Shown here in pieces: positions 1-49,756 of a stretch of 49,756 bases of DNA (positions within the stretch are counted from its first letter, which is position 1; each line of letters starts with the position of its first letter). Both the position numbers and the translations under genes were made by a program. The notes beneath the pieces were generated by a model. The model worked only from the letters and a program-made list of their open reading frames with translations, made no database searches and was not told the origin of the DNA. The DNA lies in assembly GCF_005771525.1 (NCBI RefSeq), contig NZ_VAVZ01000027.1, positions 1 through 49,756 of the forward strand, written 5' to 3'. The DNA is from Nesterenkonia salmonea (GTDB lineage: Bacteria > Actinomycetota > Actinomycetes > Actinomycetales > Micrococcaceae).

Positions 1-388
1 CACGCGGGCATTTCAGGATGAGTCAACGACTAGGTCCAGGCGGGCATCTGGGATGAGTCAATGCGGGAATTTGCGAACCCGGGCGCACCGTGACAGTATA
101 GACAAGTTGCTCGCGGTTCATTATGCCCGCGAGCCAATTATTCAGATAATATCCCGAGATCATGCGGGTGTTGCTGTGCCCAGAGCATTGAAGCGACACG
201 CCCGACCGCGTGGACCGGACGCCAACAGTGAGAGCACCCCGAGAACACTCGGATTCGCGCTGTATGGTCAGGCCATAACTGCAGAAGGTGTTTGACAACT
301 CTTTCTGGGACGCTGCGTCCAGCCACAGATATGGCCTGGCTTATTCGAGGACGTACTGCAAGCCAAGTCAGAAAGAGGGCTCAACGCC
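1..388 (+). other. Non-coding region upstream of the S10 operon
   Basis: I see no credible gene here. The short open frames have no ribosome binding site and no recognisable product. The direct repeat at 4-61 lies in it. A consensus -35 hexamer TTGACA occurs at 292-297, but there is no TANNNT element 16-19 nt downstream, so I cannot place the S10 promoter with confidence. The rpsJ ribosome binding site is the AGAGGG about 8 nt before its ATG. Confidence 0.5.
4..61. repeat. Imperfect direct repeat, two copies
   Basis: Two copies of a GCGGGCAT...GGATGAGTCAA unit (4-26 and 40-61) lie 36 nt apart, and a third partial unit (TGCGGGAAT) starts at 62. The copies differ only in the few bases between GCGGGCAT and GGATGAGTCAA. 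They sit far upstream of rpsJ at the window edge, so the array may extend outside. No function is assigned. Confidence 0.55.
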
Positions 389-697
389 ATGGCGGGACAA
401 AAAATCCGCATCCGGCTGAAGTCGTATGACCACGAAGTCATCGACACCTCCGCCCGGAAGATCGTCGACACGGTGACCCGTGCAGGCGCGACAGTCGTCG
501 GCCCAGTGCCGCTCCCGACTGAGAAAAACGTCTACACCGTGATTCGTTCACCGCACAAGTACAAAGACTCACGCGAGCACTTCGAGATGCGCACCCACAA
601 GCGTCTGATCGACATCGTTGACCCGACGCCTAAGGCTGTCGACTCACTGATGCGCCTCGACCTGCCAGCTGACGTCAACATCGAGATCAAGCTCTAG
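389..697 (+). CDS. rpsJ: 30S ribosomal protein S10
   Basis: S10 is a small-subunit head protein that in bacteria also serves as NusE, the partner of NusB in antitermination. The 102-residue product has the usual length. It opens with [19 protein letters not shown] and carries the conserved VGPVPLPT loop and the C-terminal DVNIEIKL. It is the first gene of the S10 cluster, with rplC 20 nt downstream. The ATG is preceded by AGAGGG. Identification is by direct family recognition and the S10-L3-L4-L23-L2 order. Confidence 0.98.
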
Positions 698-717
698 AAG
701 GGGGTGCTGAGAGAACT

Positions 718-1380
718 ATGACCAACATTTCCCGCGTAGACACTCACGTCAAAGGGTTGCTGGGCACGAAGCTCGGCATGACCCAGGTCTGGGACGAGAA
801 CAACAACTTCGTTCCAGTCACTGTTATCCAGGCCGATTCCAACGTCGTCACCCAGGTTCGCACGGCTGAGACCGACGATTACAGCGCCGTCCAGATCGGC
901 TACGGCCAGATCGACCCGCGCAAGGTCACCAAGCCAATGGCTGGACACTTCGACAAAGCAGGTGTGACTCCGCGTCGCCACCTGGTCGAGATCCGGACCG
1001 CAGATGCTGCCGAGTACGAGCTCGGACAAGACCTGTCGGTTGAGACATTCGAAGCCGGCCAGAAGATCGACGTTATTGGCACCACAAAGGGCAAGGGATT
1101 CGCTGGCGTTATGAAGCGCCACGGATTCTCCGGCGTTGGCGCCTCGCACGGTCAGCACAAGAACCACCGTAAGCCTGGTTCCATCGGTGGTGCGGCTACA
1201 CCCGGACGCGTTTTCAAGGGCCTCCGCATGGCTGGTCGCATGGGCAACGTACGCCACACCACACACAACTTGACTCTCCACGCCGTGGATGCCGAGAAGA
1301 ACCTGCTGCTCATCAAAGGCGCAGTCCCCGGCCCCAAAGGCGGAGTCATCCTCGTCCGCACCGCAGTGAAGGGAGCATGA
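718..1380 (+). CDS. rplC: 50S ribosomal protein L3
   Basis: L3 is a primary 23S rRNA-binding protein whose extended loop reaches towards the peptidyl transferase centre. At 220 residues it has the expected length. [15 protein letters not shown] near the N-terminus and the loop with [18 protein letters not shown] (residues about 140-157) are diagnostic. It lies between rpsJ and rplD, with only 4 nt to rplD, so the genes are surely cotranscribed. About ten residues precede the conserved [10 protein letters not shown]; the start at 718 is the first ATG after the rpsJ stop. Confidence 0.98.
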
Positions 1381-1384
1381 TCCC

Positions 1385-2005
1385 ATGAGCTCCAAGGTAT
1401 CGGTCGACTTCCCAGCAGAGATCTTCGACGTTGAAACTAACAATGCGCTGATCCACCAGGTTGTCGTCGCCCAGCAGGCAGCTGCCCGGCAGGGCACTCA
1501 CAAAACCAAGACTCGCGCCGAGCGCTCTGGCACCACGGCAAAGCCGTTCCGCCAGAAGGGCACAGGCCGCGCCCGTCAGGGTTCCATGATCGCCCCGCAC
1601 ATGATCGGTGGCGGTGTGGTCCACGGTCCGCAGCCCCGCAACTATGCTCAGCGCACCCCCAAGAAGATGAAGGCAGCCGCCCTGCGCGGAGTCCTCTCTG
1701 ACCGGGCGCGCCACGGACGTATTCACGTTATTGACGCATTGGTCACAGAGAAGGCTTCCACAAAGGCAGCCAAAGAGGCTCTGGCCTCTCTTGGAGGTCG
1801 GAACCGCAACTGGCTGGTTATCATCGACCGCGATGATGACATCACTGCTTTGTCAGTTCGGAACCTTCCTGAGGTTCACGCGCTCTACGCCGATCAGCTG
1901 AACACCTACGACGTCCTCGTCTCCGACGATCTCGTCTTTACGCAGGCCGGCTACGACGCATTCTTGGCAAAGGCCCAGAGCAGCACAAAGGAGGAGGCCA
2001 AATGA
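1385..2005 (+). CDS. rplD: 50S ribosomal protein L4
   Basis: L4 binds 23S rRNA and lines the nascent peptide exit tunnel with a long basic loop. In E. coli it also represses the S10 operon. The 206-residue protein shows the loop signature GTGRARQGS and [13 protein letters not shown] around residues 58-88. Its last codons overlap the rplW start (ATGA), and the GGAGGAGG before rplW lies inside its coding sequence, so L4 and L23 are translationally coupled. Whether L4-mediated feedback exists here cannot be seen. Confidence 0.98.
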
Positions 2006-2310
2006 GCGTCCTGACGGAAAAGAACCCGCGCGATGTCATTATCGCCCCGGTGATCTCTGAGAAGTCTTACAACAACATCGACGAGGGGAAGTACACCTTC
2101 CTCGTTGCCACTGGGGCCACTAAGCCCGAGATCAAGTCAGCTGTGGAGCAGATCTTCAGCGTCAAGGTCGACAGGGTCAACACCGTCAACCGCGCTGGTA
2201 AGCGCCGCCGCACCCGCTTCGGCTGGGGCAAGCGCAACGACACCAAGCGCGCAATCGTGACTCTCAAAGAGGGCCAAGCAATCGACATCTTCGGAGGATC
2301 CGCTGCCTAA
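2002..2310 (+). CDS. rplW: 50S ribosomal protein L23
   Basis: L23 sits at the tunnel exit and is the docking site for trigger factor and SRP. It has 102 residues with the family pattern [13 protein letters not shown] near the N-terminus and a basic [15 protein letters not shown] loop in the middle. The start overlaps the rplD stop by 4 nt and has a very strong GGAGGAGG ribosome binding site. A 40-nt gap separates it from rplB. Confidence 0.98.
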
Positions 2311-2350
2311 CGCAGCCGGAACCACTTGATCGAGGAAGAGTAAAAAACAC

Positions 2351-3187
2351 ATGGCTATTCGCAATCTCAAGCCGAACACCCCGGGCCAGCGCGGCTCGTC
2401 GGTGGCCGACTTTGCGGAGATTACCCGGGACACCCCGGAGAAGTCTCTGCTCAAGCCCCTGCACAAGACAGGTGGGCGCAACAGCTCAGGCAAGATCACC
2501 ACACGGCACAAGGGTGGTGGACATAAGCGTCAGTACCGCCTGATCGACTTCCGCCGGTCCGACCGTGACGGTGTACCCGCCAAGGTCGCGCACATCGAAT
2601 ACGACCCCAACCGCACGGCCCGCATCGCCCTGCTGCACTTCGCGGACGGAACAAAGCGCTACATCCTGGCCCCAGCCAAGCTGGTCCAGGGTGCGCTCGT
2701 TGAATCCGGGCCCAATGCGGACATTAAGCCCGGCAACAACCTGCCGCTCCGGAACATCCCGATCGGTACAGTCATCCACGCTGTGGAGCTACGCCCAGGC
2801 GGAGGCGCCAAACTTGGCCGCTCCGCCGGTGCTTCCATTCAGCTGGTGGCTCGTGAAGGCAGGTACGCCCAGGTTCGTCTCCCCTCAGGAGAGGTGCGCT
2901 ACGTTGACGTCCGGTGCCGCGCGACTATTGGTCAGGTCGGCAACGCCGAGCAGACCAACATCAGCTGGGGCAAGGCCGGCCGTATGCGCTGGAAGGGTGT
3001 ACGCCCCACCGTCCGCGGTGTGGTGATGAACCCTGTAGACCACCCACACGGTGGTGGCGAGGGCAAGACCTCAGGTGGACGACACCCGGTCAACCCCAAC
3101 GGCAAGCCAGAAGGCCGCACACGCCGCCCGAACAAAGAGAGCGACAAACTCATCGTGCGTCGCCGTCGAACGAAGAACAAGCGATAG
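2351..3187 (+). CDS. rplB: 50S ribosomal protein L2
   Basis: L2 is needed for subunit joining and peptidyl transferase assembly. The 278-residue product is full length. It has the [20 protein letters not shown] region near residues 37-56 and the highly conserved C-terminal [14 protein letters not shown], whose histidine has been linked to peptidyl transfer. The leader carries TCGAGGAAGAGTAAAA (2330-2345), a 16-nt string repeated exactly before rpsH. Only 12 nt separate it from rpsS. Confidence 0.98.
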
Positions 3188-3199
3188 GAGCCTGGAAAC

Positions 3200-3481
3200 A
3201 TGCCACGCAGCCTGAAGAAGGGCCCCTTCGTTGATCAGCATTTGTACCTCAAGGTGCAGTCTGAGAACGAAAAGGGCACCAAAAACGTCATCAAGACCTG
3301 GTCCCGCCGTTCCATGATCATCCCGGACATGCTCGGCCACACCATTGCTGTGCATGACGGACGTAAGCACATCCCCGTGTTCATCACCGAGTCGATGGTG
3401 GGCCATAAGCTCGGCGAGTTTGCCTCGACCCGAGCTTTCCGCGGACATGTGAAGGACGACAAGAGGGGCAAGCGCCGCTGA
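3200..3481 (+). CDS. rpsS: 30S ribosomal protein S19
   Basis: S19 forms a pair with S13 at the head of the small subunit near the A-site tRNA. The 93 residues match the family length. The start [15 protein letters not shown] and the internal [19 protein letters not shown] and [12 protein letters not shown] stretches are typical. It lies between rplB and rplV in the standard order, with a 42-nt gap to rplV that contains a GAGAAGGAAAG ribosome binding site. Confidence 0.98.
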
Positions 3482-3523
3482 CGCGGGGCTTGATCCTCTA
3501 GAGAAGACGAGAGAAGGAAAGCA

Positions 3524-3889
3524 ATGGAAGCCAAGGCAATTGCGCGCTATGTGCGCGCGACGCCTATGAAGGCCCGTCGCGTCGTCGACCTTGTCCGCGG
3601 CAAACAGGCCAACGAAGCACTGGCCATTCTCCAGTTCGCCCCCCAGGGCGCATCGGAGCCGGTGTACAAGGTGGTCGCATCCGCCATGGCCAATGCCCGG
3701 CAGCACGCCGACAAAGACGGAGTCGCCTTCAACGAGGACGATTACTTCATTACCGAAGCACGTGTCGACGAGGGGCCAACCATGAAGCGGTTCCGCCCCC
3801 GTGCACAAGGACGCGCGTTCCGGATCAATAAGCGCACCAGCCACGTCACCATCGTGGTCGGCACAGAAGAGAAAGGTGGAGATCAGTAG
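3524..3889 (+). CDS. rplV: 50S ribosomal protein L22
   Basis: L22 contacts all domains of 23S rRNA, and its beta-hairpin lines the exit tunnel next to L4. Mutations in that hairpin give macrolide resistance in other bacteria. The protein is 121 residues long. It begins with [20 protein letters not shown], and the hairpin ([18 protein letters not shown]) lies around residues 84-101. No deletion is visible in the hairpin. The TAG stop shares its last G with the GTG start of rpsC. Confidence 0.98.
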
Positions 3890-4704
3890 TGGGACAGAAG
3901 ATCAACCCCAATGGTTTCCGTCTGGGCATCACCACTGACCACGTCTCGCACTGGTACGCCGACTCCACGAAACCGGGTCAGCGCTACAAGGACTTCGTCA
4001 AGGAAGATGTTCAGATTCGTGAGTTGCTGGAGAAGAGCGTTGAGCGCGCCGGCATCTCAAAAGTCGAAATCGAACGTACCCGTGATCGAGTGCGCGTGGA
4101 CATCCACACAGCCCGCCCCGGCATCGTCATCGGCCGACGCGGTGCTGAAGCTGACCGCATCCGCAGTGAACTGGAAAAGCTCAGCAAGAAGCAGATCCAG
4201 CTCAACATTCTTGAGGTCAAGAGCCCCGAGACAGACGCGCAGCTCGTTGCACAGGGTGTAGCCGAGCAGCTCGCAGCTCGCGTGGCCTTCCGCCGTGCCA
4301 TGAAGAAGGCCATCTCCTCAGCCATGCGTTCCGGAGCAAAGGGTATTCGTATCCAGTGCGCCGGTCGTTTGGGCGGAGCCGAGATGTCGCGTTCGGAGTT
4401 CTACCGCGAAGGACGTGTGCCACTGCACACCCTGCGCGCCAACATTGACTTCGGCAAGCATGAGGCCAAGACAACCTTCGGCCGTATCGGTGTGAAGGTC
4501 TGGGTCTACAAGGGTGACCTGACTGCCAAAGAACTGGCTGCTCAGCAGGCAGCTCAGCCTTCCGGCCGTGGCCGCGGTGGAGACCGTGGCGGACGTGGCG
4601 GCGCAGGTGGCGGCGATCGCCGTCGTCGCGGTGCCGGACGTGGCCGTGACGGTGCAGCACCAGACAACACCGCAGCACCTGCCGCTGAAGGAGGGCAGAA
4701 CTGA
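3889..4704 (+). CDS. rpsC: 30S ribosomal protein S3 with RG-rich C-terminal tail
   Basis: S3 forms part of the mRNA entry tunnel and its helicase. It has 271 residues: an N-terminal KH domain with [13 protein letters not shown] (about residues 81-93), the S3 C-terminal domain to about residue 214, then a glycine/arginine-rich tail ([12 protein letters not shown] and similar) ending in an Ala/Pro-rich segment. Such tails are common in Micrococcales and probably bind RNA, though this is inference. The start is GTG immediately after the rplV stop, and the last base is shared with the rplP ATG. Confidence 0.98.
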
Positions 4705-5120
4705 TGTTGATGCCTAAGCGCGTCAAGTACCGCAAACCCCACAAGCCCAAGCGCAGTGGGATGGCCAAGGGCGGCACAGAGCTTGCCTTCGGCGAATACG
4801 GCATCCAGGCGCTGAGCCCGGCCTACGTGACCAACCGTCAGATTGAGTCGGCACGTATCGCCATGACCCGCCACATCAAGCGCGGTGGAAAGGTCTGGAT
4901 CAGCATCTACCCAGACCACCCGCTCACCAAGAAACCCGCCGAGGTCCGTATGGGCTCCGGTAAGGGTTCCCCCGAATGGTGGGTCGCCAATGTCAAGCCC
5001 GGACGCGTGATGTTCGAGCTATCCGGTGTCAGCGAAGAGGTCGCGAAAGAGGCGCTCCGTCTGGCAATCCACAAGCTGCCGATGAAGGCACGCGTGATCA
5101 GCCGAGAGAGTGGTGAATGA
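4704..5120 (+). CDS. rplP: 50S ribosomal protein L16
   Basis: L16 organises the A-site tRNA elbow region of the large subunit. The 138 residues begin [19 protein letters not shown], matching the usual MLIPRRVK start, so the ATG at 4704 is preferred over the one two codons later. [20 protein letters not shown] and [18 protein letters not shown] are family hallmarks. It is preceded by GGAGGG and overlaps rpsC by one base. The rpmC ATGA overlaps its stop. Confidence 0.98.
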
Positions 5121-5122
5121 TC

Positions 5123-5392
5123 ATGGCAGTTGGAACAAGAGACCTGACCACTGAGAAGTTGGCAGAGTCCAACGACGCCGAGCTGGGCACTAAGCTCCGT
5201 GAAGCAAAGGAAGAGCTGTTCAACCTGCGCTTCCAGTCCGCCACCGGCCAGCTTGAGAACTCGGCTCGCCTGAAGGCCGTCAAGCGCGACATCGCGCGCA
5301 TTTACACTGTGCTGCGCGAGCGTGAGCTCGGCATCCGTGAATCAGTGGGTGCTCCTGCTGAGGCTGAAGAGACCGAGGAGGATTCGGCATGA
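5123..5392 (+). CDS. rpmC: 50S ribosomal protein L29
   Basis: L29 sits at the tunnel exit next to L23. From the ATG at 5123 it has 89 residues starting MAVGTRDL, which matches relatives. An in-frame ATG two codons earlier (5117) overlaps the rplP stop and may be used instead. The core [16 protein letters not shown] and [17 protein letters not shown] is characteristic. An acidic C-terminal tail ([11 protein letters not shown]) extends it beyond the typical 65-75 residues. The stop overlaps the rpsQ start. Confidence 0.96.
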
Positions 5393-5694
5393 GTGAAAAC
5401 ACTACTGAAGCCGTTCAGCGGAACAAGGACCACACCTCTGCTGAGCGTAACTACCGTAAGAACCTGCGCGGCGTCGTCGTCTCCGACAAAATGGAGAAGA
5501 CGATCGTTGTTGAGGTCGAGGACCGCCGCAAGCACTCCCTGTACGGGAAAGTGATGAAGCGGCACTCGAAGTTCAAAGCGCACGACGAAAACCAGGAAGC
5601 CGGTATCGGAGACACCGTTCTGATCTCCGAAACCCGCCCGCTCTCCGCTACCAAGCGCTGGCGCCTGGTGAGGGTTGTCGAAAAGGCCAAGTGA
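5389..5694 (+). CDS. rpsQ: 30S ribosomal protein S17
   Basis: S17 is an early-assembling 16S rRNA-binding protein with an OB fold. It has 101 residues. A short N-terminal extension precedes the family core [22 protein letters not shown], and the conserved [24 protein letters not shown] and KRWRLVRVV follow. It is the last gene of the S10 segment and ends just before the large hairpin at 5763-5818. Confidence 0.98.
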
Positions 5695-6027
5695 TCCATC
5701 GCGCTGGTGCTGATGTGGCTGACTCGATCAGCACACCGCCCCGGTAGCAGGTTGCTTCACCAACACACAGAAGGCTCGGATCTCCAACTCTAAGTTGGGT
5801 TCCGAGCCTTCTGTGTGTAGACTGTTGTAGTTGTGCGCCCGTGTGCGTAGTTTTTCTCCGCCACGGACAGCGCACGTCCCCCAAAGCCGCCTCGGCCATC
5901 CACCAACTAGGTAGCTCGTACGAGCCATGGTGTGTGGGAAAGCGGCGGGGGAGCATCCAGAAATCTAGATGTTCCACCAGGCTCGAGCAGCATGCACGAG
6001 GACCAGTAGGACGACAGGAGAAGACAC
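5695..6027 (+). other. Gap between rpsQ and rplN; spc leader
   Basis: This 333-nt gap holds no gene. It carries the hairpin at 5763-5818, a weak promoter-like pair after it (TTGTAG at 5825-5830 and TAGTTT at 5848-5853, 17 nt apart) and the rplN ribosome binding site AGGAG. About 175 nt of leader would follow such a promoter. The layout suggests that S10 and spc segments are separate or partly uncoupled transcription units. Confidence 0.4.
5763..5818 (+). terminator. Strong intrinsic hairpin between rpsQ and rplN
   Basis: An 18-bp perfect inverted repeat (5763-5780 with 5801-5818, arm ending AAGGCTCGGA) encloses a second 6-bp stem, CCAACT at 5784-5789 with AGTTGG at 5793-5798. There is no run of T after it, as is common for actinobacterial terminators. 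It could end S10 transcription, partly attenuate it, or act as a processing site. Confidence 0.75.
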
Positions 6028-6399
6028 GTGATTCAGCAGGAATCGCGGCTGAAGATCGCCGACAACACCGGTGCCAAGGAGATCCTTGTCATCCGCGTGC
6101 TCGGTGGCTCGGGACGCCGCTATGCAGGTATTGGTGACACATTCGTCGCCACTGTCAAGGACGCCATTCCCGGCGGCAACGTGAAGAAGGGCGAGGTCGT
6201 CAAGGCCGTCGTCGTTCGTACACGCAAGAAGACTCGTCGGACAGACGGTTCGTACATCAGCTTTGATGAGAATGCCGCCGTCATCCTCAAGGGCGAGACA
6301 CCAGAACCACGCGGTACCCGTATCTTCGGGCCCGTTGGTCGAGAGCTTCGCGATAAGAGATTCATGAAGATCGTCTCCCTCGCACCGGAGGTGCTGTAA
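6028..6399 (+). CDS. rplN: 50S ribosomal protein L14
   Basis: L14 forms an intersubunit bridge with 16S rRNA helix 44 and is the target of the silencing factor RsfS. The 123-residue protein starts at a GTG with an upstream AGGAG. It begins with [19 protein letters not shown] and contains [18 protein letters not shown] and [12 protein letters not shown]. It opens the spc segment, and rplX follows after 2 nt. Confidence 0.98.
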
Positions 6400-6401
6400 C
6401 C

Positions 6402-6728
6402 ATGGCCAAGATCAAAAAAGACGACTTAGTCCAGGTTCTCACCGGAAAAGACAAGGGCAAGCAGGGCAAAGTGCTCCAGGTTATCCCGAAGAACGATCGT
6501 GTGATCGTTGAGGGAGTCAACCGTATGAAGCGCCACCTGCGTGCCGGTCAGTTCGGCCAGAATGAAGGCGGCATCGTCGAGTCCGAAGCCTCCATCCACA
6601 TTTCTAACGTGGCAGTGGTTGACCCTGAGACCGAGAAGCCGACTCGTGTGGGCTACCGATTTGATGAGGTAGACGGCGAAGTCAAGAAGGTCCGCTACGC
6701 CAAGGCCTCCGGGAAGGAGCTGTCATGA
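6402..6728 (+). CDS. rplX: 50S ribosomal protein L24
   Basis: L24 is an assembly-initiating 23S rRNA-binding protein with a KOW motif. It has 108 residues. The KOW segment [18 protein letters not shown] lies at about residues 12-29, followed by [12 protein letters not shown]. The stop overlaps the rplE ATG by 4 nt, and the AAGGAG before rplE lies in its last codons, which implies coupling. Confidence 0.98.
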
Positions 6729-7294
6729 CCGAGACCGCAGTGAAGATCACCCCTCGCCTGAAGAACAAGTACCGCGAAGAGATTCGCGAGTCGCTGCAGA
6801 ACGAGTTCGGCTACAAGAACGTCATGCAGGTTCCCGGTTTGGTCAAAGTTGTGGTGAACATGGGTGTCGGTGAAGCCGCACGGGACTCCAAAATCATCCA
6901 GGGCGCCATCGAAGACCTGACGAAGATCACCGGCCAGAAGCCGAAGGTCACCCGAGCTCGGAAGTCCATCGCTCAGTTCAAACTGCGCGAAGGCCAACCG
7001 ATTGGCACACACACCACTCTGCGTGGTGACAGGATGTGGGAATTCGTGGACCGGCTCGTCACTCTGGCGCTGCCACGTATCCGCGACTTCCGTGGACTCA
7101 GTGACCGCCAGTTCGACGGCAACGGCAACTACACCTTCGGGCTCACTGAGCAGTCAGTGTTCCACGAGATCGATCAGGACAAGATCGACCGTCCGCGCGG
7201 AATGGACATCACAGTAGTGACCACCGCGACCACCGACGACGAGGGCCGGGCGCTACTTCGCGCACTGGGCTTCCCGTTCAAGAGCAACCAGTAA
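6725..7294 (+). CDS. rplE: 50S ribosomal protein L5
   Basis: L5 binds 5S rRNA in the central protuberance together with L18. The 189 residues include [36 protein letters not shown] and [19 protein letters not shown], all hallmarks. In many actinobacteria a small zinc-type rpsN follows directly. Here only a 78-nt non-coding gap with a hairpin leads to rpsH, so S14 must be encoded elsewhere. Confidence 0.98.
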
Positions 7295-7309
7295 TCACTA
7301 CGCCGCAGG

Positions 7310-7365
7310 TCCGTGCACCAGAGCGCTGCTCCGGAGCACGGAAACCACGTCGAGGAAGAGTAAAA
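7310..7365 (+). promoter_or_regulatory. Hairpin and duplicated ribosome-binding leader before rpsH
   Basis: TCCGTGC (7310-7316) pairs with GCACGGA (7336-7342) around an inner GAGC/GCTC stem. TCGAGGAAGAGTAAAA follows at 7350-7365. The same 16 nt occur before rplB at 2330-2345, in both cases ending 5-7 nt before the ATG and preceded by a similar GGAA(A)CCAC string. The GAGGAAGAG part is the likely ribosome binding site. Confidence 0.5.
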
Positions 7366-7372
7366 GCCCCAT

Positions 7373-7771
7373 ATGACAATGACTGATCCAGTCGCAGACA
7401 TGCTGACTCGTCTGCGCAACGCCAACTCGGCATTCCACGACCAGGTCTCGATGCCGAGCTCCAAGCTCAAAGTGCGCATCGCGGACATCCTCAAGGCCGA
7501 GGGCTACATCACTGATTGGCGCGAAGAGGAGGCCGAGGTTGGTAAGACGCTGATCGTCGACCTCAAGTTCGGTCCAAGCCGTGAACGTTCGATCGCTGGC
7601 CTGAAGCGCATCTCGAAGCCCGGCCTCCGGGTTTACGCGAAGTCCAATAATCTGCCGCATGTTTTGGGCGGACTGGGCATCGCCATCCTGTCCACATCCT
7701 CCGGTCTGCTTACTGACCGGCAGGCTGGCAAGAAGGGTGTAGGTGGGGAAGTCCTCGCCTACGTCTGGTAA
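7373..7771 (+). CDS. rpsH: 30S ribosomal protein S8
   Basis: S8 is a central 16S rRNA-binding protein, and in E. coli it represses the spc operon. It has 132 residues. It begins [20 protein letters not shown], the standard actinobacterial start, and has the C-terminal motif [23 protein letters not shown] in near-standard form. It follows the rplE gap and precedes rplF by 21 nt with a GGAAGGAG ribosome binding site. Confidence 0.98.
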
Positions 7772-7792
7772 CCCGGAAGGAGTCTGAGCACT

Positions 7793-8329
7793 ATGTCACG
7801 CATCGGTCGTCTTCCGATCACCGTCCCCTCCGGTCTCGAGGTTAGCCTCGATGGCCGCGATATTCGCGTCAAAGGCTCGAAGGGAGAGCTCAGCCGCACG
7901 CTTGCTGAGGGCATCACCGTCGAGATCGAGGACGGGACCATCACGGTTCACCGTCCCAATGACGAACGCGAAGCCCGCTCCCTGCACGGCCTGACCCGAA
8001 GCCTCATCAACAACATGATCATCGGCGTTACAGAGGGCTTCACCAAGAAGCTCGAAATCGTCGGCACCGGCTACCGCGTACAGGCCAAGGGCAATGACCT
8101 CGAGTTCGCCCTCGGCTACTCACATCCGGTTCCGGTCGCAGCGCCTGAAGGCATCACCTTCACCGTTGAGGGTGCCAATAAGTTGGCAGTCTCCGGCATC
8201 GACAAGCAGCAGGTCGGCGAGGTCGCCGCAAACATCCGCAAACTGCGCAAACCTGACCCGTATAAGGGTAAAGGCGTGCGCTACGAAGGCGAGCAGATTC
8301 GCCGCAAGGCCGGAAAGGCAGGTAAGTAA
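7793..8329 (+). CDS. rplF: 50S ribosomal protein L6
   Basis: L6 binds near the sarcin-ricin loop and the base of the L7/L12 stalk. The 178 residues form two similar domains. [17 protein letters not shown] opens the first. The second contains [19 protein letters not shown] and the C-terminal signature [19 protein letters not shown]. It is 3 nt from rplR and in the expected order. Confidence 0.98.
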
Positions 8330-8332
8330 ACC

Positions 8333-8704
8333 ATGGCTATCGGTATCAAGGGCAAGTCAAAGTCCGCTGCCCGCGGCCGGCGCCACCTGCGCCTGCGCAA
8401 GAAGGTCCAAGGATCCCCAGAGCGTCCGCGCCTGGTGGTCAACCGCTCCGCCCGTCACATGGTCGCTCAGGTCGTCAACGACCTGGAAGGTAAGACCCTG
8501 GTCTCCGCCACCACTATGGAAGCTGACTTGCGCAGCTTCGACGGTGACAAGACCGCTAAGGCTAAGAAGGTCGGCGAAATGATCGCTGAGCGCGCCAAAG
8601 CGGCCGGCATCGAGGCAGTGGTCTTCGACCGCGGCGGCAACAAGTACCACGGTCGCGTGGCCGCCGTTGCAGACGGCGCACGGGAAGGCGGTTTGAAGCT
8701 GTGA
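8333..8704 (+). CDS. rplR: 50S ribosomal protein L18
   Basis: L18 binds 5S rRNA with L5. It has 123 residues. A basic N-terminus with [20 protein letters not shown] is followed by [17 protein letters not shown] and the C-terminal [20 protein letters not shown] typical of the family. Its stop overlaps the GTG start of rpsE by 4 nt. Confidence 0.98.
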
Positions 8705-9444
8705 GTGAGAACGCAACTAACGAGAAGGACGTTCAGGTGACTGAGTCCAACGAGAACACCAATGCTGAGGCTGCTGGCCAGACTCAGGCAGCTGGTGACC
8801 AGAAGAACGACTCCCGCCGTGGAGAACGTGGCGGTCGTGGCGAAGGCCGTGGCCGTGGCCGTGGGCGCGGTGAAGGACGTGGGCGTGGTGGCCGCGACGA
8901 AGAAAAGGACAAGTTCCTTGAGCGCGTCGTCACTATCAACCGTGTGTCCAAGGTCGTCAAGGGCGGTCGTCGTTTCAGCTTCACCGCTCTGGTAGTGGTC
9001 GGCGACGGCGACGGCACAGTCGGTGTGGGCTATGGCAAGGCCAAAGAGGTTCCGGCCGCCATTGCCAAGGGCGTCGAAGAAGCCAAGAAGAGCTTCTTCC
9101 GCGTACCTCGCGTCGGCTCGACCATCCCTCACCTGGTCAAGGGTGAGGATGCAGCCGGCGTCGTGCTGCTGCGTCCCGCATCCGCAGGTACCGGTGTGAT
9201 CGCCGGCGGTCCGGTCCGCGCCGTCCTCGAATGCGCAGGCATTCATGACGTGTTGACCAAGTCCATGGGTTCCGTGAACGCTATCAACATTGTTCACGGC
9301 ACTATCGACGCTCTCAAGCAGCTCGAAGAGCCCGAAGCTGTGGCAGCTCGCCGCGGCAAGGCGCTTGACGAGGTTGCTCCGGCCCCCATGCTGCGGACTA
9401 TGGCCGCAGACCGTGAGGCCCGTGCGCAGAAAGCAGGTGCATGA
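8701..9444 (+). CDS. rpsE: 30S ribosomal protein S5 with RG-rich N-terminal extension
   Basis: S5 takes part in translational fidelity and mRNA helicase activity at the entry tunnel. At 247 residues it is about 45-80 longer than the E. coli protein. The extra length is mainly an N-terminal extension of about 60 residues with many Arg-Gly units ([16 protein letters not shown]). The core follows with [20 protein letters not shown] and [15 protein letters not shown], then [19 protein letters not shown]. The start is GTG overlapping rplR. S3, its neighbour on the ribosome, also has an RG tail. Confidence 0.98.
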
Positions 9445-9677
9445 GAATGGAAGCTGGAATCCGGTACACCACTGCAAAGGATCTGAAGGTTTCGGAAACG
9501 AAACTGGAGATCACGCAGACCAAATCCACGATCGGCACCAAGCCTAAGCACCGGGAGACAGTGCGCTCCTTGGGTCTGAAGCGCATTGGCCACACTGTGG
9601 TCCGTGATGCCGACGTCGTCACGGTGGGCATGCTCAACACCGTGAAGCATCTTGTCAAAGTTGAGGAGGCCAAGTGA
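9441..9677 (+). CDS. rpmD: 50S ribosomal protein L30
   Basis: L30 is a small large-subunit protein. From the ATG at 9441 (overlapping the rpsE stop) it has 78 residues. The core [36 protein letters not shown] and [13 protein letters not shown] fits the family, which usually has about 60 residues, so roughly 16 N-terminal residues are extra. A second ATG two codons in could also serve. It is followed directly by rplO. Confidence 0.95.
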
Positions 9678-10171
9678 TGGCAGAAAACAATTCTGCCGAG
9701 TCAGAGGTCCTGAAGCTGCACGACCTGAAGCCAGCCCGCGGCTCCAAGAAGGCTCGCCAGCGCGTGGGCCGAGGCGAAGCCTCCAAGGGTAAAACGGCAG
9801 GTCGAGGCACTAAAGGAACCAAGGCTCGCAACACAGTGCGCGCCGGCTTCGAAGGTGGACAGCTTCCGCTGTACATGCGCCTGCCGAAGCTGCGTGGCTT
9901 CAAGAGCCCCTTCCGCGTGGAGTACTCGCCGGTCAATCTGACCAAATTGGGCGATCTCTACCCGGACGGCGGCGATGTCACAGCTGAAGATCTGATCGCC
10001 AAGGGTGTTGCTCGTAAAGGCAAGCCAGTGAAGATCCTCGGATCCGGCGATATCTCGGTAGCAGTCAACGTGAAGGCCCACGGGTTTTCATCTTCCGCCG
10101 AAGAGAAGATCAAGGCCGCCGGCGGTTCGGTAACGGCACTGCCGTTGAAGAACGCCCCAGCCGCAGAATGA
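9677..10171 (+). CDS. rplO: 50S ribosomal protein L15
   Basis: L15 is a late-binding large-subunit protein. It has 164 residues from the ATG at 9677. That start is favoured over the overlapping GTG at 9674 because the GAGGAGG at 9663-9669 then has normal spacing. [32 protein letters not shown] and [18 protein letters not shown] are diagnostic. It ends the spc segment, and a terminator hairpin follows 19 nt later. Confidence 0.97.
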
Positions 10172-10190
10172 TGATCACTATCTAATACAC

Positions 10191-10225
10191 CGGTCAGCCC
10201 TCGCTATACCAGCGGGGGCTGACCG
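10191..10225 (+). terminator. Intrinsic terminator after rplO
   Basis: CGGTCAGCCC (10191-10200) pairs perfectly with GGGCTGACCG (10216-10225). The stem continues inward with TCGCT/AGCGG (one G-T wobble), leaving a 5-nt loop ATACC. TGTTT follows. It separates rplO from the secY promoter. Confidence 0.8.
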
Positions 10226-10241
10226 TGTTTGACCCCGATTC

Positions 10242-10268
10242 TTGACCTGCTCCTGCGGCGGGTAGGAT
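10242..10268 (+). promoter_or_regulatory. Candidate promoter for secY-adk-map
   Basis: TTGACC (10242-10247) and TAGGAT (10263-10268) are 15 nt apart, slightly short but both close to actinobacterial sigma-A consensus. They lie immediately after the rplO terminator and about 50 nt before the secY start, whose ribosome binding site is GAGGAGG. Confidence 0.55.
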
Positions 10269-10319
10269 GAATGACTGTGGTCGGCCCACGAATATCGCCG
10301 TGCCCAAAGAGGAGGACGC

Positions 10320-11627
10320 TTGTTCAGCGCAATTGCCAGGGTGTTCGCATCACCTGATCTGCGCATGAAGATCCTATTCACACTAGGGATCATCACGATC
10401 TACCGGATCGGCGCATTCATTCCAGCACCCGGTGTGGACTACAACGGAGTGCAGCGCTGCCTCGCTCTCGGCAACACCGACGGCGGACTCTATTCGTTCG
10501 TCAACATGTTCTCCGGCGGCGCGATGCTGCAAGTATCGGTCTTTGCGCTCGGGATCATGCCGTACATCACCGCCGCAATCATCGTGCAGCTTCTGCGCGT
10601 GGTCATCCCGCGCTTCGAAGCGCTCCAGCGCGAAGGCGCACAGGGGCAAGCCAAGCTCACCCAGTACACCCGCTACCTGACTCTGGCGCTGGCCACTCTG
10701 AACGCCACAGTTCTCGTCACCATGGCACGCTCCGGTGCCCTGCTGGGCTGTGAACCGGGTGAGATCATCCCCGACGACTCCATGCCTGTCATTCTTCTGA
10801 TGATCCTTGTGATGACCACAGGTGTGGCTATGATCATGTGGCTCGGCGAGCAGATCACGGAACGCGGCGTCGGCAACGGCATGTCCATTCTCATCTTCGT
10901 CGCCATCGCGGCTGGATTCCCCGGCTCCATGCGTCAAATCTGGGTCGAGCAGGACTGGCGCGTCTTCACCGCTATCTGCGTCATCGGCCTGTGCTTGATC
11001 GCCGCGATCGTCTTCGTCGAGCAGTCCCAGCGTCGAGTGCCCGTGCAGTATGCGAAGAAGCAAGTCGGTCGGCGCACAGTCGGCGGCACCAGCACATACA
11101 TCCCCATCAAGGTGAACATGGCTGGTGTGATCCCCGTCATCTTCTCCTCCTCAGTCTTGATGCTCCCGTCAGTGGCTATGCAGTTCAACCAGCCGAGCCC
11201 GGGAGAAGAACCATCCGGCATCTTCGTCTTCCTCAATCAGTACTTTGACGGGGCCCACCCGGTCTATATGGCCACCTTCTTCCTGATGACCGTCGGCTTC
11301 ACGTACTTCTACGTGTCGATTACGTTCAACCCCAATGAAGTTGCCGAGAACATGCGCAAGTACGGCGGCTTCATCCCAGGAATCCGCGCCGGTAAACCCA
11401 CCGAGGGCTATTTGGCCTACGTCATCAGCCGCATCACGTTCCCCGGCTCGCTGTATCTAGGCTTCGTGGCCTTGATCCCGCTCATAGCCTTCGTGCTGAT
11501 CGGGGCAGACCAGAACTTCCCATTCGGCGGAACATCAATCCTGATTATGGTCGGTGTCGGGCTCACCACGGTGAAACAGATCAGTGCACAGATGGAACAA
11601 CACAACTACGAAGGGCTGCTGCGATGA
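10320..11627 (+). CDS. secY: Preprotein translocase subunit SecY
   Basis: SecY is the channel of the SecYEG translocon in the cytoplasmic membrane. It has 435 residues and ten predicted membrane segments. Family motifs seen include TLGIITIYRIGAFIPAPGVD at the N-terminus (TM1 and plug entry), GIMPYITAAIIVQLL, and GIRAGKPTEGYL before TM9. The start is TTG, chosen because GAGGAGG lies just upstream and the sequence from there (MFSAIARVFASPDLRMKI) matches the family; no in-frame ATG fits as well. It overlaps adk by 4 nt. Confidence 0.97.
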   Translation: MFSAIARVFASPDLRMKILFTLGIITIYRIGAFIPAPGVDYNGVQRCLALGNTDGGLYSFVNMFSGGAMLQVSVFALGIMPYITAAIIVQLLRVVIPRFEALQREGAQGQAKLTQYTRYLTLALATLNATVLVTMARSGALLGCEPGEIIPDDSMPVILLMILVMTTGVAMIMWLGEQITERGVGNGMSILIFVAIAAGFPGSMRQIWVEQDWRVFTAICVIGLCLIAAIVFVEQSQRRVPVQYAKKQVGRRTVGGTSTYIPIKVNMAGVIPVIFSSSVLMLPSVAMQFNQPSPGEEPSGIFVFLNQYFDGAHPVYMATFFLMTVGFTYFYVSITFNPNEVAENMRKYGGFIPGIRAGKPTEGYLAYVISRITFPGSLYLGFVALIPLIAFVLIGADQNFPFGGTSILIMVGVGLTTVKQISAQMEQHNYEGLLR

Positions 11628-12193
11628 CGCGAATGCTGATCGTTGGACCACAAGGTTCCGGCAAAGGAACTCAGGCAAAACTCGTCTCAGAAAAGCTGGG
11701 CGTTGTTGCTATCTCAACCGGTGACATCTTTCGCGCAAATATCAAGGGTGAGACTGAACTTGGCAAGGAAGCCAAGGGATACGTCGACGCCGGAGATCTC
11801 GTGCCGGATTCACTGACTAACCGTCTGGTGGAGGACCGGCTCAGCTGGGACGACGCCGCTGACGGATTCCTTCTGGACGGCTACCCACGCAACCGCACGC
11901 AGGCTGCCACACTGGAGGAAATCCTTGGCCGCCTAGGGGTGGAGCTCGACGCCGTGTTGGAACTGACAGCAGACACCGATGAGCTCACGCAACGTCTGAA
12001 GCACCGTGCTGAAACTGAAGGCAGGAAGGACGACGCTGACGAGACAGTCATCCGTCGCCGGTTAGAACTTTTCGAAAACGAGACTCGCCCGATGATTGAC
12101 GAGTACAAGACTCGCGGCCTGGTCAAGCAGGTCGACGGTCTGGGATCCGTTGACGAGGTCAACGCCCGCATCATGGAAGCTTTGAACTCCTAA
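11624..12193 (+). CDS. adk: Adenylate kinase
   Basis: It catalyses ATP + AMP = 2 ADP in the cytoplasm. The 189-residue length and the short LID region (KHRAETEGRKDDADET) mark the actinobacterial short form without a zinc LID. The P-loop GPQGSGKGTQ is at residues 8-17, and STGDIFR and DGYPRNRTQA bind AMP. The Q in the P-loop replaces the more common P, which is a mild variation. The ATG overlaps the secY stop; a second ATG three codons in is possible. The secY-adk-map order is standard. Confidence 0.97.
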   Translation: MTRMLIVGPQGSGKGTQAKLVSEKLGVVAISTGDIFRANIKGETELGKEAKGYVDAGDLVPDSLTNRLVEDRLSWDDAADGFLLDGYPRNRTQAATLEEILGRLGVELDAVLELTADTDELTQRLKHRAETEGRKDDADETVIRRRLELFENETRPMIDEYKTRGLVKQVDGLGSVDEVNARIMEALNS

Positions 12194-13033
12194 GTGTTTT
12201 CCCGTGGGCGAATAGAGCTGAAATCTGAGGCACAGCTGCGGCACATGGATGCGGCTGGGTCTGTGTTATGCGACGCTCTCGACGCAACAGTCGCTGCAGC
12301 ATCCCCTGGAGTGACAACCAATGAGCTCAACCAGATCTTTGCCGACCTCATCACCGAACGTGGCGCGAAGCCGAACTTCTTGAATTACCACGGTTTCCCC
12401 GGATACATCTGTACCTCCGTGAACGAAGAAGTCGTTCACGGGATACCCGGTGATCGTGTCCTGCAGCCCGGTGATGTCCTCAAGGTCGATGCAGGATGCA
12501 TTGTCGAAGGCTGGCATTCTGACTCAGCTCGCACAGTGATTCTTGGCTCCAGCGAATCAGGTACGGCCGATCCGGAGGATGAACGTCTCTCAGATATCAC
12601 CCGTGCCGCGTTATGGCAGGGCATCGCAGCGTTCGCAACAGCGAAACACGTCGGTGAAATCGGTGAAGCCATCGAGGGCTACGTCACCTCACAGCCCGGC
12701 AAGCCACTGGGAATCTTAGAAGAGTACGTCGGGCACGGCATCGGTTCAGCGATGCACTTGCCGCCGGATGTCTTCAACTACGCGACCGGCATGAAGGGCG
12801 CAAAGATCAAACCTGGAATGGCTTTGGCCATTGAACCCATGCTCGTCCGTGGCAGCATCGACACCAAAGTCCTCGACGACGAATGGACCGTAGTCACCGC
12901 TGACCATGCACGGTCCAGCCAATGGGAACATTCAGTTTGTCGTCACCAGGATGGGTTGTGGGTACTGACTGCACCCGATGGGGGAGCAGCTGACCTTGAA
13001 CCCCTCGGTGTGACCCCGGTTCCCATTCCCTGA
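12194..13033 (+). CDS. map: Methionine aminopeptidase type I
   Basis: It removes the initiator methionine from nascent proteins. It has 279 residues. The metal ligands of the pita-bread fold are visible: Asp in [18 protein letters not shown] (two Asp), His in [16 protein letters not shown], Glu in ALAIEPML, and Glu in SSQWEHSVC. The GTG start follows the adk TAA with no gap and no strong ribosome binding site, so translation is probably coupled to adk. The residues after it ([17 protein letters not shown]) fit the family N-terminus. Confidence 0.95.
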
Positions 13034-13054
13034 AGCCGGGCCCGCCAGCACAGA

Positions 13055-13084
13055 TTGGCGTGGCGTGCTTGACTCAGGTAGTAT
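13055..13084 (+). promoter_or_regulatory. Candidate promoter for infA-rpmJ-rpsM-rpsK-rpoA-rplQ
   Basis: TTGGCG (13055-13060) and TAGTAT (13079-13084) are 18 nt apart. The same -35 hexamer and spacing occur in front of rplM. A better -35 TTGACT sits at 13069-13074, but nothing suitable lies 16-18 nt after it. The leader to infA would be about 130 nt. Confidence 0.4.
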
Positions 13085-13221
13085 CAATTGTTGGTTGTCT
13101 CTGCGGCCCTGTGTGCCCGCGAGGCTCTGAAGCAAATAGCCCAGATTCTCTGATCCATTTTTCACGCAGTTCGTTCTGCACGGGAACTGGTCAGCTGAAT
13201 CGCGATCGTTGTGTGGAGAGT

Positions 13222-13443
13222 ATGGGGAAAAAAGAAGGCGTCATCGAAGTAGAGGGACGGGTCGTTGAAGCCCTGCCCAACGCAATGTTCCGGGTCAAGC
13301 TGGAGAACGACCACGTTGTCCTGGCCACCATCTCGGGCAAGATGCGCCAGCACTACATCCGCATCCTTCCCGAGGACCGGGTCGTAGTGGAAATGAGCCC
13401 TTATGACCTGAACCGCGGCCGCATTGTCTACCGCTACAAGTAA
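13222..13443 (+). CDS. infA: Translation initiation factor IF-1
   Basis: IF-1 is a small OB-fold protein that binds the A site during initiation. It has 73 residues, the family length, and starts [40 protein letters not shown] and GRIVYRYK are typical. An open frame extends upstream to 13060, but the ATG at 13222 follows a GGAG and matches the conserved N-terminus, so it is the start. rpmJ follows after 20 nt. Confidence 0.98.
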
Positions 13444-13463
13444 GCAAGAGTAGGAGAACTGAC

Positions 13464-13577
13464 ATGAAGGTTCACCCGAGTGTCAAGCCGATCTGCTCGG
13501 ATTGCAAAACCATCCGCCGTGGTGGAATTGTCCGCGTGATCTGCAAGAACCCGCGTCACAAGCAGCGCCAGGGCTGA
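13464..13577 (+). CDS. rpmJ: 50S ribosomal protein L36, zinc-binding (C+) form
   Basis: L36 is the smallest large-subunit protein. It has 37 residues: [20 protein letters not shown] followed by [16 protein letters not shown]. The CxxC pair (Cys11 and Cys14), Cys27 and His32 form the zinc ribbon of the canonical form. AGGAG lies before the ATG. A second L36 gene without these cysteines is at 48472-48594, so this genome has a zinc-dependent and a zinc-independent version. Confidence 0.97.
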
Positions 13578-13805
13578 ACGTCACACGCCTCACGGCGTAG
13601 GACCTGCCCTGCAGGAAACACAGCTCAATACAGATATGGCAGTGCAGCTCGCAAATGAGCTGGCGAGCACACCTCCGGTTCCCGAAGGCCGGAGACCCAA
13701 TGATGGCGCCCCCTCCGGCGCCGGACACCGGTCTCACCACGAGGCTGGATTCCATTGGGGTTGCGCTGTCACAGACCTTCGGAAGAACACAAGGAGGACT
13801 GCCGT

Positions 13806-14174
13806 ATGGCACGTCTGGCTGGTGTCGACATCCCGCGCGAAAAGCGCACGGTGATCGCACTTACCTACATCTACGGTGTGGGTCGCACCCGCGCCGAACA
13901 AGTCGTTGAGGTCACAGGTGTTGACGGTAACACCCGCGTGAAGGACCTTACTGACGAACAGCTGGTTGCTCTGCGCGACTACATCGAAGGCCACTTCACT
14001 GTTGAGGGCGACCTCCGACGCGAAGTCTCCTCCGATATTCGCCGCAAGGTCGAAATCGGCTCCTATGAGGGACTGCGCCACCGTCGCGGTCTGCCTGTCC
14101 GTGGACAGCGCACCAAGACCAATGCGCGTACCCGCAAGGGCCCCAAGAAGACCGTCGCAGGCAAGAAGAAGTAG
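13806..14174 (+). CDS. rpsM: 30S ribosomal protein S13
   Basis: S13 contacts the P-site tRNA and forms intersubunit bridges. It has 122 residues from the ATG after AAGGAGGA. It begins [20 protein letters not shown] and ends in the basic segment [20 protein letters not shown] and [12 protein letters not shown] frame open upstream is not used. The 228-nt gap before it contains GC-rich short hairpins (for example CTCCGG/CCGGAG near 13674-13695) but no gene. Confidence 0.97.
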
Positions 14175-14186
14175 TCAGGAGTTTCA

Positions 14187-14588
14187 ATGCCCCCCAAGAC
14201 TCGTACCGCGGCGCGCAAACCGCGCCGCCGCGCATCAAAGAACATCACCCAGGGTCAGGCTCACATCAAGTCGACCTTCAACAACACCATTGTGTCCATC
14301 ACAGACTCCACAGGTGCGGTGCTCTCATGGGCGTCCTCCGGTGAAGTTGGATTCAAAGGGTCCCGTAAGTCGACTCCCTTCGCCGCGCAGATGGCCGCTG
14401 AGCAGGCTGCTAAGCGGGCACAGGAGCACGGCATGAAGAAGGTTGACGTCTTCGTCAAGGGGCCCGGCTCCGGACGCGAGACTGCGATCCGCTCACTGCA
14501 GGCCGCTGGCCTGGAGGTCGGCTCCATTCAGGACGTCACCCCCAGCGCTCACAACGGCTGCCGTCCGCCGAAGCGCCGCCGCGTCTAG
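14187..14588 (+). CDS. rpsK: 30S ribosomal protein S11
   Basis: S11 forms part of the platform and the E-site mRNA path. The 133 residues start with a basic N-terminus ([19 protein letters not shown]), followed by [29 protein letters not shown], and [28 protein letters not shown]-like ends are usual; here it is CRPPKRRRV. rpoA follows after 134 nt, a gap with a CTGCTG/CAGCAG hairpin but no gene. Confidence 0.98.
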
Positions 14589-14722
14589 CGCGGCTTCCTT
14601 TACCAAGCCCTTCAAAGCCGACTCGCGGCTCTGCTGCCAGCTATGACAGCAGGGTCGCGCCTCGGCAGACCACTGAAAAAAGAATGTGTCATATAGCGGA
14701 CGCACTCTGAAAGGAATGACCA

Positions 14723-15742
14723 GTGCTCATTGCACAGCGCCCTACGCTGACTGAAGAAGTCGTTGACGAGAACCGTTCACGCTTCACCATCGAGCCGCTC
14801 GAGCCGGGCTTCGGCTACACCCTGGGTAACTCTCTCCGGCGGACCCTGCTGTCCTCGATCCCCGGTGCCGCAGTGACCAGCATCCGGATCGACGGTGTTC
14901 TCCACGAATTCAGCACCATCACTGGCGCCAAAGAGGATGTCACGGAACTGGTGCTCAACGTCAAGAAGCTCTCCGTCTCTTCCGAGCACGACGAGCCTGT
15001 TGTCGCCTACCTCCGCAAAGAGGGCCCCGGCCCGGTCACAGCAGCAGACATCACCCCACCGGCAGGTGTGGAATTCCATAACCCCGCCCAGCAGCTGCTG
15101 ACCCTCAACGAGGACGGCAGGCTTGACCTGGAACTCACCATCGAACGTGGCCGAGGCTATGTTTCCGCAGCCTTGAACAAGCTGGACGACTCGGAGATTG
15201 GCCGTATCCCGGTTGACTCCATCTACTCACCAGTTGAAAAGGTGAGCTACAAGGTCGAGGCAACTCGTGTCGAGCAGCGCACCGACTTTGACAAGCTCAC
15301 CATCGACGTGGAAGCCAAGCCTTCCATGGCACCGCGTGACGCGTTGGCTTCAGCTGGCTCCACACTCGTGGAGCTGTTCGGCTTGGCTAAGGAACTCAAC
15401 ATCTCAGCTGAGGGCATCGAGATCGGCCCGTCTCCGACGGACGCCGCCCTGGCAGCTGACATGGCCCTACCTATTGAGGACCTGGAGCTCACCGTGCGCT
15501 CATACAACTGCCTCAAGCGTGAGGGCATCCACACCATTGGTGAGCTCACCGCGCGCTCAGAAGCTGACTTGATGGACATCCGGAACTTCGGTGCGAAGTC
15601 CATCGACGAGGTCAAAGAGAAGCTGGTGGAGTACAACCTTCAGCTGAAGGATTCCCCGGAGGGCTTTGACCCGACGGCCGCCCGTTTCGCTGCTGAAGAG
15701 GCCGAGTACGACGACGAGGCCGACGCCCAGTTCTCGAACTGA
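14723..15742 (+). CDS. rpoA: RNA polymerase subunit alpha
   Basis: Alpha nucleates RNA polymerase assembly and contacts promoters and activators through its C-terminal domain. It has 339 residues. The N-terminal domain contains [20 protein letters not shown] and [16 protein letters not shown], and the C-terminal domain (from about residue 250) contains [20 protein letters not shown] and [15 protein letters not shown]. The GTG start follows AAAGGA. An acidic tail ends the protein. It is cotranscribed with rplQ. Confidence 0.98.
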
Positions 15743-15806
15743 GCCACAGGTACCAGACATTCGTTCGCTGCAGACGGTGAGCGCTTTCTACAAGGAGTAA
15801 GAGACC

Positions 15807-16400
15807 ATGCCAACCCCCACAAAGGGACCGCGCCTCGGCGGCAGCCCGGCGCACGAGAAGCAGATGCTGGCGAATCTGGCCGCCAGCCTCTTTGAGCACC
15901 GTTCAATCACCACGACGGTGACCAAAGCCAAGCGCCTTCGCCCCTACGCAGAACGGCTCATCACCGTTGCGAAAAAAGGTGACCTTGCTGCCCGCCGCCA
16001 GGTCGTAGCCAAGATCAGCGCCCAGAACGCCACCAACCAGGCGATTGTTCACGAGCTGTTCACCGTGATTGCTCCGGCCATGGCCGAGCGTCAGGGCGGG
16101 TACACCCGCATCACTAAGATCGGAAACCGGAAGGGCGACAACGCCCCGATGGCTGTGATCGAGCTGGTGATGGAGCCCGTGAGCCCGAAGCAGCAGGTCG
16201 TCCGCGACGCAGAGTCTGCTACGGCCACCGCAGCAGGTGCCGAGGAGACCGAGCCGGTCGAGTCAGAGGACACTTCAGCTGTCGAAGCACAGGACGCCCC
16301 AGAGGTATCCGACGAGGCCGCAGTTGAGTCGTCTGCCGACACCGAGACTGACGATGTCGCAGCTGAAGCAGCCGCAGAGGAGTCTGACGAAGAGAAGTAA
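15807..16400 (+). CDS. rplQ: 50S ribosomal protein L17 with acidic C-terminal tail
   Basis: L17 lies near the tunnel exit. The first about 120 residues are the family core ([46 protein letters not shown]). The remaining about 75 residues are almost entirely Glu, Asp, Ala, Ser, Thr and Val, a low-complexity tail seen in many Micrococcales. AAGGAG lies before the ATG. It is the last gene of the alpha segment, followed 15 nt later by a 19-bp terminator stem. Confidence 0.98.
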
Positions 16401-16415
16401 TTCTCCTCGCTAGAC

Positions 16416-16463
16416 AAACGTATGTGGGGTCCTGGCCATGTGGTCAGGACCCCACATACGTTT
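16416..16463 (+). terminator. Terminator of the alpha operon after rplQ
   Basis: A perfect 19-bp inverted repeat (16416-16434 with 16445-16463) surrounds a 10-nt loop. The arm begins AAACGTATGTGGGG, and the last bases of the right arm are TTT followed by AAA. It is the strongest simple stem in the window. Confidence 0.88.
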
Positions 16464-16534
16464 AAAGCAGAATGCCGTAGCGTTCTCAGCACTGGAGGCT
16501 GAACCTCAACGGACTGCAGTCTCGGTGATCCAGA

Positions 16535-16540
16535 TAGGGT
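16535..16540 (+). promoter_or_regulatory. -10 element TAGGGT of truA, probably leaderless
   Basis: TAGGGT ends 6 nt before the truA ATG, so transcription would start at or next to the A of ATG. No ribosome binding site is present. No clear -35 is seen. Confidence 0.5.
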
Positions 16541-16546
16541 ATTAGC

Positions 16547-17410
16547 ATGCGTGTTCGCCTCGACCTTGCTTATGACGGCAATGCATACAGAGGGTGGGCG
16601 CACCAACCCGGGCAGCCAACCGTAGAGGGCACACTGCGTGAGGCTCTTGCCACGGTCATTCGACGTGAGGTCCCTGTCGTTGTCGCCGGGCGCACTGACG
16701 CCGGTGTCCACGCGCGCGGACAGGTTCTCCACCTTGACCTCTCGGCGGATGAATGGGAGCAACTGGCCCGGGGGAGGGCCATCCCACCAGAAAAGGCGAT
16801 GCGGCAACGGCTCAACGGTGTCCTCGGACGGGAGGATGGCGCAGTCGTTGTGCACCAGGTGCGCCGAGTGAGCGATGATTTCGACGCACGTTTCTCCGCA
16901 CTGACCCGGACCTACACATACCGGATCGCAGACAGACTGGAGTTGCGTGACCCCCTACGGCGCCATGACACTGCCTGGCTGAACCCATCCCGGAAACTGC
17001 AGCCGTCGGGGCAGCTGGACGTTCCGCTTATGGACGCTGAGGCTACGAGCATCCTCGGTCTGCATGACTTCGGAAGCTTCTGCAGACCCCGCGACCACGC
17101 CACCACCATTCGTCAGCTCACCGAATTCACCATCAGTCGTGGACATGATGGGGTGATCACCGCCCAGATCACTGCAGACGCCTTCTGCCACCACATGGTC
17201 CGTGCCCTGATCGGTGCATGTATCGACGTCGGTGAAGGCCGCCGCCAGCCAGGCTGGCTCATGGACAGGCTGTCTGACCCGGTCTGGGATGAACGTGTCC
17301 GGCTCGCCCCACCCCAGGGTCTTGTCTTAGAACGTGTGGACTACCCGGACCAGGACCAGTTGGCAGTTCGAGCTGGACAAACCCGCGCTCGGCGGGAGCC
17401 CGCACCTTAG
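16547..17410 (+). CDS. truA: tRNA pseudouridine(38-40) synthase TruA
   Basis: It isomerises uridines 38-40 in the anticodon stem of tRNAs. It has 287 residues. MRVRLDLAYDGNAYRGW opens the protein, and the catalytic Asp51 lies in VAGRTDAGVHARGQV. FCHHMVRALIGACIDVGEGR near the C-terminus is also typical. truA after rplQ is a widespread arrangement, but here the terminator and its own -10 element make it a separate unit. Confidence 0.97.
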   Translation: MRVRLDLAYDGNAYRGWAHQPGQPTVEGTLREALATVIRREVPVVVAGRTDAGVHARGQVLHLDLSADEWEQLARGRAIPPEKAMRQRLNGVLGREDGAVVVHQVRRVSDDFDARFSALTRTYTYRIADRLELRDPLRRHDTAWLNPSRKLQPSGQLDVPLMDAEATSILGLHDFGSFCRPRDHATTIRQLTEFTISRGHDGVITAQITADAFCHHMVRALIGACIDVGEGRRQPGWLMDRLSDPVWDERVRLAPPQGLVLERVDYPDQDQLAVRAGQTRARREPAP

Positions 17411-17595
17411 GTCCCCTGCCGAGGACGCCCGTCAATGACGGGAAACGCCTAGTCAACGAGATGCTGAGTGCATTTCTCAGGTGGGATCCCCCTGACGCCG
17501 GGTGCGGCGCGCCTCATCTGCCAAGAACGTATGCGTTGGTCGCCCGACCTGCCTGCACGTTGACCCGACCTTCACCCTGGAGGGACCTCGAAATC

Positions 17596-19047
17596 ATGAG
17601 TTCATCAAGCTCCCAATCGCCGGCCCTCGGCGCGGTCACGTGGATCGTGATGGTGGCTGCCTTCGGCGGTTTCCTGTTCGGATTCGATACCGCAGTGATC
17701 AACGGAGCGGTAGCCCCGATCCGTGAAGAATTCGAACTTGGAGCGCTAATGAGCGGGTTCAGTGTTTCCAGCGCACTGCTCGGCTGTGTGGTCGGCGCAT
17801 TCAGCGGCGGTGTCATCTCAGACCGAGTGGGCCGGCAAAAGGCGATGTTGCTCGCGGCGTCGCTCTTCTTCTTCTCCGCAGTGGGCTGCGCGCTGGTGTT
17901 CGGCGTGTACGACCTCATCTTCTGGCGCCTCGTGGGTGGCATCGGCGTCGGTATGGCCTCGGTGATCGCCCCGTCGTATATAGCAGAGGTCTCCCCAAGC
18001 GCTTGGCGCGGCAGGCTAGGATCCCTGTTCCAGCTGGCGATCGTCATCGGAATCTTCATGGCGGCGATCTCCAACGCACTCTTTGCCAACGTTGCAGGTG
18101 GAGCAGCGGAGGAACTCTGGTTCGGTCTGGATGCGTGGCGGTGGATGTTCCTCTCAGAAGCTGCCCCTGCGCTGATCTACGGACTTTTGGCACTCAGCAT
18201 TCCAGAGTCACCGCGCTACCTTGTTTCTCGTGGCAAAAATGACGCCGCTGCCGAGATCCTCACAGAGGTCGTCGGGATCAAAGGCTCTTCCGCAGTAGCA
18301 GCAAAGATCGCAGATATTCAGCGCACCATCAATATTGAGGCCCGCCAGAAGCTCAAAGACCTGTTCGTCGGGGGCAAACTGATGCCGATTGTCTGGGTCG
18401 GGATCGGGCTGGCAGTATTCCAGCAGTTCGTGGGTATCAACGTCATCTTCTACTACTCCACCACCCTGTGGCAGGCAGTGGGCATCGCCGAGGACCAAGC
18501 TCTTCTGGTCCAGGTCATCACCACCAGCGTGAACATCCTGGCGACGATCGTGGGCATCCTGATTGTCGACAAAGTCGGTCGCCGTATCCCTCTGGCAGTC
18601 GGTTCCGGTGTGATGGCGGCAGGTCTGCTGATGATGGCCGTAGCCTTCTCACAGGCTGTTGAATCCACAACCACCAACGAATTCGGAGATGTGGAGACGG
18701 TGGTCTCGCTTCCGGAACCATGGGGCATCATCGCTCTGGTGTCGGCCAATGTGTTCGTGCTCGGCTTCGGGGCAACCTGGGGTCCATTCATGTGGCTCAT
18801 GCTCGGAGAAATGTTCCCCAACCGGATCCGCGCTGTGGCGCTCGGCGTGGCATCGGCCTTCAATTGGGGATCAAACTTCCTAATCTCCACGTTGTTCCCC
18901 CAGATGGCGGAGCTCTCGCTGGTGTTCGCCTACGCGTTCTACGGGGTCAGTGCGCTGATCAGCCTAGTGTTCGTGCTGAAGTACGTGCCGGAGACTAAGG
19001 GCCGTGAAATCGAAGACATGAAAGAACAGGCCTACTCCAAAGCCTGA
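17596..19047 (+). CDS. MFS sugar:H+ symporter (sugar porter family)
   Basis: A 12-helix major facilitator of the sugar porter family that probably imports a hexose or pentose with protons. It has 483 residues from the ATG at 17596, which follows GGAGGG; the frame is open further upstream but without family similarity. Signatures: GGFLFGFDTAVINGA in TM1, SDRVGRQKAM in loop 2-3, PSYIAEVSPSAWRGRLGSLF, IPESPRYLV, the QQFVGINVIFYYS segment of TM7, and PETKGREIE at the C-terminus. The substrate cannot be told from sequence. The nearby PTS locus does not prove a link. The 185 nt before it hold only a small CCCGT/ACGGG hairpin. Confidence 0.9.
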   Translation: MSSSSSQSPALGAVTWIVMVAAFGGFLFGFDTAVINGAVAPIREEFELGALMSGFSVSSALLGCVVGAFSGGVISDRVGRQKAMLLAASLFFFSAVGCALVFGVYDLIFWRLVGGIGVGMASVIAPSYIAEVSPSAWRGRLGSLFQLAIVIGIFMAAISNALFANVAGGAAEELWFGLDAWRWMFLSEAAPALIYGLLALSIPESPRYLVSRGKNDAAAEILTEVVGIKGSSAVAAKIADIQRTINIEARQKLKDLFVGGKLMPIVWVGIGLAVFQQFVGINVIFYYSTTLWQAVGIAEDQALLVQVITTSVNILATIVGILIVDKVGRRIPLAVGSGVMAAGLLMMAVAFSQAVESTTTNEFGDVETVVSLPEPWGIIALVSANVFVLGFGATWGPFMWLMLGEMFPNRIRAVALGVASAFNWGSNFLISTLFPQMAELSLVFAYAFYGVSALISLVFVLKYVPETKGREIEDMKEQAYSKA

Positions 19048-19050
19048 TCT

Positions 19051-19093
19051 GGTGATCGACGGCGGTCTCGGGCTGACTCAGCCGTCGATCACC
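19051..19093. terminator. Bidirectional terminator between the symporter and mtlR
   Basis: GGTGATCGACGGC (19051-19063) and GCCGTCGATCACC (19081-19093) form a perfect 13-bp stem with a 17-nt loop. The two flanking genes converge here, and the right arm lies within the last codons of mtlR. Confidence 0.65.
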
Positions 19094-20982
19094 GCAGTGA
19101 GCTCATCGAGAAAGTCAGTGAAGTTCGTGCCGCGGCGCAGCAGACGTTGCACCGAGTCACGTTCGTTGAACACCTCCACCAGTTGCTCAAAGATGGTCTG
19201 GAAGGCCTCCCGGTCCTCCTCGCTGAAGGCCACCAGCACCACGAACTGGACCCGAGAGTCGCCCCAGCGCAGTGAGCTCTCCGCCACTCCCACGGAAAGC
19301 ACTGTGCGACCAGCTGTCATCTTGAGCGCGTGCGGAACTGCCAAAGCGTCCGTGAACGCGGTGGAGGACATCTCCTCGCGGGCAATGGCCCGGTCAATAT
19401 AGTCCTCATCGATCACCCCAAGCTCAACGAGCGGTGCCCCCAAAGTCCGAATCACCCCAGCTTCCTTCGCAGCGGGCAGGGGGCGGATGAAAGCGCTCGG
19501 GTGAAAGTAGTGCTCCAGCTCTGCTCGAAGCCGAGCAAGCCTCAGGGAACGACGACGCCGCGCGGCCGCGGCTGCGATGCGTTCTGTGTCAGAATCCGTG
19601 AGGAACGGAGGCAACAGCACCGTCCGCTCATCAGGCACCGGCGGATCGATCGTGGTGAGCACGAGGTCGGTGGTGATCGCCGACCAGTCCGGGGACATCT
19701 CCGTCTCCACCGCCGTGACCTCCACGGAGGAGCCGAGAGAGCGATCGATTCTCGAACGCAGCAGCTCATGTAGCTCGTAGTAGCCGGGGCAGACGATCGT
19801 TGCGGTGAGCACCGCATCGCTCCGCCTGTTGCGTTCCAACCGCCCACCGACATGCATAGCGATATAGGCGATCTCGTCGTCACCGAGGCTCAGCCTCAGG
19901 TGATCCCCAACCTGGCTAGCAATTGAGACAGCCACCTCAAACACCATCGGGTAGGCGGCTTTCAGCGACCGAGTCAGAGGGTTCCGCGACCAGGCCTGCT
20001 CCCTAGCCCGATGGACAAGATTCTGCACATGCAGACTGAGCCTGCGCAGAAAATCATCATGAAAAATATCAACCAAGTACTCTTCAGCGGCGTGCCGGAC
20101 CGCTTCCCGCACCACTGACTCAATATGCGGGTCCAGCGCCACCTCGAGGGCCTCACCTTTCGGAGTGACCGCTCGGGTCAGAATCAAGGACGCAAGGTGA
20201 TGCAGATCGCCGAGCCCTACACGGGTGCCGAAGTGCTTCAGCGTGAGATCATCGAGCAGTTCCGCCACCTGCCGCTGCTGAGCGGAAGGGTCAACATGAG
20301 TGCCGGTGAGGGCGCGGCCCTGAGCTACCCGGTCTGCAGCGATCGCCACATGCAGAATGACATCAGAGACAGCGAGTTCATTGACGTAGAACCCCTGCTC
20401 ACCGAGCCGGGTGGTGAGTTCCTGTTTGAAGGGCGAAAACGACTTCGGATCGATGGACTCCAGCCCGATAGTGCGCCGCAGGCTGGCCATATCGGCAAAG
20501 CCGTCGTCCATCTCTTCATGCGCCAGTTTCGACACCAGTCGTCGTTGCGCCAACTCATCGCCCACCAGCATCACGCGGGGACCGGAACGCCGGAGCTTAA
20601 GTTCGGTGCCAGCAATGAGGTCTCGCACCCGGACCAGGTCCGACTCTATGGTCGCTTCAGAAACGTGCAGACGGGCAGCTGTGCGGTGGATGTCGATCCC
20701 GGAGGACGCTCCAAGAAGCTCACGGACCAATGAGTGCACCCGGTCCTGCGGAGTCTCGCCCTCAGCCTCCCCGCGCAGCCCCGCCAAGACGGCCCGGTCT
20801 GCTCGGTACCCTAATGGTCCAGACTCCACGGCAGTCACCGGTGTGCTTCGTGCATTGAGCTGCGAAACATAGGAGCGCACGCTGCGCGGAGTCACCCCGA
20901 GGGAGTCCGCTATAGATCCGGCGGTCACCCAGCCTTCGGCGCGCAGCAAAAGGTTGGCCACCTTCTCCGGACGCCTGCGCAT
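19078..20982 (-). CDS. mtlR: PRD-type mannitol operon activator (MtlR family)
   Basis: A BglG/MtlR-type transcription activator whose activity is set by PTS phosphorylation. It has 634 residues from the ATG at 20982; an in-frame upstream extension to 21135 is rejected because MRRRPEKVANLLLRAEGWV is a normal start. Order: two helix-turn-helix segments (about 1-140, with GSIADSLGVTPRSVRSYV), two PRD domains (about 170-400, with DEIAYIAMHVGGRLER), a IIB-like domain with Cys in TIVCPGYYELHELL, and a C-terminal EIIA-like domain with His in ALAVPHAL. It faces ptsH across 175 nt and so is the likely regulator of the mannitol operon. Confidence 0.9.
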   Translation of the reverse strand: MRRRPEKVANLLLRAEGWVTAGSIADSLGVTPRSVRSYVSQLNARSTPVTAVESGPLGYRADRAVLAGLRGEAEGETPQDRVHSLVRELLGASSGIDIHRTAARLHVSEATIESDLVRVRDLIAGTELKLRRSGPRVMLVGDELAQRRLVSKLAHEEMDDGFADMASLRRTIGLESIDPKSFSPFKQELTTRLGEQGFYVNELAVSDVILHVAIAADRVAQGRALTGTHVDPSAQQRQVAELLDDLTLKHFGTRVGLGDLHHLASLILTRAVTPKGEALEVALDPHIESVVREAVRHAAEEYLVDIFHDDFLRRLSLHVQNLVHRAREQAWSRNPLTRSLKAAYPMVFEVAVSIASQVGDHLRLSLGDDEIAYIAMHVGGRLERNRRSDAVLTATIVCPGYYELHELLRSRIDRSLGSSVEVTAVETEMSPDWSAITTDLVLTTIDPPVPDERTVLLPPFLTDSDTERIAAAAARRRRSLRLARLRAELEHYFHPSAFIRPLPAAKEAGVIRTLGAPLVELGVIDEDYIDRAIAREEMSSTAFTDALAVPHALKMTAGRTVLSVGVAESSLRWGDSRVQFVVLVAFSEEDREAFQTIFEQLVEVFNERDSVQRLLRRGTNFTDFLDELTAVIDG

Positions 20983-20989
20983 GGCACTT

Positions 20990-20995
20990 AGCCTA
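20990..20995 (-). promoter_or_regulatory. -10 element TAGGCT of mtlR, probably leaderless
   Basis: On the minus strand TAGGCT ends 7 nt before the mtlR ATG with no ribosome binding site between, so the transcript probably begins at the start codon. Confidence 0.5.
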
Positions 20996-21055
20996 TGGCA
21001 CGCAGAGCCAAGTGAGTGATCAAGTGTGCCAGGTCGGCGGAATCCTGGCCCAAAA

Positions 21056-21107
21056 TTTCCGCAGGGGCGGAAAGAACTCTGGCCCGTAGGCCCTATATAT
21101 GTGGGCC
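21056..21107. promoter_or_regulatory. Candidate MtlR operator and pts-mtl promoter
   Basis: Two inverted repeats lie in the divergent region. TTTCCGC/GCGGAAA (21056-21062 and 21067-21073) has a 4-nt loop. GGCCC/GGGCC (21089-21093 and 21103-21107) encloses TATATATGT, which could be the -10 of the operon. No good -35 precedes it, which fits an activator-dependent promoter. The assignment to MtlR is inference. Confidence 0.45.
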
Positions 21108-21157
21108 GCGTCACGGGAGAATCATAGGAACGCAATATTCAACGGAAGGGCACCAAA

Positions 21158-21427
21158 ATGTCTGCAACTCGCACTGTGACCGTCGGATCCTCACAGGGTC
21201 TCCACGCTCGTCCCGCCAAGCTGTTCGTCGAGGCAGCCCAAAAGACCGGGCTGCAGGTGACCATCGCGAAGGGTGAGAAGTCAGTCAACGCTGCATCCAT
21301 CCTCGGTGTGATGTCACTTGGTGTGGATAAGGGCGACGAGGTCACACTCAGCGCTGAAGGTGAGGGTGCCGAATCTGCACTGGACTCCCTCGAAGCGTTC
21401 CTCAAAACCGACCACGACGAGGCCTGA
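21158..21427 (+). CDS. ptsH: PTS phosphocarrier protein HPr
   Basis: HPr carries phosphate from Enzyme I to sugar-specific EIIA domains. It has 89 residues. The phosphorylated His16 lies in SSQGLHARPAKLFV. Ser47 in NAASILGVMSLG matches the regulatory serine of Gram-positive HPr, although no HPr kinase can be judged from this window. A GGAAGGG ribosome binding site precedes the ATG. It is the first gene of the PTS operon, 5 nt from ptsI. Confidence 0.96.
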   Translation: MSATRTVTVGSSQGLHARPAKLFVEAAQKTGLQVTIAKGEKSVNAASILGVMSLGVDKGDEVTLSAEGEGAESALDSLEAFLKTDHDEA

Positions 21428-21432
21428 GCCAT

Positions 21433-23115
21433 ATGTCATCCACACCCCAGTCCGCGATGAAGGGGACCGGGATCGGCCAAGGAGTCGCCCTCGGCCCGGT
21501 GGCGCGCATGTCCCCACCGCCGGTCGCGCCCACTGACGAGACCAGCTCGCTGACGCACCATCAGGAGTCCGAGCGGGTCAAGGAAGCTATCGAAGCAGTC
21601 GCAGCGGACCTCACCGCGCGTGGCGAGACCGCTGGGGGCCAAGCCCAAGAAGTCCTCGAGGCTCAGGTGATGATGGCCCAAGATCCAACCGTCACGGACG
21701 CCGTCGAGACTCACCTCAAGGACGGAAAAACCGGGGAATACGCCGTCCACGCCGCTTTCGCAGAGGTAGCGCAGACACTTCAAGCTCTCGGCGGCTATCT
21801 CGGTGAGCGTGCCGCCGATCTCTACGACGTCGCCGCCAGAGTCGTCGCCGCTCTCCGCGGAGAACCCGCCCCGGGAGTCCCCGACCCCGGGCACCCGTTC
21901 GTCCTGGTCGCACAGGATCTTGCTCCGGCCGATACCGCGCTGCTGGATCTGAACAAGGTGCTGGCGCTGGTCACCATTGAAGGCGGACCAACCTCCCACA
22001 CCGCCATTCTGGCCCGCGGCAAAAGCATTACCGCCGTAGTGGGAGTAGCCGAGGCAGCTCAACTCAGTGACGGAGATGAGGTTGTCGTTGATGCCGCCAA
22101 CTCGGTAATCCTGCTCACCCCCACACAGGAGCAGAAGGATGAGGTAGCAGCGCGCATCGCGCAGCGCGCCGCTGTGCAGAAAGCCCCCATCACCGATGGT
22201 GCCCTAGCTGACGGAACGCCTATCCCGCTGCTAGCCAATTTGGGCACACCGGAAAGCGCGGCAGAGGCTGTTGAGCTTGGCGCTGAAGGGGTCGGTCTGT
22301 TCCGCACCGAGTTCCTGTTCCTCTCCTCGGAGACTGCTCCGAGTGTGGACGAACAGCGGCAGGCCTACCAAGAGTTGCTGGAAGCGTTTCCTGGCAAGAA
22401 AGTCGTCGTCCGGGCCCTCGATGCTGGTGCGGATAAGCCCCTGCCCTTCCTCAATGACGCCGAGGAGGAGAACCCGGCGTTGGGGCTGCGGGGTCTTCGC
22501 GCCTTGCTGACGAATGAAGAAGTGCTGCGCGACCAACTATCTGCGCTTGCAGAGGCTGAAGCTGCCACCGACGCCGATCTATGGGTCATGGCGCCCATGG
22601 TCTCCACCGTGGAAGAGACTGAGACCTTCGCCAAATTCGCTCATCAGCACGGACTGAAAACTGCCGGCGTCATGGTTGAGGTACCTTCGTCCGCGCTCTT
22701 GGCCGAGCAAATCCTGCAGACCGCCGACTTCGCCTCTATCGGCACCAATGACCTTACCCAGTACACCATGGCCGCCGACCGGCTTCTGGGCTCGGTCGCC
22801 GGGCTTCAAGACCCGTGGCACCCTGCGGTCCTCAAGCTCGTCCGGGAAGTCGGATCCGCCGGTGCTTCGACAGGCAAACCGGTCGGAGTGTGCGGAGAAG
22901 CCGCCGCCGACCCACTGCTGGCTGTGGTGCTGGTCGGACTCGGCGTCACCTCACTGTCCATGGCGCCCGCGGCACTGGCCGATGTCCGTGCCGAACTCCT
23001 GCTCCATACCAAGGATCAAGCTCAAGCTATCGCCCAAGCCGCCGTCTCCGCTGCCACAGCAGCTGAGGCTCTCGAGGCTGCTCGCAGCACCGCCACATCC
23101 CTCGCCAACGATTGA
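21433..23115 (+). CDS. ptsI: PTS Enzyme I (phosphoenolpyruvate-protein phosphotransferase)
   Basis: Enzyme I transfers phosphate from PEP to HPr. The 560 residues are full length. The swivelling domain holds the active His189 in EGGPTSHTAILARGKSI. The C-terminal PEP-binding barrel contains GVGLFRTEFLF, TNDLTQYTMAADR and the catalytic cysteine in GVCGEAAADP. It lies between HPr and the mannitol EII, so general PTS enzymes are encoded with a single sugar system here. No general ptsHI copy elsewhere can be excluded. Confidence 0.96.
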   Translation: MSSTPQSAMKGTGIGQGVALGPVARMSPPPVAPTDETSSLTHHQESERVKEAIEAVAADLTARGETAGGQAQEVLEAQVMMAQDPTVTDAVETHLKDGKTGEYAVHAAFAEVAQTLQALGGYLGERAADLYDVAARVVAALRGEPAPGVPDPGHPFVLVAQDLAPADTALLDLNKVLALVTIEGGPTSHTAILARGKSITAVVGVAEAAQLSDGDEVVVDAANSVILLTPTQEQKDEVAARIAQRAAVQKAPITDGALADGTPIPLLANLGTPESAAEAVELGAEGVGLFRTEFLFLSSETAPSVDEQRQAYQELLEAFPGKKVVVRALDAGADKPLPFLNDAEEENPALGLRGLRALLTNEEVLRDQLSALAEAEAATDADLWVMAPMVSTVEETETFAKFAHQHGLKTAGVMVEVPSSALLAEQILQTADFASIGTNDLTQYTMAADRLLGSVAGLQDPWHPAVLKLVREVGSAGASTGKPVGVCGEAAADPLLAVVLVGLGVTSLSMAPAALADVRAELLLHTKDQAQAIAQAAVSAATAAEALEAARSTATSLAND

Positions 23116-23129
23116 GAAAGAGCCGTCCC

Positions 23130-25205
23130 ATGACCACGACGACGACGTCACCAGACTCCAGCGCCCCAGCTGACAAACAGCCAGGAAAAGTGCGCGTCGG
23201 AGTCCAGAAATTTGGGTCCTTCCTCTCCGGCATGATTATGCCGAACATCCCTGCGCTGATCGCCTGGGGAATCATCACCGCAGTGGTGGTCAACGTCTCC
23301 GAATTCACCGAAGACGGCTGGGAACCCACCAACGCCCTGGACGGGGTCATCTTCCCGATGATCCACTACCTGCTGCCCATCCTGATCGCGATGCAGGGTG
23401 GACGCCTCATCCACGAAACCCGAGGCGCCGTCGTCGGTGCTGTCGCCGCAATGGGTGTCATTGTCGGCTCCGACCACCTCATCGACCAGTTCAATGCCGC
23501 ACTTCCCGCAGGGGAGGACGAACTCAGCTACGTCCACATGTTCATCGGCGCGATGATCATGGGGCCCCTGGCCGCATGGTTGATGAAGAAGCTCGACGGC
23601 CTCTGGGAAGGCAAAATTAAGCCCGGCTTCGAGATGCTGGTCAACATGTTCTCCGCAGGAATTCTGGGATTCCTGCTCCTCGCGGCGGGCTTCTTCGTCC
23701 TCGCTCCGCCCATCAACTGGCTGATGGACGCCCTCGGCAGGGGAGTGGAGTGGCTGATCGACAACAGCCTGCTCCCATTGACCTCTGTGCTCATTGAGCC
23801 GGCCAAGGTGTTCTTCCTCAACAACGCGATCAACCACGGTGTCCTGACCCCACTGGGCACCCAGCAGGCCGATGCACAGGGCAGCTCCATCCTCTTCCTG
23901 CTTGAAGCCAACCCTGGGCCCGGCCTGGGACTGCTGCTGGCTTTCTCCGTCTTCGGTGTTGGTGCAGCCAAGGCCACCGCACCGGGTGCAGCCCTAATCC
24001 ACTTTGTGGGCGGCATCCATGAGGTGTACTTCCCCTACGTGCTGATGAAGCCGGTTCTGCTACTGGCCATGATCGCTGGCGGCATGACCGGCGTGACCAC
24101 CAACATGCTCCTAGATGTTGGTCTGCAAGCTCCGGCGGCGCCCGGGTCCATCATCGCGGTGTACGTTCAGTCTCTCGGTGGCGGCGTAGGCAATGTGGTC
24201 GGTGTGACCTTCGGCTGGGTGCTATCAGCCGCGGTGACATTCGCGGTGGCCGCGGTCATCCTGCTCTCATCGCGCAAGCGAGACTTGGAGCTGGGGGATC
24301 AGTTCTCCTCCGCCATTTCCAGGACCGAGTCCGCTAAGGGCAAGAGTTCCTCCGCCCTGTCCAGCCTCACCGCCAGTGCGGCCAATGTTCCGGCTGCGGC
24401 AGCTGAGCGGATCCGGACGATCTACTTCGCTTGCGATGCGGGTATGGGGTCCTCCGCAATGGGCGCCTCGGTCCTGCGGAAGAAGCTCTCCGGCGCTGGC
24501 ATTACCGATGTCTACGTCACCAACAAAGCCATCTCCTCCCTCCCAGGCGATGCCGATCTGGTCATTACTCAGCAGACGCTCACCGACCGGGCCCGTCCCA
24601 AGGAGCCGAACGCCATCCACGTCTCTGTGGACAACTTCATGAACGCTCCGGAATATGACGAGGTCGTGGAGCTGGTCAAAGGAAGCGAAGACCAGGACGC
24701 CGCTGGCAGCACGGGCGCCCAGGCGTCGTCGCCATCTGCCCACGGCAGTGACACCCTCACCGCTGTGGACTCCGGTGTGCTGACCCAGGACCGGATCCGG
24801 ATCCGGACTGGTGCGGCCACTCAGGAAGAGGCGCTGCGTGAGGCCCAGGAGATCCTGGTCTCCGCCGGCGCGGTGAGCGGAGACTACCTCCAGGCCATGC
24901 GCGACCGCGAAGCGACCGCGTCCACCTTCATGGGTAGTGAGCTCGCCATACCGCATGGCACCAACGACGCTAAGAGCGCCATCAAGTCCAGCGCGCTGTC
25001 CGTGGTCAGGTATGACGGCGGCGTGGACTGGGCGGGCGACCAGGTGACGTTCGTGGTCGGCATCGCAGGCGTGGGGGATGAGCACCTGCAGATCCTGTCC
25101 AGGATTGCAGAACTGTTCTCCGATGAGTCCAAGGTCGCGGAGCTCAAGGCCGCTTCCACGGAGGCTGAGCTGCACCAGCTGCTCAGCGCCGTCAACGAGG
25201 ACTGA
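23130..25205 (+). CDS. mtlA: PTS mannitol-specific EIICBA permease
   Basis: It imports mannitol and phosphorylates it to mannitol-1-phosphate. The 691 residues fuse three domains. EIIC membrane domain (about 20-375): GSFLSGMIMPNIPALIAWG and GGIHEVYFPYVLMKP. EIIB (about 425-520): phosphorylated Cys435 in ACDAGMGSSAMG. EIIA (about 550-691): phosphorylated His609 in LAIPHGTNDA. Many Gram-positives encode EIIA separately as MtlF; here it is fused. The start at 23130 is preferred to an upstream TTG overlapping ptsI. A palindromic repeat separates it from mtlD. Confidence 0.95.
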   Translation: MTTTTTSPDSSAPADKQPGKVRVGVQKFGSFLSGMIMPNIPALIAWGIITAVVVNVSEFTEDGWEPTNALDGVIFPMIHYLLPILIAMQGGRLIHETRGAVVGAVAAMGVIVGSDHLIDQFNAALPAGEDELSYVHMFIGAMIMGPLAAWLMKKLDGLWEGKIKPGFEMLVNMFSAGILGFLLLAAGFFVLAPPINWLMDALGRGVEWLIDNSLLPLTSVLIEPAKVFFLNNAINHGVLTPLGTQQADAQGSSILFLLEANPGPGLGLLLAFSVFGVGAAKATAPGAALIHFVGGIHEVYFPYVLMKPVLLLAMIAGGMTGVTTNMLLDVGLQAPAAPGSIIAVYVQSLGGGVGNVVGVTFGWVLSAAVTFAVAAVILLSSRKRDLELGDQFSSAISRTESAKGKSSSALSSLTASAANVPAAAAERIRTIYFACDAGMGSSAMGASVLRKKLSGAGITDVYVTNKAISSLPGDADLVITQQTLTDRARPKEPNAIHVSVDNFMNAPEYDEVVELVKGSEDQDAAGSTGAQASSPSAHGSDTLTAVDSGVLTQDRIRIRTGAATQEEALREAQEILVSAGAVSGDYLQAMRDREATASTFMGSELAIPHGTNDAKSAIKSSALSVVRYDGGVDWAGDQVTFVVGIAGVGDEHLQILSRIAELFSDESKVAELKAASTEAELHQLLSAVNED

Positions 25206-25215
25206 AGTATTTTCA

Positions 25216-25286
25216 ACAGAGCGTCTCGGGATGTTGGAATCTTCCCCGTTCAGGCGTGGAGTTCCCCACATCCTGAGACGTTCTGT
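25216..25286. repeat. Palindromic intergenic repeat, copy A
   Basis: An imperfect inverted repeat of about 24 nt per arm: ACAGAGCGTCTCGGGATGTT on the left and the complement of ACATCCTGAGACGTTCTGT on the right, with an inner TTGGAA/TTCCCC part. A second copy sharing CGTCTC, CAGGCG, TTCCCCACAT and GAGACG lies at 41953-42020. Here it sits between mtlA and mtlD. It could form a strong RNA hairpin that tunes mtlD expression. Confidence 0.6.
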
Positions 25287-25318
25287 CAGGTTGGACCATG
25301 AGCACTAGGGAGTCAGAC

Positions 25319-26476
25319 ATGAAGGCAGTCCACTTTGGAGCCGGGAACATTGGCCGCGGATTCGTCGGCGTCCTGCTGCATGAGGGCGGTTACGAGGTCG
25401 TGTTCTCCGACGTTGCCGCGCCCCTTGTAGAGGCCCTGAATTCCGCAGACTCCTACACAGTGCGCGAGGTCGGCGAAGGCGGCGAAGACCGCACCATTAC
25501 TGGGTTCCGGGCGCTCAACAGCGCAGAGAATCCGGAGGCCGTGGCGCAGGAAGTCGCCGAAGCTCAGGTAGTGACCACCGCAGTGGGTCCTACCGTCCTG
25601 AAATTCATCGCCCAGCACATCATGGACGGTCTGCGGCTGCGCTCGGCAGACCTGCAGCCACTGCAGATCATGGCCTGCGAAAACGCAGTCGGTGCCACCG
25701 ACACGCTGCGCAGTGAGATGGAGCGGATAGCTGGTGCGCAGTGGTCAGAGCTCCGCAGCAAGGCCGTCTTCGCCAACACTGCGGTAGATAGGATCGTCCC
25801 TGGTCAGCCGGCCGGCACAGGGATCGATGTCACAGTGGAGCCCTTCTACGAATGGGCGATCGAATCGGTGCCTTTCGGGGAGAGTCGTCCGCATATTCCT
25901 GGGGCCCATTTCGTGAAGGACCTCGGCCCTTATATTGAGCGCAAGCTCTTCACCGTCAACACCGGCCATGCCACCGCCGCCTACCTGGGAAGCGCCGCCG
26001 GACATACGACGATCGCTGCTGCCCTGGGAGATCAACAGGTTGCTGCCGGAGTGCAGGCAGCCCTGGAGGAGACGTCAGCCCTGCTGGTAGCCAAGCACGG
26101 TTTAAGTGTCTTGGAGATGGCAGATTACCGGGAGACCATCCTGGAGCGGTTCCGAAACCCCTCACTTCCTGACACCACCACACGAGTGGGGCGCCAACCG
26201 TTGCGCAAACTCTCACGTCATGAGCGGTTCATCGGCCCAGCATCCCAGGCGGCAGAACGCGGCTTGGAGGTCGCCGGTCTGCTCACCGCCATCGGCGCAG
26301 CCCTGAGATTCGATGTTCCCGAGGATGAAGAGTCCGCCCAGTTGAAGCGCAGGCTCAGTGAGGTCGCGTCAGGGTCTCTCACGGCAGCGGACTTCACTGC
26401 TCAGGTGACCGGATTGGATGAGGAGCACCCGCTGTTCCCACGAGTATGCAGCACGGTGGTCAGCTCAGCTGGATAG
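25319..26476 (+). CDS. mtlD: Mannitol-1-phosphate 5-dehydrogenase
   Basis: It oxidises mannitol-1-phosphate to fructose-6-phosphate with NAD. It has 385 residues from the ATG at 25319, which follows GGGAG; an ATG seven codons upstream (25298) is less likely. The N-terminus MKAVHFGAGNIGRGFVG is the Rossmann NAD-binding motif of this family. ACENAVGATD and the catalytic lysine region VKDLGPYIERKLFTVNTGHA are typical of polyol-specific long-chain dehydrogenases. It completes the mannitol pathway begun by mtlA. Confidence 0.95.
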   Translation: MKAVHFGAGNIGRGFVGVLLHEGGYEVVFSDVAAPLVEALNSADSYTVREVGEGGEDRTITGFRALNSAENPEAVAQEVAEAQVVTTAVGPTVLKFIAQHIMDGLRLRSADLQPLQIMACENAVGATDTLRSEMERIAGAQWSELRSKAVFANTAVDRIVPGQPAGTGIDVTVEPFYEWAIESVPFGESRPHIPGAHFVKDLGPYIERKLFTVNTGHATAAYLGSAAGHTTIAAALGDQQVAAGVQAALEETSALLVAKHGLSVLEMADYRETILERFRNPSLPDTTTRVGRQPLRKLSRHERFIGPASQAAERGLEVAGLLTAIGAALRFDVPEDEESAQLKRRLSEVASGSLTAADFTAQVTGLDEEHPLFPRVCSTVVSSAG

Positions 26477-26485
26477 GCTGGGGCG

Positions 26486-27373
26486 GTGAATGAACCACTC
26501 TGGACCCCTGGGTCGCCCAATACGGTGATCGCTGGAGATAATCTCCCGGTGCTTCAAACCCTGCCGGGAAGCTCCTTTCAGCTCATCTGCATTGACCCGC
26601 CGTTCAACACTGGCCGGGTTCAACGGTCCCAGCCTATGCGCACCGTACGGTCCGCTGACGGTGACCGGGTCGGGTTCAAGGGGCACACGTATCAGACGCT
26701 CAGAGGCGCACTGACTACCTACGACGATGATTTTGCCGACTACTGGGACTTCTTGGCCCCGCGTCTGGAACAGGCTTGGCGGCTGCTGAAGGACAGCGGG
26801 ACGCTTTACCTGCATTTGGACTACCGCGAGGTGCACTACGCGAAAGTCATGTTGGATGCGCTCTTCGGGCGGGAGTGTTTCCTCAATGAGATCATTTGGG
26901 CCTACGACTACGGAGCTCGCGCCAAGAGCAGATGGCCCACCAAGCATGACAACATCCTGGTCTACGTCAAGGACCCCAAGCAGTACTACTTCAGCAATGA
27001 GGACGTTGACCGTGAACCCTATATGGCCCCAGGCCTGGTGACCCCGGAGAAAGTAGCGCGCGGCAAGCTGCCCACCGATGTCTGGTGGCACACGATCGTG
27101 GCGCCCAACGCCAAGGAACGCACCGGCTACCCCACCCAGAAGCCGGTCGGAATCCTCAAGCGCATGGTCGCCGCCTCCAGCCGCCCCGGCGACTGGGTGA
27201 TGGACTTCTTCGCCGGATCCGGAACGCTGGGTGCCGCAGCCCAAGAACTGGACCGCAGGTACCTGTTGATTGACGCCCATTCGGAGGCTGTCGCAGTCAT
27301 GCGCAGACGGTTTGAAGGGACGACGACGCCCCCGCAGTTTGTGGCCGCTGAGGGTGAGTTGGCGGCGTCGTAA
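26486..27373 (+). CDS. Solitary site-specific DNA methyltransferase (beta type)
   Basis: An N6-adenine or N4-cytosine DNA methyltransferase of the N6_N4_Mtase family, 295 residues. The catalytic motif IV (ICIDPPFNTGR, about residues 34-44) comes before the SAM-binding motif I (VMDFFAGSGTLGAAA, about 237-251), the beta order. TGYPTQKPV, seen before motif I, is also typical. No restriction enzyme or specificity subunit lies nearby. The GTG start is 9 nt after mtlD, so it may be cotranscribed with it. The recognition site cannot be predicted; a regulatory or housekeeping role is inference. Confidence 0.88.
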   Translation: MNEPLWTPGSPNTVIAGDNLPVLQTLPGSSFQLICIDPPFNTGRVQRSQPMRTVRSADGDRVGFKGHTYQTLRGALTTYDDDFADYWDFLAPRLEQAWRLLKDSGTLYLHLDYREVHYAKVMLDALFGRECFLNEIIWAYDYGARAKSRWPTKHDNILVYVKDPKQYYFSNEDVDREPYMAPGLVTPEKVARGKLPTDVWWHTIVAPNAKERTGYPTQKPVGILKRMVAASSRPGDWVMDFFAGSGTLGAAAQELDRRYLLIDAHSEAVAVMRRRFEGTTTPPQFVAAEGELAAS

Positions 27374-27388
27374 GCAACCAGGTATAGT
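27359..27388 (+). promoter_or_regulatory. Candidate promoter for rplM-rpsI
   Basis: TTGGCG (27359-27364) and TATAGT (27383-27388) are 18 nt apart. The pair overlaps the last codons of the methyltransferase. The -35 and spacing equal those proposed before infA. Confidence 0.55.
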
Positions 27389-27689
27389 CAAGGGTTGTTG
27401 TGCGTGTCCAGACCTGCCTGGATTCGTGTTGAGGCGGTCCAGTTGCATGGCCGTTCAGCCTCCACGAACCTCGCGGGAGACAACGGGCCCCGAATCTTCC
27501 CGGTCCTCACCCGGGACTCGGGCAGCGCGCTGAAACAGCAGTCGCCCCGGCGACTGCGACCTGAAGGGTGCGGAAACCAAAGGTTTTCGCGTCTGAGACC
27601 AAGTGCATCACGCGCTGACTGGCAGTGAATCTCACACTCTGCCCCACGCTGCGTGAACCGTAGAACACCGACCGTAAGGCATACCAACC
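27389..27689 (+). other. Long 5' leader of rplM
   Basis: About 300 nt without a credible gene lie between the promoter and rplM. It contains CAGTCGC/GCGACTG (27539-27556, loop CCCG) and further GC-rich inverted segments. The length and structure suggest a cis-regulatory leader. I do not recognise a known riboswitch or a specific r-protein leader motif. Confidence 0.4.
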
Positions 27690-28133
27690 GTGCGTACGTA
27701 CACCCCCAAAGAAGGCGACGCCGACCCGCAGTGGCACATCATTGATGCCACTGACGTGGTCTTGGGCCGTTTGGCTTCGCAAGCTGCTCAGCTGCTGCGC
27801 GGCAAGCACAAGCCCACCTATGTACCGAATCAGGACATGGGCGACTTCGTCATCATTATCAACGCTGAGAAGGTCGCCGTCACTGGCGATAAGGCAGCGA
27901 AGAAGACCTACTACCGCCACTCCGGCTTCCCGGGCGGCATCAAGTCGATCAATTTTGAGCAGATGATCGCACGCCACCCCACCCGAGCAGTGGAGCAGGC
28001 CGTCAAGGGCATGGTTCCACACAACAAGCTCGGCACCGCCCAGTTGACTAAGCTGCGCGTCTACGCAGGCAGTGAGCACCCGCACGCTGCCCAGCAGCCG
28101 AAGCCGTTCGAGATTACCCAGGTCGCCCAGTAA
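27690..28133 (+). CDS. rplM: 50S ribosomal protein L13
   Basis: L13 is an early assembly protein of the large subunit. It has 147 residues from a GTG start: [19 protein letters not shown], then [19 protein letters not shown] and [16 protein letters not shown], all family hallmarks. There is no strong ribosome binding site before the GTG (only AAGG at 27676-27679). rpsI follows after 34 nt, the standard pair. Confidence 0.97.
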
Positions 28134-28167
28134 TTCGGGCCCGACTCTAGAGACTTTTAGGAGAACC

Positions 28168-28668
28168 GTGGCTCAGAACACTGAAGAGCTCACCGAAACC
28201 GAGGAGCTGACAAGCTTCACCTCGGAATCGACCCCGACCACCGCTACTGACGAGGCCACCGCTGAGCGCGCCCCGCTGACCGTGCCTGGCGCGGCCATCG
28301 GTCGCCGCAAGCGTGCTCGTGCCCGTGTGCGCATTGTGCCGGGTACAGGTAAGTGGACACTCAACGGCCGCAGCTTGGAAGACTACTTCCCCAATAAGCT
28401 GCACCAGCAGGAAGTCAACGACCCGTTCACCCTGCTGGGCCTCAACGACGCCTATGACGTCATTGCACGGATTGACGGTGGAGGCCCTTCCGGTCAGGCC
28501 GGTGCCCTGCGTCTAGGTATTTCCCGTGCGCTCAACGGCATCGACCGTGACCACAACCGCCCGGCCCTGAAGAAGGCTGGCTTCCTGACTCGTGACGCCC
28601 GTGCGGTGGAGCGTAAGAAGGCCGGTCTCAAGAAGGCCCGTAAGGCTCCGCAGTACTCCAAGCGCTGA
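28168..28668 (+). CDS. rpsI: 30S ribosomal protein S9 with N-terminal extension
   Basis: S9 contacts P-site tRNA with its C-terminal Lys-Arg tail. It has 166 residues from a GTG after TAGGAG. About the first 45 residues are a Thr/Glu-rich extension usual in actinobacteria. The core contains [38 protein letters not shown] and the tail [12 protein letters not shown]. It ends the operon at a UUCG-capped terminator. Confidence 0.97.
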
Positions 28669-28686
28669 TTTTACAGTTGCCTGCGC

Positions 28687-28720
28687 AATTGCCCCGTTCG
28701 GTTCGCCGAGCGGGGCAATT
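28687..28720 (+). terminator. Terminator after rpsI with TTCG loop
   Basis: AATTGCCCCG (28687-28696) pairs with CGGGGCAATT (28711-28720). The stem continues with TTCGG/CCGAG to a TTCG tetraloop (28702-28705 in the centre). Stem of 15 bp with one wobble. Confidence 0.85.
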
Positions 28721-28824
28721 CGCGTCTGAGGAGTCGTGCAAGAAGCCCGTAGACATCCGCCGGCACTCCAGATAGGACGGAATCATTCAAGAACTCGTGC
28801 CTCTCAGAGCAGCATCCTAGTGAC

Positions 28825-29457
28825 ATGATCGAACTGATTCTTACCGGCCTCTGGCTGGGGCTGGTGTTCAACGCCGCGCCGGGTCCCGTCTTCACCGAAT
28901 CGCTGCGTCGCGGCGTCAGGGGCGGGTTTGGACCCGCTCTCGCAGTCCAGGTCGGTTCCTTAGTGGGCGATGCGGCCTGGGCGGTCCTGGGCCTCGCCGG
29001 TGCGGCAGCCCTGCTGACTCAGCCCCAGCTGCACATTCCCATGACGCTCATCGGATGTCTGGTGCTCCTGCTGCTCGGGCTCCAGGGCATCCGGGACGCT
29101 CTCAAGCCCAAGGTGCCTACGTCTGGGCAACAGACCAGCCCCGGCGGAACACTGCGCGGCCCACTGGCCGCCGGTGCGCTCATCTCACTGGCCAGCGTGT
29201 GGAATGTGGTCTACTGGGCCGGTGCTGGTGGGGCAGTCGGTGGGGCACTGGGCGATAACGCACCCTTCGGGCCCCTGGTGGTCTTCTTCTCAGCCTTCAT
29301 GACCTCCTCTATCCTGTGGTGCTTCATATGTGCTGGGTTTATTGCCGGACTTCGCCGCGCGGTCAGCCAGCTGTGGACCCGCATTATCGAAGGTGGAGCG
29401 GGCGCGGCATTGGTCGTCATGGCGGTTGTGCTTCTCCTCCAAACCGTCGAGCTTTAG
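28825..29457 (+). CDS. LysE/RhtB family amino acid exporter
   Basis: A membrane exporter of the LysE superfamily, 210 residues with about six hydrophobic segments. The N-terminal signature VFNAAPGPVFTESLRRGVRG around residues 14-33 corresponds to the conserved PGP motif, and ISLASVWNVVYWAG (about 113-126) lies at the usual NPK-type position. The substrate is unknown; amino acids are typical. It stands alone between the rpsI terminator and its own terminator at 29501-29528. No clear ribosome binding site precedes the ATG. Confidence 0.82.
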   Translation: MIELILTGLWLGLVFNAAPGPVFTESLRRGVRGGFGPALAVQVGSLVGDAAWAVLGLAGAAALLTQPQLHIPMTLIGCLVLLLLGLQGIRDALKPKVPTSGQQTSPGGTLRGPLAAGALISLASVWNVVYWAGAGGAVGGALGDNAPFGPLVVFFSAFMTSSILWCFICAGFIAGLRRAVSQLWTRIIEGGAGAALVVMAVVLLLQTVEL

Positions 29458-29500
29458 CCCAGCCAACGCAGAGCTTCGTCACAGCTTTATACCGAAATTG

Positions 29501-29528
29501 CCGTTCAAGCGGTCTGAACGGGGCTTTT
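29501..29528 (+). terminator. Intrinsic terminator after the LysE-type gene
   Basis: CCGTTCA (29501-29507) pairs with TGAACGG (29515-29521) around AGCGGTC. GGC and a run of five T follow. It lies 43 nt after the stop codon. Confidence 0.7.
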
Positions 29529-29543
29529 TCGAGTCTCGAGCGT

Positions 29544-29549
29544 TAGACT
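29544..29549 (+). promoter_or_regulatory. -10 element TAGACT of glmM
   Basis: TAGACT ends 10 nt before the glmM ATG, and no ribosome binding site is present, so the transcript is leaderless or has a leader of only a few nucleotides. Confidence 0.45.
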
Positions 29550-29559
29550 CACGTCCAAT

Positions 29560-30912
29560 ATGACCAGATTGTTCGGAACCGATGGGGTTCGTGGTGAGGC
29601 CAATGGGCTGCTCACCGCGGACCTGGCCCTTCGTCTCTCTCAGGCCGCAGCAGTGGTGCTGGGACATCGACGCACCCCCGCTGATAAGCGCCCCGTTGCC
29701 GTCCTGGCGCGGGACCCGCGAGTCTCAGGGGAATTCCTCTCAGCTGCTGTGGAAGCTGGGTTGGCATCCTCCGGAGTTGATGTCTACGACGCCGGGGTGC
29801 TGCCTACTCCGGCGGCGGCCTTCCTCGTCGCAGACTTCAACGCCGACTTCGGCGTGATGATCTCCGCATCCCACAACCCGGCACCGGATAACGGCATCAA
29901 GTTCCTCGGCGCAGGCGGTCACAAACTCGACGATGCCCTCGAGGATGAGATCGAGGTGCAGATAGGTGAGCCTCCGCTGTTGCCCACCGGCGCAGGCGTC
30001 GGTCGCGTCCAACGCTTCTCAGACGCCGAAGACCGCTACGTTGTGCACCTGCTGCAGTCACTCGGCGGGGGCAGTCTCGAAGGATTACGTGTTGTCCTGG
30101 ATTGTGCACACGGTGCTGCCAGCGGGTGCTCACCAGAGGCCTTCGCCGCCGCAGGAGCTGAGATTGTGGTCATCGGGGCTGACCCTGATGGCCTCAACAT
30201 CAACGACGGCTACGGGTCCACTCATCTTGACCGGCTCCAGGAAACCGTGGTCTCCCATGGGGCTCATCTCGGCATCGCCCACGACGGAGACGCCGACCGG
30301 TGCCTCGCAGTGGACCATACCGGTGCGCTGATCGACGGCGATCAGATCATGGGCGTCCTCGCTCTGGCGCTGAAAGAAGCCGGAGCGCTCAAAGACAACA
30401 CACTCGCTGTGACAGTGATGAGCAACCTCGGACTCAAAATCGGCATGGCAGCGGCCGGGATCGACCTCGTGGAGACCGCAGTCGGTGACCGCTACGTCCT
30501 CGAAGCCATGAGAGCCGGAGGATACTCCCTCGGAGGCGAACAATCAGGACACCTCATATTCGCCGACTACGCCACCACCGGTGACGGAGTTCTGACAGGA
30601 TTGCAGCTGGCCGCCCGAGTGGCCTCAACGGGCAAACCCCTGAAAGTATTGGCAGAGGAAGCGATGACGAGGCTGCCGCAGGTGCTGATCAACGTCAAAG
30701 GCGTCGATAAGGCCAAAGTAAAAAGTCACCAGGTGGTTCAGGAGGCTGTCTCCGCCGCAGAGACGCGCTTGGGTGAACACGGTCGGGTCCTCCTGCGCCC
30801 CTCAGGCACCGAACCAGTCGTCAGAGTCATGGTGGAGGCGCCCACCGCCGACCTGGCACAGGCCGAATCCCAAGTCCTCGCCGATGTGGTCAAGTCCGAA
30901 CTCGCACTCTGA
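29560..30912 (+). CDS. glmM: Phosphoglucosamine mutase
   Basis: It converts glucosamine-6-phosphate to glucosamine-1-phosphate for UDP-GlcNAc and peptidoglycan synthesis. It has 450 residues. [15 protein letters not shown] opens the protein. The phosphorylated Ser104 lies in [16 protein letters not shown], the metal-binding loop is [13 protein letters not shown], and the sugar-binding loop [10 protein letters not shown] follows. The phosphate-binding [14 protein letters not shown] is near the C-terminus. glmS, which supplies its substrate, is 4.7 kb downstream. Confidence 0.97.
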
Positions 30913-30939
30913 CACCGCGCGCAGGCTGAGATCCCACAC

Positions 30940-30957
30940 GAGCTGACTGATCAGCTC
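30940..30957. terminator. Small hairpin between convergent glmM and the D,D-carboxypeptidase
   Basis: GAGCTGA (30940-30946) pairs with TCAGCTC (30951-30957), loop CTGA. It overlaps the stop codon of the minus-strand gene. No T run on either side, so terminator function is only likely. Confidence 0.45.
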
Positions 30958-31795
30958 ATGAACTGGGCTCATACTCCTGATCGTAATCAGGTGCCGGTGG
31001 CTGATCCCAGTACTCTTCCAGGGTCAGCCCGCGGTCAACGACGTCGCGTGCGGTCTCCTCGCCCACATACCGCAGGTGCCACGGTTCGTATTGGAAACCG
31101 GTGATCTCCTCGGCGCCCTCCGGGTACCGGATGATGAACCCAAACTCATCAGCATGCTCAGCCAGCCACTGGCCCTGCTCTGAGTCACCGAAGCAGGACC
31201 GCAGGTAGCACTGACGATCCTCCAGGTCAGCGACATCAACGGCCAGACCCGTCTGATGCTCCGAAAATCCCGGCCGTGCGCTCACCCGGTCCGCAGCCTC
31301 TGCTCCATCTTCATGGAACCGTTGCTCATAGAGCGCCTGTTGAAAGTCGTAGTCGCGGTATGCCGTGGTCGCCCACAGGTCCATGCCGTCCGCCGCAGCC
31401 GCGGAGTGAAGCGCCTCATAGGCCTCGGCGGCATCCTCGCGCAGAGGGGCCTCACCGAACTCACTGGGCGCCTCCACATCCCTCAGATCATCAGGGGAGT
31501 AGTCCAGCGGATCCAAAGGATTCTGCTTATTGACCAGAACATGCACTGAATTCGGATCCATTGACGCCCGGCTCACTGGTTCGGGGTCAGAATCTTCTGG
31601 GTCAGCATCCTCCAGTTCGGAGTCTCCAGCATCGGGCTCCTCCGCCTCACCGTCGGCTTCTGACGGTTCTTCAGCTTCCTTCGAGGAACCCTCAGCAGGT
31701 TCGGTGGTGGGATCTCCGCCAGTGTCTTCTCCTCCAGAGCAGGAGGACGCAAGCAGCAGAACGGACATCCAGGCGCTCAGTCGGAGAATGCGCAT
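30956..31795 (-). CDS. VanY-type D-alanyl-D-alanine carboxypeptidase, lipoprotein
   Basis: A zinc peptidase of the LAS/VanY family that probably removes the terminal D-Ala from peptidoglycan stems outside the membrane. It has 279 residues. A lipoprotein signal (LSAWMSVLLLASSC) is followed by an acidic Glu/Asp/Ser/Pro linker to about residue 75. The catalytic domain has SEHQTGLAVDV (His and Asp zinc ligands) and EPWHLRYVG (third ligand). The ATG at 31795 is chosen because the signal peptide starts there. A paralogue is at 33799-34512. Confidence 0.88.
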   Translation of the reverse strand: MRILRLSAWMSVLLLASSCSGGEDTGGDPTTEPAEGSSKEAEEPSEADGEAEEPDAGDSELEDADPEDSDPEPVSRASMDPNSVHVLVNKQNPLDPLDYSPDDLRDVEAPSEFGEAPLREDAAEAYEALHSAAAADGMDLWATTAYRDYDFQQALYEQRFHEDGAEAADRVSARPGFSEHQTGLAVDVADLEDRQCYLRSCFGDSEQGQWLAEHADEFGFIIRYPEGAEEITGFQYEPWHLRYVGEETARDVVDRGLTLEEYWDQPPAPDYDQEYEPSS

Positions 31796-31801
31796 CACCC
31801 C

Positions 31802-31827
31802 AGGGTAGCCGGTTGCCACGGTAGGCT
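31802..31827. promoter_or_regulatory. Back-to-back -10 elements in a 40-bp divergent region
   Basis: On the minus strand TACCCT (31807-31802) ends 6 nt before the carboxypeptidase ATG. On the plus strand TAGGCT (31822-31827) ends 8 nt before the capA-like ATG. Neither gene has a ribosome binding site, so both transcripts would be leaderless and their -35 regions must overlap. Confidence 0.5.
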
Positions 31828-31835
31828 CGTAGACC

Positions 31836-33158
31836 ATGTCGGACCTCACCAGGACCCCCAGAAAGGGCCCCCATCGCTTCAGCTGGGCTCTTATCGCCGC
31901 TCTTGCCCTTACCGCCTGCGCCCCAGAGACTGATGAGGACGACGACGCCCCCGCCGGCCCCACTGACAGCGCCAGTAAGGCCCCGGAAGCCGACAGCGCC
32001 GAAGAGGAGCCAGAGGCACAGGAGGAGCCGGCACAGGAGGCTGAAGAGAGTGACCAGTTCACGATCGCCGCAACCGGCGACGTCCTCATTCACGACAATG
32101 TGATTGATGAAGCCGCAGCGCTCGCTGAAGGGGAAGAATACGCTTTCGCGCCCCTGATGAGCGGTGTTGAGGAGCTTATCGGTGGCGCTGACCTTGCGCT
32201 ATGTGGTCTGGAGGTGCCGATCGCCCCAGAGGGGGTTGAGCCGGTGGGCTACCCGGTGTTCGCGGCACCGTCAGAGCTAGCCGATGATCTGGGCTCAGTG
32301 GGTTTTGATGGGTGCTCCACGGCGAACAACCATTCATTCGACCAGGGTGTCGCCGGACAGGAGCGGACACTCGAGGTGTTCGACGAGGCAGGCCTTGGTC
32401 ATGCCGGAACAGCACGCACCGAAGCGGAAGCCGCGCAGCCACAGACGTTCACCCTGGAACGCGGCGGCAGGGAGGTGACTGTGGCGCACTTAGCCACCAC
32501 CATGATTCACAACCACGCCTTCCCTCCACCGGAGGATGAGCTGTGGCGGGTCACCGATGTCACTGCCGAGGAGCTCACCGCCCAAGCCGCCCAAGCGCGC
32601 GAGGATGGGGCCGACGTCGTCATCGCCTCCGTCCACTGGGGAGAAGAGTACGTCCACGAACCGACTGCTGAGCAGCGTGACTACGGTGAACAGCTGGCAC
32701 AGTCGGGCGAGATTGACGCGGTGTTCGGCAGCCATTCGCACACACCGCAACCGGTGGAGCATCTGGACGGCGGCCCGCAAGACGACGGCATGTGGGTGGT
32801 GTGGTCCATGGGCAATTTCCTCTCCAACCAGGATGAAGCATGCTGCATCCCAGAGACCGCCAGCGGCATTGTGGCCTACGCAACGGTGGAGGTCAGTGAG
32901 GACGACGCCGCGGTGGTCGCCATGGACTGGTTGCCGGTCACCGTGGACCGGGGTCCCACGGATGATGAGCCGCACCGCGGGATTTGGCCACTGCGTGACC
33001 TCGCCGAGGGAGAGATCCCTGATTCAGTGGAGCTCAGTGAGGCGACGATTCAGGACAGGTGGGAGCGCCTACTGGAGGTCATGACGGACCAGATGCTGCG
33101 TGAGGAACCACCAGCGTCCACGGGATCGGATCCTACGCGGGTGCCCCGCAGTGATTAG
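31836..33158 (+). CDS. CapA-like metallophosphatase-fold lipoprotein
   Basis: A protein of the PGA_cap (CapA) family, 440 residues, probably anchored outside the membrane. The signal IAALALTAC gives a lipobox cysteine, followed by a Glu/Ala/Pro-rich linker. The domain starts at about residue 70 with TIAATGDVLIHDNV and contains STANNHSFDQG, VIASVHWGEEYVHEPT, FGSHSHTPQP and VWSMGNFLSNQ, the usual Asp/Asn/His ligand motifs. In Bacillus CapA is needed for polyglutamate capsule, but no capBC genes are here, so the real role is unknown; a cell-wall phosphoesterase is possible. Confidence 0.85.
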   Translation: MSDLTRTPRKGPHRFSWALIAALALTACAPETDEDDDAPAGPTDSASKAPEADSAEEEPEAQEEPAQEAEESDQFTIAATGDVLIHDNVIDEAAALAEGEEYAFAPLMSGVEELIGGADLALCGLEVPIAPEGVEPVGYPVFAAPSELADDLGSVGFDGCSTANNHSFDQGVAGQERTLEVFDEAGLGHAGTARTEAEAAQPQTFTLERGGREVTVAHLATTMIHNHAFPPPEDELWRVTDVTAEELTAQAAQAREDGADVVIASVHWGEEYVHEPTAEQRDYGEQLAQSGEIDAVFGSHSHTPQPVEHLDGGPQDDGMWVVWSMGNFLSNQDEACCIPETASGIVAYATVEVSEDDAAVVAMDWLPVTVDRGPTDDEPHRGIWPLRDLAEGEIPDSVELSEATIQDRWERLLEVMTDQMLREEPPASTGSDPTRVPRSD

Positions 33159-33173
33159 CGTGCCCTGGTGTTC

Positions 33174-33719
33174 TCAGTCCTTGCCCCACAGCATGTTCCT
33201 GGCCCTGCCTAGACGCGACCTGCCCTGAGCTGCAGAGGCCGCTTCGGCTTGGGCGCGCTGTTCTTCCAGCAGGCGTTCGTTCTCTATGGCAGCCGCGAAC
33301 GCTGCTGGGTTGACCACCTCGGTCTGCACCCTGAGCTGGTCACGGATTTCTTTCAGCAGTGTGATGTTCTCCTCTTCGGCGATCTCTTCCGCCTGACCCA
33401 GAAGTGCTTGCCGGGCGGCAATGAACTTGTTCATCGGAAGGATGACTACAAGGTAGATGGCTGCGGCGATCAGGAGGAAGTTCACCAGAGCGGTGAGCAG
33501 CACACCGAAACGCATGGGAGGGCCGTCGAACCCAGGGAGGGTCACGGCAAAAAGATTGTCGAAGTCAGGATCCTGGGCTAGAAGCTGCCCAATGAGTGGC
33601 ATCAGCACATTCTCAACCAACGCATTGATCACCGCGCCGAACGCAGTGCCGAGGACCACCGCCACCGCGAGGTCAACAACATTTCCCTGTTTGATGAAAT
33701 CGACGAATCCCTTAATCAT
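33174..33719 (-). CDS. mscL: Large-conductance mechanosensitive channel MscL
   Basis: A pentameric channel that opens under membrane tension during osmotic downshock. It has 181 residues. The N-terminus MIKGFVDFIKQGNVVDLAVA and GTAFGAVINALVENVLMPLI form TM1, and ALVNFLLIAAAIYLVVILPM forms TM2. The C-terminal helix is longer than in E. coli (136 residues) and ends in an Ala/Gln/Arg-rich tail. It converges with the capA-like gene and is a single-gene unit. Confidence 0.95.
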   Translation of the reverse strand: MIKGFVDFIKQGNVVDLAVAVVLGTAFGAVINALVENVLMPLIGQLLAQDPDFDNLFAVTLPGFDGPPMRFGVLLTALVNFLLIAAAIYLVVILPMNKFIAARQALLGQAEEIAEEENITLLKEIRDQLRVQTEVVNPAAFAAAIENERLLEEQRAQAEAASAAQGRSRLGRARNMLWGKD

Positions 33720-33725
33720 GGGCTC

Positions 33726-33731
33726 ATAGTA
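33726..33731 (-). promoter_or_regulatory. -10 element TACTAT of mscL, probably leaderless
   Basis: On the minus strand TACTAT ends 6 nt before the mscL ATG (spacer GAGCCC). No ribosome binding site is seen. Confidence 0.5.
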
Positions 33732-33798
33732 CGCGCTGCTCTCTGTTTTCGGCAGAGCAGACTTCGCGCCGGACTCGACTCCTAACCGCGGGCCGGGG

Positions 33799-34512
33799 CT
33801 AGGGGTCCAGATGCTCCGGGTCGGGCTCGGGGTCGTCGTAATCCGGGGCGGCGGGCTGGCGCCAATACTCTTCCAGAGTCAGGCCCAGCTCCACGACCTC
33901 TTCGGCAGTTCCCTCACCCACATACCGCAGGTGCCACGGTTCATAAGCGAACCCCGTAACGTGTTCCATCCCTTCCGGGTAGCGGATGATGAAACCGTAG
34001 TCGTGGGCGCTGTCTTCTAGCCATTCGAACTCCGGGGTCTCATGGAAGCAGTCACCCATGATGCAGTCTGGATTGTCGATGCTGATCACATCCACAGCCA
34101 GCCCTGTCTGATGTTCGGAGTACCCCGGCCGGGCGGCGAACTCGTCGGTTCCCTCCGTGCCGTGGTGGGCATGCCGCGCAGAGTAGATCCGCGTCTGGGA
34201 GTCGAAGGGCCGGTAGCCGCTGGTGACCGCCAGGCTGACGCCGTCCTCCAGGGCGTCGTCAAAGAGTTCCTCCACCGCTTCAGCCGGTTCCGCACGCATA
34301 TATACCGGGTGTTCCACGGAGGTCCGCACCCCGACCTCAACGAGATCCTCGGGTGAGTAGTCCACCGGTTCCAGAGGGTTCTGGCGGTTGACCAGTACAT
34401 GCACCGAATCCGGGTCCCAGCTCACCTGGGAGGCCTGGAAGGTCTCGGGGGAAGGGAATGGGGAGAGTACGACGGCGCCCACAGCCAGAACCTGCCCTGC
34501 GATTCCGCTCAT
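33799..34512 (-). CDS. VanY-type D-alanyl-D-alanine carboxypeptidase, second copy
   Basis: A paralogue of the lipoprotein at 30956-31795, 237 residues. It shares HVLVNRQNPLEPVDYSPEDL, SEHQTGLAVDV and EPWHLRYVG with it and so keeps the zinc ligands. The N-terminus (GIAGQVLAVGAVVLSPFPSP) is a short hydrophobic stretch without a lipobox, so this copy is secreted or weakly membrane-tethered. The acidic linker is missing, and the C-terminus is Asp/Pro/Glu-rich. Its ATG overlaps the coaA stop, so it is cotranscribed with coaA, an unexpected pairing. Confidence 0.88.
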   Translation of the reverse strand: MSGIAGQVLAVGAVVLSPFPSPETFQASQVSWDPDSVHVLVNRQNPLEPVDYSPEDLVEVGVRTSVEHPVYMRAEPAEAVEELFDDALEDGVSLAVTSGYRPFDSQTRIYSARHAHHGTEGTDEFAARPGYSEHQTGLAVDVISIDNPDCIMGDCFHETPEFEWLEDSAHDYGFIIRYPEGMEHVTGFAYEPWHLRYVGEGTAEEVVELGLTLEEYWRQPAAPDYDDPEPDPEHLDP

Positions 34513-35576
34513 ACTTTGCGCAACAGCACCCGGGAGACGCTGTGGTCGTCGTCCTTGGACATGACCAACCGGGCGCGCGAGCGAGTGGGCTGAATGTTCT
34601 CCCGCAGGTTCGGCCCATTGATGCGCTTCCAGATATCGGAGGCCTGCGCCACCGCCTCCTGGTCACTCAATCGGCTGTACCGATGGAAGTAGGCCTCAGG
34701 ATTGGCGAACGCTCCATGGCGCCACCGCATGAAGCGATCCACATACCACTGCTGAATATGACTGGACTTAGCATCAACGAAAATGGAGAAGTCGAAGAAG
34801 TCGCTCAGCGCCAGTCCAGCAGTGCCGTCCTCCCGCACCCGCGCCGGCTGCAGGACATTGAGCCCTTCCAGAATGAGCACATCGGGTCGGCGGACCACAT
34901 GGTACTCATCCGGCATGATGTCGTACTTCAGGTGAGAGTAGACCGGCGCCGGGACCTCCGGACGCCCCGACTTCACTTCCGACACAAAACGAAGCAACCG
35001 CCGGCGATCGTAGGCTTCCGGGAAGCCCTTACGGTCCATAATGCCGCGACGGCGCAGCTCAGCATTGGGGTAGAGAAAACCATCAGTGGTGACCAGCTCC
35101 ACACGTGGGGTGGAAGACCAGCGGCGCAGCATCTCCTGAAGCACACGCGCCGTTGTCGACTTCCCCACCGCCACGGACCCAGCCACTCCGATGATGAACG
35201 GCGTCCGGCGAGTCGACTCGCCCAGGAAATCGTTGGTCGCCGATCTGAGCCTGGCGGCGTTCTCCACATAGATGTTCAGCAGCCGCGACAGCGGCAGATA
35301 CACCTGGGCCACCTCATCCAGCGACAGGTGATCCCCGATACCACGCAACCGGTCGACGTCGTCCTGGTTCAGCGGCTGCTGAATGGACTGAGCAAGCCGA
35401 GCCCACGCCTGTCGGCCCAGCTCCACGAAAGGAGAGAAGTGAGCTGATTCATTGTCCAGCGGAGGCGAACCAGCCCATGGTGCGGTCCCACTGACTTCAG
35501 GTGGAACAGGCACGGGGGCAGTGGGCGGATGAACGGGCTGCGAGTGCACAGGTGACACGATACCGTCTAGCACCAT
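34509..35576 (-). CDS. coaA: Pantothenate kinase type I
   Basis: It phosphorylates pantothenate, the first step of coenzyme A synthesis. It has 355 residues from the ATG at 35576; the frame is open much further but would run into glmS. The N-terminal 45 residues are Pro-rich and unlike other CoaA proteins. The core has GVAGSVAVGKST (P-loop, about 130-141), VTTDGFLYPN, MDRKGFPEAYD and HLKYDIMPDE. It is divergent from glmS, and the start codons are only 39 nt apart. Confidence 0.95.
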   Translation of the reverse strand: MVLDGIVSPVHSQPVHPPTAPVPVPPEVSGTAPWAGSPPLDNESAHFSPFVELGRQAWARLAQSIQQPLNQDDVDRLRGIGDHLSLDEVAQVYLPLSRLLNIYVENAARLRSATNDFLGESTRRTPFIIGVAGSVAVGKSTTARVLQEMLRRWSSTPRVELVTTDGFLYPNAELRRRGIMDRKGFPEAYDRRRLLRFVSEVKSGRPEVPAPVYSHLKYDIMPDEYHVVRRPDVLILEGLNVLQPARVREDGTAGLALSDFFDFSIFVDAKSSHIQQWYVDRFMRWRHGAFANPEAYFHRYSRLSDQEAVAQASDIWKRINGPNLRENIQPTRSRARLVMSKDDDHSVSRVLLRKV

Positions 35577-35602
35577 CTGCCCCGCCACCAAGGTCTCCAC
35601 GG

Positions 35603-35608
35603 TATTGT
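35603..35608 (+). promoter_or_regulatory. -10 element TATTGT of glmS, probably leaderless
   Basis: TATTGT ends 7 nt before the glmS ATG with no ribosome binding site. The element lies in the short region shared with divergent coaA. Confidence 0.5.
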
Positions 35609-35615
35609 GACTGCC

Positions 35616-37481
35616 ATGTGTGGAATTGTTGGTTATATCGGGTCGCCGGAGAAGTCTGTTGAGCATCATGCGTTGGATGTTCTGTTGGAGGGTTTGCGGC
35701 GTTTGGAGTATCGGGGGTATGACTCGGCTGGGGTCGCGACTGTTGCTGGTGGGGTGGTTGAGGCTCGGAAGAAGTCGGGGAAGCTGGTGAATCTGGTTTC
35801 TGAGATTGAGCGTGCCCCGCTGACTCCGGCGTCGGTGGGTATTGGGCATACCCGGTGGGCGACTCATGGTGGTCCGACGGATCTGAATGCGCATCCGCAT
35901 TTTGGTGATGATGGGAAGTTGGCGGTGATTCATAACGGGATCATTGAGAATTTCGCGCAGTTGCGGCAGCGGTTGTCGTTAGCCGGGCATGTGTTCGAGT
36001 CGCAGACCGATACTGAGGTCGCGGCGAAGCTGATTGGTGAGGCTTTCCGGTCTTCGGGGGATCTGACTGAGGCGATGCGTGCTGCGGTCAATGAGTTGGA
36101 GGGTGCGTTTACGTTGTTGGCGGTGCATCCTGATCAGCCGGATCGTGTGGTGGCTGCTCGCCGGAATTCACCGTTGGTGGTGGGTTTGGGTGAGGGTGAG
36201 AACTTCTTGGGCAGTGATGTCTCGGGGTTTATTGATTTCACCCGTGAGGCGGTGGAGTTGGAGCAGGACCAGATTGTGACGATCACTGCTGGTGAAGTGG
36301 CGATCATCAATTTTGATGGTTCTGCTGCGGTGGGGAAGCGGTTCCATATTGATTGGGATGCTACTGCTGCGGAGAAGGGTGGTTATGACTCGTTCATGGA
36401 GAAGGAGATCAATGAACAGCCCAAAGCGGTAGAGGACACGTTGTTGGGGCGTACTGATGCTCAGGGTCGGTTGACGTTGGATGAGTTGCGGATCAGCCCA
36501 CAGCAGTTGAAGGACACTTCGAAGATTATTGTGTTGGCGTGTGGGACTGCCGCGTATGCGGGCACGGTGGCGAAGTACGCGATTGAGCATTGGACCAGGA
36601 TTCCGGTGGAGGTGGAGTTAGCGCATGAGTTCCGGTACCGGGATCCGATTATTGATGAGACCACTCTGGTGGTCTCGATCTCTCAGTCCGGGGAGACGAT
36701 GGACACGCTGATGGCGGTCAGGTACGCCAAGGAACAGGGCGCGCGGACGTTGAGTATTTGTAATACCAATGGGTCCACGATTCCGCGGGAATCAGATGCG
36801 GTGTTGTATTTGCATGCTGGTCCGGAGATTGCGGTGGCTTCGACGAAGGCTTTTCTGGCGATGATCGCGGCGAGTTACTTGTTGGGGTTGTATTTGGGGC
36901 AGTTGCGGGGTCAGTTGTTCTCAGGTCAGATCAGTGACATTTTGGCGGATTTGCATAAGATTCCGGAGAAGATTCAGACGATTCTGGATTCGGCGGAGGA
37001 CATCAAGGCGTTGGCGCGTGCGATGGCGCAGACTCCGAGTGTGTTGTTTTTGGGTAGGCATGTGGGGTTCCCGGTGGCGATGGAGGGTGCGTTGAAGCTT
37101 AAAGAGCTGGCCTATATCCATGCTGAGGGGTTTGCTGCTGGTGAGCTGAAGCACGGGCCGATTGCGTTGATTGAAGAGGGGCAGCCGGTGTTTGTGGTGG
37201 TGCCTTCTCCTCGGGGTAGGGATTCGTTGCACAGCAAAGTGGTTTCGAATATCCAAGAGGTGCGGGCTCGTGGTGCGAAGACCATCACGGTGGCTGAAGA
37301 GGGTGATGAGGCGGTGGTGGAGTTCTCAGAGAATGTGTTCTTCGTACCGGAGACTCAGCCGTTGTTGATGCCGTTGCTGACCACGGTGCCGTTACAGATC
37401 TTCGCTTGTGCTTTGGCTTCTGAGAAAGGTTACGACGTGGACCAGCCACGCAACCTCGCAAAATCCGTCACCGTGGAATGA
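35616..37481 (+). CDS. glmS: Glutamine-fructose-6-phosphate aminotransferase (isomerizing)
   Basis: It makes glucosamine-6-phosphate from fructose-6-phosphate and glutamine, the entry to amino-sugar synthesis. It has 621 residues and starts MCGIVGYIG; after Met removal Cys is the glutaminase nucleophile, which fixes the start at 35616. [12 protein letters not shown] and [10 protein letters not shown] are in the glutaminase domain. Two SIS domains follow ([29 protein letters not shown]), and the end is [13 protein letters not shown]. Codon use differs sharply from all neighbours: third positions are mainly G or T (many TTG, GGT, GTT, TAT), returning to the local C-rich style in the last 15-16 codons. 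This suggests replacement by foreign DNA. Confidence 0.97.
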
Positions 37482-37488
37482 ACCAGCG

Positions 37489-37839
37489 GTGATCATCGGA
37501 ATTGGGGTCGACGTCGTCGTCGTCTCCCGCTTTGCCGAACAGCTCAAGCGGGCTCCCGCACTGCGCGACAGACTCTTCACCCCTGCCGAACGGGGGCTGA
37601 ATGTCCGATCCCTGGCTGCGCGCTTCGCCGCGAAAGAGGCCGTGGCCAAGGCATTGGGCGCGCCAGCTGGAATGAACTGGCAGCACTGCCAGGTGGTCTG
37701 CGATACCGCCGGTGACCCGCATGTGGAAGTCTCAGGAACAGTCGCGGCGGTAGCGGAGTCCAAAGGCATAGCACGCTGGCACCTCTCCCTGTCACACGAC
37801 GGTGACATCGCCACCGGAATGGTGGTCGCCGAAGGATGA
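37489..37839 (+). CDS. acpS: Holo-[acyl-carrier-protein] synthase
   Basis: It attaches the phosphopantetheine arm of CoA to acyl carrier protein. It has 116 residues from a GTG 7 nt after glm[15 protein letters not shown] carries the magnesium-binding Asp, and [15 protein letters not shown] the second conserved acidic motif. [19 protein letters not shown] ends the domain. The frame is open upstream inside glmS, but the family start fits the GTG. Confidence 0.95.
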
Positions 37840-37878
37840 GCGCACACCGGTGACTAGAGTAGGCACCAGGAGGTGGCA

Positions 37879-39378
37879 ATGTTCTTCAACGTCTACACCG
37901 GAGATCAGATCCGTGCTGCCGAGAAGCCACTACTGGACTCCGGCCACGGTCCCACTCTGATGAGAGGGGCCGCCTACGGGCTGGCCCAGCACATCGCGCA
38001 TCTGCTCCAACAGTTCGGCACTGGGGGCCGGTCCGTCTACGGAGCGCAGATCACGGCCCTGATCGGTTCAGGCAATAATGGCGGCGACGGTCTCTTCGCC
38101 CTGGCATACCTGGCTCAACGTGGAGCATCCACCCATGCCGTCCTCACTCGAGAACGAGCACACCCTGAAGGGTTGGACGCATTCCGTGCCGCCGGGGGCC
38201 GGGTGGTGGAAACGATCCCGCCGAACACCACAGTGCTGATCGATGCTGTGCTGGGCACAGGATTCCACGGAGATTTCACCCGCCCACAGGTCCCTGGCCT
38301 AGAGATCATCGAGCACGACGCCGCCGCAGCCAGGCCACTCATTGTCGCCTGCGATCTGCCCTCTGGAGTCAACGCCGACACCGGGGCCGCCGGTGACCAG
38401 GTCATCCGAGCCGACCACACCGTCACCTTCGGCGGCCTCAAACAGGGCCTGATCGCCGGGCGTGGAGGCACGCTCAGCGGAGCGCTGCACACTGTGGACA
38501 TCGGTCTCCAGCCGCACCTGCCCAAGAGCACGGTCCGGCTCAACAGTGTGCAGAATCCTGCTGATGTTGCGCCACCGCGTTTCACCGACCACAAATACTC
38601 CCGCGGTGTTCTGCACCTGGTCGTCGGCTCGCCCGCCTACCCTGGGGCTGCGTTGCTCACCGCTGGCGCCGCCGTGCACACTGGAGTGGGCATGGTGACG
38701 CTGCAGGCACCCAAGTCTGTGCGCTCACACGTGATCGGCACCTACCCAGAGGTGGTGGGTGTGCCGGAGAACGGCAGCAGTGCGGCAGTGACGAAAGCTG
38801 GCGGCGTCGTCATAGGTCCTGGTCTCGGCGCGGAGCCTGACCAACTGGCCGCCGCAGAAGCGGTACTGGAGCAGGCCCTGGAGTCCGGCACCTCCTGCGT
38901 GCTCGACGCCTCCGGGCTGGGACTCATCAGAGCTCAGCTGCGCCGTCGCGGTGGACTAAACAAGAACGTGCTCATCACCCCGCATCTGGGAGAAGCGCGC
39001 AGGCTCGTATCCGAGCTCCGCGACCAGGTGCTGGAGTCCATGCTGGACAGTGACTCAGCACAGGCCGATCCAGTGGAGGCTGCGCGCCGAATTGCCGGCC
39101 GGCTGGACTGCACCGTGCTGCTCAAGGGCGCCACGACAGTCGTCGCTTCACCTCAAGGAGATGTGGTGCTCCACCGTGCGCAGGCCCCGGGCTTGGCCAC
39201 CGCAGGGACCGGGGACGTGCTCTCCGGAATCCTTGGTGCGCTGTGCGCTACTCAGGAGCGGGACTGGCTGACCGTCACCACACAGGGCGTGAGTATGCAC
39301 ACCCTCGCCGCGCAGCGGATCGACCCGGAAGGACACGGGCACTTCGGCGCTTCCGCGCTGATCGGCGCACTCGACTGA
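37879..39378 (+). CDS. nnr: Bifunctional NAD(P)H-hydrate epimerase and dehydratase
   Basis: It repairs hydrated NAD(P)H. The N-terminal epimerase domain (about 1-215) has LIGSGNNGGDGLFALAYLA and VDIGL. The C-terminal ADP-dependent dehydratase domain (about 235-499) has VVIGPGLG, LITPHLGEARRL and GTGDVLSGILGALCA. It has 499 residues from the ATG at 37879, spaced 5 nt from AGGAGG; an earlier GTG lies within the ribosome binding site. acpS, nnr and alr in a row is typical of actinobacteria. Confidence 0.95.
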   Translation: MFFNVYTGDQIRAAEKPLLDSGHGPTLMRGAAYGLAQHIAHLLQQFGTGGRSVYGAQITALIGSGNNGGDGLFALAYLAQRGASTHAVLTRERAHPEGLDAFRAAGGRVVETIPPNTTVLIDAVLGTGFHGDFTRPQVPGLEIIEHDAAAARPLIVACDLPSGVNADTGAAGDQVIRADHTVTFGGLKQGLIAGRGGTLSGALHTVDIGLQPHLPKSTVRLNSVQNPADVAPPRFTDHKYSRGVLHLVVGSPAYPGAALLTAGAAVHTGVGMVTLQAPKSVRSHVIGTYPEVVGVPENGSSAAVTKAGGVVIGPGLGAEPDQLAAAEAVLEQALESGTSCVLDASGLGLIRAQLRRRGGLNKNVLITPHLGEARRLVSELRDQVLESMLDSDSAQADPVEAARRIAGRLDCTVLLKGATTVVASPQGDVVLHRAQAPGLATAGTGDVLSGILGALCATQERDWLTVTTQGVSMHTLAAQRIDPEGHGHFGASALIGALD

Positions 39379-39443
39379 GGACGGATTGCTCCCGCAGCCC
39401 GAGCTGCTGCGAGCCGGCCTAGGACCACTTCCGGGGGCACCGG

Positions 39444-39449
39444 TACGCT
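39444..39449 (+). promoter_or_regulatory. -10 element TACGCT of alr, probably leaderless
   Basis: TACGCT ends 7 nt before the alr ATG, and no ribosome binding site is present. It would give the alr-tsaE-tsaB-rimI-tsaD group its own promoter. Confidence 0.5.
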
Positions 39450-39456
39450 GGATTCC

Positions 39457-40587
39457 ATGAAGTTACCGGAGCGTGCAGCTGTTATCGACGCCTCTGCGAT
39501 CGCCCACAATGTGCGCACTATCGCCGAGTACGTCCGTCCGGCCAAGGTGCTCGCCGCAGTCAAAGCTGACGGCTACGGGCACGGGCTGGTGACCGCTGCA
39601 AAAGCCGCACTCACCGGCGGGGCCGACTGGTTGGGTGTCGCCCATATCGACGAGGCCCTCCAACTGCGGGCACAGGGCATCGAATCGCCCCTGCTGGCCT
39701 GGCTGCACACCCGTGAGGCTGACTTTGCCGCCGGAATTGAAGCTCATATTGATCTGGGAGTCTCCGGTTGGGACCTCGAGCCCGTTGCTGAGGCGGCCAA
39801 CCTCCTGCACGAACCCGCGCGGGTGCATCTGAAGATCGACACCGGCCTTGGCAGAAACGGCTCAACCATGGCCGACTGGCCGGGACTGGTTGAACGCGCT
39901 GCAGTGTTCCAGAACCGGGGACTGATCAGCGTTGAAGGTATCTTCACCCATATGGCGGTTGCCGATGAACCCGACCGCAAAGAGACCGACGAACAACTCG
40001 AAGCTTTCCACCAGGCACTTGCAGTGGCCGAAAGTCATGGAATCGTTCCTGATCTCCGCCACGCAGCCAACACACCGGCGGCGCTGTCGCGGCCGGATGC
40101 GCACTTCGACATGGTCCGGGTCGGGGTCGGCATCTACGGGCACAGTCCCTTCGCGGACCGCACCGGCGCATCCTTGGGGCTCAGACCTGCCATGGAACTG
40201 CGCACCACAGTGGCCAACGTCAAGACGGTACCGGCCGGCCAGGGCATCAGCTACGGGCTCACCCATCGGGTTGAAACACCCACCCGGCTGGGCCTGATCC
40301 CCTTGGGCTACGCTGACGGCATTCCGCGGATCGCAGTCGGCGCGCCCGTGCTTATCAGGGGCCGCAGGTACTATTCAGCCGGCCGGGTGGCCATGGACCA
40401 GTTCGTCGTAGAACTCGGAGAAGACAGTGATGTAGAAGTTGGCGATGAAGTGACGGTCTTCGGCGGGGACTCCGGGATTGAAGCCGCAGACTGGGCAACA
40501 GCTGCCGGCACCATCAACTATGAAATCATTACGCGAATCGGAGCCCGGGTGCCCCGAGTGGTGGTCAATGCGGAGCACGATCAGTGA
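39457..40587 (+). CDS. alr: Alanine racemase
   Basis: A PLP enzyme that makes D-alanine for peptidoglycan. It has 376 residues. The PLP lysine is Lys36 in VLAAVKADGYGHG, and the catalytic Tyr of the other face lies in GQGISYGLTHRV. VHLKIDTGLGRNG and IPLGYADGIPR are further family motifs. The stop overlaps the tsaE GTG by 4 nt. Its product is the building block that the two VanY-type enzymes in this window would remove. Confidence 0.96.
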   Translation: MKLPERAAVIDASAIAHNVRTIAEYVRPAKVLAAVKADGYGHGLVTAAKAALTGGADWLGVAHIDEALQLRAQGIESPLLAWLHTREADFAAGIEAHIDLGVSGWDLEPVAEAANLLHEPARVHLKIDTGLGRNGSTMADWPGLVERAAVFQNRGLISVEGIFTHMAVADEPDRKETDEQLEAFHQALAVAESHGIVPDLRHAANTPAALSRPDAHFDMVRVGVGIYGHSPFADRTGASLGLRPAMELRTTVANVKTVPAGQGISYGLTHRVETPTRLGLIPLGYADGIPRIAVGAPVLIRGRRYYSAGRVAMDQFVVELGEDSDVEVGDEVTVFGGDSGIEAADWATAAGTINYEIITRIGARVPRVVVNAEHDQ

Positions 40588-41225
40588 CTGGCTCGGCGCC
40601 GCCACCGGCAGCTCTGCCCGGGGAAAACTGGCAGCTGCACACACAGCTGCCCCACCTGGAGGCCACAGCTGAGTTCGCCCGCGCACTCGCTGCACACCTG
40701 GATCCAGGGGATCTGCTGGTGCTGACCGGTGGGCTCGGAGCAGGCAAGACGACCTTCACCCGTGAACTCGCCCATGCCCTCGGTGTCCGTGGTCAGGTGA
40801 GCTCACCAACGTTTACCTTGTCCCGGATTCACCCCCATGAGGACCCTGCCACGGCTGACCTTGTGCATGTGGACGCTTACCGCACCGACGCTGCCGGAAT
40901 CGAATCCCTGGACCTGCTGGCGACTCTTCGAACATCGATCACGGTTGTCGAATGGGGCCGGGGCTTAGTGGAGCAGTCACTATTGGGAGCGTCAGGGTCC
41001 TGGTTGGACCTAGAACTCAACCAGGGGACGGCCTCACCCGGCCAGGCCGGGAGTGAGCCTGCCGCGCATGAGGAGCCTCGCGGTGGCGCACCGGTGATCC
41101 AGACGGACTTCAGTGAGACCGAGGAGGAACTGTTGGGGGTGCCGCGCCGGGCGGTCCTGCGGGGCTACGGGCCGCGGTGGATGACCACGCCGACACTTCC
41201 CCGGGGGTTCAACGAACACCACTGA
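40584..41225 (+). CDS. tsaE: tRNA t6A biosynthesis ATPase TsaE
   Basis: It works with TsaB and TsaD to form threonylcarbamoyl-adenosine at position 37 of ANN-decoding tRNAs. It has 213 residues from a GTG. The P-loop GGLGAGKTTFTREL is at about residues 49-62, and SSPTFTLSR and VHVDAYR follow. The VVEWG motif is present. The C-terminal about 70 residues are a variable extension beyond the usual 150-160. Confidence 0.94.
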   Translation: MTGSAPPPAALPGENWQLHTQLPHLEATAEFARALAAHLDPGDLLVLTGGLGAGKTTFTRELAHALGVRGQVSSPTFTLSRIHPHEDPATADLVHVDAYRTDAAGIESLDLLATLRTSITVVEWGRGLVEQSLLGASGSWLDLELNQGTASPGQAGSEPAAHEEPRGGAPVIQTDFSETEEELLGVPRRAVLRGYGPRWMTTPTLPRGFNEHH

Positions 41226-41258
41226 GCGGTGAAGTGCGTTGATCGCTACCATGGTGGG

Positions 41259-41936
41259 GTGCTTCTGCTTTCCATCGACTCTTCCGCCGGGGCTTCGGCT
41301 GCCCTCATTCGCGACGGCGAACCACTTCAGGTGTGGCACACCGAGGAAACCACATCGCATGCAGAAGTCCTCGCACCGGCTGTTCAGCGACTGCTGGCCC
41401 AGGCGGGCGTGACGGGGGAGGATCTCGACGGCGTCGTCGTGGGGGTCGGGCCGGGGCCGTTCACTGGTCTGCGGGTCGGTCTGGCTCTTGCCCACGCGCT
41501 TGCCGAAGCCTGGGGCAAGCCGCTGCAAGGAATCTGCAGCCTGGACTCCTTGGCGCTGCGGGCAACCGATGCGGGGATCGACGGTGAGTTCCTTGTGGCC
41601 ACGGATGCCAGACGCCGCGAGGTCTACTGGGCGCAGTACGTCAGCGATGATGCTGGATCCCGACTCCAGCGCGGCCCCTTTGTGGCTGCCGCCAGTGAAC
41701 TTCCCGATCTTCCCGCTGTGGGCGCCGGCCTGAGGCTCTACGCACAGGACCTGCGCGCAGCCGAACTCGGCGAGGACCCGAGTGTCTGGGTTCCCCATGC
41801 TGCGGAACTGGGCCAACTGGCCACCGGTGCGCTCGCCGGAGAGCTCCACGGGGTCATGTGTCAGCCGCGACCGCTCTACCTCCGCGAATCCGACGCCCAA
41901 GTGCCGCGGCAGATGCGTCCAGGCGGTGCGACATGA
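41259..41936 (+). CDS. tsaB: tRNA t6A biosynthesis protein TsaB
   Basis: TsaB is the inactive-fold partner that stabilises TsaD in the t6A complex. It has 225 residues from the GTG at 41259, where the ASKHA-type start LLLSIDSSAGASAAL begins; an earlier GTG at 41229 is in frame but adds no conserved residues. VGVGPGPFTGLRVGLALAHA is the family signature. A palindromic repeat lies between it and rimI. Confidence 0.93.
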   Translation: MLLLSIDSSAGASAALIRDGEPLQVWHTEETTSHAEVLAPAVQRLLAQAGVTGEDLDGVVVGVGPGPFTGLRVGLALAHALAEAWGKPLQGICSLDSLALRATDAGIDGEFLVATDARRREVYWAQYVSDDAGSRLQRGPFVAAASELPDLPAVGAGLRLYAQDLRAAELGEDPSVWVPHAAELGQLATGALAGELHGVMCQPRPLYLRESDAQVPRQMRPGGAT

Positions 41937-41952
41937 CGAACCCACGAGACTT

Positions 41953-42020
41953 ACGTCTCCAGATATGGGAAACAACCCCCGAAACAGGCGCCATTCCCCA
42001 CATTCCGAGACGCACTTCTG
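41953..42020. repeat. Palindromic intergenic repeat, copy B
   Basis: Arms ACGTCTCCAGATATGGGAA (41953-41971) and TTCCCCACATTCCGAGACG (41994-42012) are an imperfect inverted pair. The order CGTCTC, GGAA, CCCC, CAGGCG, TTCCCCACAT, GAGACG and TTCTG matches copy A at 25216-25286. It lies just before the rimI ribosome binding site. Confidence 0.6.
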
Positions 42021-42035
42021 ACGGGGAGGTGCGTG

Positions 42036-42578
42036 ATGGGAACTGAACCGCCAACCGCCGAGCCGGTGATCCGCCCGATGACCGCCCAGGATGTGCCAGC
42101 GGCTTTCCAATTGGAGCGCAGGCTCTTCCCGCATGATGCCTGGCCGGAGAGGTTCTTCTACGACGAACTCGCCCAGGCCGAGCCCACCGTTGCCGCCCAC
42201 CGAGCGACCCGCGCCTACTGGGTGGCGGAGGACGGCGACCAGTTGCTGGGCTACGCCGGCATGATGTGCGTGCTCCCATTGGCCGATGTCCAAACCCTGG
42301 CTGTCGCCCCCGAAGCGCAGGGTAGGGGGCTGGGATCCCGCCTCCTGAAACTCATTGAGCACCAGTCACAACTCAAGGGAGCGCAGGACCTTCTGCTTGA
42401 GGTCCGGGCGGACAACCCGCGGGCCCAACAGCTTTACCTGCGCACCGGATTCGAGCAGATCCACCTTCGGCGGGCCTACTATCCGGATGGTGGCGATGCC
42501 CTCATTATGCGTAAACGCCTCTCCGCCCCGCCCCCGAGGGTCGGCCCGATAGGAAGCGACCGAGGAGACACCCCGTGA
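42036..42578 (+). CDS. rimI: Ribosomal-protein-alanine N-acetyltransferase RimI
   Basis: A GNAT acetyltransferase, 180 residues, expected to acetylate N-terminal alanines such as that of S18. The acetyl-CoA loop is [16 protein letters not shown] (about residues 88-103). [20 protein letters not shown] is typical. The ATG at 42036 follows GGGGAGG with normal spacing. The overlapping TGA joins it to tsaD, the usual tsaB-rimI-tsaD arrangement. Confidence 0.93.
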
Positions 42579-43648
42579 ACGAACCCCTGGTGCTTGGCAT
42601 CGAGACCTCCTGCGATGAAACGGGAATCGGGATCGTGCGCGGAACCCAGCTGCTGGCCAACGAGGTGGCCTCCTCCATGGATGAGCACATCCGGTTCGGC
42701 GGGGTCATCCCCGAGATTGCCGCCCGCGCTCACCTGGAGGCGTTCACCCCGACGCTTCGGAAGGCCCTGGATACTGCCGGGGTCGAACTCCGTGATGTGG
42801 ACGCGATCGCCGTCACCGCAGGCCCCGGGTTGGCTGGCGCGCTCATGGTGGGGCTCTCTGCTGCCAAGGGGCTGGCGCTGGCTGCCGGCAAACCGCTCTA
42901 CGGCGTCAATCATCTGGTGGCGCATGTGGCGGTCGCCCTGGTGGAGGACGACGACGACGGCTCGCCCCTGGCACCGAGTACCGCGGCACTTCTGGTCTCC
43001 GGTGGGCACACCGAGATTCTGCGTGTGGGTTCACTGACTGATGATATGGAACTTCTCGGTTCCACAATCGACGACGCGGCTGGCGAAGCCTATGACAAGA
43101 CCGCCCGACTGCTGGGGTTGGGATACCCGGGCGGACCTGCGATTGACGCAGCGGCGCGCCAGGGTGATCCGCGGGCATTCCGCTTCCCGCGAGGACTGAC
43201 GATGCCCAAATTTGAGGGCACGGCGCAGAGCCCCGGCAAGCACCGGCACAATTGGTCGTTTTCTGGGCTGAAGACTGCTGTGGCCCGCGCCGCCGAACAG
43301 TTCGAAGCCCAGGGTCTGCCCGTTCCGGTGGCCGACCTCGCCGCGAGCTTTCAAGAGGCTGTGGTGGATGTGCTTACCGCCAAGGCCGTGCGTGCCTGCC
43401 GGGAGCACGGGCTGACCAGCTTGCTGCTCGGTGGGGGAGTGGCGGCCAATTCCAGGCTGCGTGAGCTTTTGGCGGAACGCTGCGCTGATGCCGGGATCGA
43501 CCTGACGGTGCCGCCGATCCCGCTTTGCACCGATAACGGTGCGATGGTGGCAGCGCTGGGAGCCCAGCTGGTCAGCGCAGGGGCGCAGGCGTCGTCGTTG
43601 GAAATCCCCGCTGACTCCAGTCTCCCGGTGGACCAGATTCTGCGCTGA
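42575..43648 (+). CDS. tsaD: tRNA t6A transferase TsaD
   Basis: It transfers the threonylcarbamoyl group from the adenylate made by TsaC/Sua5 to A37 of tRNA. It has 357 residues from a GTG overlapping rim[17 protein letters not shown] opens the ASKHA fold. The metal-binding histidines are His113 and His117 in [20 protein letters not shown] and [12 protein letters not shown] follow. With tsaE and tsaB the t6A apparatus except TsaC is encoded together. Confidence 0.96.
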
Positions 43649-43673
43649 GGCTCTGCAGCCTCACCCCTTTTTT
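43647..43673 (+). terminator. Intrinsic terminator after tsaD
   Basis: GAGGCT (43647-43652) pairs with AGCCTC (43657-43662) around CTGC, followed by ACCCC and six T. It overlaps the last base of the tsaD stop codon region and lies between convergent genes. Confidence 0.6.
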
Positions 43674-43792
43674 CCGGCCTCACTCACCCATTGGCCGCGT
43701 ATGCCCCCTGCAGGGCGGCGATATCACTTGAGATAGCGGCACATTAGGCCAGACGGTGCCGGCCAGGGCGGGGAAGAGCAGGGCCTGGGGTG

Positions 43793-44944
43793 CTAGCCGT
43801 TGATGGATGTGCGGGTTTTAGCCGCGGAGTCCAGCACCACCTGTCGCAGATCCCCATCATGGGAGTCCGCCACCTTCTTCTGACGTTGATAGCCCGCACC
43901 GGTGCGCATGATGGTCTCCAGATGGCGCAGCTCATGGGCGCAGCCCAGGTCCTTCGCCACAGGTTCCAGGCGCTGAAGCTCGCGTTCCATGGCGTCGGTG
44001 ACCAGTTCTTCATCACCGTTCTCGTTGAGGATGATGATGGCGTCGAGTCCGTAGCGCGCAGCCCGCCACTTGTTCTCCTTGACATACCAGTGGGGCATCG
44101 ACGTCACGGTGCCACCGTCGTCGAGCTGCCGGACGGTGTCCTCCACCAAGCACTGGGTGAGAGCGGCGATCGCACCGATCTCGTCCAGGGTGGCCACGCC
44201 GTCGCAAATCCGCATCTCCACTGTGCCCAGTCGGGGTACCGCGCGGAAGTCCCAGCGGACCTCGGTGACGTCGTTGATCACGCCGGTGTGCTCAAGGTCG
44301 GCGACGGCCTTCTCATAGCCGGACCATTCTTCGAACTGGTAGGACTGCCCCGCGGTGGGCAGTTGCTGGAACATCAGGGCCCTGTTTGAGGCATACCCGG
44401 TGTCCTCACCCGACCAGTAGGGGGAGGAAGCGGAGAGCGCCTGGAAGTGCGCGTTGTAGTTGCAGAGCGCATTAACCACTGGCATTGCGTACTTCACATC
44501 GGGAAGTCCCACATGCACATGGATGCCGTAGATGACCATCTGGCGGCCCCACCACTGGGTGCGCCGGATGAGTTCGTTATAGCGTTCCTTATCGGTGACA
44601 GGCTGCTTGGTCGGCGGAGCAAACGGGTGTGACCCCTGGCAGTAGAGCTCCACATCCAGCGGTTCGCAGTGCTTCATGACGTTCAGCGCGGTCTCGCGCA
44701 GCTGACCAACGCCTTCAGCCACGTCGTCGCACACATCGGTGACCAGCTCAACGGTATTGAGCAGCAGCTCCTGTTTGACGTAGGGATGTTCCTCGTCACT
44801 GGCGAGTTCGGGATGGTCGGCCCTAGTGGCCTCCAGGATCCGCTCGGCAACACTGCGCAGGTCACCGGTCTGCCGGTCGACCAGCGCCAGTTCCCACTCA
44901 ATCCCGAGGGTCGAGCGGGGGGATTCGGCGAAATCAAGTCCCAT
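43793..44944 (-). CDS. Glutamate-cysteine ligase family 2 (YbdK-like)
   Basis: A carboxylate-amine ligase of the GCS2 family, 383 residues. It joins glutamate and cysteine, or a similar pair, with ATP. LGIEWELALVDRQTGDL (about residues 13-29) begins the fold, and QGSHPFAPP and GIHVHVGLPD are family motifs. VRWDFRAVPRLGTVEMRICD holds further ligands. AGGAGAG lies before the ATG. No gshB or mshC lies nearby, so the natural substrate is open. Confidence 0.9.
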   Translation of the reverse strand: MGLDFAESPRSTLGIEWELALVDRQTGDLRSVAERILEATRADHPELASDEEHPYVKQELLLNTVELVTDVCDDVAEGVGQLRETALNVMKHCEPLDVELYCQGSHPFAPPTKQPVTDKERYNELIRRTQWWGRQMVIYGIHVHVGLPDVKYAMPVVNALCNYNAHFQALSASSPYWSGEDTGYASNRALMFQQLPTAGQSYQFEEWSGYEKAVADLEHTGVINDVTEVRWDFRAVPRLGTVEMRICDGVATLDEIGAIAALTQCLVEDTVRQLDDGGTVTSMPHWYVKENKWRAARYGLDAIIILNENGDEELVTDAMERELQRLEPVAKDLGCAHELRHLETIMRTGAGYQRQKKVADSHDGDLRQVVLDSAAKTRTSING

Positions 44945-45065
44945 GAGACTCTCCTGTCATCAAGCGTCGGTGCAACGAGCCAACTGTATCCGCACTTTCC
45001 TGGAGAGTTCCTCGGTGGTGTCTCCATGTCTCCTGCGTCTGCTGGGGCGCACGCTCCGCAGACCG

Positions 45066-45071
45066 TACCCT
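45066..45071 (+). promoter_or_regulatory. -10 element TACCCT of the GH3 lipoprotein gene, probably leaderless
   Basis: TACCCT ends 7 nt before the ATG at 45079. No ribosome binding site lies between. An ATG at 45075 is out of frame. Confidence 0.45.
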
Positions 45072-45078
45072 TATATGG

Positions 45079-46911
45079 ATGCTGCCAACACGTGCTCTGA
45101 CTGCCGCCGCTCTGACGGGCGCGCTATTCCTGACATCCTGTGCTGGGAACGACGACGCCGGCTCGCCTGACAGCGCGGACCCCGGCTCCGAGACCACTGA
45201 GCTCAGTGCTGAGGAGATTGCCGAGCAGGAGCGAGCTGAGAAGGAGGCCCGATTCCACGAGGCCATCGCAGACCAGGAGGCCGCGTTGGCCGGTCCAGGT
45301 GAGACTCACCGGGCCGAGGCTGCTGATGTAGTGGCTGAGATGTCGCTGTCTGAACGTGCCGGTCAGGTCCTGATCGGAGAGTATTCCGGGACTGATGCTG
45401 ATTCGGCAGCTGAGCTGATAGAGCAGCACCATCTAGCGGGGGTCATTCTCATGGGGCACAACATCCCCGGAGAGTCAGGCTCAGTAGACACTGAGGCGCT
45501 GGCTGCCCAGATTGAGACGATTGCCAGCGCCGGGTCAAGCGGCGACGACAACGCAAGGGCTGTGCCACCCATCATCTCTGTTGATCAGGAGGGGGGATTG
45601 GTCACGCGGGTTGGGACCCCCGTGATGGAGTGGCCCACTCCCATGGCCTCCGGGGCGGCGCACCAGTCCGACGGGGAGTTGTGGAGCGCTGGCCAGGTGC
45701 ACCGATACATGGCCGAGGACCTTGCGGACCTGGGTTTCACCGTGTCGTTCGCCCCCAATGCCGATGTCACTATTGGCCGTGAAGACCCCACTATGGGTTC
45801 CCGAACTTTCGGAGCTGACCCTGACGCAGTGGGACAGCTCGCCGTACAAGCACTGCGCGGGCTCGCCGACGCGGGGGTAGCCGGTTCCATCAAGCATTTC
45901 CCCGGTCACGGATCCGTCACCGATGATTCGCACAACACGCTCCCAGTCCAGCAGCAGAGCCTCAGCGAACTGCGCGAACGGGATTGGAAACCTTTCGCTG
46001 ATGTCGTCGAGGTTGGGGCTCCCATGGTGATGATGGGCCACATTGAGGTTCCCGAGCTGGAAGCAGGAGTGCCGTCGTCGTTATCCGCGGCTGCCTATGC
46101 TGAAATCCGTCAGATGGGGCATGACGGCGTGATTGTCACTGACGCAATGAACATGGCTGCCATTGCCGACCGCTTCGGAGGTGACCAGGCGGTGGTGACC
46201 GCGCTCTCTGCGGGAGCTGACCTGCTCCTCATGCCGCACTCTTCGCCTGGGGCCCACGCGGCGATCATCGCGGCTGTGGAAGCTGATGAGCTCGACGAGG
46301 ACCGACTCAACGAGGCCGCAGAGCGAGTGGTGGCCCTTGTGCTGTGGCAGCAGGAGCTTGCAGCAGGGGAGTTGGACGCCGGCCCTGGGGTTCCCCTACC
46401 TGAGGATCTGGGTGCACGGATGATGTACGGCCCGGCAACGGGAAACGGTGAGCAGGAAGACGCCGATGTGCAGGCTGACGACGAATCCATCGACGACGAC
46501 CCGGCTGAGTTGGACGCGTCTGCCGTGGCAAGACACGTCGCGGCCCAGTCCATCACCCTGGTGGAGGGCGAGTGCGAGGCGGAACTGACCACTGAATCAC
46601 TACAGATTCAGGGTGGTACACAGCAGGATAGGGACCGGCTTGCCGCAGCCGCGCAGGAGGCTGGACTGGAGATTGGGTGGGGCCCGGTGGTCACGCTGTT
46701 GGGTGGTACCACCCCAAGTTCCGGTGACGTGGTGGTGGCCTTGGACCGCCCAGAGGCGCTCGCCGACTCCACCGCTGACACGAAACTGGCGCTCTACGGA
46801 CGCACACCGGAGTCGTTCGCGGCGCTGGTTGAGGTGTTGGGCGGCGCCGAAGCCCCCGGCGCGCTGCCTGTTGAGGTGGGCTCGCACGCTATGGGTCACA
46901 CTCGCTGCTGA
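45079..46911 (+). CDS. Glycoside hydrolase family 3 lipoprotein (NagZ-like)
   Basis: A secreted beta-N-acetylhexosaminidase-type enzyme, 610 residues, probably acting on peptidoglycan or chitin fragments. The signal AALTGALFLTSC gives a lipobox, followed by a Ser/Glu/Asp-rich linker. The GH3 barrel (about 75-430) has SVDQEGGLVTR, KHFPGHGSVTDDSHNTLP with the His-Asp acid/base pair of NagZ enzymes, and VTDAMNMAAI with the nucleophile Asp355. The C-terminal about 180 residues, including an Asp-rich stretch, resemble a degenerate second GH3 domain and are less certain. Confidence 0.9.
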   Translation: MLPTRALTAAALTGALFLTSCAGNDDAGSPDSADPGSETTELSAEEIAEQERAEKEARFHEAIADQEAALAGPGETHRAEAADVVAEMSLSERAGQVLIGEYSGTDADSAAELIEQHHLAGVILMGHNIPGESGSVDTEALAAQIETIASAGSSGDDNARAVPPIISVDQEGGLVTRVGTPVMEWPTPMASGAAHQSDGELWSAGQVHRYMAEDLADLGFTVSFAPNADVTIGREDPTMGSRTFGADPDAVGQLAVQALRGLADAGVAGSIKHFPGHGSVTDDSHNTLPVQQQSLSELRERDWKPFADVVEVGAPMVMMGHIEVPELEAGVPSSLSAAAYAEIRQMGHDGVIVTDAMNMAAIADRFGGDQAVVTALSAGADLLLMPHSSPGAHAAIIAAVEADELDEDRLNEAAERVVALVLWQQELAAGELDAGPGVPLPEDLGARMMYGPATGNGEQEDADVQADDESIDDDPAELDASAVARHVAAQSITLVEGECEAELTTESLQIQGGTQQDRDRLAAAAQEAGLEIGWGPVVTLLGGTTPSSGDVVVALDRPEALADSTADTKLALYGRTPESFAALVEVLGGAEAPGALPVEVGSHAMGHTRC

Positions 46912-47034
46912 CGGTCCAGCACCACCGCCATGAGAAGCTCAAACAACTTCAGCTGCGATCCCTCGGGCACTCGAGTACGCCTCAGCTCAGTTTCACTAGT
47001 GACACCGATAAGGGTGCTAAGGTGAGACTGATTC

Positions 47035-47064
47035 TTGATAAATATATTGCAATCTATTTATATG
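47035..47064 (+). promoter_or_regulatory. ArsR-family operator over the promoter of the zinc-responsive pair
   Basis: A 24-bp inverted repeat, ATAAATATATTG followed by CAATCTATTTAT (47038-47061), has 11 of 12 positions per arm complementary. TTGATA (47035-47040) and TATATG (47059-47064) could be its -35 and -10, 18 nt apart, so a bound repressor would block RNA polymerase. It ends 14 nt before the arsR ATG, which suggests autorepression. Confidence 0.8.
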
Positions 47065-47075
47065 TGTGGTGAAGT

Positions 47076-47414
47076 ATGAGTGTGAGCGACACGTCGGGTC
47101 TCGCCCCAGCTGCTCAGTTGTTCAAGGTTCTCGGCAATGAGTCGAGGCTGTGGTTGTTGCAGCTGATCGGCCAGGAGCCGCTGACTGTGGGGGCACTGGT
47201 GCAGGCGACAGGAATGTCGCAGCCATTAGTCTCCCAGCATCTGCGGACGCTGAAGCAGGCTGGACTCGTCACGGCTGATCGTCACGGCAAGGAAGTGGAG
47301 TACCAACTTGCTGACCACCACGTTTCGCACGTGATTGACGACGCCATCGCTCACTCACAGGAGACCACACCGAGTCCGCCGCCAAAGGCAGCGGCAGAAG
47401 GAGCTTCACCATGA
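47076..47414 (+). CDS. SmtB/CzrA-type zinc-sensing ArsR repressor
   Basis: A winged-helix metal sensor, 112 residues. The DNA-binding segment GMSQPLVSQHLRTLKQAGLV covers about residues 46-65. The C-terminal helix has Asp80, His82, His93 and Glu96 in the spacing D-x-H-x10-H-x2-E, exactly the alpha-5 zinc site of SmtB and CzrA. There is no CVC motif of the arsenic or cadmium type. The Pro/Ala-rich tail after residue 98 is not conserved. It overlaps the His-rich peptide gene by 4 nt (ATGA). Zinc or a similar divalent metal is the likely ligand. Confidence 0.93.
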   Translation: MSVSDTSGLAPAAQLFKVLGNESRLWLLQLIGQEPLTVGALVQATGMSQPLVSQHLRTLKQAGLVTADRHGKEVEYQLADHHVSHVIDDAIAHSQETTPSPPPKAAAEGASP

Positions 47415-47563
47415 GCGACCACAAGACTGCAGAGCACACCATCGAAGACCACCAGCATGGTCCGAACTGCGGCCACGAAGCCGTCGAGCACGAGGGCCAT
47501 GTGGACTACATCCATGAGGGCCACCGCCATGCTGAGCACGAAGACCACTACGACGAACACTGA
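47411..47563 (+). CDS. His-rich metal-binding small protein
   Basis: A 50-residue protein with 13 histidines and one cysteine (Cys20), starting MSDHKTAEHTIEDHQHGPNC and ending HAEHEDHYDEH. It has no signal peptide or membrane segment, so it is cytoplasmic. The start codon overlaps the arsR stop, so translation is coupled. The composition suggests a zinc or nickel buffer or chaperone under control of the ArsR repressor. From memory, similar short peptides with HVDYxHxGHRH are common in actinobacteria and often misnamed as transporter permease. The function is not established. Confidence 0.85.
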   Translation: MSDHKTAEHTIEDHQHGPNCGHEAVEHEGHVDYIHEGHRHAEHEDHYDEH

Positions 47564-47573
47564 GCCCGCGGCG

Positions 47574-48329
47574 TTACGGCACCGGCACTGAGGTCACCAG
47601 ATAACTGGCCCTCAGGCTGGTGCCGACTGCGCTGGGCTCAGCCCAGCGTCTCACAGTACTCAGCAGAGCATCTCGTGCCTCCGGCCACCGCGGCCCGAGA
47701 CTTTGCGCCCCGAGGATGATCGGCGCGCTGTGCCGTTCCATCAGCTCAACGAACGCCTCGGGTGATTCGACTTCAACGGCGAACCACCCTTCACGAACGG
47801 CAGCCTGCGTGCCCACTAATCGCAGGATCTCCTCGGCATCTTCATGCCAGGGTGTGGGAGTATCGGGAAAATACGGTGCCAGTGTCTGGCGAATATGGCT
47901 GAACATGCCGCTGAATGACTAGCTGCTGAAGACGACTTCCCCGCCGGGGCGAGCCAGTCGCTTAGCTTCACTGAGCGCTTCATGCGGTTCTGGTGAGAAA
48001 ATGAGACCGAAGGTGGACATCACCAAATCCGCACAGTTCTCGCTCAGGGGAACCTGGGGCATATCTGCGTTGAGCCATTGCGCTACCACCCCTGCCGCCT
48101 CGGCGCGCTGAGCAGCCTCATCCAGCAGGCTCTGTGTGACATCGACCCCAATGACGGATCGGACCCCACGTTTCGCAGCGGCTATAGCGCTGACGCCGGT
48201 GCCGGTGGCGAGATCTACGATGTCTTTGTTCTCCACGCTGAGGGATTCAACGATATCCCGACCCGCTTGGGCCCACAGGTCTCCGATCACGGAGTAGTCA
48301 CCGAGACTCCACAATTCTGCAGGGTCCAT
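47574..48329 (-). pseudogene. SAM-dependent methyltransferase broken by an in-frame TAG
   Basis: A class I methyltransferase of the Methyltransf_11/25 type. From the ATG at 48329 (after AAAGGA) codons 1-136 encode DIVDLATGTGVSAIAAAKRG (motif I), DVTQSLLDEA and NADMPQVPLSENCADLVMSTF, ending at LARPGGEVVFSS. A TAG follows at codon 137 (minus strand 47921-47919). The same frame continues without shift as SFSGMFSHIRQTLAPYF and runs to 47574 with the usual C-terminal domain. Relatives have a tryptophan after this beta-strand, so a TGG-to-TAG change fits. The rest of the frame is intact, so the event is recent, or the stop is read through. Confidence 0.85.
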
Positions 48330-48471
48330 CACAGTCCTTTGCTTGGCGTCACAGCTTCTGAGCGATGTCGAAGTCCCCGCTCGTCAGAGCCATATTGCAC
48401 ATTCCGCCGGCATCACTTCCTGCAGCGCTTATGCCTACTACGACTGCCTTCCAGGGTGCAGCCCAAGGAGC

Positions 48472-48594
48472 TCATCCCTGGCGCCCTTTGAACCTCCGAT
48501 TCTGCTTGTTGATGACGTATGTTTTTCCGCGCCTGCGCACCACCTGAGAGCCGGGTTGCTTCTTCAGGGAGCGGAGAGACTGGCGCACCTTCAT
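48472..48594 (-). CDS. rpmJ2: 50S ribosomal protein L36, cysteine-free (C-) form
   Basis: A second L36, 40 residues: [20 protein letters not shown] followed by [20 protein letters not shown]. It contains no cysteine, so it cannot bind zinc, unlike the copy at 13464-13577. GGAGG lies 6 nt before the ATG. In other bacteria such C- paralogues are controlled by Zur and replace the zinc form when zinc is scarce. It is divergent from the COG0523 gene and about 140 nt upstream of the broken methyltransferase. Confidence 0.95.
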
Positions 48595-48661
48595 TTGTTC
48601 CTCCAATTGCGAATAAGTAGCATTAGCTATAAATCATACGCGGAATATGGAGAGGACGCTA
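48595..48661. promoter_or_regulatory. Divergent promoter region of L36 (C-) and the COG0523 gene
   Basis: This 67-nt AT-rich region carries TATAAA (48628-48633) as a possible plus-strand -10 and a short dyad TAGC-ATTA-GCTA (48618-48629). A joint metal-dependent operator is expected here, but I do not see a clear Zur box, nor a copy of the ArsR operator at 47038-47061. Confidence 0.45.
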
Positions 48662-49690
48662 ATGGCTACAGAGGTCACAGCCGTTGTAGGTGCCTGCGGG
48701 CCAGAGCGCCAGCGGTATGCCCAAAACCTGGCACGCCGCCATGGTGCCCAACTGGTGCTTGCCCAGCGTGTCGCTGCCAGTGACTCTGCTGTCGAAGATG
48801 CCCTCGATCAGGTGTCGCAGGACCCTGAGGCGCGCCACCTGGTGGTGGAGTTTCCGCTGCAGAGCCCGGTGCTGCACATCATTGGAGAGCTTGCTGACGC
48901 TACGGCTTCGGCTGAACTGACTGATGTGGTGTGCCTGGTGGATGCAGCGCACCTGCTGTCGGACTTATCCTCAACGGAGCATCTTCGTCTGGCCAGCCAC
49001 GATAATCATGGTCCCGCCGCTGTTTACGCCTCACGTGCTGAGCTGGTCGTCACCCAGATTGAGTACGCCTCCATGGTCGTACTGGTCAACACAGAGGCGT
49101 TGCGCGCACGAGAACTGAATCTCCTTCTGACATTAATCAGCTACCTCGCTCCCAAGGCCCATATTGACATGGTCGACGCCTCAGGTCACCAAGCGCCCCA
49201 CAGGTCTATGGGCAGCTTCACCATGGAACAGACACACGCTGGATGGGTCAGTCTGCTCAACGGGGACTTCGCACCGAGATTCCAAGATTCTGCGGTCACG
49301 GGGCTGCACTATGAACAAATGCGACCCTTTCACCCAGGTCGTCTGAGCGAGCTCATGAATCGGTGGATGGACCCGTTGGATGGGGGAACGCTGCTGCGTT
49401 CAGCGGGATTCTGCCATTTGGCGACACGTTCACACATCACTGGCCACTGGAATCAGGTGGGCACCCACTTAGCAATGTTCCCCGCCGCCTTTGATCACCA
49501 GCTGGGGGAGGAAGATGAGCCCTTGGCGTTCGGCCAGGATCTGGCTCTCATAGGCCTTGATCTGAAGGCAGATCAGCTCATTGATGAACTCGATGACGCG
49601 GCGCTGACAGACAGTGAGTTAGTTGGAGGGCCTGCCCTGTGGGCTACCTTCCCTGACCCCTTCCCCGAATGGAGCACTGCAGATCACTAA
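48662..49690 (+). CDS. COG0523/CobW-like protein with lost Walker A (Mrf-like)
   Basis: A 342-residue protein related to CobW/ZNG metallochaperone GTPases. The C-terminal half is clear: MRPFHPGRLSELM and GTLLRSAGFCHLATRSHITG are typical of the CobW_C domain. The N-terminal half is diverged: the P-loop position reads VVGACGPERQRYAQNL and lacks GxxGxGKT/S, and no CxCC metal motif exists. The ATG at 48662 follows GGAGAGGA; an in-frame ATG at 48647 is less likely. Divergence from C- L36 recalls mycobacterial Mrf, a COG0523 protein that recruits the hibernation factor to zinc-starved ribosomes. This match is inference from context and fold. Confidence 0.8.
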   Translation: MATEVTAVVGACGPERQRYAQNLARRHGAQLVLAQRVAASDSAVEDALDQVSQDPEARHLVVEFPLQSPVLHIIGELADATASAELTDVVCLVDAAHLLSDLSSTEHLRLASHDNHGPAAVYASRAELVVTQIEYASMVVLVNTEALRARELNLLLTLISYLAPKAHIDMVDASGHQAPHRSMGSFTMEQTHAGWVSLLNGDFAPRFQDSAVTGLHYEQMRPFHPGRLSELMNRWMDPLDGGTLLRSAGFCHLATRSHITGHWNQVGTHLAMFPAAFDHQLGEEDEPLAFGQDLALIGLDLKADQLIDELDDAALTDSELVGGPALWATFPDPFPEWSTADH

Positions 49691-49756
49691 GAGGTTGCGC
49701 GGGTAGGCGGGGTGTCGTTGGTTCCCGCGCTCGGGTGTGTCGCTGCAGGCTGACAC
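49691..49756. other. Window end, nothing assignable
   Basis: These 66 nt contain GCGCGGG/CCCGCGC (49697-49703 and 49734-49740), a possible loose hairpin. On the minus strand a Pro/Thr/Ala-rich frame ends at a CTA-complement stop at 49689-49687 and runs off the window, so a convergent gene may start outside. The evidence is too short to call it. Confidence 0.3.

Follow-up and report, generated by a model that had tools for sequence, protein, structure and literature searches.

In the window studied here, i.e. the whole stretch of 49,756 nucleotides that makes up contig C61 of the 3.28-Mb, 140-contig genome of Nesterenkonia salmonea, a gene for a cysteine-free (C-) ribosomal protein L36 and a divergent gene for a CobW-like protein very probably constitute, to judge from sequence comparisons, a Zur-repressed zinc-starvation module with one shared operator. 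In Zur regulons, zinc-free ribosomal proteins have COG0523 proteins as neighbours; Mrf aside, we know of no tested reason for this association. The CobW-like protein belongs to a family that has shed both its GTPase and its metal motifs and yet shares an operator with one ribosomal protein, which points to a role at the ribosome. We would give about even chances to its being a ribosome adaptor, and slightly better than even chances to the complete explanation, a Zur-repressed module with an adaptor acting on C- L36 ribosomes.

The divergent gene pair and its predicted operator

The C- L36 gene (48472..48594, minus strand) encodes a protein of 40 residues, none of them cysteine. It matches the NCBIfam type B L36 model (NF002021) with 71.0 bits when the protein itself is scanned (cut-off 70) and with 69 bits, just below this cut-off, in the six-frame search; the Pfam L36 model (PF00444) gives 58.2 bits. 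The other of the genome's two L36 genes, recognized by profile search and sequence, encodes the ordinary (C+) form (13464..13577, plus strand), which has a CxxC motif and, in total, three cysteines and one histidine at the positions of the zinc ligands. C- L36 is the copy that would replace it. Across a 67-nt intergenic region (48595..48661), the CobW-like gene (48662..49690, plus strand), identified by profile searches and motif patterns, encodes 342 residues. Its start is likely the ATG at 48662, preceded by the Shine-Dalgarno sequence GGAGAGG, the corresponding sequence on the L36 side being TCCTCC; in all searches the protein query ran from 48665, with the methionine left off. A preliminary sequence-only reading of this DNA had placed a cysteine-free L36 divergent from a CobW-like gene between 48472 and 49690, and both the arrangement and these coordinates are right.

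Between the two starts lies a Zur-type operator, TTGCGAATAAGTAGCATTA (48607..48625), which by computation is a Zur box. It was detected with a 19-base matrix built from 69 intergenic regions of relatives that do not belong to Nesterenkonia, and is the best site of the window scanned on both strands. Its score of 19.1 bits is weaker than the training median (28.4 bits), and none of 20 first-order Markov-shuffled windows matched it (maximum 16.7 bits). With the genus left out of training, at least 14 bits were reached in 73 of 76 intergenic regions of related loci, mostly at a distance of 12–18 nt from the L36 start codon. In 67 of these 76 loci the intergenic site outscores every other 110-nt stretch, and in the remaining nine it does not. 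For five of these nine (L164, L183, L193, L207 and L216), we think that the comparison met the pair's own site, because the masked stretch missed the pair's place. The Corynebacterium glutamicum Zur sites and the Streptomyces consensus, as given in the accessible part of PMC2823685, have the same form as the matrix. That part also lists RpmJ (L36) among the ribosomal protein paralogues predicted in Zur regulons, in an actinobacterial set including Leifsonia xyli, and two of our Leifsonia loci (L191 and L194) carry the present pair; however, it does not state the organism of this RpmJ, nor does it mention a Walker A-less divergent partner, which is present here.

Elsewhere in the genome, the matrix marks a 23.1-bit site 16 nt before the presumed ATG of the first gene of a metal ABC importer, which matches the zinc AztA/B/C and related models, all below their cut-offs. 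One of the genome's two FUR-family genes adjoins this importer. A gene for an AztD-like zinc chaperone (L377, G000:C75:6500-11000; 336 bits for a cut-off of 400) has Zur-type sites, one of them of 19.2 bits, and is likely, as far as the sequence tells, a further member of the Zur regulon.

Distribution and surroundings of the pair

When 84,980 species genomes were scanned by pattern, 94 relatives came to light, and we retained the 80 best. An adjacent, divergent C- L36 gene is present in 76 of the loci of these best 80 of 94 relatives, spread over 15 named genera that include Microbacterium (28), Brevibacterium (20) and Nesterenkonia (7). This neighbourhood survey, which the sequence-only reading had suggested, found the same divergent pairing again and again, and together with the shared Zur-type operator it gives good sequence support to the zinc-starvation module proposed there. 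The four loci without C- L36 within the locus stretch are all from Kocuria (L160, L179, L181 and L182). They retain the CobW-like protein and an operator-like site (15.8–30.5 bits), and thereby speak against a role confined to L36. This may mean that the Kocuria protein has a role beyond L36 or that L36 has moved. The CobW-like protein or its sister group was found, at E 1e-10, in 22 of 297 genomes drawn from the order, and its distribution is therefore scattered; in another genome of the genus (G071), which gave one L36 match, both the CobW-like protein and a second L36 are missing.

The reverse survey, starting from C- L36, drew on 394 genomes of the class; it covered 60 places outside the window that reached 62 bits or more, with 6 kb around each. 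An Mrf-type neighbour is present in 24 of them (two weak, below 50 bits), the CobW-like family in three, and a Walker A-bearing protein of the Microbacteriaceae group M2 described below in one, while 32 have none of these partners. C- L36 is thus often accompanied by another partner or by none. A stricter L36 text pattern missed L36 in two of 25 loci (L009 and L016); L016 is from the same genome as L201, where the profile search finds L36.

The CobW-like protein is encoded in one open frame in 77 of the 80 loci. In Brevibacterium sandarakinum, linens and celere (L196, L203 and L214) the gene is split over more than one frame, and in L196 L36 too lies in more than one frame, which may point to decay of the module in some species. 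Of the 80 loci, 17 (including L155, L157 and L159; 16 of them from Brevibacterium) also encode a canonical COG0523 GTPase, recognized by text pattern from its Walker A and CxCC.

Two other genes recur beside the pair. An ArsR/SmtB-family metalloregulator (47076..47414, plus strand; NF033788, 85 bits) is present in 21 of the 80 pair loci versus none of the 60 class-wide C- L36 loci, and a His-rich peptide of 50 residues, 13 of them histidine (47411..47563, plus strand; no Pfam or NCBIfam match), in 24 of 80 versus one of 60, in an uneven comparison of class-wide stretches of about 6 kb with pair loci of 10.5 kb. The regulator adjoins the peptide in 21 of the 24 peptide-bearing loci. The peptide could be a zinc buffer belonging to this island. 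A weaker and possible second Zur-like site (47022..47040), the second-best of the window, lies upstream of the ArsR gene and scores 16.8 bits, compared with 16.7 bits for the best of the 20 shuffles; of three other Nesterenkonia loci, two show no site above 8 bits in front of ArsR. In many Microbacterium loci, the ArsR and peptide genes follow L36 on its strand, and two tandem copies of the peptide are found in many loci of this genus. Behind L36 in the window, and on its strand, lies a short open reading frame for a class I methyltransferase (47919..48332, minus strand). It was rejected as a part of the module because only one of the 80 loci (N. haasae) has it.

The remaining ribosomal proteins of the genome bear on the choice of L36. 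Our searches found L28, L33, S14, S18 and L31 in one copy each. L28 contains a single cysteine, and none of the five carries a CxxC zinc motif. As zinc-free sequences served as queries for L28, L33, S14 and S18, a distant zinc-type copy of these could have escaped notice. The sequence-only reading had L36 standing in for the L28/L33/S14/S18 set, an idea that fails here as these single copies are already without cysteine zinc motifs. No Zur-type site above 11 bits was detected at the L28-L33-S14 genes (5.0 kb) or at S18 (3.5 kb). Among the six ribosomal proteins compared (these five and L36), L36 alone was found in both forms, and it may therefore represent this ribosome's one remaining zinc switch.

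The CobW-like family and its relatives

The CobW C-terminal domain (PF07683) is retained in the CobW-like protein (residues 213-312, 49301..49600, plus strand; 39 bits) and in all 57 members of alignment A2. In contrast, no Pfam match to the cobW nucleotide-binding domain was obtained in the protein, nor any match to its model PF02492 in the whole genome; among the 57 members, one matches it weakly (E 0.0017). The best-scoring curated model is ZigA (NF038288), with 112 bits for a cut-off of 600, whereas the MRF model (NF047431) gives 65.2 bits for a cut-off of 375, its best stretch covering residues 77-236. These profile searches, advised by the sequence-only reading, confirm a COG0523 relative, below the ZigA cut-off, and give no support to Mrf membership. 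A DUF2868 match (E 0.0096) was taken as chance since it is below the cut-off and occurs in only one of 57 relatives. A PDB sequence search returned nothing significant (best E 0.46), and the fold is inferred from the C-terminal domain and the alignment.

Motifs were counted by text patterns in 78 full-length members, i.e. the window and 77 relatives, the three copies in pieces (L196, L203 and L214) being excluded from these counts and from the trees. GxxxxGK[ST], NKxD, CxCC and CxSC are each absent from all 78. Walker A was found for this protein in none of the loci of the best 80 of 94 relatives, and a loss peculiar to the N. salmonea genome was accordingly rejected. The former Walker A loop now reads GACGPER (48689..48709, plus strand), from alignment and motif counts, following a family pattern G-x-C-x-P-E-R of which G9 and R15 are invariant in the 78 members, E14 is present in 97% of them, and C11 in 93% of the 57 rows of alignment A2; the exact GxCxPER is present in 55 of 78. 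The place of the NKxD guanine motif, located by alignment to canonical GTPases, is now VNTE (49085..49096, plus strand). Since these motifs are absent from 78 of 78 members and the C-terminal domain is kept in 57 of 57, the nucleotide function and the CxCC metal function of the family look gone, with the C-terminal domain and a new motif kept. The non-GTPase role put forward in the sequence-only reading gains support from this. The gene is nevertheless under strong purifying selection: against Nesterenkonia haasae, the nearest named relative among the best 80 of 94 (89%), dN is 0.060 and dS 0.88 over 341 codons, a dN/dS of about 0.07. These values, together with the recurrence of the arrangement in 76 of 80 loci, argue that the open reading frame is not a chance one.

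Canonical ZigA/YciC proteins are under Zur control in other bacteria. These COG0523 GTPases share the C-terminal domain with the CobW-like protein and provide its best-scoring model, but they carry Walker A, CxCC and NKxD, all three of which it lacks. The nearest other group, M2 from Microbacteriaceae, was matched in 49 of 249 genomes, and 20 of its loci were fetched (L310-L329). Like the CobW-like family, M2 has a divergent C- L36 (15 of 20 loci), operator-like sites (20 of 20) and no CxCC. It differs in that three of the 20 proteins (G125, G786 and G724) keep Walker A beside a divergent C- L36, two of them also NKxD, and in that GxCxPER, as well as C11 and C90, seem by eye to be missing. The sequence-only reading had held that intact relatives in the same position would speak against it, and these three are such relatives in part; they refute a lineage that was always GTPase-less, not the non-GTPase reading of the present protein.

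Mrf (MSMEG_6069/Rv0106; NF047431) resembles the CobW-like protein in being COG0523-like with a CobW C-terminal region and no Walker A, and in its linkage with C- ribosomal proteins, in M. smegmatis under a Zur site at MSMEG_6065-6070 (accessible part of PMC7174638). There its neighbours are L28/L33/S14/S18/L31, whereas here the neighbour is L36. The Mrf orthologue Rv0106 has a CXSC and no GTPase motifs, according to the portion of Haas et al. 2009 (PMC2770081) available, and the absence of Walker A likens the CobW-like protein to it. Walker A is likewise missing from all 24 Mrf-type proteins near C- L36, so that its loss provides no contrast with Mrf. What sets the two apart is the CXXC, kept by Mrf and absent from the CobW-like family (CxSC/CxCC in 0/78, with an alignment gap at this place in 40/40), and the best tree. 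Gene order also favours kinship with M2, as both are divergent from L36 (76/76 for the family, 15/15 for M2) and the Mrf-type proteins near C- L36, which score below the model cut-off, are mostly on its strand (22/24).

The maximum-likelihood tree was made without the Walker A and CxCC columns, with 40 of the 78 family members and then 20 of those 40; the comparison sets comprised 15 of 17 Mrf-type L36 neighbours, 15 of 18 GTPase loci and, as Mrf-model loci, 10 of L118-L128 and 7 of L129-L147. In the best tree, the CobW-like family groups with M2 (98/83), Mrf-type proteins form a separate clade (99/99), and both lie among ZigA-like GTPases. Walker A needs four changes on this tree, and a single loss for the CobW-like family, M2 and Mrf together was rejected (AU p 0.00025). 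A clade of the CobW-like family and Mrf without M2 was not rejected (AU p 0.159). The CobW-like protein is probably, on these comparisons, not an Mrf orthologue, and the pair departs from the minimal Mrf version imagined in the sequence-only reading, being outside the Mrf clade in the best tree and without CXXC. Its family appears to be a second COG0523 lineage that is GTPase-dead and linked to a C- ribosomal protein. A description of this divergent family was not found in the open-licence papers on COG0523, L36, Mrf and Zur; others could hold it.

Possible roles of the CobW-like protein

We infer that falling zinc would make Zur leave the shared operator, so that both genes would be expressed. 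C- L36 would replace the zinc-bearing L36 in the 50S subunit, and zinc would be freed. The CobW-like protein, presumably unable to bind GTP or to carry zinc at CxCC, would act on the C- L36 ribosomes as an adaptor that binds other proteins. Its most likely task would be to recruit or stabilise the long hibernation factor, or to help C- L36 to enter the particle. A long-HPF C-terminal domain is present in the genome, with one long hibernation factor copy found. Mrf helps Mpy to bind C- ribosomes in zinc starvation, and, under ample zinc, its CXXC is considered to bind the metal and cause turnover by Clp (both from the accessible part of the review PMC13418864). Transfer of the Mrf function to the CobW-like protein is an analogy, because the latter is without CXXC and outside the Mrf clade in the best tree.

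Alternatively, the CobW-like protein could bind or buffer zinc or another metal, with C11, C90 and C250 as a new site and L36 as a merely co-regulated neighbour. These cysteines are conserved (93%, 95% and 82%, respectively, of the 57 rows of alignment A2), the His-rich peptide and the ArsR regulator are recurrent neighbours, and Kocuria keeps the protein in loci without L36. However, the fact that 76 of 80 loci pair it with a single ribosomal protein gene, the loss of CxCC, which is the known metal site of COG0523, and the apparent absence of C11 and C90 from M2 make this unlikely. Somewhat less likely still is a true Mrf that has lost its CXXC, in which case the family and Mrf would share a single Walker A loss as well as the function of recruiting the hibernation factor. 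The unrejected clade with Mrf, the shared lack of Walker A and the common linkage to C- ribosomal proteins (MSMEG_6065-6070, in the accessible part of PMC7174638) would agree with it, but the best tree, the MRF score lower than that of ZigA and the opposite gene order speak against it, as does genome G034, which has a family member plus an Mrf-like protein beside L28/L33/S14.

That the protein is still a GTPase or metallochaperone using an unrecognised nucleotide site appears improbable. The three Walker A-bearing M2 proteins, the intact CobW C-terminal domain and the single weak nucleotide-binding match could be read in this way; against them stand the absence of Walker A, NKxD and CxCC from every full-length member and a loop now occupied by a different conserved motif. 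Hardly any weight is left for a decaying pseudogene without function: three Brevibacterium copies are in pieces, but the low dN/dS, the single open frame in 77 of 80 loci and the kept operator contradict it for the present gene.

The adaptor reading can be extended, tentatively and with rather less than even chances, to a convergent second family of GTPase-dead COG0523 adaptors. Zur-regulated and paired with C- L36, this family would have lost CxCC and then, repeatedly, Walker A, with the P-loop turned into G-x-C-x-P-E-R, and would act on ribosomes marked by C- L36, as the counterpart, for the L36 site of the 50S subunit, of mycobacterial Mrf. Were this to hold, zinc chaperones would have given rise to ribosome remodelling factors on more than one occasion. 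Relatives with Walker A in the same position provide a natural series for testing a ribosome role, and the single likely target, L36, keeps such a test simple.

Two further loci were observed. Genome G034 has both systems, the L36/CobW-like pair (L235) and, elsewhere, an Mrf-like locus (L337, G034:C1:2841000-2848500) in which the Mrf-like protein (CLSC) is beside L28-L33-S14, a cysteine-free L31, a FUR-family gene and Zur-type sites. Another pairing of a ribosomal protein with COG0523 is seen on a Streptomyces clavifer plasmid (L341, 3440-4792), where a GTP-binding COG0523 protein is encoded right behind the ribosomal L32 gene (rpmF).
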